DNA from: Lichina pygmaea
Taxonomy: Eukaryota; Ascomycota; Lichinomycetes; Lichinales; Lichinaceae
Direction: 5' to 3'
Length of the DNA: 64,000 nucleotides
Assembly: GCA_963422465.1 (NCBI GenBank)
Contig: OY730171.1
Coordinates: 2,232,001-2,296,000, forward strand
Made by a program: the position numbers and the translations under genes. Of the stretch, positions 1-64,000 are shown one piece after another. The notes under the pieces are model-generated. The model ran no database searches. It was given only the letters and a program-made list of their open reading frames with translations, and was not told the origin of the DNA. Positions within the stretch are counted from its first letter, which is position 1, and every line of letters begins with the position of its first letter.

Positions 1-3000
1 GTGGCCAAGGGTAAGGAGTGGACCCTTTGTTTCTGTTGTTGCCAGTTGGGGTTGGGCATAGACCAGAGTTTGTCCTTTTGTCACTAGGATTGGGTGTTCC
101 TCTGTTGTTTTCTCATCCATCAGGTCTGGTCGCCTGCTGAGTGCGTCTGCTCAAGCATTTTCAGTGCCTTTCCAGTAGAGGATTTGGAAGTTGTATGATG
201 CTAACAACTCTGCCTATTGAACTTGCTGTCAGTTTAGCTTCTTTGTTGTTGTGAAGTAAGCTAGGTTCTTGTGGTCTGAGTACATGTCTACTGTGTATTT
301 TGCCCCCTCCAAGTAAGGCCTCCATTCTTGGAATACGTTGACAATTGCTAGCAACTCTTTGTCGTGAACATCATACCTTAGTTCTGGGCCAGAGAACTTT
401 CTTGATCAATACGCGACAGGGTGTAAGTGGTTGTCAGCATCTGGTTGACACAAGCAGGATCCCAATGCTTGGTCTGAGGCATCAGTTTCCAGAATGATCC
501 TCTTCTCAGAATCAAATGATGCCAAAATAGGTGTGGAGATGAATTTATCCTTCAACTCCTGGAAGACCGCTTGTTGGCTCTCCCCCCACCTGAAAGATTT
601 GTTCTTTCTGGTTAACTCTGTCAAGGCTGCTGCTGTTCTTGAGTAGTCCTTGATGAATCGTCAGTAGAAGTTTGCAAATCCTAGGAAGGATTGTACTTCT
701 TTGAGGTTTTTGGGTGTTGGCCAGTCTCGTACTACTGCTGTCTTTGTGTTGTCTATTCGAATTCCTTCTGTTGTCAGGATCAACCCCAAATATTCCACTT
801 CTTTCGTGTGGAAAACACTTTTATCAAGGTGTAACCTCATGCCTGCTTTCTGGAGTGCATGTAGGATTGTTTTGACATGCTGTTTATACTCCTCCAAGGT
901 TCCATTGGTGTATACCAAGATATCATCAATATAAGCAGTGACAAATATATTCAGGTATTGTCGGAGAACAGTGTTAATAAGTGATTGGAATGTCGCCAGT
1001 GCATTCGTAAGACTGAATGGCATCACAGTATACTTGTAGTGCCTGTACCTTGTACGAAAGACTGTCTTCCATTCCTCGCCATCTTTCATCCTAACCAGGT
1101 TGAAAGAACCTCGAATGTCAAACTTGGTGAACTATTCAGCTCCTTGGATCTGGTCTTGGATTTCCGATATCAGTGGCAGTGGGTAGTGGTTCTTCACTGT
1201 AATTGTATTTAGCCACCGGTAATCAACACACAGTCGAAGTTTGCTGTCTTTCTTTGGCACAAACAATATCAGGTATCCAGCTGGTGATGTTGAAAGTCTT
1301 ATAAACCCTTTCACTAGGTTCTTGTCCAGGTAGTCTCTCAGGGCCTCAAGCTCTTTTGCTGACAGAGTGTAGATAGGGCTGTGTGTGGGTTTTTTTCTGT
1401 CTTCCAGCGGAATCTTGTGGTCCCACTCCTGATGTTCTGGTAGCATTGTGATCACTATTTCTTTGAACATCTCCTGGTATTCTTTATACTCACTTGGCAA
1501 CTGCGGTGCCTGAGTCTTGCCCACGGTGTCTTGCGTGGTGCAAAGTTGTTGTGTTCGGGGTTTCATCCAGGCCACACAGGCCTGCCCGTGCTGGTGGTAT
1601 TTCTTCCAGTGTGTCAGTGAGATTTCTTTAATTGTCACCCCTGGTTCTGACGTGACCAGTGTCTTATCTAGAAAGACTAGTTGCCTTCTTCTCCAGTCAA
1701 TCCTTGAGTTTTGTTTTTCCAACCACAGAAGTCCCAATATAACTTTGTGTGGTATCTGGACCAAGTTGAATTCTTCTGTTCCAATCATCATGCCATGGAC
1801 ACTCAGCCTCAGGCTCTTGGTCTCCTTTGTCACTTGTCTCTTGTCTTTGGAGAGTGGTGTTCTGTCCACTACTGTCAACTGGTAGGGGTCTTTCTTGCCT
1901 TGGACTGGAACCTTGTTTCTTCTGGCAAAGCTTTCTGACATGAAGTTGCCAGTCGCACCAGAGTTGATCCTGGCCTTAGCCAACCGCCCATTGACTCTGA
2001 TCTTGATGCGAAAGTGCAGGCTGCAGACTGTTACGTCAAGGCTCAGCTTGACTTCTTCCTCCTGGGGTGTTGTCTTGCCTGCTCTTCTGACCCCAGTTTT
2101 GAAGAGTGCTGCTAGTTTTTTGAGCCGCCTAGGCCCTGGGCCTGACACTCTACTGCGTGTTGTTTGCATCGTGTGGTGAGGCATTGTTCCCACAGGTCTT
2201 GGTTGCAATCATCAGCAATGTCTCTGACCTGTGTGATGCTGAGGGTATTGTCAACCTATCGTGACACTTGCGTCTCCCCTATTTCTGATAGGGTTGTGTC
2301 CTGTTGTCGAAGGACAGGTTTGTTGGGGACTGGTGGTGGCTGGGCTTCTTTGTCATCAACCTGTTCCTCCATATAGCCAGTTGTGTCAAACTCGGAGATC
2401 AGGTTGTCCTCCCAGTGGATTCTGTTGACCTTCCTTCAGACCTTGTCAAGGTGGTCCAAGGTTTCTTGGAGCATGTTCTCAAGTTTTTTGGTGTGTTGTC
2501 AGAGGTTGTCCTCCTCTCTGAGGAGTACTGCCTCAGGGTGATTGTGGGGCAGTGTGCCTTGGGGGGCCCTCTGGGGCTCCTCCATCTCCCTGCCTTTCCA
2601 GGCGCTTGTGGTGTTCAACTGCTTCTCTTTGCCCTTCTTGTTCTTCTTCTTGCTCCTGCAGTTCACTGCAAGGTGGCCCACTTTCTGACAGTTGTAACAC
2701 TTCTGTGTCTTCTTCTTTTGTGGTTCCACCACATCGATTTCCATGGGTACCAAGCTGTAGTTATCTTTGGTGGGTGTTGGCTTTTTCTTCACCTATGGTT
2801 TTGTCTGCTTGCCTTGCTTCTCAAGCTCTCTCTCAAACTGTCGGTCGTTGATGTGAGCTGCAGTCTCGATCATTTCGTAGAGCTCGGTTGGTCAGTCTCC
2901 TCACATGATGTCATCCTTGACTTGTTCCTTGAGGCCTTGGTAGAATAGTGCTGTTAGTGCACTGTCCCCCCACTGGGTTCTCACTGCTAGTTGTTGGAAC

Positions 3001-3982
3001 TTCGCCGCAAATTCTGATGCTGATCCAGTTTGCCACAGTGCTTGGAGCTTTCATTCCGCATCTCTTTCCTTGTCAAGGATCCCAAACATCTTTCTCATAG
3101 CTGTCTTAAAGATTTTCAAGCTTCCCATGACCTGTCGGGTATTGTCTTCTTGCTTCTTGGGGTCTGCCTGATTGTCTAGGTAATCCCTTAAGTAGACGTT
3201 GAACCAAGCAAAGGCTGGTCCTTCCAGGTAGGAGACTGCAAACAGCACCTTCTCCTGGTCTGTCAGGAACTGGGCTGTGTTGAACCCATAGTAGAGCTCC
3301 AGTTGTGAGAAGAACAACTCCAGTCCTCCCCTGGATTCATCGTACCTTTTCGGGGCACCTACCTTCAAGGGCTTCAGGGGTAGGTTAACAATAGGTGCCG
3401 CCTGGACAGCCTGGGCCTGAGCCACCTGAGCAGCTTGGGCTTGGGCTGCCTGAGAAGGGGTAGGGCTTTGTGGATCCACCATCATATCAAGTGAGTGTCC
3501 TATGTGTTAGAGGCTGAAACTGTTAAAGGCTGGGCCAGGTTCACACAGAAGGTGGCTTGGTCTGTTGCTTCGCAGGGCGGATTCTAGACAGGGACTCGGT
3601 AGAGGAATAGACAGGTGGGGTAACTCTCCTGTGCTATTGTCTCAGTACGATGGGTTTGTATTGTGTGTTCAGCCTGGAGAGCTAATCCCTCCGGGCCCTT
3701 TGGGGGGTCTTTATACAGATGCCCCAAGGGGGGGGGTCTCCTCAAGAAGTATCATTCTTTTGCGTGGACAAGCTCCTCGCTTAGCTCCTGCTTGTCCACT
3801 GGACAAGCTCCTCGCTTAGCTCCTGCTCGTCCACCGGACGAGCTCCTTGCTTAGCTCCTGCTCATCCACCGGACGAGCTCCTCGCTTAGCTCTTGCTCGT
3901 CCACCAGATCAGTCGGATGTTGTTCTGTATGACTAACACTCCTCCCTCGCTTACCTGGACTGTTCCGGCCTAGGCCTTAACA
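1..3982 (-). mobile_element. Chr1-L, Ty3/Gypsy chromovirus fossil (5' part)
   Basis: Minus-strand LTR retrotransposon of family Chr1, the same family as the copy at 52037-58495. The window opens inside its pol gene. Reading on the minus strand from the right, it has the 5' LTR (3521-3982), gag (about 3485 down to 2490, with a CCHC zinc knuckle near 2660-2710), an aspartic protease region (about 2150-1850), reverse transcriptase (about 1480-660) and RNase H (about 650-1). Integrase and the 3' LTR lie beyond the left edge. It sits inside Chr2-D, whose sequence resumes at 3983. It is broken, with several breaks in the part visible. CpG sites are more decayed than in Chr1-R, so it looks older. 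Confidence 0.9.
3521..3982 (-). repeat. 5' LTR of Chr1-L
   Basis: 462 bp LTR with TG...CA ends, aligning along its whole length with the 438 bp LTRs of Chr1-R. It contains four copies of the roughly 35 bp hairpin-forming unit (about 3770-3905) and a TATA box read on the minus strand near 3710. Just inside it, on the minus strand, is the same primer-binding-site sequence as in Chr1-R. Confidence 0.92.
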
Positions 3983-4362
3983 TGAACTCCCTTGTCAAGG
4001 AGTGACATCAGGAGCTCAACAACATGACCCCTAGCAACACAAAGCACCTGTGATTACCTGTGTCACTACACGCCAACACACCAGTACAGACATACAAACT
4101 TGTTGACTCTGGAGCCAGTGGAAACTACATTTCAAGACAACTTTACAACACCCTTGGCACTGGAAGAAGACACAAGCAGCAGCCCTATCAGCTTATGATA
4201 GCAAATAGACAGACTGAGCTAGTCTGCCACAAGACACAGCCAATGGAAATAGTTACCAGACACTATGCTGAAAGAATCAACCTTGATATTGTCAAGTTAG
4301 CCACTCAGGATATCTATTTGGGGATGCCTTGGCTAAAGAAGCACAACCCAGTTGTTAACTGG

Positions 4363-4961
4363 TGTTGTGGTCCGTACCGTACTGTCCTATCTGAGTATAG
4401 GATTAGGGCGAGAGGTGGAAGGCGGGTTGGTTCTTGCAGGAGAGGAGTGTCAAGGAGTGCGAAGAGGTTTGGTGGAACATGGTGGTGGTGACACCTGATC
4501 AACAGCTTTGTACAAAAGGATTGTATTGAAGTAGATCTAGTTGTCTGGATCACAACATGAGTTGAAGACAATTATTCCATAAGGGAACTATCACTGGACT
4601 ATATAGTGCTGGCCTGTCAAGACAATCAAGATTATCTTGACAGTCTTGACGTCAAGACAGGTGAGATTGTCTTGACAGTCCCACCATGTTATACACCCTG
4701 CGTTGAGACAGGTGAGATTGTCTTGATGCTTCATGCATCCTGCGTCAAGACTGGTGAGATTGTCTTGATGCTTCATGCATCCTGCGTCAAGACTGGTGAG
4801 ATTGTCTTGATGCTTCATGCATGCTGCGTCAAGACTCCTGTGTGTCTCGACAGTCACGTGACCCCTTGTTGGTTGGTCACTTGACTTCCATGGTGTCCTC
4901 TTGCCTGGCCCACAGCCTGATTGCCTATAAATGAGTGGCTCCCATCCCCTGGGTTGTAACA
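4363..4961 (-). repeat. 3' LTR of Chr2-E
   Basis: 599 bp with TG...CA ends. It holds a block of 42 bp tandem units (about 4690-4840), a central TATATAG used in the element's sense direction (about 4597-4604), and an inward TATAAAT on the plus strand (4926-4932) facing the antisense ORF. A perfect 16 bp palindrome lies at 4643-4658. Confidence 0.93.
4690..4845. repeat. 42 bp tandem repeat block of Chr2 LTR, subfamily 2a
   Basis: Three to four imperfect copies of a 42 bp unit containing the near-palindrome gatgcttcatgcatc. The same block occurs in the LTRs at 10640-10790, 21050-21220, 35830-36015, 50200-50300 and 62570-62710 with different copy numbers. That accounts for most LTR length differences. 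It lies upstream of the sense TATA box, in the U3 position. Confidence 0.85.
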
Positions 4962-5005
4962 CTACTCTCCTCTCCTTCATTCATCATCCTGATGAATTCT
5001 TGAGT

Positions 5006-5505
5006 ATGTCTGCAAAATCACGTGCCTCTGCTTACCAAAACTAACTGGCAGCCCAGATCTGTGATCATAACTTTGTGTCACTTGCTCCGTGTGACTTCTG
5101 TGTTTTGAACCACAAGCCCTGCTTCCGAATGTCTGACGACAATGATAAGTTGAAGTGCACTGAATGCACTCATCGTGGGAAGTCCTGTGTGTCACTTTCT
5201 TGGGAGTTGTTGAACATGACTCAAGATAACCTTCACGAGGATTTGGCTGTTGATGAGGCCAAGCGGGATGCTCTTGTTGAGCAGCTTGCCAAGCTGCAGG
5301 CTTGTGTGTCCTGAAAGTGAAAGGTTCTTGAGGGTGCTGAGGGTCAAGCGAAGAAGAAGCTCCAGTGCCTTGTTGCTGAAATGGAGGCAGATAGTGAAGA
5401 TTTGTCGGCGACAGTCATTGACATGTCTGCGCTGCAGGCTGAGCTGTTCAGTCCTGCTTCTGCCAGAACTGCTGCAGGAGGAGCTGGCAGTTCGCGAGGT
5501 TCCTG
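5006..5505 (+). pseudogene. Antisense Zn2Cys6 ORF relic of Chr2-E
   Basis: Opposite in orientation to the element's pol. It starts at the same ATG context as the intact Chr2-B copy, 74 bases after a TATAAAT in the LTR. All six cysteines in C-x2-C-x6-C-x11-C-x2-C-x6-C spacing are still readable, followed by a charged, leucine-containing helical segment. It is treated as a fossil because this copy is no longer open over the full length. Confidence 0.75.
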
Positions 5506-8500
5506 AGTGGTTCCCAGGTATTTTCCAAGTCTGGGTAGTTTTTCCACTTGACAAGGTATCGCTGACCTTTTTTCTTCAGAATCTGTTCAGCCTTGAATTC
5601 CTGTTCTTCTTCAGGTTAGTAATGGAATGTTTTCTGCAAGAGTGTGCTCTGGTCGGCTGGTTCAATCATTGATATATGAAAGTTTGGATAGACTCTGGCA
5701 TCCCTTGGTAGTCGTATCTTGATATTGACTGGTCCTGTTTTTTCTTTGACTGAAAATAGTCTGACCTTGATGTTGTCAAGTTTCTTTGTCTTTGGTTTCT
5801 TTGTTTTCCAATTTCTTGTAAGAAGGTAGACTTTATCCCCCTTCTTTAGCTGAGGTGCCATTTTTGATTTCTTGTCTATTTGACATTGCATTCTTTCTGA
5901 GGTCTCTTGAAGGTAGTGCCTCATCATTGTGTGTGTTTGTTGTAGGAGCTTGTCATGTTGGAGTGCTTTCTCTGTGTTTGGTGAAGCTCTGCTTGGCATC
6001 CTGATGTTTGCATGTTGTCCAAAATTGGCAAAAAATAGTGATTCCTTTGTTAAGTCTGATCTGTGCTGGTTGATTGCCAGCTGTGCCACTGGTAATAACT
6101 GTACCCAATTACTGTGGGTCTGGTTGATGTAATGCTGTAAGTAAGTCTCCAGGACTTGGTTTGCTTGCTCTGTCTGGCCATCAGTTTGTGGGTGATAGAC
6201 TGTAGACATTTTGGGTTTTGTTCCCATAGCTGCACTGATTGTCTTCCAGTAGTTGGATGTGAAGAGTTTGTCTCTGTCTGTAATGATTGTGATCAGAACT
6301 CCGTGGTCTCTAACCAATCTGTCCAGTAAAAGGTGTCCCAACTGTTCTGCTGTGTGGGTCTCCTTGAATGGTACCACTATTAGATATTTTGTGAATCTGT
6401 CCACTATCACCATAATCAAGTTGTAGGTGATTCCTGTGACTGGGTCTTTGGACTTGGGTAGCTTTGTGATGAAGTCCATTGACACGTCTTCCCACAGCCC
6501 TCTCAGTATCATGTTCAGGTGTCCTTCTCCGTATGGCTTGTGTCTTCCATGTTTGTTTTTCTGGCATAGTAGACACTTGCTGATGTAGTTTGTGACATGT
6601 TGTCAGAGGTTAATGACATTGTTCCCTGCCTGTTGGATAAGGTCTGTGGTCTTGGAGATTCCTGGGTGACCATGTGCTGGATTGTCGTGGTAGTTCCTTA
6701 TTAGTTCTTCAGTGTCTTCTGCTGTGAGCTTGTTGATCTGTGGCTGAGGCACCAGGTTTCCTTGCTGGTCCTGCTGTAAGATTGTTCCTTTGTGTTCATC
6801 ATCTTCCATGTGGTTTTTTTGTCAGCTTAGTGCGTCTGCTCTCCTGTTGTCTTGTCCAGGGGTGTACAAGATCTTGAACTTGTGTTGCCCTAGGAGTTCA
6901 GCCTATCTGACTTGCTGTCTGTTCAGCTTCTTGGTTGTTGTGAACATTGTCAGATTCTTGTGGTCTGTGAGAACAGTGAGTTCAGAACTACTTTCCACGT
7001 ACACTCTCCAGTGTTCGAGTGCGTTGACGACTGCCAATAGCTCTTTGTCGTGGATATCATAGTTTCATTCCGCTTGTGTTATTTTTCGTGAGTAGTAGGC
7101 AACTGGGTGCCACTTGCCGTCTGCCTGTTGGCATAGACATACTCCTACTGCCTGATCTGAAGTGTCTATCTCAATTCATGTTGGTTGGCCTGTCTTGAAG
7201 TTGAGGAGAACTGGTTCCTTGGCGCAAGTGTCCTTGAGCTGTTGGAATACTTTTTGTTGTCTCTCCGTCCACCAGTACTCCACGTCCTTCTTTGTGAGTT
7301 CTGTTAGTGGTGTTGCCATCTGTGAGTAGTTCTTAATAAACTGTCAGTTGAAGTTGGTAAATCCTAGGAAGGCTTGTACTTCCTTAACTGACATCAGTGT
7401 TGGCTATTGCTGAATCACTTTGATTTTCTCAGGGTCAATCTTGATCCCTTTAATCCCTATAATATATCCAAGGAATTCAACTTCCAGTTTGTTGAACTCG
7501 CATTTCTTTAGGTTGAGCTTGAGCCCTGCCTGTTGTAGGCATCGTAGAACATCCTTCACATGTTTGGTATGTTCCTGTTGCGTGTTCAAGTAGACAAGAA
7601 TGTTGTCCAGGTAGGTGATAGCTGTTTGGTCCAGGTGTGCTCTGATGATGTTGTTGATCAATGCTTGACATGTTGCTGGTGTGTTTGTGAGTCCGAATGG
7701 CATAACCAGATACTTGTAGTGTCTGTATCAGGTTCTGAAGGCTGTCTTCCATTCTTCTCCTTCTTTTATGTGTATCAGGTTGTATGCTTCTTTGAAGTCC
7801 AGCTTGGTAAAGATTGTAGCTTGGCTGATCCTGTCTCGCAATTTGTTCGCATTTGGCAACAGATATTGGTTCTTGATGGTAATATCGTTGAGTTTCCTGT
7901 AATCCACACAAAGTCGAAGACTTCCGTCTTTCTTTAGTGCAAATAGTATCAGGTATCCTGCTGGCAATTGAGATTCTTGAATGAAACTCTTTTTCAGGTT
8001 TTCCTCCAGGTACTCGCGAAGTACTTGGAGCTCTTTCTCTGATAACTGGTAAATTGGTCCAAATCCTGGCTCTGTCCCTGGTTGCAACTTGATCTCATGA
8101 TCCCAAGGTTGGTGCTTAGGCAACACTACTGTTGTTGTCTCTTCCTGAAAGAGGTTATTATACCCAGGTCAGTACTCTTCAGGGATCTCCAGAGGGTTAA
8201 CAACTTCCTCTCTCTTCATCTCTGACTGTTTGGCCACCTGGTTCTGGGGTGTGCCTGTCAAGGCGGACCTCTTCTCTTGAGAGTTGTTCTTTCTGTCAGT
8301 GAGGTTCCACTGAGGACTCCTTCCCTCATCTGTCCACACCTTCTACAGCTGGTAACAGGTCCGAGCTGTGTTGTTATTGCAGTTCCTAAATGTGAGTACT
8401 CCTGTCTTCCAGTTAACAACTGGGTTGTACTTCTTTAGCCAAGGCATCCCCAAATAGATATCCTGAGTGGCCAACTTGACAATATCAAGGTGGATCCTTT

Positions 8501-10303
8501 CAGCATGGTGTCTGGTAACTATTTCTATTGGCTGCGTCTCATGGCAGACTAGCTCTGTCTGTCTATTTGCCATCGCGAGCTGATAGGGCTGCTGCTTGTG
8601 TCTCCTTCCAGTGCTAAGGGTATCATAAAGTTGTCTTGAGATGTAGTTTCCACTGGCTCCAGAGTCCACAAGTGTGTATGTCCGTACTGGCGTGTTGGCG
8701 TGTAGTGACACAGGCAATCGCAGGTGCTTTGTGTTGCTAGGGGTCATGTTGTTGAGCTCCTGATGTCACCCCTTGACAAGGGAGTTCAGTCTTTTCCTGA
8801 TTGAAGTGTCTTTCCACTGACTGGGCAATGGGTCCAGCCACTCCCATCAGTTCTGAGGAATCTGTTCATGAATTTGTCTTGCTGATGCTTGTCACATCCA
8901 GGCTTGAGGCAGTACTGCCAATTGTCAACATAGCAGTTGTAGTTGTTGCCTTGCTGTAGGAACATAAGGTGTTCATGCCAATCATGTGTGTGCCCAGGGA
9001 ATGTGGTGTGTTGGCATTTGTCCCAAAGATGGATCTCACACGCATCCTTCTCACAATTGACCCAATGCTTGTGGCAGGTGGTGTGGTAGGGTGAATGTCC
9101 TCTGTACCTTCGTAGTTGGTCGTGGTAGGTGCAGTAGTGCTTTGTGCAAAACCTCCACTGTAGTTCGCTGTGCCGTAGATTTTGTGGGTCCATGCTGTAA
9201 GCATAGCTTCCTTGTGGTATTTCTTCTTTGATAGACACAGGTTCATCTTGGTCCCCATCAGAGGTGGTTAAGGGCTCCTGTCTCTTGTCCTGACCTATCT
9301 GTTCTGGTAGGTCCTTGCCTCCTGATGTTGCCAGTTGGTGGGCTGCTTCCAATGTCTGATTGTAGTTGTCCTATTGTTCGAGGGATAGCTGAGCCTCTCC
9401 TGGTGGGTCCTCTGGCTTGATGATATTCCAGTCTCCGTCAAGCGTATTAAGTTGCTGTCAGTGCACCTTGTTCTTTGAACAACAGTCTTTCGCCATGTAG
9501 CCTAGCTTGCCACAGGCATAGCACTTCAGTGCTTTCCTTTTTTTGTTGTTCCTTCCCTTCGTGAACCTTCCCTTGTGGTGGACTGCATCCAGTTCCATGG
9601 GTGCATAGCCATATGGGTCATGTGGCAGTGCATTGTTAGGCGGCTTGTAGTGGTTGCTCACATGCTATGCGGGGTGGCTGTATCCTCTGTTGTGGTGTTT
9701 CTCTATCACTCGCTTGAATAGCTTCTTATCGATGTTGATTGCTTGTGTGATGAGTTTGTCCAGTGTGTTGACTGCTTGTCTGTTGAAGGTGATTTCATCC
9801 TTCACGTTTTCCTTGAGTCCATGTCGGTACATGACCATCAGGGTGTTGTCATCCCAGTCAGTCAGTACTGAGTATTGTTTGAACTGTGTGGTGTACTCTG
9901 TGGCTGAGTGTTGTTGTTTGATGTGCTGGATCATTTGTATAACCACTTTGTCTTTGTTAGATAGTCCAAGGATCCTTTTGATCTTGTCCTTGAATCATGT
10001 CCATTTTGTTATCTATTCTGTTGTGCCATCGTGGTCTCTGTTTCCTGAGAGATGTTTGTTGACGTAGGGCTTGATCTATCAATAAGCATTGCCTCTCATG
10101 TAAGTGGTTGCGAAGAGGGGCCACTTCTCCTTAGGCAGCTTTGTCTCTGGTTGGAATTGAAAGTAGACTTGGAGTTGCATGAGCCAGTCGTTAACCTTGT
10201 TTCTTTCACTGTAGAACAGGTCTGGCTTGGCGATGCTAATCTTTCCATCTGGGAAGTTGGGGTTGGTTGCTCCTGAGGTACTCATCCTTGAGGGTCTTCA
10301 AAG

Positions 10304-10904
10304 TGTTGCGGTCTGTACTGTACTGTCCTATCTGAGTATAGGATTAGGGCGAGAGGTGGAAGGCGGGTTGGTTCTCGCAGGAGAGGAGTGTCAAGGAGTG
10401 CGAAGAGGTTTGGTGGAACATGGTGGTGGTGACACCTGATCAACAGCTTTGTACAAAAGGATTGTATTAAAGTAGATCTAGTTGTCTGGATCACAACATG
10501 AGTTGAAGATAATTGTTCCATAAGGGAACTATCACCAGACTATATAGTGCTGGCCTGTCAAGATGATCAAGATTGTCTTGACAGTCTTGACGTTGAGACA
10601 GGTGAGATTGTCTTGACAGTCCCACCATGTTATGCACCCTGCGTCAAGACAGGTGAGATTGTCTTGATACTTCATGCATCCTGCGTCAAGACTGGTGAGA
10701 TTGTCTTGATGCTTCATGCATCCTGTGTCAAGACTGGTGAGATTGTCTTGATGCTTCATGCATGCTGTGTCAAGACTCCTGTGTGTGTCTCAACAGTCAC
10801 GTGACCCCTTGTTGGTTGGTCACTTGACTTCCATGGTGTCCTCTTGCCTGGCCCGCAGCCTGATTGCCTATAAATAAGTGGCTCCCATCCTCTGGGTTGT
10901 AACA
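10304..10904 (-). repeat. 5' LTR of Chr2-E
   Basis: 601 bp partner of the LTR at 4363-4961. Adjacent to its left edge is the primer-binding-site sequence that can pair with an LTR segment about 38 nt downstream of the sense TATA box. The TSD actgg follows at 10905-10909. Confidence 0.93.
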
Positions 10905-13900
10905 ACTGGAGGACAGGAGTACTCATGTTTAGAAACTGCACTAACAACACAGCTCAGACCTGTTACCAGCCACAGAAAGTGTGGACAGATAAGGGAAGGA
11001 ATCCTCAGTGGAACCTCACTGACAGGAAGGATGACTCTCAAGAGAAGAGGTCTGCCTTGACAGGCACACCCCAGAACCAGGTGGCCAAACAGTCAGAGAT
11101 GAAGAGAGGAAGTTGTTAACCCTCTGGAGATCTCTGAAGAGTACTGACCTGAGTATGATAACCTTTTTCAGGAAGAGACAATAACAGCAGTGTTGCCTAA
11201 GCACCAACCTTTGGATCATAAGATCAAGTTGCAACCAGGGACAGAGCCAGGATTTGGACTAATTTACCAGTTATCAGAGAAAGAGCTCCAAGTACTTTGT
11301 GAGTACCTGGAGGAAAACCTGAAAAAGAGTTTTATTTGAGAATCTCAATTGCCAGCAGGATACCCAATACTATTTGCACAAAAGAAAGACAGAAGTCTTC
11401 AACTTTGTGTGCATTACAGGAAACTCAACAACATTACCATCAAAAACTGATACCTGTTGCCAAATACAAACAAATTGCGAAACAGGATCAGCCAAGCTAC
11501 AATCTTCACCAAGCTGGACTTGAAAGGAGCATACAACCTGATACACATGAAAAAAGGAGAAGAATGGAAGACAGCTTTCAGAACCTGATACAGACACTAC
11601 AAGTATCTGGTCATGCTATTCAGACTCACAAACACACCAGCAACATGTCAAGTCTTGATCAACAATGTCATCAGAGCACACCTGGACCAAACAGCTATCA
11701 CCTACTTAGACAACATTCTTGTCTACTCAAACACGCAACAGGAACATACCAAACATGTGAAGGATGTTCTACGATGTCTACAAGAGGTAGGGCTCAAGCT
11801 TAACCTAAAGAAATACAAGTTCAACAAACTGGAAGTTGAATTTCTCAGATACATCATAGGGATTGAAGAGATTAAGATTAACCCTGAGAAAATCAAAGTG
11901 ATTCAGCAATAGCCAGCACTGACATCAGTCAAGGAAGTACAAGCCTTCCTAGGATTTGCCAACTTCAACTGACAGTTTATTAAGAACTACTCACAGATGG
12001 CAACACCACTGACAGAACTCATGAAGAAGGACATAGAGTACCAGTGGACAGAGAGATAACAAAAAGTATTCCAGCAGCTCAAGGACACTTGCGCCAAGGA
12101 ACTAGTTCTCCTCAACTTCAAGACAGGCCAACCAACACAAATCAAGACAGACACTTCAGACCAAGCAGTGGGAGCATGTCTATACCAACAGGCAGACAGC
12201 AAGTGGCACCCAGTTGCCTACTACTCACACAAAATGTCACAAGTGGAACAAAACTATAATATCCACAAGAAAGAGCTACTGGCAGTTGTCAGCACACTCG
12301 AACACTGGAGAGTGTACACAGAAAGCAGTTCTGAACTCACTATTCTCACAGACCACAAGAATCTGACAATGTTCACAACAACCAAGAAGCTGAACTGACA
12401 ACAAGTCAGATGGGCTGAACTCCTAGGGCAACACAAGTTCAAGATCTTGTACACTCTCAGACAAGACAATAGGAGAGTAGACACACTAAGCTGACAAAAA
12501 AACCACATGGAAGATGATGAACACCAAGGAACAATCTTACAGCAGGACCAGCAAGGAAATCTGGTGCCTCAACCACAGATCAACAAGCTCACAGCAGAAG
12601 ACACTGAAGAACTAATAAGGAACTACCATGATAATCCAGCACATGGTCACCCAGGAATCACCAAAACTACAGACCTTATCCAACAGGCAGAGAACAATGT
12701 CATCAACCTCTGACAATATGTCACAAGCTACATCAGCAAGTGTCTACTATACCAGAAAAACAAACATGGAAGACATAAGCTATACAGAGAAGGATACCTG
12801 AACACAATACCAAGAGGCTCTTGGGAAGACATGTCAATAGACTTCATCACAAAGCTACCCAAGTCCAAAAACCCAGTCACAGGAATCACCTACAACTCAA
12901 TTATGGTGATTGTGGACAGATTCATAAAATACCTAATAGTGGTACTATTCAAGGAAACCCACACAGCAGAGCAGTTAGGACACCTTCTACTGGACAGATT
13001 GGTCAGGGATGACAGAGTTCCAATCGCAGTCATTACTGACAGAGACAAACTCTTCACATCCAACTACTGGAAAACAATCAGTGCAGCCATAGAAAAAAAA
13101 CCCAAGATGTCTACAGCCTATCACCCACAAACTGAAAGCCAGACAGAGTGAGCAAACCAAGTTCTGGAGACTGATTTGCAGTTTTACATCAACCAGACCC
13201 ACAGCAATTGGGTACAATTATTACCAGTGGCACAGCTGGCAATCAACTAGCACAGATCAGACTCAACAAAGGAATCACTATTCTTTGCCAATTTTGGATA
13301 ACACGCAAACATCAGAATGCCAAGCAGAGCTTCACCAAACACAGAGAAAGCACTCCAACATGACAAGCTCCTACAACAAACAGACACGATGATGAGGCAT
13401 TACCTTCAAGAGACCTCAGAAAAGATACAACACCAAATAGACAAAAAATCAAAAATAGCACCTCAGCTGAAGAAGGGGGATAAAGTCTACCTCCTCACAA
13501 AAATTGGAAAGTCAAGAAACCAAGAACAAAGAAACTGGACTATGTTAAAGTCAGACTATTTTCAGTCAAAGAAAGAACTGGACCAGTCAACATCAGACTG
13601 TGACTACCGGGAGACACTTGGGTACACCCAAACTTTCACATCTTAATGATTGAATTAGCTGACCAGAGCACACCCTTGCAGGAAACATTTCATTACCAGC
13701 CAGAGGAAGAACAGGAATTCAAGGTCAAACAGATCTTGAAGAGAAAAAGTCAGCAATACCTTGTCAAGTGGAAAAACTACCCAGACTCGGAAAATACCTG
13801 GGAACCACTCAGAAACCTTGCGAACTGCCAGCTCCTCCTGCAGCAGTTCCAGCAGAAGCAGGACTGAACAGCTCAGCCTGCAGCGCAGACATGTCAATAA

Positions 13901-15026
13901 CTGTCACCGACAAGTCTTCACTATCCACCTCTATTTCAGCAACAAGGCACTGGAGCTTCTTCTCTGCTTGACCCTCAGCACCTTTAAGAACCTTTCGCTT
14001 TCAGGACACACAACCCTGCAGCTTGGCAAGCTGCTCAACAAGAGTATCCCGCTTGGCCTCATCAACAGCCAAATCCTCACAAAGGTTATCTTGGGTTATG
14101 TTCAGCAACTCCCAAGAAAGCAACACACAGGACTTCCCACAACAAGTGCATTCAGTGTACTTCAACTTATTGTTATTGTCAGACATTTGGAAGCAGGGCT
14201 TTTTTTTTGATTTGATTTGATTCTTACACTGTTTGTAGCTTTACAGCCATGCAGATCTTCCAGCTAATAGTGAACTTCTTCAGAAAACCTTTAAAGGAAT
14301 AATAACTGAAGACAGGGAAGTGACTAGAAAGTGTAGCAAAAGAAAATCTTCTGGTGTCTGGTAGGAAAAGCTTCTAGATGTTGGAGTGTGAATAGTGAAG
14401 TTTGAAAGCCAGATTAAATTGGTTTAGTCTTTTCAAAGACATAAACCAGTACAGAAACTTCTGTAGAAGCTCTGGGTTTGAAATAATAGTAGTGAAATCT
14501 TGGGGGTTAAAGAGAGTATGTTGTCTTTGACTTGAGTAGAGAGAGCATGAAGAGGTAATATGCTTTACTGTCTTTTCTGCTTGACCACACATGCATAGGG
14601 GGGTAGGAAAGTCAGGGACTCCAGCTCTGAAAAGAAAACTTGCTAGACCAATTCTCCCAGTTCTGGTTTGCAGTAGTAGACTTGCCTCAGCTTTCTGTAG
14701 CTCTTTGTAGAGCTTTAGGTTGTTGTAGTGAGGTTTTTGGCAAAACACCTGCCATCCAGCATAGCCTTTTCTTTTCTTCTCCTCCCATTGGTTTTCCCAC
14801 TCTTTAGTAAAGAGTATTTGTAGTTCTTTCTTTGAACTAGCCTAGTTAGTAGTTATTTGACTTAACCAAGTGAACTTCCAATTAGGAGAGATAGTTGAGG
14901 ATTTCTTTAAAGGTTTCCTCAGTGAAGAAGCATAGGAAGAAATAGTAGAAAAGGTACTGTCAAGAAAGTCTTTCAGAGAGGAGGGTTGGATAGAAGATAG
15001 AAAACAAGCTGTGCGAAATTTTAAAT

Positions 15027-17993
15027 TTTATTTTATTTTATTCTTACTCTGATTTGGCTGGTGAGCCATGCAGAACTTCTAGATACATGCTTTTTTTTCC
15101 CAGAAAACCTTTGAAGGAATAAAAACTGAGACTTGGGTAAGACTAGGGAATTATCTGGAAGAATATGCAGTGTCTGGAGAAAATAAAATCACAGAGATGA
15201 TAGGTTTTCTGGTAAGAGTTGGTGTGCTAAGTTAAACTGGTCTAGTCTTTTCAAAGACATAAACCAGAGAAGAAATTCTTTAAGCACTTTAGGCTTTTGA
15301 AGTAAAGTAGAGAAATTGTACGAAAGAAAAGTGGTTTGCTGTCTTTGAGTAAGAAACTTGTTACAAGAGAAAGTAATATATTGAGCAGTCTCTTCTCCAA
15401 AACCACAGGAACATAGAGGGGATTGGAAGTCAGGAACATTTGCTCTGAAAAGAAAGCTGGCTAGTCCTATCCTTGCTGATAGAATCCGCAAGTAAAGACT
15501 AGCTTCAGCTTTTCTCAAGTCTTTGAAAACTTTGAGATTTTTCCTTTGGGGTAGTCTGCAAAATAGCTCCCAGACTGGAGAACAATTCTGTCTGTTTGCC
15601 TGCCATCTGGCTTCCCACTCTTTCTGAAATACTTCTTGAAACTGTTTCTTAGAGTAATCTTGGTTAGTGGTTAGTTCTTCTAGCCATCTTGCTTTCCAGT
15701 TAGGTGTGACAGTAGACAGAGACTTTGGAGGTGTTCTCGGAGTAGAAACAAAAACAGTGATCTGGGAAAAGAGCTTATAGAGAAGTGAGGAGAGAGGACT
15801 AGAAGAAGTATTAGAAAAATAGAAAGATTGTAGGAAAGTTGCTGTTCTGAATGTGAAATAAAGATCAAGAGGTGGTAGGAATAGTTCTCCTTCAATAAGA
15901 AATATAGGAGTAGCTTTGAAGACACCTCCTATAGTTTTTAGACACTTAGTCTGGAAAAGATTTAGAGAAGAAATATTAGAAGGTTTTTTGTGGGGATTGA
16001 ACCAGACTCCTACTGCATAGCTGAGAAGTGATCTCAGTATTGCAGTGTAGACAAGTCTAGCAGAGAGAACAGGTAGACCCCATGTAGAAAAAGTAGTTCT
16101 GGAAAGTGCTGAGAAAAACTTGGAAGCTTTCTGTAACATGATTTTCTGGTGTTTTTTCCAGAGAAGCTTGGAATCATAGTGTAGTCCCAGGATACGCACT
16201 TCTTCTTTTGGCTGTAGTACCACTTCTCCAAGTCTTAGACTGAGCTGAAGATTATCTGTTCTTCTTCTAGAAAAATAGAGAAGTTCATACTTTTCAGCTG
16301 CAAACTTCATTCCATGTTTTCTTGCCCAGTCTAAACACTTGGAGTGGGTAGACTTTAGCTTCAGGAGATTACTTTTAAGAGAAGAGGAAAATGCCAGAAG
16401 GTTTGTATCATCTGCAAAGCCCAGAGCTGATACACCTTTCTCTGGTGTATGAACAATATTATGAAGATCTGAAATATAGAAAAGAAATAAAATAGGAGAG
16501 AGAGGTGAACCTTGAGAGACTCCACAGTGTACTGGAAAAAAAGAAGACTCTGAATCATCAAAAACAAGAGAGGTTTTTCTTTGGGTAGTGAAAGAAAAGA
16601 TCCAGTTAACAAACCAGCTGGGGATTCCTTTTCTCTCCAGGATTTTCTTGAGAATTTCTGGCAGAACTCTATCATAAGCTCCTGAGATATCCAGAGAAAG
16701 AAGACTCACTACCATTCCTTTCTTCCAGACTTTTTCAACTTGGGAAGTGAGTAGAAATAGTGCAGACTCAGTTGATCTTCCTTTTCTAAAGCCCATCTGG
16801 ATTTCTGGTAGTAGGTTGTCTTTCTCAGCCAGTTCACTTAGCTTTGTGGCTGCCAGAGCTTCCATCAGCTTCCCAATTGTGTTGAGAAGTGCTATTGGCC
16901 TCCAAGCTTTGGCATAGCAATAGGATCCTTTGCTAGGCTTTCTCAAGCATATTGTTCTGGCTGCTTTGTATCTGTCAGGGAAATATTCTAGCTTCCAGCA
17001 GGCCTCCAGAACTTTGGCTATCTTTTCATTGAAAGAGTCTCCTAATACCTTTAGAAATCCATTGGGTAGAGTGTCTTTCCCAGGAGCTGTAAAAGGTTTT
17101 TTCTTTTTCAGAATATTGTGGATATCTTCTTTGGAGATTTCCTGAGATAGCTGGTGTTGTTGGTGGTTGGCTGGCTGGTCCTGGGATTCTGGTACTGGCT
17201 GGAGAGGTAGAGGGAAGAACTGGGTTTTGAATACTTCTACCTTTTCTGTGAAAGTTCTGGCAGTTTCTCCATCTTCCTTTGTGAGCTCTGGAACAATTGG
17301 AAGTTCTGGTGGTTTGCCAGCTTTTTCTTTACCCCACTTGGCTATTTTCCAGTGCTTTTGTGTTTCAGCCAGGTTCTGGAGTTGTTCTCTGAATGTCTTT
17401 CTTTTAGCATTCTTGATCAGGTGTTTCTTTTCCTTTATTACCTTTTCAAGTTTGTAGACTGGTTCTTGGTTTTGGAAGACTTTTCTTCTTAGTTTTCTTT
17501 CCTCTTTAATTTTCTCTTTAATCTCTTGGTTCCACCAGGGAACAGTGTACTTTGAGTCTCTCAGAGGTCTTGTTGTCTTGTCAGCCAGTTCTCGAAGAGC
17601 TTTGTCCAGGTTCTCCAGATAGTTGTCCACTTCCTCTCTGTTAAGTAGTGGTGGAATAGGGGGAAGATTCTTAGCTTCTTTCTTGACTTGGTCCAGATCT
17701 AGTGTTCTCCAGTTTCTTTGGTGGGTTCTGGCTTTCTTTGGTGTTTCCAGACTTAGGATTGTCTGAACTGGTCTGTGGTCTGAACCTGTGTGGAAGTCGA
17801 GGTTAATCTGGGAAGAAATAAAGAAATTAAGAAGTGACATAGAAATAAAAGATAAGTCAATAGCAGAGGAGGGAGGCTCTGCCAGTGTTCTTGCTCTTGT
17901 TGGTGTGAAAGGTGCTATTGCCAGCTCTAGTCCTTGATCATCTGTGAGTTCTTTGAACTTAGTAGCTAGTTCAGAGTAGAGTTGGGAGGATTT
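15027..17993 (-). mobile_element. LINE LnB-G (5'-truncated), young copy
   Basis: Minus-strand LINE of a second family, LnB. It has a tttta-rich 3' tail (15027-15045) and a 3' UTR (to about 15188). It is flanked by the 13 bp TSD cgaaattttaaat (15014-15026 and 17994-18006) within ORF2 of LnA-F. The 5' truncation falls inside the endonuclease domain. It is about 2.97 kb and sits at the deepest level of the left nest. Confidence 0.93.
15189..17992 (-). CDS. LnB-G ORF2 fragment: endonuclease (C-part)-reverse transcriptase
   Basis: Open from the 5' truncation to its natural stop, roughly 930 codons with no interruption; the first internal ATG is at 17840. It begins in the endonuclease domain (GSDHRPVQT), then has a linker rich in charged residues and a reverse transcriptase with ALLNTIGKLME, LSLDISGAYDRV, PLSPILFLFYISDL and FADDTNLLA. 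The C-terminal Cys motif reads CSCGFGEETAQYITFSC; the expected His is Tyr here, while copy J keeps His. It has no initiation region of its own, so a full product is not expected. The unbroken frame supports a recent insertion. Confidence 0.9.
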
Positions 17994-20938
17994 CGAAATT
18001 TTAAATAGAGATCTAGAAGTAAAAGAAAAAGCTCACTCTCTAATAGAAAAGAAGGAGTGGCTTTGAAAGCACCCCCAATAAGTCTCAGACATTTGTTTTG
18101 GAATATGATGAGAGAGGAAATATTAGAGAATTTTCTGAGTGGGTTGAACCAAATTCCCACTGCATAGCTCAGTACAGATCTGAGTATTGCAGTGTACACA
18201 AGGTGTGCTGTGAGAACTGGAAAGCCCCAGGTGGAGTAAGAGGTTCTAGAAAGAGAAGATAGTGCTTTTTGTGCTTTTTGAAGAATAATTCTCTGGTGTT
18301 TGTGCCAGTGGAGTTTGGCATCCAGATACACTCCCAATACTCGCACTTCTTCTTTTAGTTTTAGAATCACATTCCCAAGTCTAAGCTTGAGCTGCAGATT
18401 GTCTGATCTTCTTCTGGAAAAATGAAGTATTTCATATTTCTCAGGAGAGAAGACTATTCCATGTCTTGCAGCCCAAGATAGACATTTAAGATGTGTATTC
18501 TTCAACTTCAGAAAGTTGCTTTTAAGAGAGTGTCCAAATGCAAGCAGATTTGTATCATCTGCAAATCCCAGAGCAGAAACACCAGTAGTAGGAGAATGTA
18601 ATCTCATGAAGTTCAGAAATATAGAATAGAAAAAGAATAGGAGACAAAGAGGAATCTTGGGGGACTCCACAGTGAATAGGAATAGAAGAGGACTCAGAGT
18701 CATCAAAAACTAGGGTGGTGGTACGTCTGGTACAGAAAGAGAGGATCCAAGAAGTTAGCCAGAGAGGGATTCCTTTTCTCTCCAGAATCTTTTGAAGAAT
18801 CTCTGGAAGAACTCTGTCATATGCTCCTGAGATGTCCAGAGAAAGTAGAGATGCAACCATGCCTTCTTTCCAGACTTTTTCCACTTGGGAAGTTAGAAGG
18901 AAAAGTGCTGATTCAGTTGATCTGCCTTTCCTGAACCCCATCTGGATTTCTGGCAAGAGTTTAGCCTCTTCTGCTACCTTGCTTAGTCTGGCTGCTGTAA
19001 TAGCTTCCATCAGCTTGCCAGTTGTGTTTAGCAGAGCTATAGGGCGCCAGGCTTTAGCTTGGTTATAGATTCCCTTGCCAGGTTTTCTTAGACAGACTGT
19101 TTTTGCATTCTTGAATTTCTCTGGAAAGTATTCCAGTCTCCAGCATGTTGATGTGAGAACAGCTATAGCTTGGCAGAACTTGGGACCCAGAGCTTTCAGA
19201 AATCTATTTGGCAGCTTGTCTTTTCCTCCTGCTGTAAAAAGTTTCTTCTTGTTCAGAATTTGCTCCACTTCTTCAGTGGTAACCTCCTGAGAAAGCTGGA
19301 TATCTGGGGTACTCTGGTGACTTTCTGTACTTGGTTCTGGAACACGTGCTTCTGGAAAGAATTGAGCTGAGAAAGATTTTGTCTTCTCCTCAAAGCTTTT
19401 GGCTAGTCCTTCTTGAGTCTCCAGATCAGGGACCAGAGGAAGATCAGGGGTCTTGTTAGCTTTTGATTTTCCCCACTTTGCAAGCTTCCAGAATTTTGAG
19501 GAACTGCCTAGCTCATGAACTTGTTTTCTGAAGGTGTTCTGTTTGCGTTCTCTGACAGCTTTCTTCTTGAGCTTACTTGCTTCTTCTAGCTCTTCTTGGC
19601 TTGCCTGTCCTCTGAGCACTTGTCTTCTTATTCTTCTTTCCTGCTTAACTTTAGTTTGGATCTCTTGGTTCCACCAGGGGACTGAGTGGCTAGATTGCTT
19701 CTGGAGTTCTGTGCATCTGTCTGCTATTTCTTGGAGAAAGTGGTTAAGATATTCCAAGTACTCATCCACTTCATGTTTATCTTGAAAGTGGAAGAGCAGC
19801 TGCAAATTATTACACTCTTGTTTTGCCAGATTTGTGTCCAGTGTTTTCCAGTTCCTTTCTGGCTTCCAGGTTTTTCTTGGTGAGTCCAGGTCCAGGCTAG
19901 TTAGCACAGGTCTGTGGTCAGACCCATGAAAGAACTGCAAAGCAATTTTAGAAAAGATTAGAGAGTTAGAAAGAGAAGAAGATATAAAGGAAAGATCAAT
20001 AGGTGAACAGAGTTTGTGGGAAAGAGATCTAGCTCTTGTGGGTGTAAAAGGTGCAATAGCTAACTCCAGATTTGAGTTTTTCATTAGAGTTTGGAACTTG
20101 TGTGCAGTGTCAGAATATAGTCTTCTTTTCTTTGACCAGTCAGGGTGGTGAAGATTTGAGTCTGTAAGAAGAATATGCTGCCCTTTTGCTTGTAAAGCAT
20201 TTTGGAGTAGACAGAGAAGAGCTTCTGATGCTTGTAGGTAGTTCTCTTGACTTGAGGGAGTGAAGTATAGATTATGCACCCACAGAGAAGTAGAGGTGTT
20301 TTCCAGATGAATTTCAAGAGAAACAAAGTCTTTACTCCAGAAAGTAGGGTGGAGAGATGACAGTTTCAGGTTTTTGTTAATAAGAAAAAGAGTTCTGCCA
20401 ATCTCTGGAGAATATAAAGGAAGAAAAGAAGAAAAAACAGTTGAGGTGCTGGTTTGAAGGTGAGGATTCCTCCAGAGTTCTTGAAGTGCAATAATATCTA
20501 CTTCTTGAAGAGTTGGGGTTGCTAGAAGTAGCTCTTGGACTGATTGGCTTTTCTGCACATTGTATTGCAGAAGTGTGAACTTTGTATTCTTCATGTAGAC
20601 ATTTCATCTTCAAAGATCTTGAAGGGGTTGACTGACTGCTTTCTCTCTGTGTTTGTTGATCTTGTAGACAGAATTTGCACTTCTGGAGACTCTTCTCTGA
20701 GTCTCTCTGAGCTTCTAGTTGGCTCTGTGGTTTTCCGTCTTTTTCCCCCTGGAAGAGTCTGTATGAAGGGGATGGAAGCAGAGCTTGTGGTTCAAAACAC
20801 AGAAGTCACACAGAGCAAGTGACACAAAGTTATGATCACAGATCTGGGCTGCCAGTTGTTTTTGGTAAGCAGAGGCATGTGATTTTGCAGACATACTCAA
20901 GAATTCATCAGGATAATGAATGAAGGAGAGAAGAGTAG

Positions 20939-21538
20939 TGTTACGACCCCTGGGATGGGAGCCACTTATTTATAGGCAATCAGGCTGCAGGCCAGGCAAG
21001 AGGACACCATGGAAGTCAAGTGACCAACCAACAAGGGGTCACGTGACTGTTGAGATACACAGGCGGCTTGACACAGCATGCATGAAGCATCAAGACAATC
21101 TCACCAGTCTTGATGCAGGATGCAGGAAGCATCAAGACAGCCTCACCAGTCTTGACACAGTGTGCATGAAACATCAAGACAATCTCACCAGTCTTGACGC
21201 AGGGTGTATAACATGGTGGGACTGTCAAGACAATCTCACCTGTCTTGATGTCAAGACTGTCAAGACAATCTTGATTGTCTTGACAGGCCAGCACTATATA
21301 GTCTGGTGATAGTTCCCTTATGGAACAATTGTCTTCAACTCATGTTGTGATCCAGACAACTAGATCTACTTCAATACAATCCTTTTGTACAAAGCTATTG
21401 ACCAGGTGTTACCACCACTATGTTCCACCAAACTCCTTCACACTCCTTGACACTCCTCTCCTGCAAGAACCAACCTGCCTTCCACATCTTGCCCTTAATC
21501 CTATACTCAGTTAGGACAGCACAGTACAGACTGCAACA
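20939..21538 (+). repeat. 3' LTR of Chr2-D
   Basis: 600 bp with TG...CA ends, preceded by a purine-rich tract (20921-20938) in the polypurine-tract position. It contains the 42 bp tandem block, a central TATATAG (about 21294) and, read on the minus strand, TATAAAT (20968-20974) facing the antisense ORF. Confidence 0.92.
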
Positions 21539-21845
21539 AAGTAGAAGAGTTTTCCAAGTAGATTTCAAGAGAAATACAGTCTTTACTCCAGAAAGTAGGA
21601 TGAAGAGAAGAGAGTTTCAGGTTTTTGTTAATAAGAAAAAGTGTTCTACCAATCTCTGAACAGTAGAGAGGAAGAAAAGAAAAGAAAACAGTAGAGGTGC
21701 TTGTCTCCAGGTGAGAGTTTTTCCAGAGTTCTTGAAGTGCAATAATGTCCACCTCTTGAAGAGCTGAGGTTGTTAGAAGTAGCTCTTGGACTGATTGGCT
21801 TTTTTGTATATTATACTGGAGAAGTGTGAGCTTTAAGTCTTTCAT
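21507..21845 (-). pseudogene. LnA-H ORF2 N-terminus (endonuclease)
   Basis: Only the first roughly 100 codons of the APE-type endonuclease remain in the element (MKDLKLTLLQYNIQKSQSVQ and on). The last codons of this reading frame run into the Chr2-D LTR at 21538. The start ATG overlaps the end of ORF1, as in LnA-I. Confidence 0.85.
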
Positions 21846-23735
21846 GTAGACATCTCATCTTCAAAGGTCTTGAAAGAGTTGGCTGATACTTTTCCCTTAT
21901 TATTTGTTGATCTTGCCCCAAGAATTTGAACTTCTGGACAGCTTCCCCTGATTCTCTCTGAGCTTCTGGTTGGCTCAGCTGTTTTACATTTTTCCCCCCT
22001 GGGAGTGGCTGGGAAAAAGAGAAAGATGTAGCTGGAGATTGGGGTACTGGTGTCAGAGATGTAGAGATTGGGATCTCATACTTCCCTGGGTGTGAAATCC
22101 AAGCTTCCCTGGCTCTCTTGACTGCTTCCTGGCGTACTGAGCATGTGCTAGCCCAGGCTGGGTGAGATCCCTGGCAATTGCAGTATTTTGGTTTCAGCAA
22201 GTTTTCAGAGATTGGGTATGCTCTCCTCTCATGTTGTCCACCACATACTCCACAGGCAGTTCTGTTCCTGCAGGCATGAGCTTGGTGGCTATAGCGAAAG
22301 TACTTGAATTATTGTGCAATAACTGTGTTTGCCAGGAAGAGTTCCACTTCATGTAGTCTGTGTCCCAGCACTAGTCTATTCTCAATAAAAAGATTGGCCT
22401 GTTGGGGAGTAGAGAGATCCAGGTGGAGAGAGGTGACCTGTTTCTTTTGAGCTATAGATTTCTTGGACCAATATACTCTCAGAATAGTGATCTGTTTGCT
22501 AAGAGAAGGGTTGCTAGTCTGGATTTTTTTGCAGGTGTCCTCCAGATTCTCTGGCTGGACATCTGCTGTTCTGACTCCATGAACCAGAACTGGGAATCTC
22601 TTGGGCTGGACTATTGTCTTTGTGTTGAAGATAGTTGCAGTCCAGGAGGAATCCTTTTCCAGAAAAAGCTTGGTTTCCTGGCTCTCTGTGTGAATAAGAA
22701 TATCCCCTGATAGGAGTTTTCTCACTGCCCTAATCTGCTTGTTATAAGAGCTTGGGAGTCTGTCTTGGAGAGCTTGGAAGAGCTGGACATGGGTTCTGTT
22801 AGCCATGTCTGGAGTCTGGTGCCCAGGGTGTACCAGAACCTCTTTGAGAATTCTGGAAGCTAGTGGAATTTGAGCAGAGGAAGTTTTTGCAGCTGCCTGT
22901 GCATAAGATAGTTTTGCCTCTTGTCTATCTAGATATTTGTTGAGGTTTTCAAGCTCCTGGATAATCTTGTTGGTAATGCCAGAAGGTAGAGGTTGGACAG
23001 TGCTAGTCTGCAGGTCTGCAGAGAGTTTTTGCTTAAGATTCTCCCAGCTTTTTCTGACTGGTTCTGGAACTGTTTGGGTTTTCAGCCAGGAGTTAAGAAG
23101 TTCCCAGTCTTTCTGTTTAGTGCTTTCAGTGGTGGGAGGACTGGCTTGAGTGTTAACAAGACTGGAAGCTGGTGTGGCTAGTGGTGCTCTGGGATTGGTT
23201 TCTAAAGAAGTGGGTTTTTTCTTTTTTAGTGCTATAGTGGAGCTTGCTTGGCACAGGTCAACTGTTTCCAGTCTGTGAAGTAGTGCCAGAGAGGAGTCAC
23301 CTGGTTTCCCAGCAGTAATAATCTAGTCCTGGGACCAGACCCCAAGACTAGACTTTCCTGGGCAGCTTATTCCAACTAAGCTCTGGGTAAAGCTAGGAGT
23401 ATTTGCCTAGACTAGAGACCAGACCCTCTATCTAGACTTTCCTTGAGTCAAGAACTCTGCTAGCTGCAGAGTCAGTCAGACTCTAACTATTCCTCTTATC
23501 CTGAGACTCTCTCTCTCTGGTTGTGGCTGGATTGCTGGTTGTTGAAGAAACAGATTGTGGATCCCAAGATCACAACTTTTGACAATCAAGTGTGATTCTC
23601 AAAGGTGATGGGTTTTCACCTTAAGGTTTGGGTGGGTCAGGACAGGATGTTGGCTATTTTCCAGAATATATGACAAACTGCTGTCTTTACCAAAAGTGAT
23701 GGTCCTTGAACAGCGTGGTTCTGGGAAGAGTTTTT
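21539..23735 (-). mobile_element. LINE LnA-H, 5' part with complete 5' end
   Basis: Minus-strand LnA carrying the 5' UTR (about 23735-23290), ORF1, and the start of ORF2 (21845-21539). It is cut where Chr2-D inserted, and the remainder lies beyond the left edge. Its 5' terminus aaaactcttccc matches that of LnA-I in inverted orientation, so 23735 is taken as a true 5' end rather than a truncation. Confidence 0.88.
21843..23260 (-). pseudogene. LnA-H ORF1: Gag-like RNA-binding protein (broken)
   Basis: ORF1 of the LINE. An N-terminal lysine-rich region and a coiled-coil-like segment are followed by MANRTHVQLFQALQDRLPSS (about 22806), a conserved central domain, and cysteine-rich knuckles near 22270-22150 ending in CPxR-like sequence before EAWISHPGKYEIP. 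ORF1 proteins of this class bind LINE RNA. Frame changes divide it into at least two stretches (22806-22309 and 22200-21811). In this copy, as in LnA-I, the first lysine-rich codons are preceded by ATA rather than ATG, so the true start is unresolved. Confidence 0.75.
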
Positions 23736-23997
23736 GAGGACTGTCTATATAGTCTGAGAAGACAGAAGTGCATGCCAGTCTGTACAGAGTGCAGGCTCAG
23801 ACTGCAAATAACAGACTCAAGGAGCAAACTGCAGTTGGAGTGTGGGCTCCAGACTGGCAACCCAGTGCTCCAAAGCAGGACCTAGGGGTGAGTGTACATG
23901 GCAGAGCACAAAAAGCCTCAGGACTGTGGGGAAGTGTGGCAGAGACTCTGCAAAGGATAGCAACTCTGCACTATGCCTCAGCATAGCTTAACTGTGG
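23736..23997 (+). repeat. R segment, partial copy at the LnB-J junction
   Basis: About 260 bp aligning collinearly with 31706-31966 of chimera K at about 85% by eye. Differences are mostly CpG to TpG or CpA. It ends in aactgtgg, the same base at which R ends in K, and is followed by LnB reverse transcriptase sequence. No known RNA or protein family is recognised. Confidence 0.85.
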
Positions 23998-24057
23998 TCC
24001 TATTCCTATGCCAAAGCTTGGAGGCCAATAGTACTTCTCAACACAATTAGGAAGCTG

Positions 24058-24480
24058 ATGGAAGCTCTGGCAGCCACAAAGCTAAGTGAACTGGCTGAGA
24101 AAGAAAACCTACTACCAGAAATCCAGATAGACTTCAGAAAAGAAAGATCAACTGAGTCTGCACTATTTCTACTCACTTCCCAAGTTGAAAAAGTCTGGAA
24201 GGAAGGACTGGTAGCCAGTCTTCTTTCTCTGGATATCTCAGGAGCTTATAATAGAGTTCTGCCAGAAATTCTCAAGAAAATTCTGGAAAGAAAAGGAATT
24301 CCCAGCTGGTTTGTTAACTGGATCTTTTCTTTCACTACCCAAAGAAAAACCTCTCTTGTTTTTGATGATTCAGAGTCTTCTCTTTTTCCAGTACACTGTG
24401 GAGTCCCCCAAGGTTCACCTCTCTCTTCTATTTTATTTCTTTTCTATATTTCAGATCTTCATAATATTGTTTATACACCA
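24058..24480 (+). pseudogene. LnB-J ORF2 fragment, reverse transcriptase core (first part)
   Basis: Encodes MEALAATKLSELAEKENLLP, LSLDISGAYNRV and the PLSSILFLFYISDL region. It stops where LnA-I inserted, before the FADD motif, which resumes at 34265. Compared with LnB-G it has scattered substitutions. Confidence 0.88.
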
Positions 24481-24987
24481 AAAAAAAAAAACTCTTCCCA
24501 GAACCACGTTCTTCAAGGACCATCAATTTTGACAAACACCACAATTTGTCATATGTTCTGGAAAACAGCCGAGTTCCTCTCTGAAACCACCCAAACCTTA
24601 AGGTGAAAACCCATCACCTTTGAGAATCACACCTGTTTGTCAAAAGTTGTGATCTTGAATCCACGGTCTTCTTCTTCAACAACCAGCAATCTACCCACAA
24701 CCAGAGAGAGAGTCTCAGGATAAGAGGAATGGTTAGAGTCTGACTGACTCTGGAGCTAGCAGAGTCTTTGGCTCAAGGAAAGTCTAGATAGGGGGTCTGG
24801 TCCCTAGTCTAGGTTAATACTTCTAGCTTTGCCCAGAGCTTAGTTGGAAAAAGCTGCCCAGGAAAGTCTAGTCTTGGGGATTGGTCCCAGGACTAGATTA
24901 TTACTGCTGGGAAACCAGGTGACTCTTCTTTCTGGCAGTACTCTGCAGACAGGAAACACCCAACCAGTGCCAAACAATCTCTAACAT

Positions 24988-27410
24988 AGCTCCCAAGAAG
25001 AAAAAACCCACCTTTTCAGAAAGTAACACCAGAGCTACACCAGCTATACTCTCCCAACCAGCTCCCAGTCTGGCTAGCACCCAGTCCAGCTCTCCTACCC
25101 CCCAACCAGCTCCCCAGAGTGACTACAAACTAGTAGACTCCTGGATCAAAACTCAACCAGTCCCAGAATCCATTCTGAAAAACTGGGAAAATATCAAAAA
25201 GAACTCCTTCCCTACAGAAGCCCAGTCTAGCTCCACTGGCCTCACCAACAGAATCTTCCAGGAGCTGGAGAATATCAACAAGCGGCTGGACAAACAAGAA
25301 GCCAAGCCATCATATGCCCAGGCTGTCCAAAAATCTATTCCAGCACAAATCCCTCTACCTGCAAGAATTCTCAAAGAAGTTCTTGTACATCCTGGTATCC
25401 AGCCACCTGACATGGCTAATAGAACTCACATCCAGCTCTTCCAGGCTCTTCAAGACAGACTACCCAGCCCCTACAACAAGCAGGTCAGAGCAGTAAGGAA
25501 ACTTCCTTCAGGGGATTTTGATTTGATTTGATTCTTACACTGTTTGTAGCTTTACAGCCATGCAGATCTTCCAGCTAATAGTGAACTTCTTCAGAAAACC
25601 TTTAAAGGAATAAAAACTGAAGACAGGGAGGTGACTAGAAAGTGTAGCAAAAGGAAATCTTGTAGTGTCTGGTAGGAAAAGCTTCTAGATGTTGGAGTGT
25701 GAATAGTGAAGTTTGAAAGCCAGATTAAATTGGTTTAGTCTTTTCAAAGACATAAACCAGTACAGAAACTTCTGTAGAAGCTCTGGGTTTGAAATAATAG
25801 TAGTGAAATCTTGGGGGTTAAAGAGAGCATGTTGTCTTTGACTTGAGTAGAGAGAGCATGAAGAGGTGATATACTTTACTGTCTCTTCTGCTTGACCACA
25901 CATGCATAGGGGGGTAGGAAAGTCAGGGACTCCAGCTCTGAAAAGAAAACTTGCTAGACCAATTCTCCCAGTTCTGGTTTGCAGTAGTAGACTTGCCTCA
26001 GCTTTCTGTAGCTCTTTGTAGAGCTTTAGGTTGTTGTAGTGAGGTTTTTGGCAAAACACCTGCCATCCAGCATAGCCTTTTCTTTTCTTCTCCTCCCATT
26101 GGTTTTCCCACTCTTTAGTAAAGAGTATTTGTAGTTCTTTCTTTGAACTAGCCTGGTTAGTAGTTATTTGACTTAACCAAGTGAACTTCCAATTAGGAGA
26201 GATAGTTGAGCATTTCTTTAAAGGTTTCCTCAGTGAAGAAGCATAGGAAGAAATAGTAGAAAAGGTACTGTCAAGAAAGTCTTTCAGAGAGGAGGTTTGG
26301 ATAGAAGATAGAAAACAAGCTGTGCGAAATTTAAAATAGAGATCTAGAGGTAAAAGAAAAAGCTCACTCTCTAATAGAAAAGAAGGAGTGGCTTTGAAAG
26401 CACCCCCAATAAGTCTCAGACATTTGTTTTGGAATATGATAAGAGAGGAAATATTAGAGGATTTTCTGAGTGGGTTGAACCAAATTCCCACTGCATAGCT
26501 CAGTACAGATCTGAGTATTGCAGTGTACACAAGGATCCTTCAGGGGATATCCTTATTAACACAGAAAGCCAAGAGACTAAAGTCTTCCTAGAGAAAAACC
26601 CTGCCTGGGTATCAGCTATCTTCACAAAGGAAGCAACTATCCAGCCCAAGAGATTTCCAGTTCTGATCCATGGAGTCAGAACAGAAGATATCCAACCTGA
26701 AGATCTGGAGAAAACCCGCCAGATAATCCAGAACAGCAACCCATCTCTGAGCAAGCAAATCACCATCCTGAGAGCCTACTGGTCTAAGAAGGCTATAGCT
26801 CAAAAGAAGCCAGTTACCTCTCTCCACCTGGATCTGGCTACCCCTGAACAAGCCAATCTTTTGATTGAGAGTGGGCTAGTGCTGGGGCACAGGATGCATG
26901 AAGCAGAACCTTTTCTGGCAGACACAGTTATTGCACAATGTTTCAAGTGCTTTGGCTATGGGCACCAAGCACACTTCTGCAAGAACAAAGCTGTGTGTGG
27001 TGCCTGTGGAGGCCAGCATGAAAGGAGAGCCTGCCAAGTTCCTGAACAGCTTCTCAAGCCAAAATGCTGCAACTGCAGAGGAGCTCACCCAGCCTGGGCC
27101 AGTGTCTGTCCAGTACGCCAGGAAGCAGCCAAGAAGGCAAGAGAAGCATGGAACACACGCCCAGGACAATATGAGATCCCAACAGCTACCTCTGTTCCAG
27201 CTCTACAACCCCCCCCAGTTATGTCTTTCCCTCTCTCTCAGTCTCTACCAGGGGAGAAAAAATGTAAAACAGCTGAGCCAAGCAGAAGCTCAGAGAGACT
27301 CAGAGGTGCACTCCCAGAAGTGCAAATTCTTTCTTCAAGATCAGCCAACTCTGGAGGAAAGCTACCAGCTAACTCCTTCAAGATCTTTGATGCTGAGATG
27401 TCTGCATGAA
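24988..27410 (+). pseudogene. LnA-I ORF1: Gag-like zinc-knuckle protein (interrupted)
   Basis: The N-terminal part (24988-25516) is lysine-rich, then carries SDYKLVDSWIKTQP and coiled-coil-like sequence. LnA-M interrupts it. The C-terminal part (26549-27410) holds a conserved domain and three cysteine-rich motifs: CFKCFGYGHQAHFC, CGACGGQHERRAC and CCNCRGAHPAWASVC. Knuckles of this type bind the LINE's own RNA. No ATG is found at the head of the frame; the first in-frame ATG is about 25412, so the start is uncertain. The stop TGA overlaps the ORF2 start in ATGA. Confidence 0.85.
25517..26535 (-). mobile_element. LINE LnA-M, short 5'-truncated copy
   Basis: A 1019 bp minus-strand 3' fragment of LnA inserted in ORF1 of LnA-I, flanked by the perfect 13 bp TSD tccttcaggggat (25504-25516 and 26536-26548). 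It carries the gatttgattt tail, 3' UTR and the last roughly 280 codons of ORF2 (26530-25685), open in frame and ending in the usual zinc knuckle and SHSNI. It is nearly identical to the 3' end of K. Confidence 0.95.
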
Positions 27411-30400
27411 AGACACAAAGCTGACACTTCTCCAGTATAATGTGCAAAAAAGCCAATCAGTCCAAGAGCTACTGCTAGCAACCTCAGCTCTCCAAGAGGT
27501 GGACATTATTGCACTTCAAGAGCTCTGGAAAAACCCTCACCTAGAAACAAGCACTTCAACTGTTTTCTCTTTCTTTCTTCCTCTCTACTGTTCAGAGATT
27601 GGCAGAACACTTTTTCTTATTAATAAAAATCTGAAACTCTCTTCTCTTCATCCTACCTTCTGGAATAAAGACTTTGTTTCTCTTGAAATCTACTTGGAAA
27701 ACTCTTCTACTTCTCTTTGGGTACATAATCTCTACTTCACCCCATCAAGTCAAGAAAACTACACAGAGGCATCAGAAGCTCTTCTCTGTTTACTCCAAAA
27801 TGCTTTACAAGAACAAGGACAACATATTCTTCTCACAGACTCAAATCTTCACCACCCAGACTGGTCAAAGAAAAGAAGACTGTACTCTGAGACTGCAAAC
27901 AAGTTTCAAGACCTAATGAAAGATTTAAATCTGGATTTAGCTATTGCACCTTTCACCCCTACCAGAGCAAGATCTCTTTCTGAAAAACCATGTTCTTCTA
28001 TTGATCTGTCTTTTATTTCTTCTTCTCTTTCTAACTCTCTGATTTTCTCTAAAGTGGCTCTTCAGTTCTTTCATGGGTCTGACCACAGACCTGTACTAAC
28101 CTGCCTGGACCTGGATCCTCCAAGGAAAATCTGGAAACCAGAAAGAAACTGGAGAACACTGGACTCAAACCTTGCAAGAGTAGAGTGTGAGAAGCTACAC
28201 CTGCCCTTCCACTTCCAAGACAAATATGAAGTGGATGAGTACTTGGAGTATCTTGACAACTTTCTCCAAGAAATAGCAAGCAAATCCACACAGCTCCAGA
28301 AGCAATCTGGCCACTCAGTTCCCTGGTGGAATCAAGAGATCCAAAACAAGGTTAAAGAGGAAAGAAGAGTAAGAAGAAAAGTGCAAAAAAGGCAAGCAAG
28401 TCAAGAGGAACTTGAGCAAGCAACTAAGCTCAAGAAAAAGGCAGTCAGAGACGGAAAACAGAACACTTTCAGACACCAAATCCATGAGCTGGCCAGCTCT
28501 TCAAAGTTCTGGAAGCTTGCAAAGTGGGGAAAGTCCAAAGCCAACAAGACTCCTGATCTTCCTCTGGTTCCTGACCTGGAAACACAAGAAGGAATAGCCA
28601 AAATCTTTGAGGAAAAGACTAAAGCCTTCTCACAACAGTTCTTTCCAAAAGCTCTAGTTCCAGAACCAGGCTCAGAAAGCTCCCAGACTATCTCTGAGAT
28701 ACAGCTCTCCCAGGAGGTAACATGTGAAGAAGTGGAGCAAATTCTGGCCAAGAAGAAACCTTTCACAGCAGGAGAGAGAGATAAGCTGCCAAATGGATTT
28801 CTGAGAGCTCTGGGGCCTAGGTTCTGCCAAGCTCTAGCTATTCTGACTTCAACATGCTGGAAACTGGAGTACTTCCCTGAAAGATTTAAGAGTGCAAAAA
28901 CAGTCTGCTTGAGGAAACCTGGCAAGGGAACCTACAATCAAGCTAAAGCCTGGCGCCCTATAGCTCTCCTAAACACAACAGGCAAGCTGATGGAAGCTAT
29001 TGCTGCAGCCAGACTAAGCAAGATAGCAGAAGAAGCTGGACTATTGCCAGATATCCAGATGGGCTTTAGGAAAGGAAGATCCACAGAAGCAGCACTTTTC
29101 CTTCTAACCTCCCAAGTGGAAAAAGTCTGGAAGGAAGGCATGGTTGCATCCCTACTCTCACTGGATATCTCAGGAGCCTATGACAGAGTTCTCCCCAAGA
29201 TACTACAGCAAATTCTGAAAAGAAAAGGAATACCTGCCTGGCTAGCTTCCTGGATCTACTCCTTCTGTCATAAGCGCTCTACCACTCTTGTCTTTGATGA
29301 TTCTGAGTCTTATTCTATTCCTATTCATTGTGGAGTTCCTCAAGATTCTCCATTATCCTCTATTCTTTTTCTATTCTACATTTCTGAATTGCATGAGACT
29401 GTGCATACTCCCTCTTCTGGTGTATCTGCCCTGGGGTTTGCAGATGATACAAATCTGCTTGCTTTTGGTCACTCCTTGAAAAGTAACCTTCTGAAGTTAA
29501 AGAACACACACCACAAATGTCTATCCTGGGCTGCAAGACATGGAATAGTCTTCTCACCTGAGAAATATGAAATACTTCATTTTTCCAGAAGAAGATCAGA
29601 CAATCTTCAGCTCAAGCTCAGACTGGGGAATGTGATTCTCAAACCAAAAGAAGAAGTGTGAGTACTTGGAGTGTACCTAGATGCAAAGCTCCACTGGCAC
29701 AAACACCAGAGGATTATCCTTCAAAAAGCACAGAAAGCACTCTCTTCTCTTTCTAGAACTTCCTATTCTACTTGGGGCTTTCCAGTTCACACATCACATC
29801 TGGTGTACACTGCTATACTGAGATCTCTACTGAGCTATGCAGTGGGGATCTGGTTTAACCCTCTAAGAAAATCCTCCAATATCTCTTCTCTTGTTTCATT
29901 TCAAAACAGATGCCTAAGACTTATTGGGGGTGCCTTCAAAGCCACTCCTTCTTTTCTATTAGAGAGTGAGCTTTTTCTTCTACCTCTAGACCTATACTTT
30001 AAATTTCGCACTGCCTGTTTTCTTTCTTCTATTCAAAACTCCCCTCTCAAATACTTTCTTGACAGTATCTTTTCCACTATTTCCAGCTATGCCTCTCTCT
30101 TGAAGAAACCTTTAAAGGAATCCTCAACTATCTCTCCTAAGTGGAAATTCACTTGGTTAAGTCAAATAACTACTAACCAGGCTAGTTCAAAGAAAGAACT
30201 ACAAAAGCTCTTTACTAAAGAGTGGGAAGACCAATGGGAAGAGAAGAAAAGAAGAAGCTATCCAGGCTGGCAGACTTTCTGTCAAAAGCTACACAAAAAC
30301 AATCTGAAGCTCTACAAAGAGTTACAGAAAGCTGAGGCAAGTCTGCTACTGCAAATCAGGACTGGAAGAATTGGTCTGGCAAGTTTTCTTTTCAGAGCTG

Positions 30401-30648
30401 GAGCTCCTGACTTCCCTACCCCACTATGTGTGTGTGGCCAAGCAGAAGAAACTGCAAAACATATCACCTCTTCATGCTCTCTTTATTCAAGACAAAGACA
30501 ACAAGTCTCTTTTAATCCCCAAGACTTCACCACTATTATTTCAAACCCAGAGCTACTACAGAAGTTCTTGTACTGGTTTATGTCTTTGAAAAGACTAAAC
30601 CAGTTTAATCTAGCTTTCAAACTCCACTATTCCCAATCCAATACCTAG
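27406..30648 (+). pseudogene. LnA-I ORF2: endonuclease-reverse transcriptase, one stop
   Basis: About 1,080 codons. Residues 1-230 are an APE-type endonuclease (LLQYNVQKS, IIALQELW, DSNLHHPDWS, SIDLSFISSSL, GSDHRPVLT), which would nick target DNA. Residues about 480-760 are the reverse transcriptase (MGFRKGRSTEAAL, LSLDISGAYDRV, FADDTNLLA). The C-terminus has WFNPLRKSSNISS and the knuckle CVCGQAEETAKHITSSC. No RNase H domain is visible. One in-frame TGA at 29659-29661 replaces a CGA arginine codon of copy K, a CpG transition. Otherwise the frame is open throughout. Confidence 0.93.
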
Positions 30649-30843
30649 ATTCTCTTCTCTTACCAGAAACTTCAAGATTCCTTTTGTTACATTCCCTAGT
30701 CACACCCTGCCTTCAGTTTTTATCTCTTCAAAGGTTTTCTGAAGGAGTTCACTATTAGCTAGAAGATCTGCATGGCTGTAAAGCTACTACCAGTGTAAGA
30801 ATCAAACAAATAAATAAATAAAAATTGTTTATACACCAGAGAA

Positions 30844-31966
30844 GGCCTGCGAAGACTCAAACCTCCACGCGGTGCAGGCTGGGAACCTCGGGGCAGCGAT
30901 GGCAGGCAGTCTCCCAAGCTGCTTGTAGTCGCTGCACCGAGAGCTAATTGAGTCACCGGTCAAGCTGCTGGTGCCCGTGGAGTGACGGGCCACCGGAGGT
31001 GTTGTGCAGGCACCCTGGACACCCCCGTGAAGCGACATCAGCAGAACAGAGGACTTCGACCAAACTGGTTATGAAAACCACCTGACAGATGTCTACCGTG
31101 TACGCTACAGCCCGAAGCCAGCCTTGCAACTGGTGGAGGTGAAGTCTAGACACCCGACAGGGCACCTCTGGAGTAGACGAGAGGAGTTCCTATCGCACAC
31201 CCCCCTTCTGGCAGAGTCTCCAGCAGCTGATGCATCGAGGATCTTGTTCTAGGAGGGGAGCGATGTCTGTACTGCGGTGTTGTTAATCGAACGGGGACTA
31301 CGTGTTAAAGAAGGCGAGCAGGTGGCACGAAGGGTTTCCGCCGCTCCAGTACCTAAGGGCTGTGTGATAGTCAAAGTGCTGGCTTGATGGTTTTGCCTAA
31401 GGTCTTGCCACGGATTCTCTTCGGGCCACCTACAGACCGGGGCTAGGGCACTGGAGGTTCTCCAGTGGGCCACCACGTACATCCGGAGTCCCACAGGCGA
31501 CAGCGGGCAGATGGAGACTTCTCCCTACTTGGTTAGTGGGCTGGAAAGGCGGTCCTGCAGGTGCTGGCATGGCCTGCAGGGTCCGTAGAGCCTGCGAGGC
31601 ATGGTCGGCCTCTGTACGAGAGATCTACAGAGATAACGCAAAACAGCGAGAGCTGCGGGGCGTGGCATATAATGGCAGTGACGGCAGTAGGGTCTGGGCC
31701 TACTACAAGACTGTCTATATGGCCCGAGAGGACGGAAGCGCATGCCGGTCTGTACAGAGTGCAGGCTCAGGCTGCAAATGACGGGCTCAAGGAGCAAACT
31801 GCAGTTGGAGTGTGGGCTCCGGGCTGGCAACCCGGCGCTCCGAAGCAGGACCTAGGGGTGAGCGTACACGGCGGAGCGCAAAAGACCTCAGGACTGCGGG
31901 GAAGCGTGGCAGAGACCCTGCACAGGATGTCGACTCTGCGCTATGCCTCGGCATAGCTCAACTGTG
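30844..31966 (+). other. R sequence (full copy at a chimera), unknown function
   Basis: About 1.1 kb of GC- and CpG-rich sequence, unlike the surrounding LINEs. It begins immediately after the TSD and ends in aactgtgg. No rRNA, tRNA, snRNA or SRP core motif was recognised. A frame open at 31561-31956 ends about 10 nt before the 3' end of R, and the same frame is open in the J copy. Its substitutions look neutral and no domain is visible. R may be an abundant RNA or a piece of another element that LINE reverse transcriptase used as a second template. Confidence 0.6.
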
Positions 31967-31967
31967 G

Positions 31968-34075
31968 CTAACAAGACCCCTGATCTTCCTCTGGTCCCTG
32001 ATCTGGAGACTCAAGAAGGACTAGCCAAAAGCTTTGAGGAGAAGACAAAATCTTTCTCAGCTCAATTCTTTCCAGAAGCACGTGTTCCAGAACCAAGTAC
32101 AGAAAGTCACCAGAGTACCCCAGAGATCCAGCTTTCTCAGGAGGTTACCACTGAAGAAGTGGAGCAAATTCTGAACAAGAAGAAACCTTTTACAGCAGGA
32201 GGAAAAGACAAGCTGCCAAATAGATTTCTGAAAGCTCTGGGTCCCAAGTTCTGCCAAGCTATAGCTGTTCTCACATCAACATGCTGGAGACTGGAATACT
32301 TTCCAGAGAAATTCAAGAATGCAAAAACAGTCTGTCTAAGAAAACCTGGCAAGGGAATCTATAACCAAGCTAAAGCCTGGCGCCCTATAGCTCTGCTAAA
32401 CACAACTGGCAAGCTGATGGAAGCTATTACAGCAGCCAGACTAAGCAAGGTAGCAGAAGAGGCTAAACTCTTGCCAGAAATCCAGATGGGGTTCAGGAAA
32501 GGCAGATCAACTGAATCAGCACTTTTCCTTCTAACTTCCCAAGTGGAAAAAGTCTGGAAAGAAGGCATGGTTGCATCTCTACTTTCTCTGGACATCTCAG
32601 GAGCATATGACAGAGTTCTTCCAGAGATTCTTCAAAAGATTCTGGAGAGAAAAGGAATCCCTCTCTGGCTAACTTCTTGGATCTTCTCTTTCTGTACCAG
32701 ACGTACCACCACTCTAGTTTTTGATGACTCTGAGTCCTCTTCTATTCCTATTCACTGTGGAGTTCCCCAAGGTTCCCCTTTGTCTCCTATTCTTTTTCTA
32801 TTCTATATTTCTGAACTTCATGAGACTGTACATTCTCCTACTACTGGTGTTTCTGCTCTGGGATTTGCAGATGATACAAATCTGCTTGCATTTGGACACT
32901 CTCTTAAAAGCAACTTTCTGAAGTTGAAGAATACACATCTTAAATGTCTATCTTGGGCTGCAAGACATGGAATGGTCTTCTCTCCTGAGAAATATGAAAT
33001 ACTTCATTTTTCCAGAAGAAGATCAGACAATCTGCAGCTCAAGCTTAGACTTGGGAATGTGATTCTAAAACCAAAAGAAGAAGTGCGAGTATTGGGAGTG
33101 TACCTGGATGCCAAACTCCACTGGCACAAACACCAGAGAATTATTCTTCAAAAAGCACAAAAAGCACTATCTTCTCTTTCTAGAACCTCTTACTCCACCT
33201 GGGGCTTTCCAGTTCTCACAGCACGCCTTGTGTACACTGCAATACTCAGATCTGTACTGAGCTATGCAGTGGGAATTTGGTTCAACCCACTCAGAAAATC
33301 CTCTAATATTTCCTCTCTTATCATATTCCAAAACAAATGTCTGAGACTTATTGGGGGTGCTTTCAAAGCCACTCCTTCTTTTCTATTAGAGAGTGAGCTT
33401 TTTCTTTTACCTCTAGATCTCTATTTTAAATTTCGCACAGCTTGTTTTCTATCTTCTATCCAAACCTCCTCTCTGAAAGACTTTCTTGACAGTACCTTTT
33501 CTACTATTTCTTCCTATGCTTCTTCACTGAGGAAACCTTTAAAGAAATGCTCAACTATCTCTCCTAATTGGAAGTTCACTTGGTTAAGTCAAATAACTAC
33601 TAACCAGGCTAGTTCAAAGAAAGAACTACAAATACTCTTTACTAAAGAGTGGGAAAACCAATGGGAGGAGAAGAAAAGAAAAGGCTATGCTGGATGGCAG
33701 GTGTTTTGCCAAAAACCTCACTACAACAACCTAAAGCTCTACAAAAAGCTACAGAAAGCTGAGGCAAGTCTACTACTGCAAACCAGAACTGGGAGAATTG
33801 GTCTAGCAAGTTTTCTTTTCAGAGCTGGAGTCCCTGACTTTCCTACTCCCCTATGCATGTGTGGTCAAGCAGAAGAGACAGTAAAGCATATCACCTCTTC
33901 ATGCTCTCTCTACTCAAGTCAAAGACAACATGCTCTCTTTAACCCCCAAGATTTCACTACTATTATTTCAAACCCAGAGCTTCTACAGAAGTTTCTGTAC
34001 TGGTTTATGTCTTTGAAAAGACTAAACCAATTTAATCTGGCTTTCAAACTTCACTATTCACACTCCAACATCTAG
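31968..34075 (+). CDS. LnA-K ORF2 fragment: reverse transcriptase and C-terminus
   Basis: Open for about 700 codons from the junction to the natural stop after SHSNI; the ATG at 31943 lies in R and gives a fused frame by chance. It includes the linker (PDLPLVPDLETQEGLAKS), the RT core (MGFRKGRSTESALF, LSLDISGAYDRV, PLSPILFLFYISEL, FADDTNLLA) and the C-terminal knuckle CMCGQAEETVKHITSSC. The endonuclease domain is absent, so it should be dead on arrival, but it is undamaged. It is the best reference for the LnA reverse transcriptase in this window. Confidence 0.92.
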
Positions 34076-34253
34076 AAGCTTTTCCTACCAGACACTACAA
34101 GATTTCCTTTTGCTACACTTTCTAGTCACCTCCCTGTCTTCAGTTTTTATTCCTTTAAAGGTTTTCTGAAGAAGTTCACTATTAGCTGGAAGATCTGCAT
34201 GGCTGTAAAGCTACAAACAGTGTAAGAATCAAATCAAAAAATACACCAGAGAA

Positions 34254-35498
34254 AGATGTATCAGCTCTGGGCTTTGCAGATGATACAAACTTTCTGGCAT
34301 TTTCCCCTTCTCTTAAAAGCAATCTCCTAAAGCTAAAGTCTACTCACTCCAAGTGTTTAGACTGGGGAAGAAAACATGGAATGAAGTTTGCACCTGAAAA
34401 GTATAAACTTCTCTATTTTTCTAGAAGAAGAACAGATAATCTTCAGCTCAGTCTAAGACTTGGAGAAGTGGTACTACAGTCTAAGGAAGAAGTGCGTATT
34501 CTGGGACTACACTATGATTCCAAGCTTCTCTTGAAAAAACACTAGAAAATCATATTACAGAAAGCTTCTAAGTTTTTCTCAGCACTTTCCAGAACTACTT
34601 TTTCTACATAGAGTCTACCTGTTCTCTCTGCTAGACTTGTCTACACTGCAATACTGAGATCACTTCTCACCTATGCAGTAGGAGTCTGGTTCAATTCCCA
34701 CAAAAAACCTTCTAACATTTCTTCTCTAAATCTTTTCCAGACTAAGTGTCTAAAAACTATAGGAGGTGTCTTTAAAGCTACTCCTATATTTCTTATTGAA
34801 GGAGAACTATTCCTACCACCTCTTGATCTTTATTTCAAATTCAGAATAGCAACTTTCCTACAATCTTTCTATTTTTCTAATACTTCTTCTAATCCTCTCT
34901 CCTCACTTCTCTATAAGCTCTTTTCCCAGATCACTGTTTTTGTTTCTACTCTGAGAACACCTCCAAAGTCTCTGTCTACTGTCACACCTAACTGGAAAGC
35001 AAGATGGCTAGAAGAACTAACCACTAACCAAGATTACTCTAAGAAATAATTTCAAGAAATGTTTCAGAAAGAGTGGGAAGCCAGATGGCAGGCAAACAGA
35101 CAGAAGTGTTCTCCAGTCTGAGAGGTATTTTGCAGACTACCGCAAAGGAAAAATCTCAAAGTTTTCAAAGACTTGAGAAAAGCTGAAGCTAGTCTTTACT
35201 TGCAGATTCTATCAGCAAGAATAGAACTAGCCAGCTTTCTTTTCAGAGCAAATGTTCCTGACTTCCAATCCTCTCTATGTTCCTGTGGTTTTGGAGAAGA
35301 GACTACTCAACATATCACTTTCTCTTGTAACAAGTTTCTTACTCAAAGACAGTAAGCCACTTTTCTTTCCTACAATTTCTCTACTTTACTTCAAAAGTCT
35401 AAAGTGCTTAAAGAATTTCTTGTCTGGTTTATGTCTTTGAAAAGACTAGACCAGTTTAACTTAGCACACCAACTCTTACCAGAAAACCTACTATCTCT
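34254..35498 (+). pseudogene. LnB-J ORF2, reverse transcriptase C-terminal part (broken)
   Basis: Continues LnB-J after chimera K, starting at the FADDTNFLAF catalytic motif. It carries the thumb and C-terminal domain with CSCGFGEETTQHITFSC. Several in-frame stops are present relative to LnB-G, for example near 34543, 34610, 35047, 35120 and 35354, several of them C-to-T or G-to-A changes. The frame ends where the solo LTR inserted (35499), after ENLLSL. Confidence 0.88.
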
Positions 35499-36140
35499 TG
35501 TTGCGGTCTGTACTGTGCCATCCTAACCGAGTATAGGATTAAGGGTGAGATGTGGAAGGCAGGTTGGTTCTCGCAGGAGAGGAGTGTCAAGGAGTGCGAA
35601 GGGGTTTGGTGGAATGTGGTGGTGGTGACACCTGATCAATGGCTTCGTACAAAAGGATTGTATTGAAGTAGATCTAGTTGTCTGGATCACAACATGAGTT
35701 GAAGACAATTGTTCGATAAGGGAACTATCGCCGGACTATATAGTGCTGGCCTGTCAAGATGATCGAGATTGTCTCGACAGTCTCGACGTCGAGACGGGTG
35801 AGATTGTCTCAACAGTCCCACCATGTTATGCACTCTGCGTCAAGACTGGTGAGATTGTCTCGATGCTTCATGCACGCTGCGTCGAGACTGGTGAGGCTGT
35901 CTCGATGCTTCCTGCACCCTGCGTCAAGACTGGTGAGATTGTCTCGATGCTTCATGCACGCTGCGTCGAGACTGGTGAGGCTGTCTCGATGCTTCATGCA
36001 TGCTGCGTCGAGCCGCCCGTGTGTCTCGACAGTCACGTGACCCCTTGTTGGTTGGTCACTTAACTTCCATGGTGTCCTCTTGCCTGGCCCGCGGCCTGAT
36101 TGCCTATAAATAAGTGGCTCCCATCCCAGGGGTCGTAACA
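35499..36140 (-). repeat. Solo Chr2 LTR (subfamily 2a)
   Basis: 642 bp with TG...CA ends and the perfect 5 bp TSD tctct (35494-35498 and 36141-36145), inserted at the end of LnB-J ORF2. No internal element sequence accompanies it, so it is a product of LTR-LTR recombination. It retains many CpG sites lost in other LTRs, including the palindrome gtctcgacgtcgagac. Confidence 0.95.
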
Positions 36141-36319
36141 TCTCTGTGATTTTATTTTCTCCAGATACTGCATATTCTTCCAGATAATTCCCTAGTCTTA
36201 CCCAAGTCTCAGTTTTTATTCCTTCAAAGGTTTTCTGGGAAAAAAAACATGTATCTAGAAGTTCTGCATGGCTCACCAGCCAAATCAGAGTAAGAATAAA
36301 ATAAAAATAAAAATAAAAT
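36141..36319 (+). mobile_element. LnB-J 3' UTR and tail
   Basis: Resumes LnB-J after the solo LTR. It carries the conserved 3' block gttctgcatggctcaccag and a terminal aaata-rich tract. The block is very similar to the SINE tail at 63100-63158 and to the LnA 3' end, so it is the probable recognition site of the LINE reverse transcriptase. Confidence 0.88.
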
Positions 36320-37130
36320 CCCAGCACTTGAGCTATACTTCTTCTGCTGGACCTTGACATTTCAGAGAACCACTCTTTGTTGTCACCCACTTCACCCATG
36401 GCCAGTATAGCTTAATGGCATTCAGATCTGGTGAGTTGCCTGGCTAGTCCAAGCACTCAAGGCTGTACTTTCCAAAAAAGCAAGGTTATGCAGGGAAACA
36501 TGAGGTGTTGCTCTGTCCTCTTACATAATTGTCGTGGGTTAATCCTTCTAGCATTCCTGAGTGAAGGGTAGGAGCTTCTGGTGTAGGATGATCTTGCTGT
36601 ATCAATACTAATCAATTTCTCTTTTGCCTTGTTGTACAACTTTACCTTTTTTGGCTGTGAAGTGCCACTAGGGTGTCTATCCTGCAGGCTTTTGTCGGAG
36701 ATCACAATCTCTCTTGCAATTTCTGCTGCTGACATCTCTCAGGATTCATGGGTTGCTTGTACAAGCTCTAGTATCTGCTTCTCCTTCTCCTTGTCTATCA
36801 CTTCAGGCCGGCCAGTCTTTGGCGCATCCTGCACATGTTCTGCTGTGATCTGCTTACAGACTGATAGGTTGAATCCTTGCTCTCTGGCCTTTCTGCAGAG
36901 TTGTGTGATCTGCGACAAGGATATTCCAGTAATACTGCTGATTTCAGCATGAGACTTACCTTCTTCAGCGAGAGTAAGAGTCTGGACTCAGTCTGCAACA
37001 GTGTAGTTCTTTGTCTTCAGCATTTTGTGGGTGAGTTGATCAAATTGGTCGAGTCGGTCAAGTTGGTTGGTCGAGGATCAGCTTTCTACCGTGGTTTACC
37101 CGAAAATTCATGAGACCACCAAAAGTATTG
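36320..37130 (-). pseudogene. Tc1/mariner-type transposase relic
   Basis: Read on the minus strand from a putative ATG at 37022-37020, an N-terminal helix-turn-helix region (YTVAD, LAEEGKSHAEISSITGISLS) is followed by KTGRPEVIDKEKEKQILELV and EMSAAEIAREIVISDKSLQD. The C-terminal motif is (W)PGNSPDLNAIKLYWPW (about 36440-36395), a hallmark of the Tc1/mariner DDE/D transposases. In-frame stops (about 36990, 36737, 36505 and 36446, the last TGG to TAG) and frame changes make it inactive. Its C-terminal end is cut at 36320 by LnB-J. The right terminal region probably lies within 37085-37190, but inverted repeats could not be paired because the left end is outside the window. Confidence 0.75.
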
Positions 37131-37139
37131 AGCCGGCAA

Positions 37140-37620
37140 TACTTTGCGAACGAACTTACGTACAGTACGTAGAAAAGGTCCTCCACAAGCTGAGATATCG
37201 CCCTTGCATGTGACCCCGCTCGAAACTGCTGTATCTCAAAGGTACACCTTACTCAGCAGACTACCAACCATGGACTCCTCAATGAATCTACAAGTACGTA
37301 CGTACCGTAAAGCTTTCTGTAAGTAGCTACCGGTAGTTCATAACCCAGGACTTGATCAAGCTACATACGTACTTGAAGTAGCACAAAGTGGATTGAATTA
37401 TCTGGTCAAACCTCTGCAAAAAGAGGTGGATCATCTCACACGAGTACAATCTCCTTCCTAAGTATTATCCGGTCTTCCTCAGTGGCTCTTTGTGTACATG
37501 AACAGTTGGTCATTGGTAACTCCCACCTCGCCCAACAGACAAACCCCAGCAAGCCAGTGACGAGAGGAGGCGCCCACCGCTCAGCATCAGAGATAGGCTC
37601 GATCTCAAAGGCCGAAGGAT
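37140..37620. other. Spacer between mariner relic and retropepsin-like gene
   Basis: Contains several short tacgtacgtac-type runs (37150-37320), which may be terminal sequence of the mariner element or simple sequence. A 63-codon minus-strand frame (37627-37436) overlaps the end of the neighbouring gene but matches nothing I recognise. No RNA gene is seen. Confidence 0.5.
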
Positions 37621-38793
37621 TCACCATGGCATGTTCGACGGCAGCACTCTACACAACTCGACCTTGGTGGTGCTGACGTATAGGTTGGTGTTGCCTGGCG
37701 CGGTCGCGAAATAGAGCTTGTTGCGAATGTTGCGGCCCGATAGCCGGGTCGTACTACCCTCCGCGGAGATCAGAGCATTCTCCACGATCCAGTCGGTGAA
37801 TGGCTGACTAAATGCATCCAGAAGGCGAACTTCAATCAGAAGAGACAAGCGGGAGGCGGTGCCGTTGGCAGTCTCTATCTCAACGTTATTAAGCCAGCCC
37901 GAATAGTCAGTGAGCCGATTCCCCGGAAACAGAACCTCAACGTCTTCGTGGAGGATAGAATGTACCGAGCTGCCGGTGTCGTTCATCACCTTGACGTTCG
38001 CAATCTTGTCGTGGGAGCTCAATGTCGATACCAGTCGCATCTGCATTGGGATCTGATGTCCGAGGGCACAGGCTCATGAGGCTATGCTTCCCCCAGCTGA
38101 AAAAGGGAGTAGCGGTCGATGTAGAGACGTACCATGTGACACTGACCATCAGACATCGGATAGACTGCAGACTGGCTGTGCTGATATGCACGGCCCTAGA
38201 GATCTGATGTTAGATCCACTTCTGCACATCCAGCAGGATTCATCGGCCTCAAGGACCAGAGGACTGCTTACCTCGGTCCACACGGGAGAACCACGTTTGA
38301 TCTGGTCGATTTCGACGACTTTTCCTTTTTGAATGTAGATCAGAGCGTCGTTCAGTTGAATCAGCTCCTGCTCATACAGGTCAATTGCCTTGAGAATGTT
38401 GACCTTCTGATCTGGAGGACACAGCTCGTCGGTGAGCATTGTCTTTAGCACGTCGATCCGTTTCTGAACCGGTGACTTTTGTTTGGTGCCATCCGTTTGA
38501 GCGTCATGAGGATCCGGTCTTGCCACGTCGACGACGTCCCTGTCGAAGCCAAGGTCCTCGAGGTAGTCCGCCAGGCCCTCAGATTTTTGTGCCCGGGCAT
38601 TCCAGATTGCATTCCTTCGTGCGCCCTCATCGTCTGCGAGCTTTGGTGGCAAGCTTGGTGGCGACTTGCTCACCTTTGCTTGCAGTTTGCTCACCTTTGC
38701 TGGCGACTTGCTCGCCTTTGGTAGCGACTTGCTCACCCTTGCTGGCGGCTTGCTCACCTTCGCTGGCGACTTGTTTGCCTTTGACGGGGACAT
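37621..38793 (-). CDS. Retropepsin-like host protein, probable (model incomplete)
   Basis: Exon 1 (38793-38272) encodes a low-complexity SPAKVSK-type N-terminus, then a helical region (PVQKRIDVLKTMLTDELCPP, YEQELIQLNDALIYIQKG). A likely intron lies at 38271-38196 (gtaagc...ctag, with ctaac upstream of the acceptor). The C-terminal frame (38046-37621) carries VKVMNDTGSS, the Asp-Thr-Gly-Ser motif of aspartic proteases, and RLSGRNIRNKLYFATAPGN. This resembles uncharacterised fungal proteins with a retropepsin fold; that assignment is from memory. The frames between 38195 and 38046 do not join simply, so there is either another short intron or a decayed gene. It may be a domesticated protease, but no LTR or pol is adjacent. 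Confidence 0.55.
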
Positions 38794-40024
38794 GCTTGCT
38801 TGTTTAGAAATAGCTATTGCCTCGATTAGAAAGCAGTTTGGAGGAAAACATCATATTCTTATATGATACTCTCCAGTCACCGTACCGGGGATGAAACTGA
38901 GAGCATAGTCCCTGGCATTGTCGAAGGGGCCGCATCCGTAAAAGGGTGCTGCCGTTCTGGACGACAGACCCGCTCAGACCTCGAGTCCATCGGAAGAGGC
39001 AGTCTCTCAAGCACGTAGACGGTGTTCATGTTCGGCCAGAATGGGCGCGTATTGTTGTTGTACGGGAATGGCTAGCAGTGCCGCTATTGTCGCCCTAACG
39101 AAGACGTCTCGCTTTTGCTATGAAAGCGCTTCTCGCCAAAGAAGATGGACAAGATAGCCAAGTACCCCATGCTCATGAAACAAAGAAAAGACATCGATAT
39201 CGACATGCAGAGGGTGGCACATGCAACTCTCTATTACTGCATCAGTTCAACAGAGGCAATCTGGTATCGCTGTTTTGGTCATTGATATGACCGGGAAGAG
39301 GGTCATCAATATCACGTACGTATGTGCAATACATGCCTCATTGTACAATCTGTACGAATGTAGCTTGAGTACTGTAACACCAAACGCCATCAATCAGCTT
39401 CTGGTTGCGGAAATGGACGACGTCGAAGCTCGGGATAAAGGAGTTCACTACGCTAGCCGCTTGCGGCAACAGCGATCAACATATTCCGGTTTAGCGAGCC
39501 TTCAGCCTAACATCAGGGTATCTTTCCACTGCCCTCCTACGGTGGTGTTGAGGAAGCCCCCCAAGCACTAGGCATCAAAGCCCTAACCTCCCGCAACCAC
39601 CCGCGCAAACACCGAAAGGGCTGAAAACATCAGACAACAGCCCTCTTTTGACCATTGTGATGTAAAGCCCGTCTTGAGGACGTGCAATGAACGAGAAATC
39701 TCTATGTACCATGAGTGAAAGAAGTCCGGCGGATGGCACCGTACTGTCTTCTTGTCAGATGCATCAAGACTCTAGATGTGTCTTATCTGCCCTCGTGCAA
39801 ATCCCATTAAAAGATAGTTGAGGTCCACTTAGCCCTACGTATCCCCTGCAGTCCATCCCACTGATAGATGAGAGGCGACGATGATATAAGCAATCGTAGA
39901 TCCAGCGAGTAAATATATCCACAGCGATGAGTAACCTGCGAATGCGTATGTGCAAGGACCACTGCATCGAAGTACGAGTACTGCAGGTGCTCTGGCCAGG
40001 GTTACAACAGCCAACAAAGAAGGT
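38794..40024. other. Host-type intergenic region
   Basis: Balanced GC and intact CpG, unlike the repeats. A plus-strand frame of 116 codons (39221-39571) and a minus-strand frame of 68 codons (39010-38804) are open but match no family I know and lack obvious domain features. Upstream regulatory sequence of the retropepsin-like gene should lie in the first few hundred bases. No tRNA or transposon ends were seen. Confidence 0.4.
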
Positions 40025-41929
40025 CTAGAGGCTGTCCTCGCGCCACCGACTTCGCACCCGCTGCCAGCCTTCCTTCTCGGCCTTGCCACCCGACTTCTCA
40101 AGACCCATGCCCCGCTCGATCCATTCTCGACTCCCCATCTCGCTCAGCCGACTGAGGGCCCGAGCAAAGGCAAAGCGTTCCTCGTCGCCGGAGAAGAGGT
40201 TGCTCGTCTTGAGCATCTCCAGATTCATGCCCAGATCGTCCACGAGCGACCGCATCATGTTATCGACATCTGTGCCCTCTCCCTCAGCCACGAGCCCGGT
40301 CCGTTTTCCTCCCTCGACGACGTCACGCAGCTCCCCTTGCGAGATGAAGAGCTGCGTGAGCGGGACGGCGGACGTCAGCACAAGTCTGGCCTGGTCACGT
40401 CAGCACGTCTCCAATGTCCACGCTCATGTCTGGACTGCATCGACGAACCCTGCTCTCGTAGACGGTATCGACAAAGGTGATGAAACGCCGGGCCAGATCT
40501 CGCTGCTTGTGCGTCATCCCCGTGATATCGGTGACGATGAAGGCGTCGTACCATCTCATCAGCTCGAGATAATCGGCGGCACTCGTGGGTCGCCCGATGA
40601 GTTCGTCGAAGCGAAACATGGCCGCGCTCCCGCTTGCACGCGGGACGAAGACATCGCGGCCCCAAACCTGGTGGTAGGCTGAGTGTGGTGGGTCGTGTTC
40701 AAAGTCGCCGAGAAAGGCGAACCACTTCTCGGCGTGGGTCGAGGCAGCTTTGTCCAGCGGAATATGATAGACTCCCGAAGCCGGCCGGGGGATCTTCCGA
40801 TAGTCCGTACGCGAATCAAGGTTTATGACGCGCAGGCGTGCCTTGAGCAAAGTTATGCAGGGGATGAAGGACTCCCGCTGGATGCCGTTCTTGTACAGCT
40901 CGTCAGGGTGTCGGTTTGAGGTGGTCACAAGAACCACACCGTACGACATCAGACCTTCAAGTAGCCTGTTCGTCACCATCAGAGGGTGGTGACTTCAAGA
41001 TCTCGAGACAAAGGGGTGATAAGTGCCTTTTTAGGATCATGGCATCGGCCACGTCGGTGCACTGGAACTCATCGAAGCAGAGCACACTGCTCTGGGCCGC
41101 AACGTCCGCCGTCACAGAGGGTAGCGCATCAAAGTCCATCCCATGCTTCATTCTCTTCGCGTGCATTCGTCTGTGGACATCTTGCATGAAGCTGTGAAAA
41201 TGGATCCGCGTCCTGTGAATGATATTGGCGGGGAGGGTATCGAAGAAAATGTCCATCAGCATCGTCTTTCCACTACCGACATCGCCGTGCATGTAAAGAC
41301 CTTTGGGGAGGCTTTCTGGTACTGGACTAGCGTGGTGGGTCCGTCTGCGGCCAAAAAGGGAGGCCCAAAACGAGCTAGGCGGCCGGTTCGACGCATCGGG
41401 ATCTAGTGGGACGACTTGTGGAGGATGATATTGTTCCAGTTCATCGTGTAGATGCTGGAGACTCTGAACAATGCCTATCTGGATTCGTCAGTGGAATACG
41501 CACATCATACTAGAATCGGACACGACAAACTTCTTTGATGTGAGTCGTCCCTCAGCTGCCCCGACTCGATTCGTTCATTGTACTCGATCAACGGTCCGCG
41601 ATGCGCCACATCGACTACGAGCAAGTTGGCTCATCAGCCTCTGTCGTTTGGCGAGCTCCATATCCGTTTTCCAGGCGACTCGTCATAATCGTACCATTGC
41701 TGATTGCGGCGTAACGTCTTTGTACGGGCTTGACGTCCGGCGGATAAGCCTGGGGTCTATGGCTTCTACGACCCCTCGAGCTGTGCGTTATTGGCTCTGG
41801 TGGCAAGCGGGGGCATCGCAATGCCCAGGTCGCTGTTGATCTCGCGTTATGGAGAAGACATCTCGTCTGACATTTGCCTAGAACGGAGAAGTTGTGTGTC
41901 CGAATTACCCTATGTGGCGAGGCGGACAT
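40025..41929 (-). CDS. AFG1: AFG1/LACE1-family mitochondrial AAA ATPase
   Basis: Five exons: 41929-41695, 41614-41531, 41474-41027, 40965-40449 and 40390-40025. They total 1650 nt, 549 residues, and all joins keep frame. Introns are 80, 56, 61 and 58 nt. Residues 1-80 are Arg/Ser-rich with few acidic residues, consistent with a mitochondrial presequence. GPLIEYNERIESGQLRDD is the family's N-terminal signature. Walker A is GDVGSGKT (about 170-177), Walker B LCFDE (about 238-242), followed by VTTSNR and GIQRESFIPCI. The C-terminus has RLVLTSAVPLTQLF and FAFARALSRLSEMGSREW. In yeast and animals the family sits at the mitochondrial inner membrane and helps degrade or handle respiratory-chain subunits. 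Intron 3 begins with GC. It is a single-copy host gene and looks intact. Confidence 0.94.
40966..41026 (-). other. AFG1: GC-AG intron of AFG1
   Basis: 61 nt intron with donor AAG|gcactt and acceptor gaacag|GC. Splicing here restores DAMILKRLLEGLMSYGVVLV, exactly the expected family sequence across the Walker B to sensor region. The one GT donor candidate nearby gives the wrong frame. Confidence 0.85.
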
Positions 41930-42395
41930 GTCAAAAGAATGTGGCTTCTGGGCGAGGTTCCGGCAAGATTGAAAGGTATAGCACCATCTTCCTTCATGGA
42001 ATCATCAAGGAAAACACGATCATCGAAGTACAAGCCAGCCCCCGCTGGCAACTGACAAGAGTCTTGTTTACGGAAGGTACATCAGCATATACTCGTACTT
42101 CCGACTGGTGGGTTGCCGGACACACAGCGATCATGTGATCTGTTAGCCTGGATGACTAAGCAGACTATGTGACCTGTGACATACTACCAGAGAGATCTTT
42201 TAATTCTCAGTAGTCTGATCACCACCAGACAAATCTATCTTATCAGGTTTATAGTTGTACTTTCAAAACTCTTCCCAGTACACTCATAACCACATCACTC
42301 AAGGACCATCAGTAATTGGTAATTGGTATTCCTACTCTATTCTAGTGCTAGTTATCTAGACTATACTAGGTGTAAGAGGGTGGAGCCTGATAGTG
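41930..42395. other. AFG1 upstream region and repeat-derived spacer
   Basis: The first roughly 200 bases are host-like and should contain the AFG1 promoter; no clear TATA box was identified. From about 42140 the sequence becomes AT-rich and repeat-like. The element Chr2-C begins at 42396. No gene is recognised. Confidence 0.5.
42264..42312 (+). repeat. Scrap of LnA-like LINE 5' end
   Basis: Shares the 5' terminal pattern of LnA-I and LnA-H: aaaactcttcccag, then about 25 divergent bases, then tcaaggaccatca. It is only about 45 bp long, with no ORF. It could be a LINE variant's 5' end or a shared short repeat. Confidence 0.5.
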
Positions 42396-43104
42396 TGTTA
42401 CGACCCAGGAGGAACACAGTCTTTATACTCACAGAAAGCAGCAGACAGGATACTGGACAGAAGTACCAGGCCGCATAACACGGGAAGCAGTCACGTGACT
42501 GGCGAGACTGACCAGGGGTTGCTCGCCGCAGCATACATATGCGTGAGCAAAGTGAGCAGAGCTCGCCCAGCTCGCCGCAGCATGCATGAACAGTGAGCAA
42601 AGTGAGCAGAGCTCGCCCAGCTCACTGCAGCATGCATGAACAAGTGAGCAAAGTGAGCAGAGCTCACCCAGCTTGCCACAGTGTGCATGAACAAGTGAGC
42701 AAAGTGAGCAGAGCTCACCCAGCTCGCCGCAGCGTGCATGAACAGTGAGCAAAGTGAGCAGAGCTCACCGATCTCACCGAGTGAGCAAAGTGAGCAGAGC
42801 TCACCGATCTCACTGAGTGAGCAAAGTGAGCAGAGCTCACTGTGCTCACGAACTGAGCACTATATAGTCCAGTGATAGTTCTCTTATGGAACAATCATCT
42901 TCAACTCATGTTGTGATCCAGACAACTAGATCTACTTCAATACAATCCTTTTGTACAAAGCTATTGATCAGGTGTCACCACCACCACATTCCACCAAACC
43001 ACTTCGCACTCCTTGACACTCCTCTCCTGCGAGAACTAACCCACCTTCCACATCTCACCCTTAATCCTATACTCAGATAGGACAGCACAGTACAGACCAC
43101 AACA
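42396..43104 (+). repeat. 5' LTR of Chr2-C (subfamily 2b)
   Basis: 709 bp. A tandem block of roughly 50 bp units rich in gtgagcaaagtgagcag and catgcatga occupies 42520-42750, followed by two extra 36 bp units (42750-42825) absent from the 3' LTR. The sense TATATAG is at 42861-42867. The segment tcttcaa (42898-42904), which can pair with the priming site, lies 37 nt downstream of the TATA start. Confidence 0.93.
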
Positions 43105-46100
43105 CTTTGAAGACCCTCAAGGATGAGTACCTCAGGAGCAACCAACCCCAACTTCCCAGATGGAAAGATTAGTGTTGCCAAGCCAGACCTGTTCTACGGT
43201 GAAAGAAACAAGGTCAACGACTGGCTTATGCAACTCCAAGTCTACTTTCAATTCCAACCAGAGACGAAGCTGCCTAAGGAAAAGTGGCCCCTCTTCGCAA
43301 CCACTTACATGAGGAGTAATACTTATCAATAGATCAAGCCCTACGTCAACAAACATCTCTCAGGAAACAGAGACCACAACAGCACAACAGAATAGATGAC
43401 AAAATGGATGTGATTCAAGGACAAGATCAAAAGGATTCTTGGACTATCTAACAAAGACAAAGTAGCTATACGAATGATCCAGCACATCAAACAACAACAC
43501 TCAGCCACAGAGTACACCACACAGTTCAAACAATACTCAGTACTGACTGACTGGGACAACAACACCCTGATGGTCATGTACTGACATAGACTCAAGGAAA
43601 ACATGAAGGATGAAATCACCTTTGACAGACAAGTGGTTGACACACTGGACAAACTCATCACACAAGCAATCAACATCAACAACAAATTATTCAAGCGAGC
43701 GATAGAGAAATGCCATGACAGAGGATACAGCTACCCCGCATGGCATGTGAGCAACCACTACAAGCTGCCTAACAAGGCACTGCCACATGACCCATATGGC
43801 TATGCACCCATGGAACTGGATGCAGTCCACCACAAGAGAAGGTTCACTAAGGGAAGGAACAACAAAAAGAGGAAAGCACTGAAGTGCTATACCTGTGGCA
43901 AGCTAGGCCACATAGTGAAAGACTGTTGTTCAAAGAACAAGGTGCACTGACAGCAACTTAATACGCTCAACGGAGACTGGAATGTCATCAAGCCAGAGGA
44001 CTCAACAGAAGAGGCTCAGCTATCCCTTGAACAATAGGACAACTACAATCAGACATTGGAAGCAGCCCACCAACTGGCAACATCAGGAGGTAAGGAGCCA
44101 CCAGAACAGACAGGTCAGGACAAGAGACAGGAGCCCTTAACCACCTCTGATAGGGACTGAGACAAACCCATGTCTATCAAAGAAGAAATACTACAAGGAA
44201 GCTATGCTTACAGCATAGACCCACAAAACCTACAGCACGGTGAACTACAGTGGAGGTTTTGCACGAAGCACCACTACACCTACCATGAACAACTACAAAG
44301 GTATGGAGGACATTCACCCTACCACGCCAACTGCCACAAGCATTGGGTCAATTGTGAGAAGGATGTGTGTGAGATCCATCTTTGAGACAAACACCAACAC
44401 ACCACATTCCCCAGGCACACACATGATTAGCACGAACACCTCATGTTCCTACAGCAAGGCAACAACCACAACTGCTACATCAACAATTGGCAGTACTACC
44501 TCAAGCCTGGATGTGACAAGCATCAGCAAGACAAATTCATGAACAGATTCCTCAGAACTGATGGGAATGGCTGGACCCATTGCCCAGTCAGTGGAAAGAC
44601 ACTTCAATCAGGAAAAGACTGAACTCCCTTGTCAAGGGGTGACATCGGGAGCTCAACAACATGACCCCTAGCAACGCAAAGCACCTGTGATTACCTGTGT
44701 CACTACACACCAACACGCCAGTACGGACATACACACTTGTTGACTCTGGAGCCAGTGGGAACTACATTTTGAGACAACTTTACAACACCCTCAGCACTGG
44801 AAGAAGACGTAAGCAGCAGCCCTATCAGCTCATGATAGTAAATAGACAGACAGAGCTAGTCTGCCATGAGACACAGCCAATGGAAATAGTTACCAGACAC
44901 TATGCTGAAAGGATCCACCTTGATATTGTTGAGTTGGCCACTCAGGATATCTATTTGGGGATACCTTGGCTAAAGAAGCACAACCCAGTTATTAACTGGA
45001 GGACAGGAGTACTCATGTTTAGGAACTGCACTAACAACACAGCTCAGACCTGTTACCAGCCGCAGAAGGCATAGACAGATGAGGGAAGGAGTCCTCAGTG
45101 GAACCTCACCAACAGAAAGGACAACTCTCAAGAGAAGAGGTCTGCCTTGACAGGCACACCCCAGAACCAGGTGGCCAAACAGTCAGAGATGAAGAGAGAG
45201 GAAGTTGTTAACTCTCTGGAGATCCCTGAAGAGTACTGACCTGGGTATGATAACCTCTTTCAGGAAGAGACAACAACAGCAGTGTTGCCTAAGCACCAAC
45301 CTTGGGATTATAAGATCAAGTTGCAACCAGGGATGGAGCCAGGATTTAGACCAATTTACCAGTTATCAGAGAAAGAGCTCCAAGTACTTCGCGAGTACCT
45401 GGAGGAAAACCTGAAAAAGAGTTTCATTCGAGAATCTCAATTGCCAGCAGGATACCTGATACTATTTGCACTAAAGAAAGATGGAAGTCTTCGACTTTGT
45501 GTGGACTACAGGAAACTCAACAACATTACCATCAAGAACTGATATCTGTTGCCAAATGCGAACGAATTGCAAGACAGGATCACCCAAGCTACAATCTTCA
45601 CCAAGCTAGACTTGAAAGGAGCATACAACCTGATACGTATGAAAGAAGGAGAAGAATAGAAGACAGCCTTCAGAACCTGATACAGACACTACAAGTATCT
45701 GGTTATGCTATTCAGACTCACGAACACACCAGCAACATGTCAAGCATTGATCAACAACATCATCAGAGTACACCTGGACCAAACAGCTATTGCCTACTTG
45801 GACAACATTCTTGTCTACTCGAACACACAACAGGAACATACCAAACATGTGAAGGATGTTCTATGATGCCTACAAAAAGTAGGGCTCAAGCTCAACCTGA
45901 AGAAATGCGAGTTCAACAAACTGGAAGTTGAATTCCTCAGATACATCATAGGAATCAAAGGGATCAAGATCAACCCTGAGAAAATCAAAGTGATTCAACA
46001 ATAGCCAACACCAACATCAGTTAAGGAAGTACAAGCCTTCCTAGGATTTGCCAACTTCAACTGACAGTTCATTAAGAACTACTCACAGATAGCAACACCA

Positions 46101-47959
46101 CTGACAGAACTCACAAAGAAGGACGTGGAGTACCAGTGGACAGAGAGACAACAAAAAGTATTCCAGCAGCTCAAGAACACTTGCGCCAAGGAACCAATTC
46201 TCCTCAACTTCAAGACAGGCCAACTGACATGAATCAAGACAGATGCTTCAGATCAAGCAGTGGAAGTATGTTTATGCCAACAGGTAGACAGCAAGTGGCA
46301 CCCAGTTGCCTACTACTCACAAAAAATAACACAAGCAGAACAAAACTATGATATCCACAACAAAGAGCTACTGGCAGTTGTCAACACACTCGAACACTGG
46401 AGAGTGTACACGGAAAGCAGTTCTGAACTCACTGTTCTCACAGACCACAAGAATCTGACAATGTTCACAACAACCAAGAAGCTGAACAGACAGCAAGTCA
46501 GATGGGCTGAACTCCTAGGGTAACACAAGTTTAAGATCTTGTACACCCCCGGACAAGACAACAGGAGAGCAGACACACTAAGCTGACAAAAAGACCACAT
46601 AGAAGATGATGAATACCAAGGAACAATCTTACAGCAGGACCAGCAAGAAAATCTGGTACCTTGACCACAGATCAACAAGCTCACAGCAGAAGACACTGAA
46701 GAATTAATAAGGAACTACCACAACAATCCAGCACATGGTCACCCAGGAATCTCCAAGACCACAGACCTTATTCAACAGGCAGAGAACAATGTCATCAACC
46801 TCTGACAACATGTCACAAGCTACATCAGCAAATATCTACTGTGCCAGAAAAACAAACACAGAAGACATAAGCCATATGGAGAAGGACACCCGAACACAAT
46901 ACCAAGAGGCCTGTGAGAAGACATGTCAATAGACTTCATCACAAAGCTACCCAAGTCCAAAGACCCAGTCACAGGAATCACCTATGACTTGATTATAGTG
47001 ATAGTGGACAGATTCACAAAATATCTAATAGTGGTACTATTCAAGAAGACCCACACAGCAGAACAGTTGGGACACCTCTTACTGGACAGATTAGTCAGAG
47101 ACCACAGAGTTCCAATCATAATCATTACTGACAGAGACAAACTCTTCACATCCAACTACTGGAAGACAATCAGTGCAGCCATGGAAACAAAACCCAAAAT
47201 GTCTACAGCCTATCACCCACAAACTGACAGCCAGACAGAGTGAGCAAACCAAGTCCTGGAGACTTACTTACAGTATTACATCAACCAGACCCACAGCAAT
47301 TGGGTACAGTTATTACTGGTGACACAGCTGGCAATCAACCAGCACAGATCAGACTCAACAAAGGAATCACTATTTTTTGCCAATTTTGAACAACATGCAA
47401 ACATCAGGATGCCAAGCAGAGCTTCACCAAACACAGAGAAAGCACTCCAACATGACAAGCTCCTACAACAAACACACACGATGATGAGGCACTACCTTCA
47501 AGAGACCTCAAAAAGAATACAACATCAAATAGACAAGATATTGAAAATAGCATCTCAGCTAAAGAAGGGGGATAAAGTCTAACTCCTCACAAGAAATTGG
47601 AAAACAAAAAAACCAAAGACAAAGAAACTTGACAACATCAAGGTCAGACTATTTTTGGTTGAAGAGAAAACAGGACCAGTCAACATCAAGATACAACTAC
47701 CAAGGGATGCCAGAGTCCATCCAAACTTTCACATATCAATGATTGAACCAGCTGACCAGAGCACAGCCTTGCAGGAAACATTTCATTATCAACCTGAAGA
47801 AGAACAAGAGTTCGAAGTTGAACAGATCCTGGCTAGAAAAGATCAGCAATACCTTGTCAAGTGGAAAGGATACCCAGACTTGGAAAATACCTGGGAACCA
47901 CTCAAGAACCTCGCAAACTGCCAGCTTCTTCTGCGACAGTTTTGGTAGGAGCAGGACTG

Positions 47960-48327
47960 AACAGCTTGGCCTGCAGAAGGGATGTGTCAATGACTGATCA
48001 AGTCAAATCCTCACTATCCGACTCCATCTCTTTCACCAAGCACTGAAGCTTCTGCCTTGCACAGACCTTGGCACCCTCCAACACCTTTCACTTCTGAGAC
48101 AGACAAGCCTGCACTATGGCAAGTTGTTCAAAGAGTGTGTTGTGTGTTGCCTTGTCAGTGGCCACATCCTCACAGAGGTTGTCCCAGGACATGTTCAGAG
48201 ATTCCCAGGACACAGAGACACAAGACCTTCCACGCTGAGTGCACACAGCACATTTCAACTTATTGTCTTCTCCCAGCATCTGGAAGCACAGACAACTACA
48301 GAGAACACAAAAGTCGCAGGGCTTGCA
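47960..48327 (-). pseudogene. Antisense Zn2Cys6 ORF relic of Chr2-C
   Basis: Minus-strand frame next to the 3' LTR, convergent with pol. The six cysteines in C-x2-C-x6-C-x11-C-x2-C-x6-C spacing are all present despite many substitutions relative to Chr2-B, including changes between the cysteines. It is a fossil and not open over its full length. Confidence 0.72.
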
Positions 48328-48387
48328 CATGACTTTGGAGGTATGACCAGATTTCATCAAGATGATGAAAGATGGAGAGGAGGATAG

Positions 48388-49024
48388 TGTTACGACCCAG
48401 GAGGAACACAGTCTTTATACTCACAGAAAGCAGCAGACAGGATACTGGACAGAAGTACCAGGCCACATAACACAGGAAGCAGTCACGTGACTGGTGAGAC
48501 TGACCAGGGGTTGCTTGCCACAGCATGCATATACGTGAGCAAAGTGAGCAGAGCTCACCCAGCTCACCGCAGCATGCATGAACAGTGAGCAAAGTGAGCA
48601 GAGCTTGCCCAGCTTGCTGCAGCATGCATGAACAAGTGAGCAAAGTGAGCAGAGCTCACCCAGCTCACCGCAGCGTGCATGAACAAGTGAGGAAAGTGAG
48701 CAGAGCTCACCCAGCTCACCACAGTGTGCATGAACAGTGAGCAAAGTGAGCAGAGCTCACTGTGCTCACAAACTGAGCACTATATAGTCTGGCGATAGTT
48801 CTCTTATGGAACAATTGTCTTCAACTCATGTTGTGATCCAGACAACTAGATCTACTTCAATACAATCCTTTTGTACGAAGCCATTGATCAGGTGTCACCA
48901 CCACCACGTTCCACCAAACCCCTTCACACTTCTTGACACTCCTCTTCTGCGAGAACCAACCTGCCTTCCACATCTTGCCCTTAATCCTATACTCGGTTAG
49001 GACGGCACGGTACAGACCACAACA
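48388..49024 (+). repeat. 3' LTR of Chr2-C (subfamily 2b)
   Basis: 637 bp partner, 72 bp shorter than the 5' LTR because it lacks two 36 bp units. Near its left edge ctttata (48413-48419) reads TATAAAG on the minus strand, facing the antisense ORF. Confidence 0.93.
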
Positions 49025-49508
49025 TAGTGCCTGGTCAGAGCTGAGTTAGAGGCAATAGAGCTCTCTCTAGAGTTTTAGCATAGCAGTGTGGCAGGTAGAG
49101 AGAAGAAGGCAGTTCTGTGGACTCTAGGAGGCACTACTAGAGATGTTGGGACTGAGTTGGGGTATGGCCAGAAGCACCTGCAGTGGATGTGTGTTCATTG
49201 ATCACTTAGGATTCTAATCCTCAGTGAGAATTTGCTAAGTAGAGCTGCTAAGCTAAGCAGATGACTAAGTGCAGTCAGGTGATGTGGGGTGGCTCAGTCA
49301 CTCATGACACTGTTATCTTCCCTCTCCAACATTGTCCCAATATTGCAATAGTCTCTGCTATAGTCTTGCTATAGCTCTTCCTAGTAAGTCACTTTTAATC
49401 CTGCCCACCTAGCTAGAGTTTACCTCTAGCTAGACTATTCTTTGTGCAAAGCACTACAAGAGCTATAGCTCTTGAATTGGTTCAAGCACAGAACAGTTGG
49501 TGATGTAG
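49025..49508. other. Unclassified repeat-like segment right of Chr2-C
   Basis: This continues the target of Chr2-C insertion; the left half of the target is about 42140-42395. No ORF is seen. On the minus strand the sequence from 49331 starts tgttggagag, which would suit a Ty1/copia-type LTR, but a matching end and TSD were not found. The LTR N begins at 49509. Confidence 0.35.
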
Positions 49509-49872
49509 TGTTGTGGTCTGTACTGTACTGTCCTACCTTAGTGTAGGATTAGGGTGAGATGTGGAAGGCAGATTGGTTTTTACAGAAGAGGAGTGTCAAG
49601 AAGTATAAAGAGGTTTGGTGGAATATAGTGGTGATAACACCTAGTCAGTGGCTTTGTACAAGACTGAGATTTGTATTGAAGTAGACCTAGTTGTCTGGAT
49701 CACAACATAAGTTGAAGATAATTGTTCTATAAGAGAACTATCACCTGACTATAGGGCGGCATAGTGTAGCAGGAAGCTGGTAAGAGTTTCCCACTACGTG
49801 GCACCCATGACCTGGAACTAGTGGTGTCAGGCCTGGAGAACCTGACTAAACTAGTCGTCAGTTCAAATCTGA

Positions 49873-50429
49873 TGTTGCGGTCTGTACTGTACTGTCCTAT
49901 CCGAGTATAGGATTAGGGCGAGAGGTGGAAGGTGGGTTGGTTCTCGCAGGAGAGGAGTGTCAAGGAGCGTGAAGGGGTTTGGTGGAACGTGGTGGTGGTG
50001 ACACCTGATCAATGGCTTCGTACAAAGGATTGTATTGAAGTAGATTTAGTTGTCTGGATCACAACATAAGTTGAAGATGATTGTTCCATAAGGGAACTAT
50101 CGCCAGACTATATAGTGCTGGCCTGTCGAGATGATCAAGATTGTCTCGACAGTCTTGATGTCAAGATGGGTGAGATTGTCTTGACAGTCCCACCATGTTA
50201 TGCACCCTGTGTCAAGACTGGTGAGATTGTCTTGATGCTTCATGCATCATGCGTTGAGACTGGTGAGATTGTCTTGATGCTTCATGCATCATGCGTCGAG
50301 ACTCCCGTGTGTGTCTTGACAGTCACGTGACCCCTTGTTGGTTGGTCACTTGACTTCCATGGTGTCCTCTTGCCTGGCCCACAGCCTGATTACCTATAAA
50401 TGAGTGGCTCCCATCCCTGGGTCGTAACA
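49873..50429 (-). repeat. 3' LTR of Chr2-B
   Basis: 557 bp, subfamily 2a, with one 42 bp tandem unit fewer than its partner. It carries TATATAG (about 50108) for the sense direction and TATAAAT (50395-50401) on the plus strand near its edge. Confidence 0.93.
50395..50401 (+). promoter_or_regulatory. Inward TATA box facing the antisense ORF
   Basis: TATAAAT on the plus strand, 73 nt before the ATG of the antisense ORF. It is followed by the pyrimidine-rich complement of the polypurine tract. The same motif is at 4926-4932, at 20968-20974 (minus) and, as TATAAAG, at 48413-48419 (minus) in the otherwise different subfamily 2b. A promoter role is inferred. Confidence 0.5.
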
Positions 50430-50473
50430 CTACTCTCCTCTCCTTCATTCATCATCCCGATGAATTCTTGAGT

Positions 50474-50974
50474 ATGTCTGCAAAATCACGTGCCTCTGCT
50501 TACCAAAACCAACTGGCAGCCCAGATCTGTGATCATAACTTTGTGTTGCTTGCTCTGTGTGACTTCTGTGTTTTGAACCACAAGCCCTGCTTCCGAATGT
50601 CTGACGACAACAATAAGTTGAAGTGCGCTGAGTGCACTCATCGGGGAAAGTCCTGTGTGTCACTTTCTTGGGAGTCGCTGAACATGACTTGGGATAACCT
50701 TCACAAGGATTTGGCTGTTGATGAGGCCAAGCGGGATGCTCTTGTCAAGCAGCTTGCCAAGCTGCAGGCTTGTGTGTCCCGAAAGCGAAAGGTTCTTGAG
50801 GGTGCTGAGGGTCAAGCAAAGAAGAAGCTCCAGTGCCTTGTTGCTGAAATGGAGGTGGATAGTGAAGACTTGTCGGCGACAGTCATTGATGCATCCGCGC
50901 TGCAGGCCGAGCTGTTCAGTCCTGCTCCTGCCAGAACTGCTGCAGGAGGAGCTGGCAGTTCGCGAGGTTCCTGA
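50474..50974 (+). CDS. Antisense Zn2Cys6 / coiled-coil ORF of Chr2-B
   Basis: 166 codons, unbroken, transcribed opposite to gag-pol and next to the 3' LTR. Cysteines C29, C32, C39, C51, C54 and C61 fit C-x2-C-x6-C-x11-C-x2-C-x6-C, the spacing of fungal GAL4-type binuclear zinc clusters. The loop is less basic than in typical DNA-binding members. A segment with leucine heptads follows (about 75-125), then an Ala/Ser/Gly-rich C-terminus. Its 3' end abuts or overlaps the pol 3' end. Likely a nuclear DNA-binding or regulatory protein; function is inferred only. An ATG at 50474 is preferred over the upstream TTG. Confidence 0.7.
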
Positions 50975-52036
50975 GTGGCTCCCAGGTATTTTCCGAGTCT
51001 GGGTAGTCTTTCCACTTGACAAGGTATCACTGACCTTTTCTCTTCAGGATCTGTTCAGCCTCGAATTCCTGTTCTTCCTCTGGTTGGTAATGAAATGTTT
51101 CCTGCAAGGGTGTGCTCTGGTCAGCTAATTTGATCATTGAGATGTGAAAGTTTGGGTGTACCCGAGCGTCTCTCAGTAGTCGCAGTCTGATGTTGACTGG
51201 TCCGGCTTTTTCTTTGACTGAAAATAGTCTGACCTTGACATGGTCCAGTTTCTTTGTTCTTGGTTTCTTTGTTTTCCAATTTCTTGTGAGGAGGTAGACT
51301 TTATCCCCCTTCTTTAGCTGAGGTGCCATTTTTGATTTCTTGTCCATTTGACGTTGCATTCTTTCTGAGGTCTCTTGAAGGTAGTGCCTCATCATCGTGT
51401 GTGTTTGTCGTAGGAGCTTGTCGTGTTGGAGTGCTTTCTCTGCGTTTGGTGAAGCTCTGCTTGGCATCCCGATGTTCGCATGTTGTCCAAAATTGGCAAA
51501 AATGGCGATTCCTTTGTTGAGTCTGATCTGTGCTGGTTGATTGCCAGCTGTGCCACCGGTAATAACTGTGCCCAATTGCTGTGGGTCTTGTTGATGTAAT
51601 ACTGTAAGTAAGTCTCCAGGACTTGGTTTGCTCGCTCTGTCTGGCTGTCAGTTCGTGGATGATAGGCCGTAGACATTTTGGGTTTTGTTCCCATGGCTGC
51701 ACTGATTGTCTTCCAGTAGTTGGATGTGAAGAGTTTATCTCTGTCTGTAATGATCGTGATCGGAACTCCGTGGTCTCTGACCAATCTGTCCAGTAAGAGG
51801 TGTCCCAACTGTTCTGCTGTGTGGGTTTCCTTGAATAGTACTGCTATTAGATATTTTGTGAATCTGTCCACTATCACCATAATCAAGTCGTAGGTGATTC
51901 CTGTGACTGGGTCTTTGGACTTGGGTAGCTTTGTGATGAAGTCCATTGACATGTCTTCCCACAGGCCTTTCGGTATCATGTTCGGGTGTCCTTCTCCGTA
52001 TAGCTTATATCTTCCATGTTTGTTTTTCTGGCATAG

Positions 52037-52474
52037 TGTTAAGGTCTAGGCCGGAACAGCCCAGGTAAGCGAGGGAGAGGTGTTAGTCATGCGGAACAAC
52101 ATCCGACCGATCCGGTGGACGAGCAAGAGCTAAGCGAGGAGCTTGTCCGGTGGACAAGCAAGAGCTAAGCGAGGAGCTCGTCCGGTGGACGAGCAGGAGC
52201 TAAGCGAGGAGCTCGTCCGGTGGACAAGCAGGAGCTAAGCGAGGAGCTCGTCCACGCAAAAGGATGATACCCCTCAAGGAGACCCCCCCCCTGGGGCATC
52301 TGTATAAAGACCCCCAAAGAGCCCAGAGAGATTAGCTCTCCAGGCTGAACGCACATTACAAGCGACAATAGCAAGAGAGTTACCCCACTTGCTATTCATC
52401 TATTGAGTCCCTGCCCTCCTCAGTCGAAGACAGGACCACCCACATTCTGTGTGAATGTGGACTGGCCTTTAACA
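52037..52474 (+). repeat. 5' LTR of Chr1-R
   Basis: 438 bp, TG...CA. Four roughly 35 bp units (52112-52253) each carry the inverted repeat gctcgtcc-ggt-ggacgagc or its CpG-decayed form. TATAAAG is at 52303-52309, and the segment aggctgaa (52342-52349), 39 nt downstream, can pair with the priming site. Confidence 0.95.
52303..52349 (+). promoter_or_regulatory. Sense TATA box and inferred transcript start of Chr1-R
   Basis: TATAAAG at 52303-52309. The inferred RNA 5' end is at about 52342, because aggctgaa there is complementary to ttcagcct at 52477-52484, just inside the LTR. The same arrangement occurs in Chr1-L. Confidence 0.5.
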
Positions 52475-52476
52475 GT

Positions 52477-52484
52477 TTCAGCCT
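52477..52484 (+). promoter_or_regulatory. Putative self-priming primer-binding site of Chr1-R
   Basis: ttcagcct starts 2 nt after the LTR end and is the perfect complement of aggctgaa in the LTR. No match to a common tRNA 3' end was noticed. Self-priming is known for the Tf1/sushi group of fungal Ty3 elements. Confidence 0.5.
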
Positions 52485-52512
52485 CTAACACATAGGACAC
52501 CAGCTCAATACG

Positions 52513-53400
52513 ATGGCAGATCCACGCAGCCCTACCCCTTCGCAGGCAGGCCAAGTTCGGGCTGCGCCTCAGGCGCAAGCCCAGGAACCACCTGTCCCTA
52601 CCACCCTCACCTTACCTCCAAAGCTGTTGAAGGTAGGTACGCCGAAGAGGTACGATGGATCACAAGAGGGATTGGAATTATTCTTCTCTCAGCTTGAGCT
52701 TTACTACAGATTCAACACCGCACAATTCCCTACAGAACAGGAGAAGGTGCTGTTCACAGCTTCCTACCTGGACGGACCAACATTTGCCTGGTTTAATGTC
52801 TACCTACAAGACTTCCTCGACAACAAGGAAGACCCCTCTAGCATGGAGACCACGACACGGCAGATCATTGGGAGATTCTCTACCTTCAAGACCCAGATGA
52901 AGAAGACCTTCAGGGTCATTGATGAAGAACAAGATGCGGAACAAAAGCTCCAAGCACTACGGCAGACAGGGTCAGCATCAGACTTCGCGGCAAAGTTCCA
53001 ACAGTTGTCAGTGAGGACGCAATGGGGAGACAGTGCCTTGACGGCACTATTCTACCAAGCTCTCAAGGAACAAGTCAAGGATGACATTGCACGAGGAGAC
53101 TGACCCACCGACCTCGAGGATATGATTGACACAGCAGTACACATCGACGACCGACAATTTGAACAAGAACTCGAGAAGTGAGGCAAGCATGCAAGGCCAT
53201 GGGGCAAAAAGACAGTGCCAGCACAAGACAAGTACAGCTTGACACCCATGGAGATTGATGCAACAACACCACAGGCAACAAAGAAGAAAGAAACACGGAA
53301 GTGTTACAATTGCCAGAAGGTAGGACACCTCGCAGCCAACTGCCAAAGCAAGAAGAAGAAGGAAGGCAAGAGTAAGCAGTTGAATGCCACTGGTGCCTGG
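52513..53400 (+). pseudogene. Chr1-R gag region
   Basis: Starts at the ATG 39 nt after the LTR. Capsid-like sequence (GLELFFSQLELYYRFNTAQF, AWFNVYLQDFL, FAAKFQQLSVRTQWGDSAL) is followed by the CCHC knuckle CYNCQKVGHLAANC (about 53300-53341). Related gag lies in Chr1-L. It is a fossil. Confidence 0.88.
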
Positions 53401-53805
53401 AAAGGCAAGGGCATTCAGGAGCCACCGAGGGCTCCCAGAGGCACACTACCCATGAACCGGTCAGAAGCAACACTCCTCGGACAGGAGGACAATCTCAGAC
53501 AGCACATTGAAAGACTGGAGAACAATCTGCAGAGGTCACTGGAGGACCTGCACGCAATCCAAGACCAGATCGATAAGGTTCATTGGGAGGATGACCTGAT
53601 CTCCGAATTTGACACAACAGACTACGAGATTGATATAACCGGCATGCCACCAGTTCCCGAGACACCACTACTCCGACGACAGGATGCGACCTTGTCGGAG
53701 GACGGCAAAGCAAGAGTGACACGATGGGTGGACGACACCATCAGCATCTCACAGCCCCGAGACATCACAGCGCAAGTGGACTATCACCAGGCTACGACAC
53801 CAGCC

Positions 53806-54012
53806 TGCGGACATCCTTATTGGAAAGGATGCGAGGACCACCACTGCAAGGAACATCTCCTAGAGAAAAGGAGAAGGCACTACTTCCCTGGCCCAGAATA
53901 CCACAAGAAAGCCTGGAGCATCAAGCACCAGCTAAGCCAGCAAGGGAAAGAACACGATGACTGCGGAGAAGACGCATGGGAGCTATGCTTCACCGAAAAA
54001 TGTGAAAGACAC
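53806..54012 (+). other. Tandem C-x7-C-x4-C-x2-H module of Chr1-R
   Basis: Two units, CGHPYWKGCEDHHCKEH and CGEDAWELCFTEKCERH, with FPG between them. The same two units, in the same order and with the same FPG, occur in Chr2 (about 60800-61050 in B), where a further partial unit precedes them. It lies between the Gag knuckle and the protease. A zinc-binding role is inferred from the Cys/His spacing. Confidence 0.65.
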
Positions 54013-54049
54013 GCGGCAGAACGCCAGGCTCAGGGCCTTGGTTGTTCAA

Positions 54050-57000
54050 AAAACTAGCAGTGCTCTTCAAATCCGGAGTCGGAAGAGCAGGCAAGACAAC
54101 ACTCCGGAGAGAAGGGGTCGAGCAGAGCCTTGACACAACAGCCTGCAGTCCGCATTTTCGCATCAGGATGAGAGTCAACAGGCATCTGACAAATGCCATG
54201 ATCAACTCTGGAGCTACTGGCAACTTCATGTCAGAAAGTTTTGCCAGGAAGCACAAGATCCTGACTCAGGAAAAGAGGAATCCATACCAACTAACAGTAG
54301 TGGACAGGACACCACTCTCCAACAACCAAGGATGAGTGACGAAGGAGACCAAGAACCTACGACTGTGTGTCGACAGTACGACAATCAGATCAGAAGAATT
54401 CGACTTGGTCCAGATACCACATGAAGTTATATTGGGTCTTCCGTGGTTGGAAAGTCAAAACCCAAGGATCGACTGGAAAAGAAGGCACCTAGTCTTTCTG
54501 AAGAGGAGTCTGGCAACTCGAGCAGAGCCAGAGAAAGTGAGAATCAAAGAAATCTCATATGCAGGGTGGAAGAAGCACCACCGGCGAGGGCAAGCCTATG
54601 TGGCTTGGATGAAGCCCCGAAACCATCAACTTTGCACCACACATGACGCCGTGGGCGAGACTCAGGCACCGCAGCTGCCAAGTGAGTATAAAGACTACCA
54701 GGAGATGTTTGGTGAGGAAGCGGTCGCAACGCTACCAGAACACCAAGAGTGGGATCACGAAATTCTGCTGGAAGACAGAAAAAAACCCACACATAGCCCT
54801 ATTTACGCTCTATCAGCAAAGGAGCTTGAGGCCTTAAGAGATTACCTGGACGAGAACCTAGCGAAAGGGTTCATAAGACCTTCAACATCACCGGCCGGAT
54901 ACCCGATATTGTTTGTGCCAAAGAAGGACAGCAAATTACGACTGTGTGTCAACTACCGGCAGCTTAATGCGATCACGATTAAGAATCACTACCCGCTACC
55001 ATTAATATCGGAAATCCAGGACTGAATCCAAGGAGCCAAGTGGTTTACCAAGTTTGACATCCGAGGCACTTTCAATCTGGTTAGGATGAAAGATGGCGAA
55101 GAATGGAAGACAGCCTTTCGTACGAGGTACAGGCATTACGAGTATACTGTTATGCCATTCAGCCTTACGAATGCACCGGCGACATTCCAATCACTCATTA
55201 ACACCATCCTCCGACAATACCTGGATATATTTGTTACCGCTTATATTGACGATGTCTTGGTTTACACCAATGGAACCCTGGAGGAGCACAGACAGCATGT
55301 CAAGAAGATCCTACATGCACTCCAAGAAGCAGGAATAAGGTTATGCCTTGATAAGAGTGTCTTCCACGTGAAAGAAGTGGAATATTTGGGGTTGATCCTG
55401 ACGACGGAAGGAATCCGTATGGACAATACAAAGATCACGGCAGTACGAGACTGGCCAACACCCAAAAACCTCAAAGAAGTCCAATCCTTCCTGGGATTTG
55501 CGAACTTCTACCGACGATTCATCAAGGAGTACTCAAGGACAGCAGTACCCTTGACTGAACTAACAAAGAAGGAAGAAACCTTCACATGGGGGAACAGCCA
55601 AGAGAGAGTGTTCCAGGAGCTGAAAGAGAAGTTCACCTCCGCACCCATACTGGCATCATTTGATCCCGGACAGTGGATCATCATGGAGACAGATGCCTCA
55701 GACCAAGCACTTGGATCTTGCTTGTGTCAACCAGACGCCGAAAACCGCCTACACCCTGTCGCATACCGATCAAGAAAGTTCTCTGGCCCAGAACTCAGGT
55801 ACGATGTTCACGACAAGGAGTTGTTAGCGATTGTCGACGCATTCCAGGAGTGGAGACCTTACCTGGAAGGAGCAAAGTACACAGTGGACATGTACTCAGA
55901 CCACAAGAATTTGGCTTACTTCACAACAACGAAGAAGCTAAACAGACGACAAGTCCGATGGGCGGAGCTTTTAGCTTCATACGACTTCCAGATCTTCTAT
56001 CGAAAAGGATCAGAAAACGCACGAGCGGACGCGCTTAGCAGACGGCCTGATATGACAACAGACAACACGACAGAAGAGCGCCCAATCCTTGTGACAAAAG
56101 AACAAACTCTGGTCTATGCTCAACCTCAGTTAGCGAAAACTGAAGAAATGGGTGCACTCCTGACCCTAGGCCACAACGTTGCGGCCACGAACAAGGAAGA
56201 AGTGCCAGAGAGTGCACAAGAGGATGTGATTTGACAACATCACGATGGACCTCTACACAGACATCCTGGGCAAGACAAGACCCTGGAAAAGATCTGGAGA
56301 TGTTACCACTTCAACAGAATGAAGCGGAAAGTGACAGAATTTATTCGCAACTGCGAAGAGTGTGCGAAAAACAAACTGTCACGCCACAAACCCTATGGAG
56401 AGAGTCAACAAATAGACCTCCCAGAAGCGGCTTGGGATACCATCACAATAGATTTTGTGGTGAAGCTGCCGAGGTCAGAGGACCCGGTAACAAAGGTGAA
56501 ATATGACAGTATCTTGGTGGTTGTTGACAAACTCACCAAATACGCTCACCTGATCCTGTGGCGAGAGACAGGAACAGCGAGCGAACTTGCCAATGTCCTG
56601 CTCAAAGAATTGGTTAGCCAGTGAGGGCTACCCATGAAGATTATCTCAGATCGAGACAAACTCTTCACCTCGAAATTCTGGAACACGTGGACAAGACAGC
56701 TAGGGATAGACACGAGGATGTCTACTGCCTACCATCCACAAACAGACAGACAAACTGAGAGAACAAACCAGACGATGGAACAGTACCTACGCCACTACGT
56801 CAACCACCGACAGGACGATTGGGTAGAACTACTACCAATGGCTCAGTTTGCGTACAACGATCAGCAACACAGTGTGACAGGCATGACGCCGTTCTTTGCG
56901 AACTACGGCAGAAACCCCCGCTGGGAAGCGATGGCGGCTGGAAGTGGCACTTCAACAAACATCGAAAAACTCACTGCTATGCATGAGGAAATGAAGACTG

Positions 57001-57587
57001 CAATTGAATCTGCACAAAAGACAACAAGCCACCGCCTAAACAGCAAAAGGTTGAAGGGACCAACCCTGGAGAGGGGGGATAAGGTCTATTTGTCAACAAA
57101 AAACCTGCGCTCGAAGCGACCGAGCAAAAAGCTGGATCATGTACGAATCAGACTGTTTGAGATTGAGAAGCACACTGGAGAAGTCAACTACCGACTGAGA
57201 CTGCCAAAAAAGACACGGATACACCGAGTATTCCATGTCTTGCTGCTCAAGCCAGCACCCAGCGATGCAGCAATCAAAACAGAATGGCACTTTGAGGACG
57301 ACAAAGAAGAGTACAATGTCGAAAGAATCCTAGACAGCCGGAGAAACAGACAGAAAACTGAGTACCTGGTGAAGTGGTTAGGATTTGACGAAGAGGAGAA
57401 TTCGTGGGAACCAACCGAGAACTTCAGCTCTGCGATGAACCAGAAACTGGTGGATTACCACCGAGCAAATCCGCAGCGACCAGGTCTGACGGAGACAACG
57501 GCTCGAGAGAAGCCAAAGCCTCCGAAGAGAAGACGTCCTCAAAGGATGGTGGAGCAGCAGCTTGACAGGCCTCCCGTTCGCGGATAA
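54050..57587 (+). pseudogene. Chr1-R pol region (protease, RT, RNase H, integrase, chromodomain)
   Basis: Protease with INSGATGNFM (about 54200), reverse transcriptase (about 54800-55480), RNase H (about 55680-56040), integrase zinc finger (about 56250-56390) and catalytic core with TIDFVVKLP and HPQTDRQTERTNQ (about 56440-56780). A C-terminal chromodomain follows (YLVKWLGFDEEENSWEP, about 57361-57411). Chromodomains of this group steer integration to heterochromatin, which fits the nesting here. It is a fossil. Confidence 0.9.
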
Positions 57588-57996
57588 CGCGGAGGGCCTC
57601 TTGTTCCTGAGCATCAAGAGACTCTTGATCCTCAATGGATGACAGCTCACGACAGATGGCATCAGCCTCCTTCTGTGAGAGATGACCCAGCTGCCGGCGG
57701 AGGCAGATCTGCCGGGGAAGCAGCTTTGACAGTTGGTCATCAGTCTCCCGCAGCTGAGCCTCAAGCTGCTCGCGCTCAAGCTCCATCTTCTTCCATTCTG
57801 ATTCCGAGAGATGAAGGTCACAGCGACGACCTTTCTTGATGCACTGACGACAAAAAGACGATGCGGAACTCACGACACACTTGGCGTGGTCGCGACAACA
57901 AGCACCGCATGCGATCTTTGATTCCTTGCCCATTTTGCCAACACGACAAGAGAGAAAACCACAGCGATGAGTTCGAGTTGTCTGGCTTTGGTTCAT
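57424..57996 (-). CDS. Antisense Zn2Cys6 / coiled-coil ORF of Chr1-R
   Basis: 190 codons, unbroken, on the strand opposite to gag-pol, overlapping the last 164 bases of pol and ending 62 bases before the 3' LTR. Cysteines C30, C33, C40, C49, C52 and C59 fit C-x2-C-x6-C-x8-C-x2-C-x6-C, the GAL4-type zinc-cluster spacing. A strongly charged leucine-rich segment (about 66-150) should form a coiled coil. The C-terminus is acidic and proline/serine-rich (PPSFEDVFSSEALASLEPLS), like an activation region. Outside the cluster it has little obvious identity with the Chr2 ORF. Function is inferred only. Confidence 0.72.
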   Translation of the reverse strand: MNQSQTTRTHRCGFLSCRVGKMGKESKIACGACCRDHAKCVVSSASSFCRQCIKKGRRCDLHLSESEWKKMELEREQLEAQLRETDDQLSKLLPRQICLRRQLGHLSQKEADAICRELSSIEDQESLDAQEQEALRVIREREACQAAAPPSFEDVFSSEALASLEPLSPSDLVAADLLGGNPPVSGSSQS

Positions 57997-58057
57997 GGCA
58001 AAAGAGGAGCAGGAACAAAAAGGATCTGGGGACAGAACCCTTGGAGGGAGGGGATAG

Positions 58058-58495
58058 TGTTAAGGTCTAGGCCGGAACAGCCCAGGTAAGCGAGGGAGAG
58101 GTGTTAGTCATGCGGAACAACATCCGACCGATCCGGTGGACGAGCAAGAGCTAAGCGAGGAGCTCGTCCGGTGGACAAGCAAGAGCTAAGCGAGGAGCTC
58201 GTCCGGTGGACGAGCAGGAGCTAAGCAAGGAGCTTGTCCGGTGGACAAGCAGGAGCTAAGTGAGGAGCTCGTCCACGCAAAAGGATGATACCCCTCAAGG
58301 AGACCCCCCCCCTGGGGCATCTGTATAAAGACCCCCAAAGAGCCCGGAGGGATTAGCTCTCCAGGCTGAACACACATTACAAGCGACAATAGCAAGAGAG
58401 TTACCCCACTTGCTATTCATCTATTGAGTCCCTGCCCTCCTCGGTCGAAGACAGGACCACCCACATTCTGTGTGAACGTGGACTGGCCTTTAACA
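58058..58495 (+). repeat. 3' LTR of Chr1-R
   Basis: 438 bp, the same length as the 5' LTR, preceded by the purine-rich tract ggagggaggggatag. It is followed by TSD catag and the resumption of Chr2-B. Confidence 0.95.
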
Positions 58496-61400
58496 CATAG
58501 TAGACACTTGCTGATGTAGTTTGTGACATGTTGTCAGAGGTTAATGACATTGTTCCCTGCCTGTTAGATAAGGTCTGTGGTCTTGGAGATTCCTGGGTGA
58601 CCATGTGCTGGGTTATTATAGTAGTTCCTTATTAGTTCTTCAGTGTCTTCTGCTGTGAGGTTGTTGATCTGTGGTTGAGGCACCAGGTTTCCTTGCTGGT
58701 CCTGCTGTAAGATTGTTCCTTGGCGTTCATCATCTTCCATGTGGTCTTTTCATCAGCTTAGTGCGTCTGCTCTCCCATTGTCTTGTCCAGGGGTGTACAA
58801 GATCTTGAACTTGTGTTGCCCTAGGAGTTCAGCCCATCTGACTTGCTGTCTGTTCAGCTTCTTGGTTGTCATGAACGTTGTCAGATTCTTGTGGTCTGTG
58901 AGAATGGTGAGTTCGGAACTGCTTTCCGTGTACACTCTCCAGTGTTCAAGTGCGTTGACGACTGCCAGTAGCTCTTTATCGTGGATATCAAAGTTTCGTT
59001 CTGCTTGTGTCATTTTTCGTGAGTAGTAGGCAACTGGGTGCCACTTGCTGTCTGCCTGTTGGCATAGACATGCTCCTACTGCCTGATCTGAAGCGTCCAT
59101 CTTGATTTATGTTGGTTGGCCTGTCTTGAAGTTGAGGAGAACTGGTTCCTTGGTGCAAGCATCCTTGAGCTGTTGGAATGCTTTTTGTTATCTCTCTGTC
59201 CACCAGTACTCCACATCCTTCTTTGTGAGTTCTGTTAGTGGTGTTGCCATCTGTAAGTAGTTCTTAATGAACTGTCAGTTGAAGTTGGCAAATCCTAGGA
59301 AGGCTTGTACTTCCTTAACTGATGTCGGTGTTGGCCATTGCTGAATCACTTTGATTTTCTCAGAGTCAATCTTGATCCCTTTGATCCCTATGATGTATCT
59401 GAGGAATTCAACTTCCAGTTTGTTGAACTCGCATTTCTTCAGGTTGAGCTTGAGCCCTGCCTCTTGTAGGCATCGTAGAACATCCTTCACATGTTTGGTA
59501 TGTTCTTGTTGCGTGTTCGAGTAGACAAGAATGTTGTCCAGGTAGGTGATAGCTGTTTGGTCCAGGTGTGCTCTGATGATGTTGTTGATCAATGCTTGAC
59601 ATGTTGCTGGTGCGTTTATGAGTCCGAATGGCATAACCAGATACTCGTAGTGTCTGTATCAGGTTCTGAAGGCTGTCTTCCATTCTTCTCCTTTTTTCAT
59701 GCGTATCAGGTTGTATGCTTCTTTCAAGTCCAGCTTGGTAAAGATTGTAGCTTGGCTGATCCTGTCTCGCAATTCGTTCGCATTTGGCAGCGGATATTGA
59801 TTCTTGATGGTAATGTTGTTGAGTTTCCTGTAATCCACACAAAGTCGAAGACTTCCGTCTTTCTTTGGTGCAAATAGTATCGGGTATCCTGCTGGCGATT
59901 GAGATTCTCGAATGAAACCCTTTTTCAGGTTTTCCTCCAGGTACTCACGAAGTACTTGGAGCTCTTTCTCTGATAATTGGTAAATTGGTCCAAATCCTGG
60001 CTCTGTCCCTGGTTGCAACTTGATCTCATGATCCCAAGGTTGGTGCTTAGGCAACACTGCTATTGTTGTCTCTTCCTGAAAGAGGTTATCATACCCAGGT
60101 CAGTACTCTTCAGGGATCTCCAGAGGGTTAACAACTTCCTCTCTCTTCATCTCTGACTGTTTGGCCACCTGGTTCTGGGGTGTGCCTGTCAAGGCAGACC
60201 TCTTCTCTTGAGAGTTGTCCTTTCTGTCAGTGAGATTCCACTGAGGACTCCTTCCCTCATCTGTCCACGCCTTCTGCGGCTGGTAACAGGTCCGAGCTGT
60301 GTTGTTAGTGCAGTTCCTAAACGTGAGTACTCCTGTCTTCCAGTTAACAACTGGGTTGTGCTTCTTTAGCCAAGGCATCCCCAAATAGATATTCTGAGTG
60401 GCCAACTCAACAATATCAAGGTGGATCCTTTCAGCATAGTGTCTGGTAACTATTTCCATTGGCTGCGTCTCATGGCAGACTAGCTCTGTCTGTCTATTTG
60501 CCATCACGAGCTGATAGGGCTGCTGCTTGCGTCTCCTTCCAGTGCCAAGGGTGTTGTAAAGTTGTCTTGAAATATAGTTTCCACTGGCTCCAGAGTTAAC
60601 AAGTGTGTATGTCTGTACTGGCGTGTTGGCGTGTAGTGACACAGGTAATCGCAGGTGCTTTGCATTGCTAGGGGTCATGTTGTTGAGCTTCTGATGTCGC
60701 CCCTTGACAAGAGAGTTCAGTCTTTTCCTGATTGAAGTGTCTTTCCACTGACTGGGCAATGGGTCCAGCCCTTCCCATCAGTCCTGAGGAATCTGTTCAT
60801 GAATTTGTCTTGCTGATGCTTGTCACATCCAGGCTTGAGGCAGTACTGCCAATTGTTGACGTAGCAGTTGTGGTTGTTGCCTTGCTGTAGGAACATGAGG
60901 TGTTCGTGCCAATCATGTGTGTGCCCGGGGAATGCAGTGTGTTGGTGTTTGTCCCAAAGGTGGATCTCACACGCATCCTTCTCGCAATTGACCCAATGTT
61001 TGTGGCAGGTGGTGTGGTAGGGTGAATGTCCTCTGTACCTTCGTAGTTGTTCATGGTAGGTGCAGTAGTGCTTTGTGCAAAACCTCCACTGTAGTTCGCC
61101 GTGCCGTAGATTTCGTGGGTCCATGCTGTAAGCATAGCTTCCTTGTGGTATTTCTTCTTTGATAGACACGGGTTTGTCTCAGTCCCTATCAGAGGTGGTT
61201 AAGGGCTCCTGTCCCTTGTCCTGACCTGTTAGTTCTGGTAGGTCCTTACCTCCTGATGTTGCCAGTTGGTGGGCTGCTTCCAATGTCTGATCGTAGTTGT
61301 CCCATTGTTCAAGGGATAGCTGAGCCTCTCCTGGTGGGTCCTCTGGCTTGATGACATTCCAGTCTCTGTCGAGTGTATTAAGTTGCTGTCAGTGCACCTT

Positions 61401-62234
61401 GTTCTTTGAACAACAGTCTTTCGCTATGTGGCCTAGCTTGCCACAGGCATAGCACTTCAGTGCTTTCCTCTTTTTGTTGTTCCTTCCCTTTGTGAACCTT
61501 CCCTTGTGGTGGACTGCATCCAGTTCCATGGGTGCATAGCCATATAGATCATGTGGCGGTGCCTTGTTAGACAGCTTGTAGTGGTTGCTCACATGCCATG
61601 CGGGGTGGCTGTATCCTCTGTCGTGGCGTTTCTCCATCGCTTGCTTGAATAGTTTGTCATCAATGTTGATTGCTTGTGCGATGAGTTCGTCCAGTGTGTT
61701 GACTGCTCGTCTGTCGAAGGTGATTTCATCCTTCATGTTTTTCTTGAGTCCATGTCAGTACATGACCATCAGGGTGTTGTCGTCCCAGTCAGTCAGTACT
61801 GAGTATTGTTTGAACTGCGTGGTGTACTCTGTGGCTGAGCGTTGTTGTTTGATGTGCTGGATCATTCGTATAGCCACTTTATCTTTATTAGATAGTCCAA
61901 GGATCCTTTTGATCTCATCCTTGAATCACGTCCATTTCATCATCTATTCTGTTGTGCTGTTGTGGTCTCCGTTCCCTGAGAGATGTTTGTTGATGTAGGG
62001 TTTGATCCATCAATAAGCATTGCCTCTCATGTAAGTGGTTGCAAAGAGGGGCCACTTTTCCTTAGGCAGCTTCATCTCTGGTTGGAATTGAAAGTAGACT
62101 TGGAGTTGCATGAGCCAGTCGTCAACCTTGTTTCTTTCGCCGTAGAACAGGTCTGGCTTGGCGACGCTAATCTTTCCATCTGGGAAGTTGGGGTTGGTTG
62201 CTCCTGAGGTACTCATCCTTGAGGGTCTTCAAAG

Positions 62235-62833
62235 TGTTGCAGTCTGTACCATACTGTCCTATCCAAGTATAGGATTAGGGCGAGAGGTGGAAGGTGGGTT
62301 GGTTCTCGCAGGAGAGGAGTGTCAAGGAGTGCGAAGGGGTTTGGTGGAACATGGTGGTGGTGACACCTGATCAATGGCTTCGTACAAAGGATTGTATTGA
62401 AGTAGATCTAGTTGTCTGGATCACAACATGAGTTGAAGACAATTGTTCCATAAGGGAACTATCACTGGACTATATAGTGCTGGCCTGTCAAGATGATCAA
62501 GATTGTCTTGACAGTCTCGACGTCGAGACAGGTGAGATTGTCTCGACAGTCCCACCATGTTATACACCCTGTGTCAAGACTGGTGAGATTGTCTCGATGC
62601 TTCATGCATCATGCGTTGAGACTGGTGAGATTGTCTTGATGCTTCATGCATCATGCGTCAAGACTGGTGAGATTGTCTTGATGCTTCATGCATCATGTGT
62701 CAAGACTCCCGTGTGTGTCTCGACAGTCACGTGACCCCTTGTTGGTTGGTCACTTGACTTCCATGGTGTCCTCTTGCCTGGCCCGCGGCCTGATTGCCTA
62801 TAAATGAGTGGCTCCCATCCCTGGGTCGTAACA
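62235..62833 (-). repeat. 5' LTR of Chr2-B
   Basis: 599 bp, subfamily 2a, with the 42 bp tandem block at about 62570-62710. The segment pairing with the priming site (ttgaagac on the plus strand, 62433-62440) matches gtcttcaa at 62225-62232 just outside the LTR, 8 of 8 bases. Confidence 0.93.
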
Positions 62834-63417
62834 TCTGACCCATCCCACATTCTGCCACAAAAACCCCCGAGATTCATAGAACTTGTCTAAGATGTACTCC
62901 TCACAAGATGTATGAAAACCCCTAAGAAATAGCTCACCTAATATCTGTCAAGATCCACAAAACCCTCATTACTGTGGTTTTCCTATTTCCTCTACAGGGT
63001 TTTGGGTTTTCCCACAGTACGTACACTACAAACCACAAGGTGTACAGTGAATGTGTGAGGTCTCCAAGTCAAGTCTACCAGAGACAAAAATTCTTCAAGA
63101 AGTTCTGCATGGCTTAACAGCCAAATCAGTGTAAGAATCAAATCAAATCAAAATCAAAATCACCTGACTATATAGTGCTCAGTTTTCAAGCTCAGCAAGC
63201 TGTGCTCACTTTGCTCACTGTCAAGCTTGTCAAGCTGTGCTTGAAAAGCTTGATGTATATGCATGCTATATCAAGCTTGTCAAGCTGTGCTCACAAGTCT
63301 TGCTGCATATGTACACTGTGTTGAGCTGGTCAAGTTGGACTTGCTATACTCAATACATATACACACTGTGTCAAGCAACCTCTGGTCACTCTGGACAGTT
63401 ATGTGACTCTCCGGCAA

Positions 63418-64000
63418 TCAGAGATGGAAAGCAGAATACCTTCAGACACCAAATCCATGAACTGGCCAGCTCTTCAAAGTTCTGGAAGCTTGCAAAGTGA
63501 GGAAAGTCCAAAGCTAACAAGACTCCTGATCTTTCTCTGGTTCCTGATCTAGAAACCCAAGAAGGAACAGCTAAGATCTTTGAGGAAAAGACTAAAGCTT
63601 TCTCACAGCAGTTCTTCCCAAAAGCTCTAGTCCCAGAACCAAGTCCAGAAAGCTTCCAGACTGTCCCTGAGATACAGCTCTTCCAGAAAGTAACATGTGA
63701 AGAAGTGGAGTAAATTCTGGCTAAAAAGAAATCTTTCACAGCAGGAGGAAAAAACAAGCTGCCAAATAGATTTCTGAAAGCTCTGGGGCCCAGGTTCTGC
63801 CAAGCTCTAGCTACTCTGACCTCAACATACTGGAAACTAGAATACTTCCCAGAAAAGTTCAAGAGTGCAAAAACAGTCTGCTTGAGAAAACCTGGCAAAG
63901 AAACCTACAACCAAGCTAAAGCCTGGTGCCCTATAGCTCTGCTGAACACAATAGGTAAACTGATGGAAGCTATTGCTGCAGCCAGACTAAGCAAAGTAGC
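63418..64000 (+). mobile_element. LINE LnA-O, 5'-truncated, runs off the window
   Basis: Plus-strand LnA ORF2 starting at the RDGKQNTFRHQIHELASSSK region, between endonuclease and reverse transcriptase. It continues to the ALLNTIGKLME segment at the right edge. In-frame stops relative to LnA-I are visible near 63498 (TGG to TGA) and 63711 (CAA to TAA), so it is inactive. It cuts LTR N. The 3' end and TSD are outside the window. Confidence 0.88.

What the first reader, a model, noticed from the sequence alone, without database searches (positions are those of the whole stretch)
57424..57996. Antisense GAL4-type Zn2Cys6 / coiled-coil ORF in chromovirus Chr1
The sequence shows a 190-codon unbroken frame opposite to gag-pol between pol and the 3' LTR. 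It has exact C-x2-C-x6-C-x8-C-x2-C-x6-C spacing, a leucine-rich charged helix and an acidic tail. Binuclear zinc clusters are a fungus-specific transcription-factor fold. I know of no described fungal Ty3 element with such a gene in this position. It could control the element's own transcription, silence it, or target host genes.
Basis: partly seen in the sequence, partly recalled or inferred. Interest (0 to 1): 0.85.

Follow-up and report, generated by a model that had tools for sequence, protein, structure and literature searches.

The report
Antisense zinc-cluster gene in fungal retrotransposon
A common jumping gene of this fungus carries, on its opposite strand, a second gene that evolution has kept and that looks like a small fungal gene-control protein, so the element may carry its own switch.

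Summary
The ORF is real. 57424-57996(-) is an open 190-codon frame with C-x2-C-x6-C-x8-C-x2-C-x6-C, antisense to a chromodomain Ty3 element. It is a gene, not chance: between subfamilies, dN/dS is about 0.2 outside the pol overlap (95% interval 0.10-0.31 for one pair). It lay antisense between pol and LTR in 30 of 30 fetched copies. A second Ty3 family in the window has its own version, and related proteins occur in other fungal records. Zn2Cys6 identity is supported but below curated cut-offs: Pfam reaches 20.0 bits against 21, and GAL4 ranks first among solved structures for a joint profile, at only E 0.023.

Ten open-access library searches listed no zinc cluster there.

New here: in six of six LTRs the strongest inverted repeat lies in U3 upstream of TATA, weakly so in two. 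Best reading: an element-encoded dimeric regulator of its own LTR. DNA binding, target site and expression are inferred.

The parts
57424..57996 (-). antisense ORF, 190 aa, family 1a
   Evidence: dN/dS
57820..57909 (-). six-cysteine zinc-cluster motif (residues 30-59)
   Evidence: Zn_clus alignment of related copies at residues 29-61
57556..57804 (-). long predicted helix / coiled coil (residues 65-147)
   Evidence: model of sister copy L016; pLDDT block means 94-98 over residues 71-140
57427..57555 (-). acidic tail (residues 148-190), lying in the overlap with pol
52037..52474 (+). 5' LTR, 438 bp, TGTTAA...TTAACA
52513..57587 (+). gag-pol region, split over several frames in this copy; ends in a chromodomain (PF00385, E 1.3e-14)
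58043..58054 (+). polypurine stretch before the 3' LTR
   Evidence: read from sequence
58058..58495 (+). 3' LTR, 438 bp; 9 of 438 sites differ from the 5' LTR, 8 of them in CpG context
58132..58274 (+). U3 array, 4.1 copies of a 35-bp unit, between the antisense ATG and the TATA at 58324; candidate regulator site
52032..52036 (.). target-site duplication CATAG (other copy 58496-58500)
50474..50974 (+). antisense ORF of a second Ty3 family (2a), 166 aa, C-x2-C-x6-C-x11-C-x2-C-x6-C; pol frames 51027-51575 and 51392-51979 on the minus strand. In this copy pol stops 52 nt short of it; in 20 of 30 fetched loci pol runs on through a chromodomain-like stretch and overlaps it, typically by 59 nt
49873..50429 (-). 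3' LTR of the family-2a element into which the family-1 element is inserted; tandem array about 50200-50319
48220..48318 (-). six-cysteine motif of a third antisense ORF (sub-type 2b), open for only 108 codons
48521..48760 (+). 51-bp U3 array of the 2b LTR, GTGAGC twice then GCTCAC twice

Best explanation
57424-57996(-) is a protein-coding accessory gene of a fungal chromovirus, reading from the 3' LTR side toward pol. It encodes a small protein with an N-terminal Zn2Cys6-like binuclear zinc cluster, a long coiled coil that should make it a dimer, and an acidic tail. Most likely it enters the nucleus, binds as a dimer to the inverted-repeat sites in the U3 region of the element's own LTRs, and raises or limits LTR transcription. 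Shown here: conserved position and strand, purifying selection on this frame, conservation of the six cysteines, a second family with the same layout, and inverted repeats in U3 of the six LTRs scanned (weak in two). Inferred: zinc binding, dimerisation, DNA binding, the U3 site as target, direction of the effect, and expression from the 3' LTR.
For: Coding: 1a against 1b outside pol, dS 1.10 and dN 0.25, ratio 0.23; the other five frames give 0.44-2.03 with 2.8-9.2 stop codons per pair, against 0.3. Single-pair bootstrap for L016/L089: 0.18 (0.10-0.31), p 7e-7 for codon position. Length differences between 1a and 1b inside the ORF are 36 nt, and 6 nt beside the ATG, both in frame. No frame-breaking length in 62 of 62 fetched copies; no stop in 35 of 50 (1a), 10 of 10 (1b), 0 of 2 (1c) (copies were picked from protein-search hits, which favours kept frames). 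Each cysteine is kept in 61 or 62 of 62. Position: antisense in 30 of 30 family-1a and 30 of 30 family-2a loci; between pol and LTR in 30 of 30 and in 29 of 29 with an LTR in reach. Fold: Zn_clus aligns at the motif (P0007 20.0 bits, P0150 18.7, cut-off 21). The joint profile A6 puts four GAL4 chains first of 30 rows from 177,635 sequences (E 0.023-0.062), with CBF3B, LEU3, LAC9, PUT3, PPR1 and Pho7 lower. The family-2 model has GAL4, Pho7 twice and PUT3 among its 8 Foldseek rows. Families 1 and 2 align by profile at 86% probability. U3: in 6 of 6 LTRs the most stable 52-nt window lies in U3 upstream of TATA; shuffles reaching it were 4, 0, 0, 1, 4 and 1 of 40.
Confidence: 0.5

Rival explanations
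1. It is a real antisense accessory gene, but its product acts on the element's RNA, capsid or integration complex (chaperone, nuclear import, tethering or copy-number limitation) and not on LTR transcription. The zinc cluster and coiled coil serve protein or RNA contacts.
For: Selection, position and fold evidence are the same as for the best reading. The loop between cysteines 2 and 3 is not strongly basic in family 2, unlike classical DNA-binding zinc clusters (recalled; alignment). Other accessory ORFs are suggested to act in nuclear import or regulation (PMC7264820, passages).
Against: Zn2Cys6 proteins known to me are mostly DNA-binding regulators; U3 inverted repeats upstream of TATA are in the six LTRs scanned, weak in two.
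Confidence: 0.3
2. It is the same gene as brtn of Boty elements, a known antisense gene; the zinc cluster may simply not have been noticed or may be absent there. (Compatible with the best reading; it bears on novelty.)
For: Boty-like elements have a gag-pol with chromodomain, 5-bp target duplications and the antisense gene brtn between pol and 3' LTR (PMC7264820, PMC4227169, PMC8365987 passages).
Against: I could not read Zhao 2011 and had no BRTN sequence to compare, so homology is untested.
Confidence: 0.5
3. The frame is kept open only as a by-product, either of overlap with pol or of an antisense non-coding RNA that feeds RNA silencing.
For: Antisense transcripts of TEs without coding role are reported in Blumeria (PMC10648671, passages); 164 nt overlap pol in family 1 and typically 59 nt in family 2a.
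Against: The ratio is lower outside pol (0.23) than inside (0.43), indels are in frame, cysteines are kept; most of both ORFs lies outside pol.
Confidence: 0.04
4. The cysteines form another zinc fold (ribbon, RING-like or PHD-like), not a binuclear cluster.
For: Single-sequence scans also give weak zf-PHD-like hits in two family-2 copies (E 0.005 and 0.011); model confidence in the zinc part is low.
Against: The spacing equals the Zn2Cys6 rule (recalled) in both families; four GAL4 chains lead the profile search.
Confidence: 0.12

Closest known systems
brtn antisense gene of Boty-like Ty3 elements (Botrytis cinerea, Sclerotinia); Zhao et al. 2011, seen only through citing papers
   Same: Fungal chromodomain Ty3 element; extra gene antisense, between pol and 3' LTR
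   Different: Whether BRTN has a zinc cluster or is homologous was not testable here; the citing passages that I read name no zinc cluster
Plant aORF-3R genes (Grande gene23, RIRE2, Retand TRP28, PvRetro13)
   Same: Antisense, between pol and 3' LTR; nuclear or DNA-binding role suggested (PMC7264820, PMC11963269, passages)
   Different: Other protein domains (TRP28, SMC); Retand is a non-chromovirus lineage
GAL4-type Zn2Cys6 regulators (PF00172)
   Same: Cysteine spacing, following coiled coil, acidic tail; joint profile ranks GAL4 first
   Different: Below Pfam cut-off; only 190 aa, no room for the large middle region of many such regulators (recalled); family 2 lacks the basic loop
HTLV-1 HBZ (recalled; PMC7264820 mentions the HTLV antisense promoter in the 3' LTR)
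   Same: Works like: antisense gene beside the 3' LTR coding a nuclear dimer with acidic region
   Different: HBZ is a bZIP protein of an animal retrovirus; no homology implied

Membership tests
Zn2Cys6 (PF00172) | C-x2-C-x6-C-x5-16-C-x2-C-x6-8-C (rule recalled) | tested here: met
   cysteines kept in 61-62 of 62 copies
Zn2Cys6 (PF00172) | score above Pfam's curated cut-off of 21 bits | tested here: not met
   best 20.0 (P0007), 18.7 (P0150), 16.1 (L016); P0001 none
Zn2Cys6 (PF00172) | binuclear fold by structure comparison | tested here: inconclusive
Zn2Cys6 (PF00172) | binds two zinc ions and DNA | not testable with these tools
   needs purified protein
Ty3 chromovirus | Ty3-type gag, integrase SH3 and chromodomain, LTRs and 5-bp duplication | tested here: met
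   family 1; family 2a chromodomain-like match at the expected place in 28 of 30 loci
antisense accessory gene between pol and 3' LTR (aORF-3R type) | antisense orientation and position, kept across copies under selection | tested here: met
   30 of 30 loci; ratio 0.23 outside pol
brtn (Boty) | sequence homology to BRTN | not tested
   no BRTN sequence at hand; paper not held
transcription regulator of own LTR | binds U3 and changes LTR output | not testable with these tools
   only candidate sites shown

The most novel reading that the evidence does not exclude
Ascomycete chromoviruses carry a complete self-regulating circuit: an antisense gene for a dimeric zinc-cluster factor plus its cognate inverted-repeat array in the LTR U3. 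Factor and site diverge together, so each element lineage has a private key and lock. The one 1c site seen keeps the two-fold symmetry of 1b although the half-site changed on both arms.
Probability: 0.35. Interest if true: 0.87.

Novelty: new variant of a known kind. Interest (0 to 1): 0.7.

Why it matters
Antisense genes of LTR retrotransposons are known in plants and in Boty, but their function has stayed open. Here the protein has a recognisable likely fold, a measurable selective constraint and a candidate target site in the same element, so the question becomes testable with a purified protein and a short DNA. If true, fungal retroelements would have taken up the most typical fungal transcription-factor fold to control themselves, a parallel to the antisense HBZ gene of HTLV-1 (recalled). 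The hundreds of copies would also be a reservoir of zinc-cluster genes in the genome.

Tried and rejected
Sense-strand coding of the same stretch: rejected; every sense frame has 6.3-7.6 stops per 1a/1b pair. Direct BLASTP of family 1 against family 2: no similarity; profile comparison with few sequences gave 8-10%; only the broader A5 gave 86%. Profile A1 against the PDB gave 5 Zn2Cys6 rows of 10 but at E 0.61-7.4; A4 gave none among 5 rows. NCBIfam and PHROGs: nothing useful. Viral contigs: 16 and 25 pattern hits, none confirmed. The kinetochore-type Pfam hits (Kbp-5, Mis12) I take as general coiled-coil similarity. CCGG as a universal half-site: dropped, since the 2a and 2b units lack it. 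I first took family 2a to be free of pol overlap from this window's copy alone; one search showed an overlap of typically 59 nt in copies where pol runs on, and the report was corrected. Histoplasma as the host was a guess from size and contig number; the passages I read on it say that MAGGY repeats were filtered out and gave no antisense data for them; the organism is not identified here. The genomic context of the relatives in other fungi could not be seen.

Full report
OBSERVATION. The frame 57424-57996(-) is open for 190 codons from ATG to TAG, with motif cysteines at 30, 33, 40, 49, 52 and 59. It is antisense to a Ty3 element: gag (PF03732, E 2.3e-9), integrase SH3 and chromodomain (PF00385, E 1.3e-14) on the plus strand, LTRs 52037-52474 and 58058-58495, target duplication CATAG. 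The LTRs differ at 9 of 438 sites, 8 in CpG context. gag-pol of this copy is split over several frames while the antisense frame is open. The ORF overlaps the last 164 nt of pol; 61 nt lie between its ATG and the 3' LTR. The element is inserted in a second Ty3 element of opposite orientation, whose two parts flank it.

A SECOND FAMILY. That outer element, family 2a, has its own antisense ORF at 50474-50974(+), C-x2-C-x6-C-x11-C-x2-C-x6-C, followed by a helix. In this copy pol stops 52 nt short of it, before the chromodomain. In 20 of the 30 family-2a loci pol runs on through a chromodomain-like stretch and ends inside the antisense ORF, typically 59 nt in; in the other 10 it stops earlier. A third type, 2b, shows the motif at 48220-48318(-) in a frame of 108 codons. 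The window scan found 5 motif places, one of them a translated tandem repeat; shuffles gave none.

COPIES. In the genome of the window (32.5 Mb) 150 of 150 scored places match P0001 at E 1 or better, and 150 of 150 match the family-2 protein; both lists are capped at 150. A search with P0037 shows a subfamily 1b with 61 places at 85% identity or more, 53 of them without a stop by my count of the table. I fetched 50 copies of 1a, 10 of 1b and 2 of 1c. Of these 35, 10 and 0 have no in-frame stop; none of the 62 has a length off the frame. They were picked from protein-search hits, mostly full-length and better-scoring, so these are not random samples. CpG transitions are the largest class of differences between copies: 320 of 504 in 2a and 733 of the 1673 in the 14 classes listed for 1a. 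This fits the many TGA stops and Arg to Cys or His changes.

SELECTION. Between 1a and 1b (50 x 10 pairs; codons 3-136, about 123 compared after gaps) the stretch outside pol gives dS 1.10, dN 0.25, ratio 0.23. The other five frames give 0.97, 2.03, 0.91, 0.44 and 1.73, with 2.8-9.2 stop codons per pair against 0.3. In the overlap the ratio is 0.43; the sense frame with the lowest ratio there gives 0.34. 1a against 1c gives 0.30, 1b against 1c 0.36 with one other frame at 0.35. Six single pairs with a codon bootstrap give 0.18-0.23 outside pol, upper limits 0.31-0.47. For L016 and L089 the codon positions differ at 31, 19 and 56 of 123 (p 7e-7). Against this: within 1b the ratio is 0.80, within 1a 0.31 and within 2a 0.44, where some other frames are similar. 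So copies decay after insertion, and the constraint shows clearly only between lineages. The counting method is simple (Nei-Gojobori type), and dS near 1 is close to saturation.

POSITION. In 30 of 30 family-1a loci and 30 of 30 family-2a loci the ORF is on the strand opposite to pol; it lies between pol and LTR in 30 of 30, and in 29 of 29 with an LTR in reach. The distance from ATG to LTR edge is 62 in 24 of 30, and 45 in 27 of 29.

OTHER FUNGI. P0128 found 60 proteins at E 0.01 or better. Two carry names: metagenome-assembled records of Watsoniomyces obsoletus (Lichinomycetes) and Candelina submexicana (Candelariomycetes); both are partial and show only the second half of the motif. In alignment A5, 13 of 18 rows cover the whole motif and all 13 keep the six cysteines; the other 5 (P0128, P0135, P0137, P0138, P0167) lack the first half. 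Most rows also share a W-E-S-L-like step and the coiled coil. Their genomic context was not seen.

U3 SITES. The 1a LTR has a 35-bp tandem unit, with copy number varying between elements, upstream of TATAAAG. 1b has a 69-bp unit twice, with GTGGACGAG in direct then inverted order; 1a shares this core. The one 1c LTR has a single segment with GTGGCAGAG and its inverse. 2a has a 42-bp and 2b a 51-bp unit, the latter with GTGAGC twice then GCTCAC twice. Scanning whole LTRs, the most stable 52-nt window lies in U3 upstream of the TATA box (read from the sequences) in 6 of 6 LTRs; shuffles reach it in 4, 0, 0, 1, 4 and 1 of 40 (1a, 1b, 1b, 1c, 2a, 2b). In 2a it lies beside the array. Pieces that I picked give z -1.8, -6.7, -3.8, -5.1 for 1a, 1b, 1c, 2b and -0.9, -2.1 for 2a. 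An ungapped arm test gave 47, 2, 0, 13, 131 and 32 of 300 shuffles as good (1a, 1b, 1b, 1c, 2a, 2b). No LTR family without the antisense gene was examined. The 1a array sits between the antisense ATG and the sense TATA, so in the 3' LTR it could serve both directions.

MECHANISM. Inferred: the antisense protein forms a dimer and binds these sites. The acidic tail favours activation; self-limitation is as possible. Nothing here measures RNA, binding or effect.

PRIOR ART. [quoted passage not shown] 2011; paper not held). PMC4227169 (passage) describes Boty-like elements with CHROMO domain and brtn-106; PMC8365987 (passage) uses brtn as the additional ORF of BcGypsy1; PMC5987419 (passage) reports a BRTN-like transcript in Monilinia. 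PMC11963269 (passages) describes the plant TRP28 antisense ORFs. Ten library searches listed no paper on a zinc cluster in such an ORF. I saw only the listed titles and abstract starts; six of the ten lists were cut, and subscription papers are mostly not held, so this is weak evidence of absence.

Noticed in passing
52037-58495 inside 49873-62833: The family-1 element is nested in a family-2 element of opposite orientation, with a clean CATAG duplication; several further family-2 stretches lie in the window.
   Followed up: partly
genome of the window, families 1a, 1b and 2a: CpG transitions are the largest class of differences between copies of 1a and 2a, which suggests methylation-type decay; among the 61 places of 1b the 8 with stops have TAG or TAA, not TGA.
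   Followed up: partly
58132-58274, 62573-62707, 48521-48760: LTR U3 arrays with tandem units and inverted repeats that differ between lineages.
   Followed up: yes
genome of the window, search with P0159: Many further places with 123-, 137- and 169-codon open frames, probably another sub-type of the antisense gene not studied here.
   Followed up: no
window 1-3982 (-): A second, diverged family-1-like element (75-85% DNA identity) runs to the window's left end.
   Followed up: no
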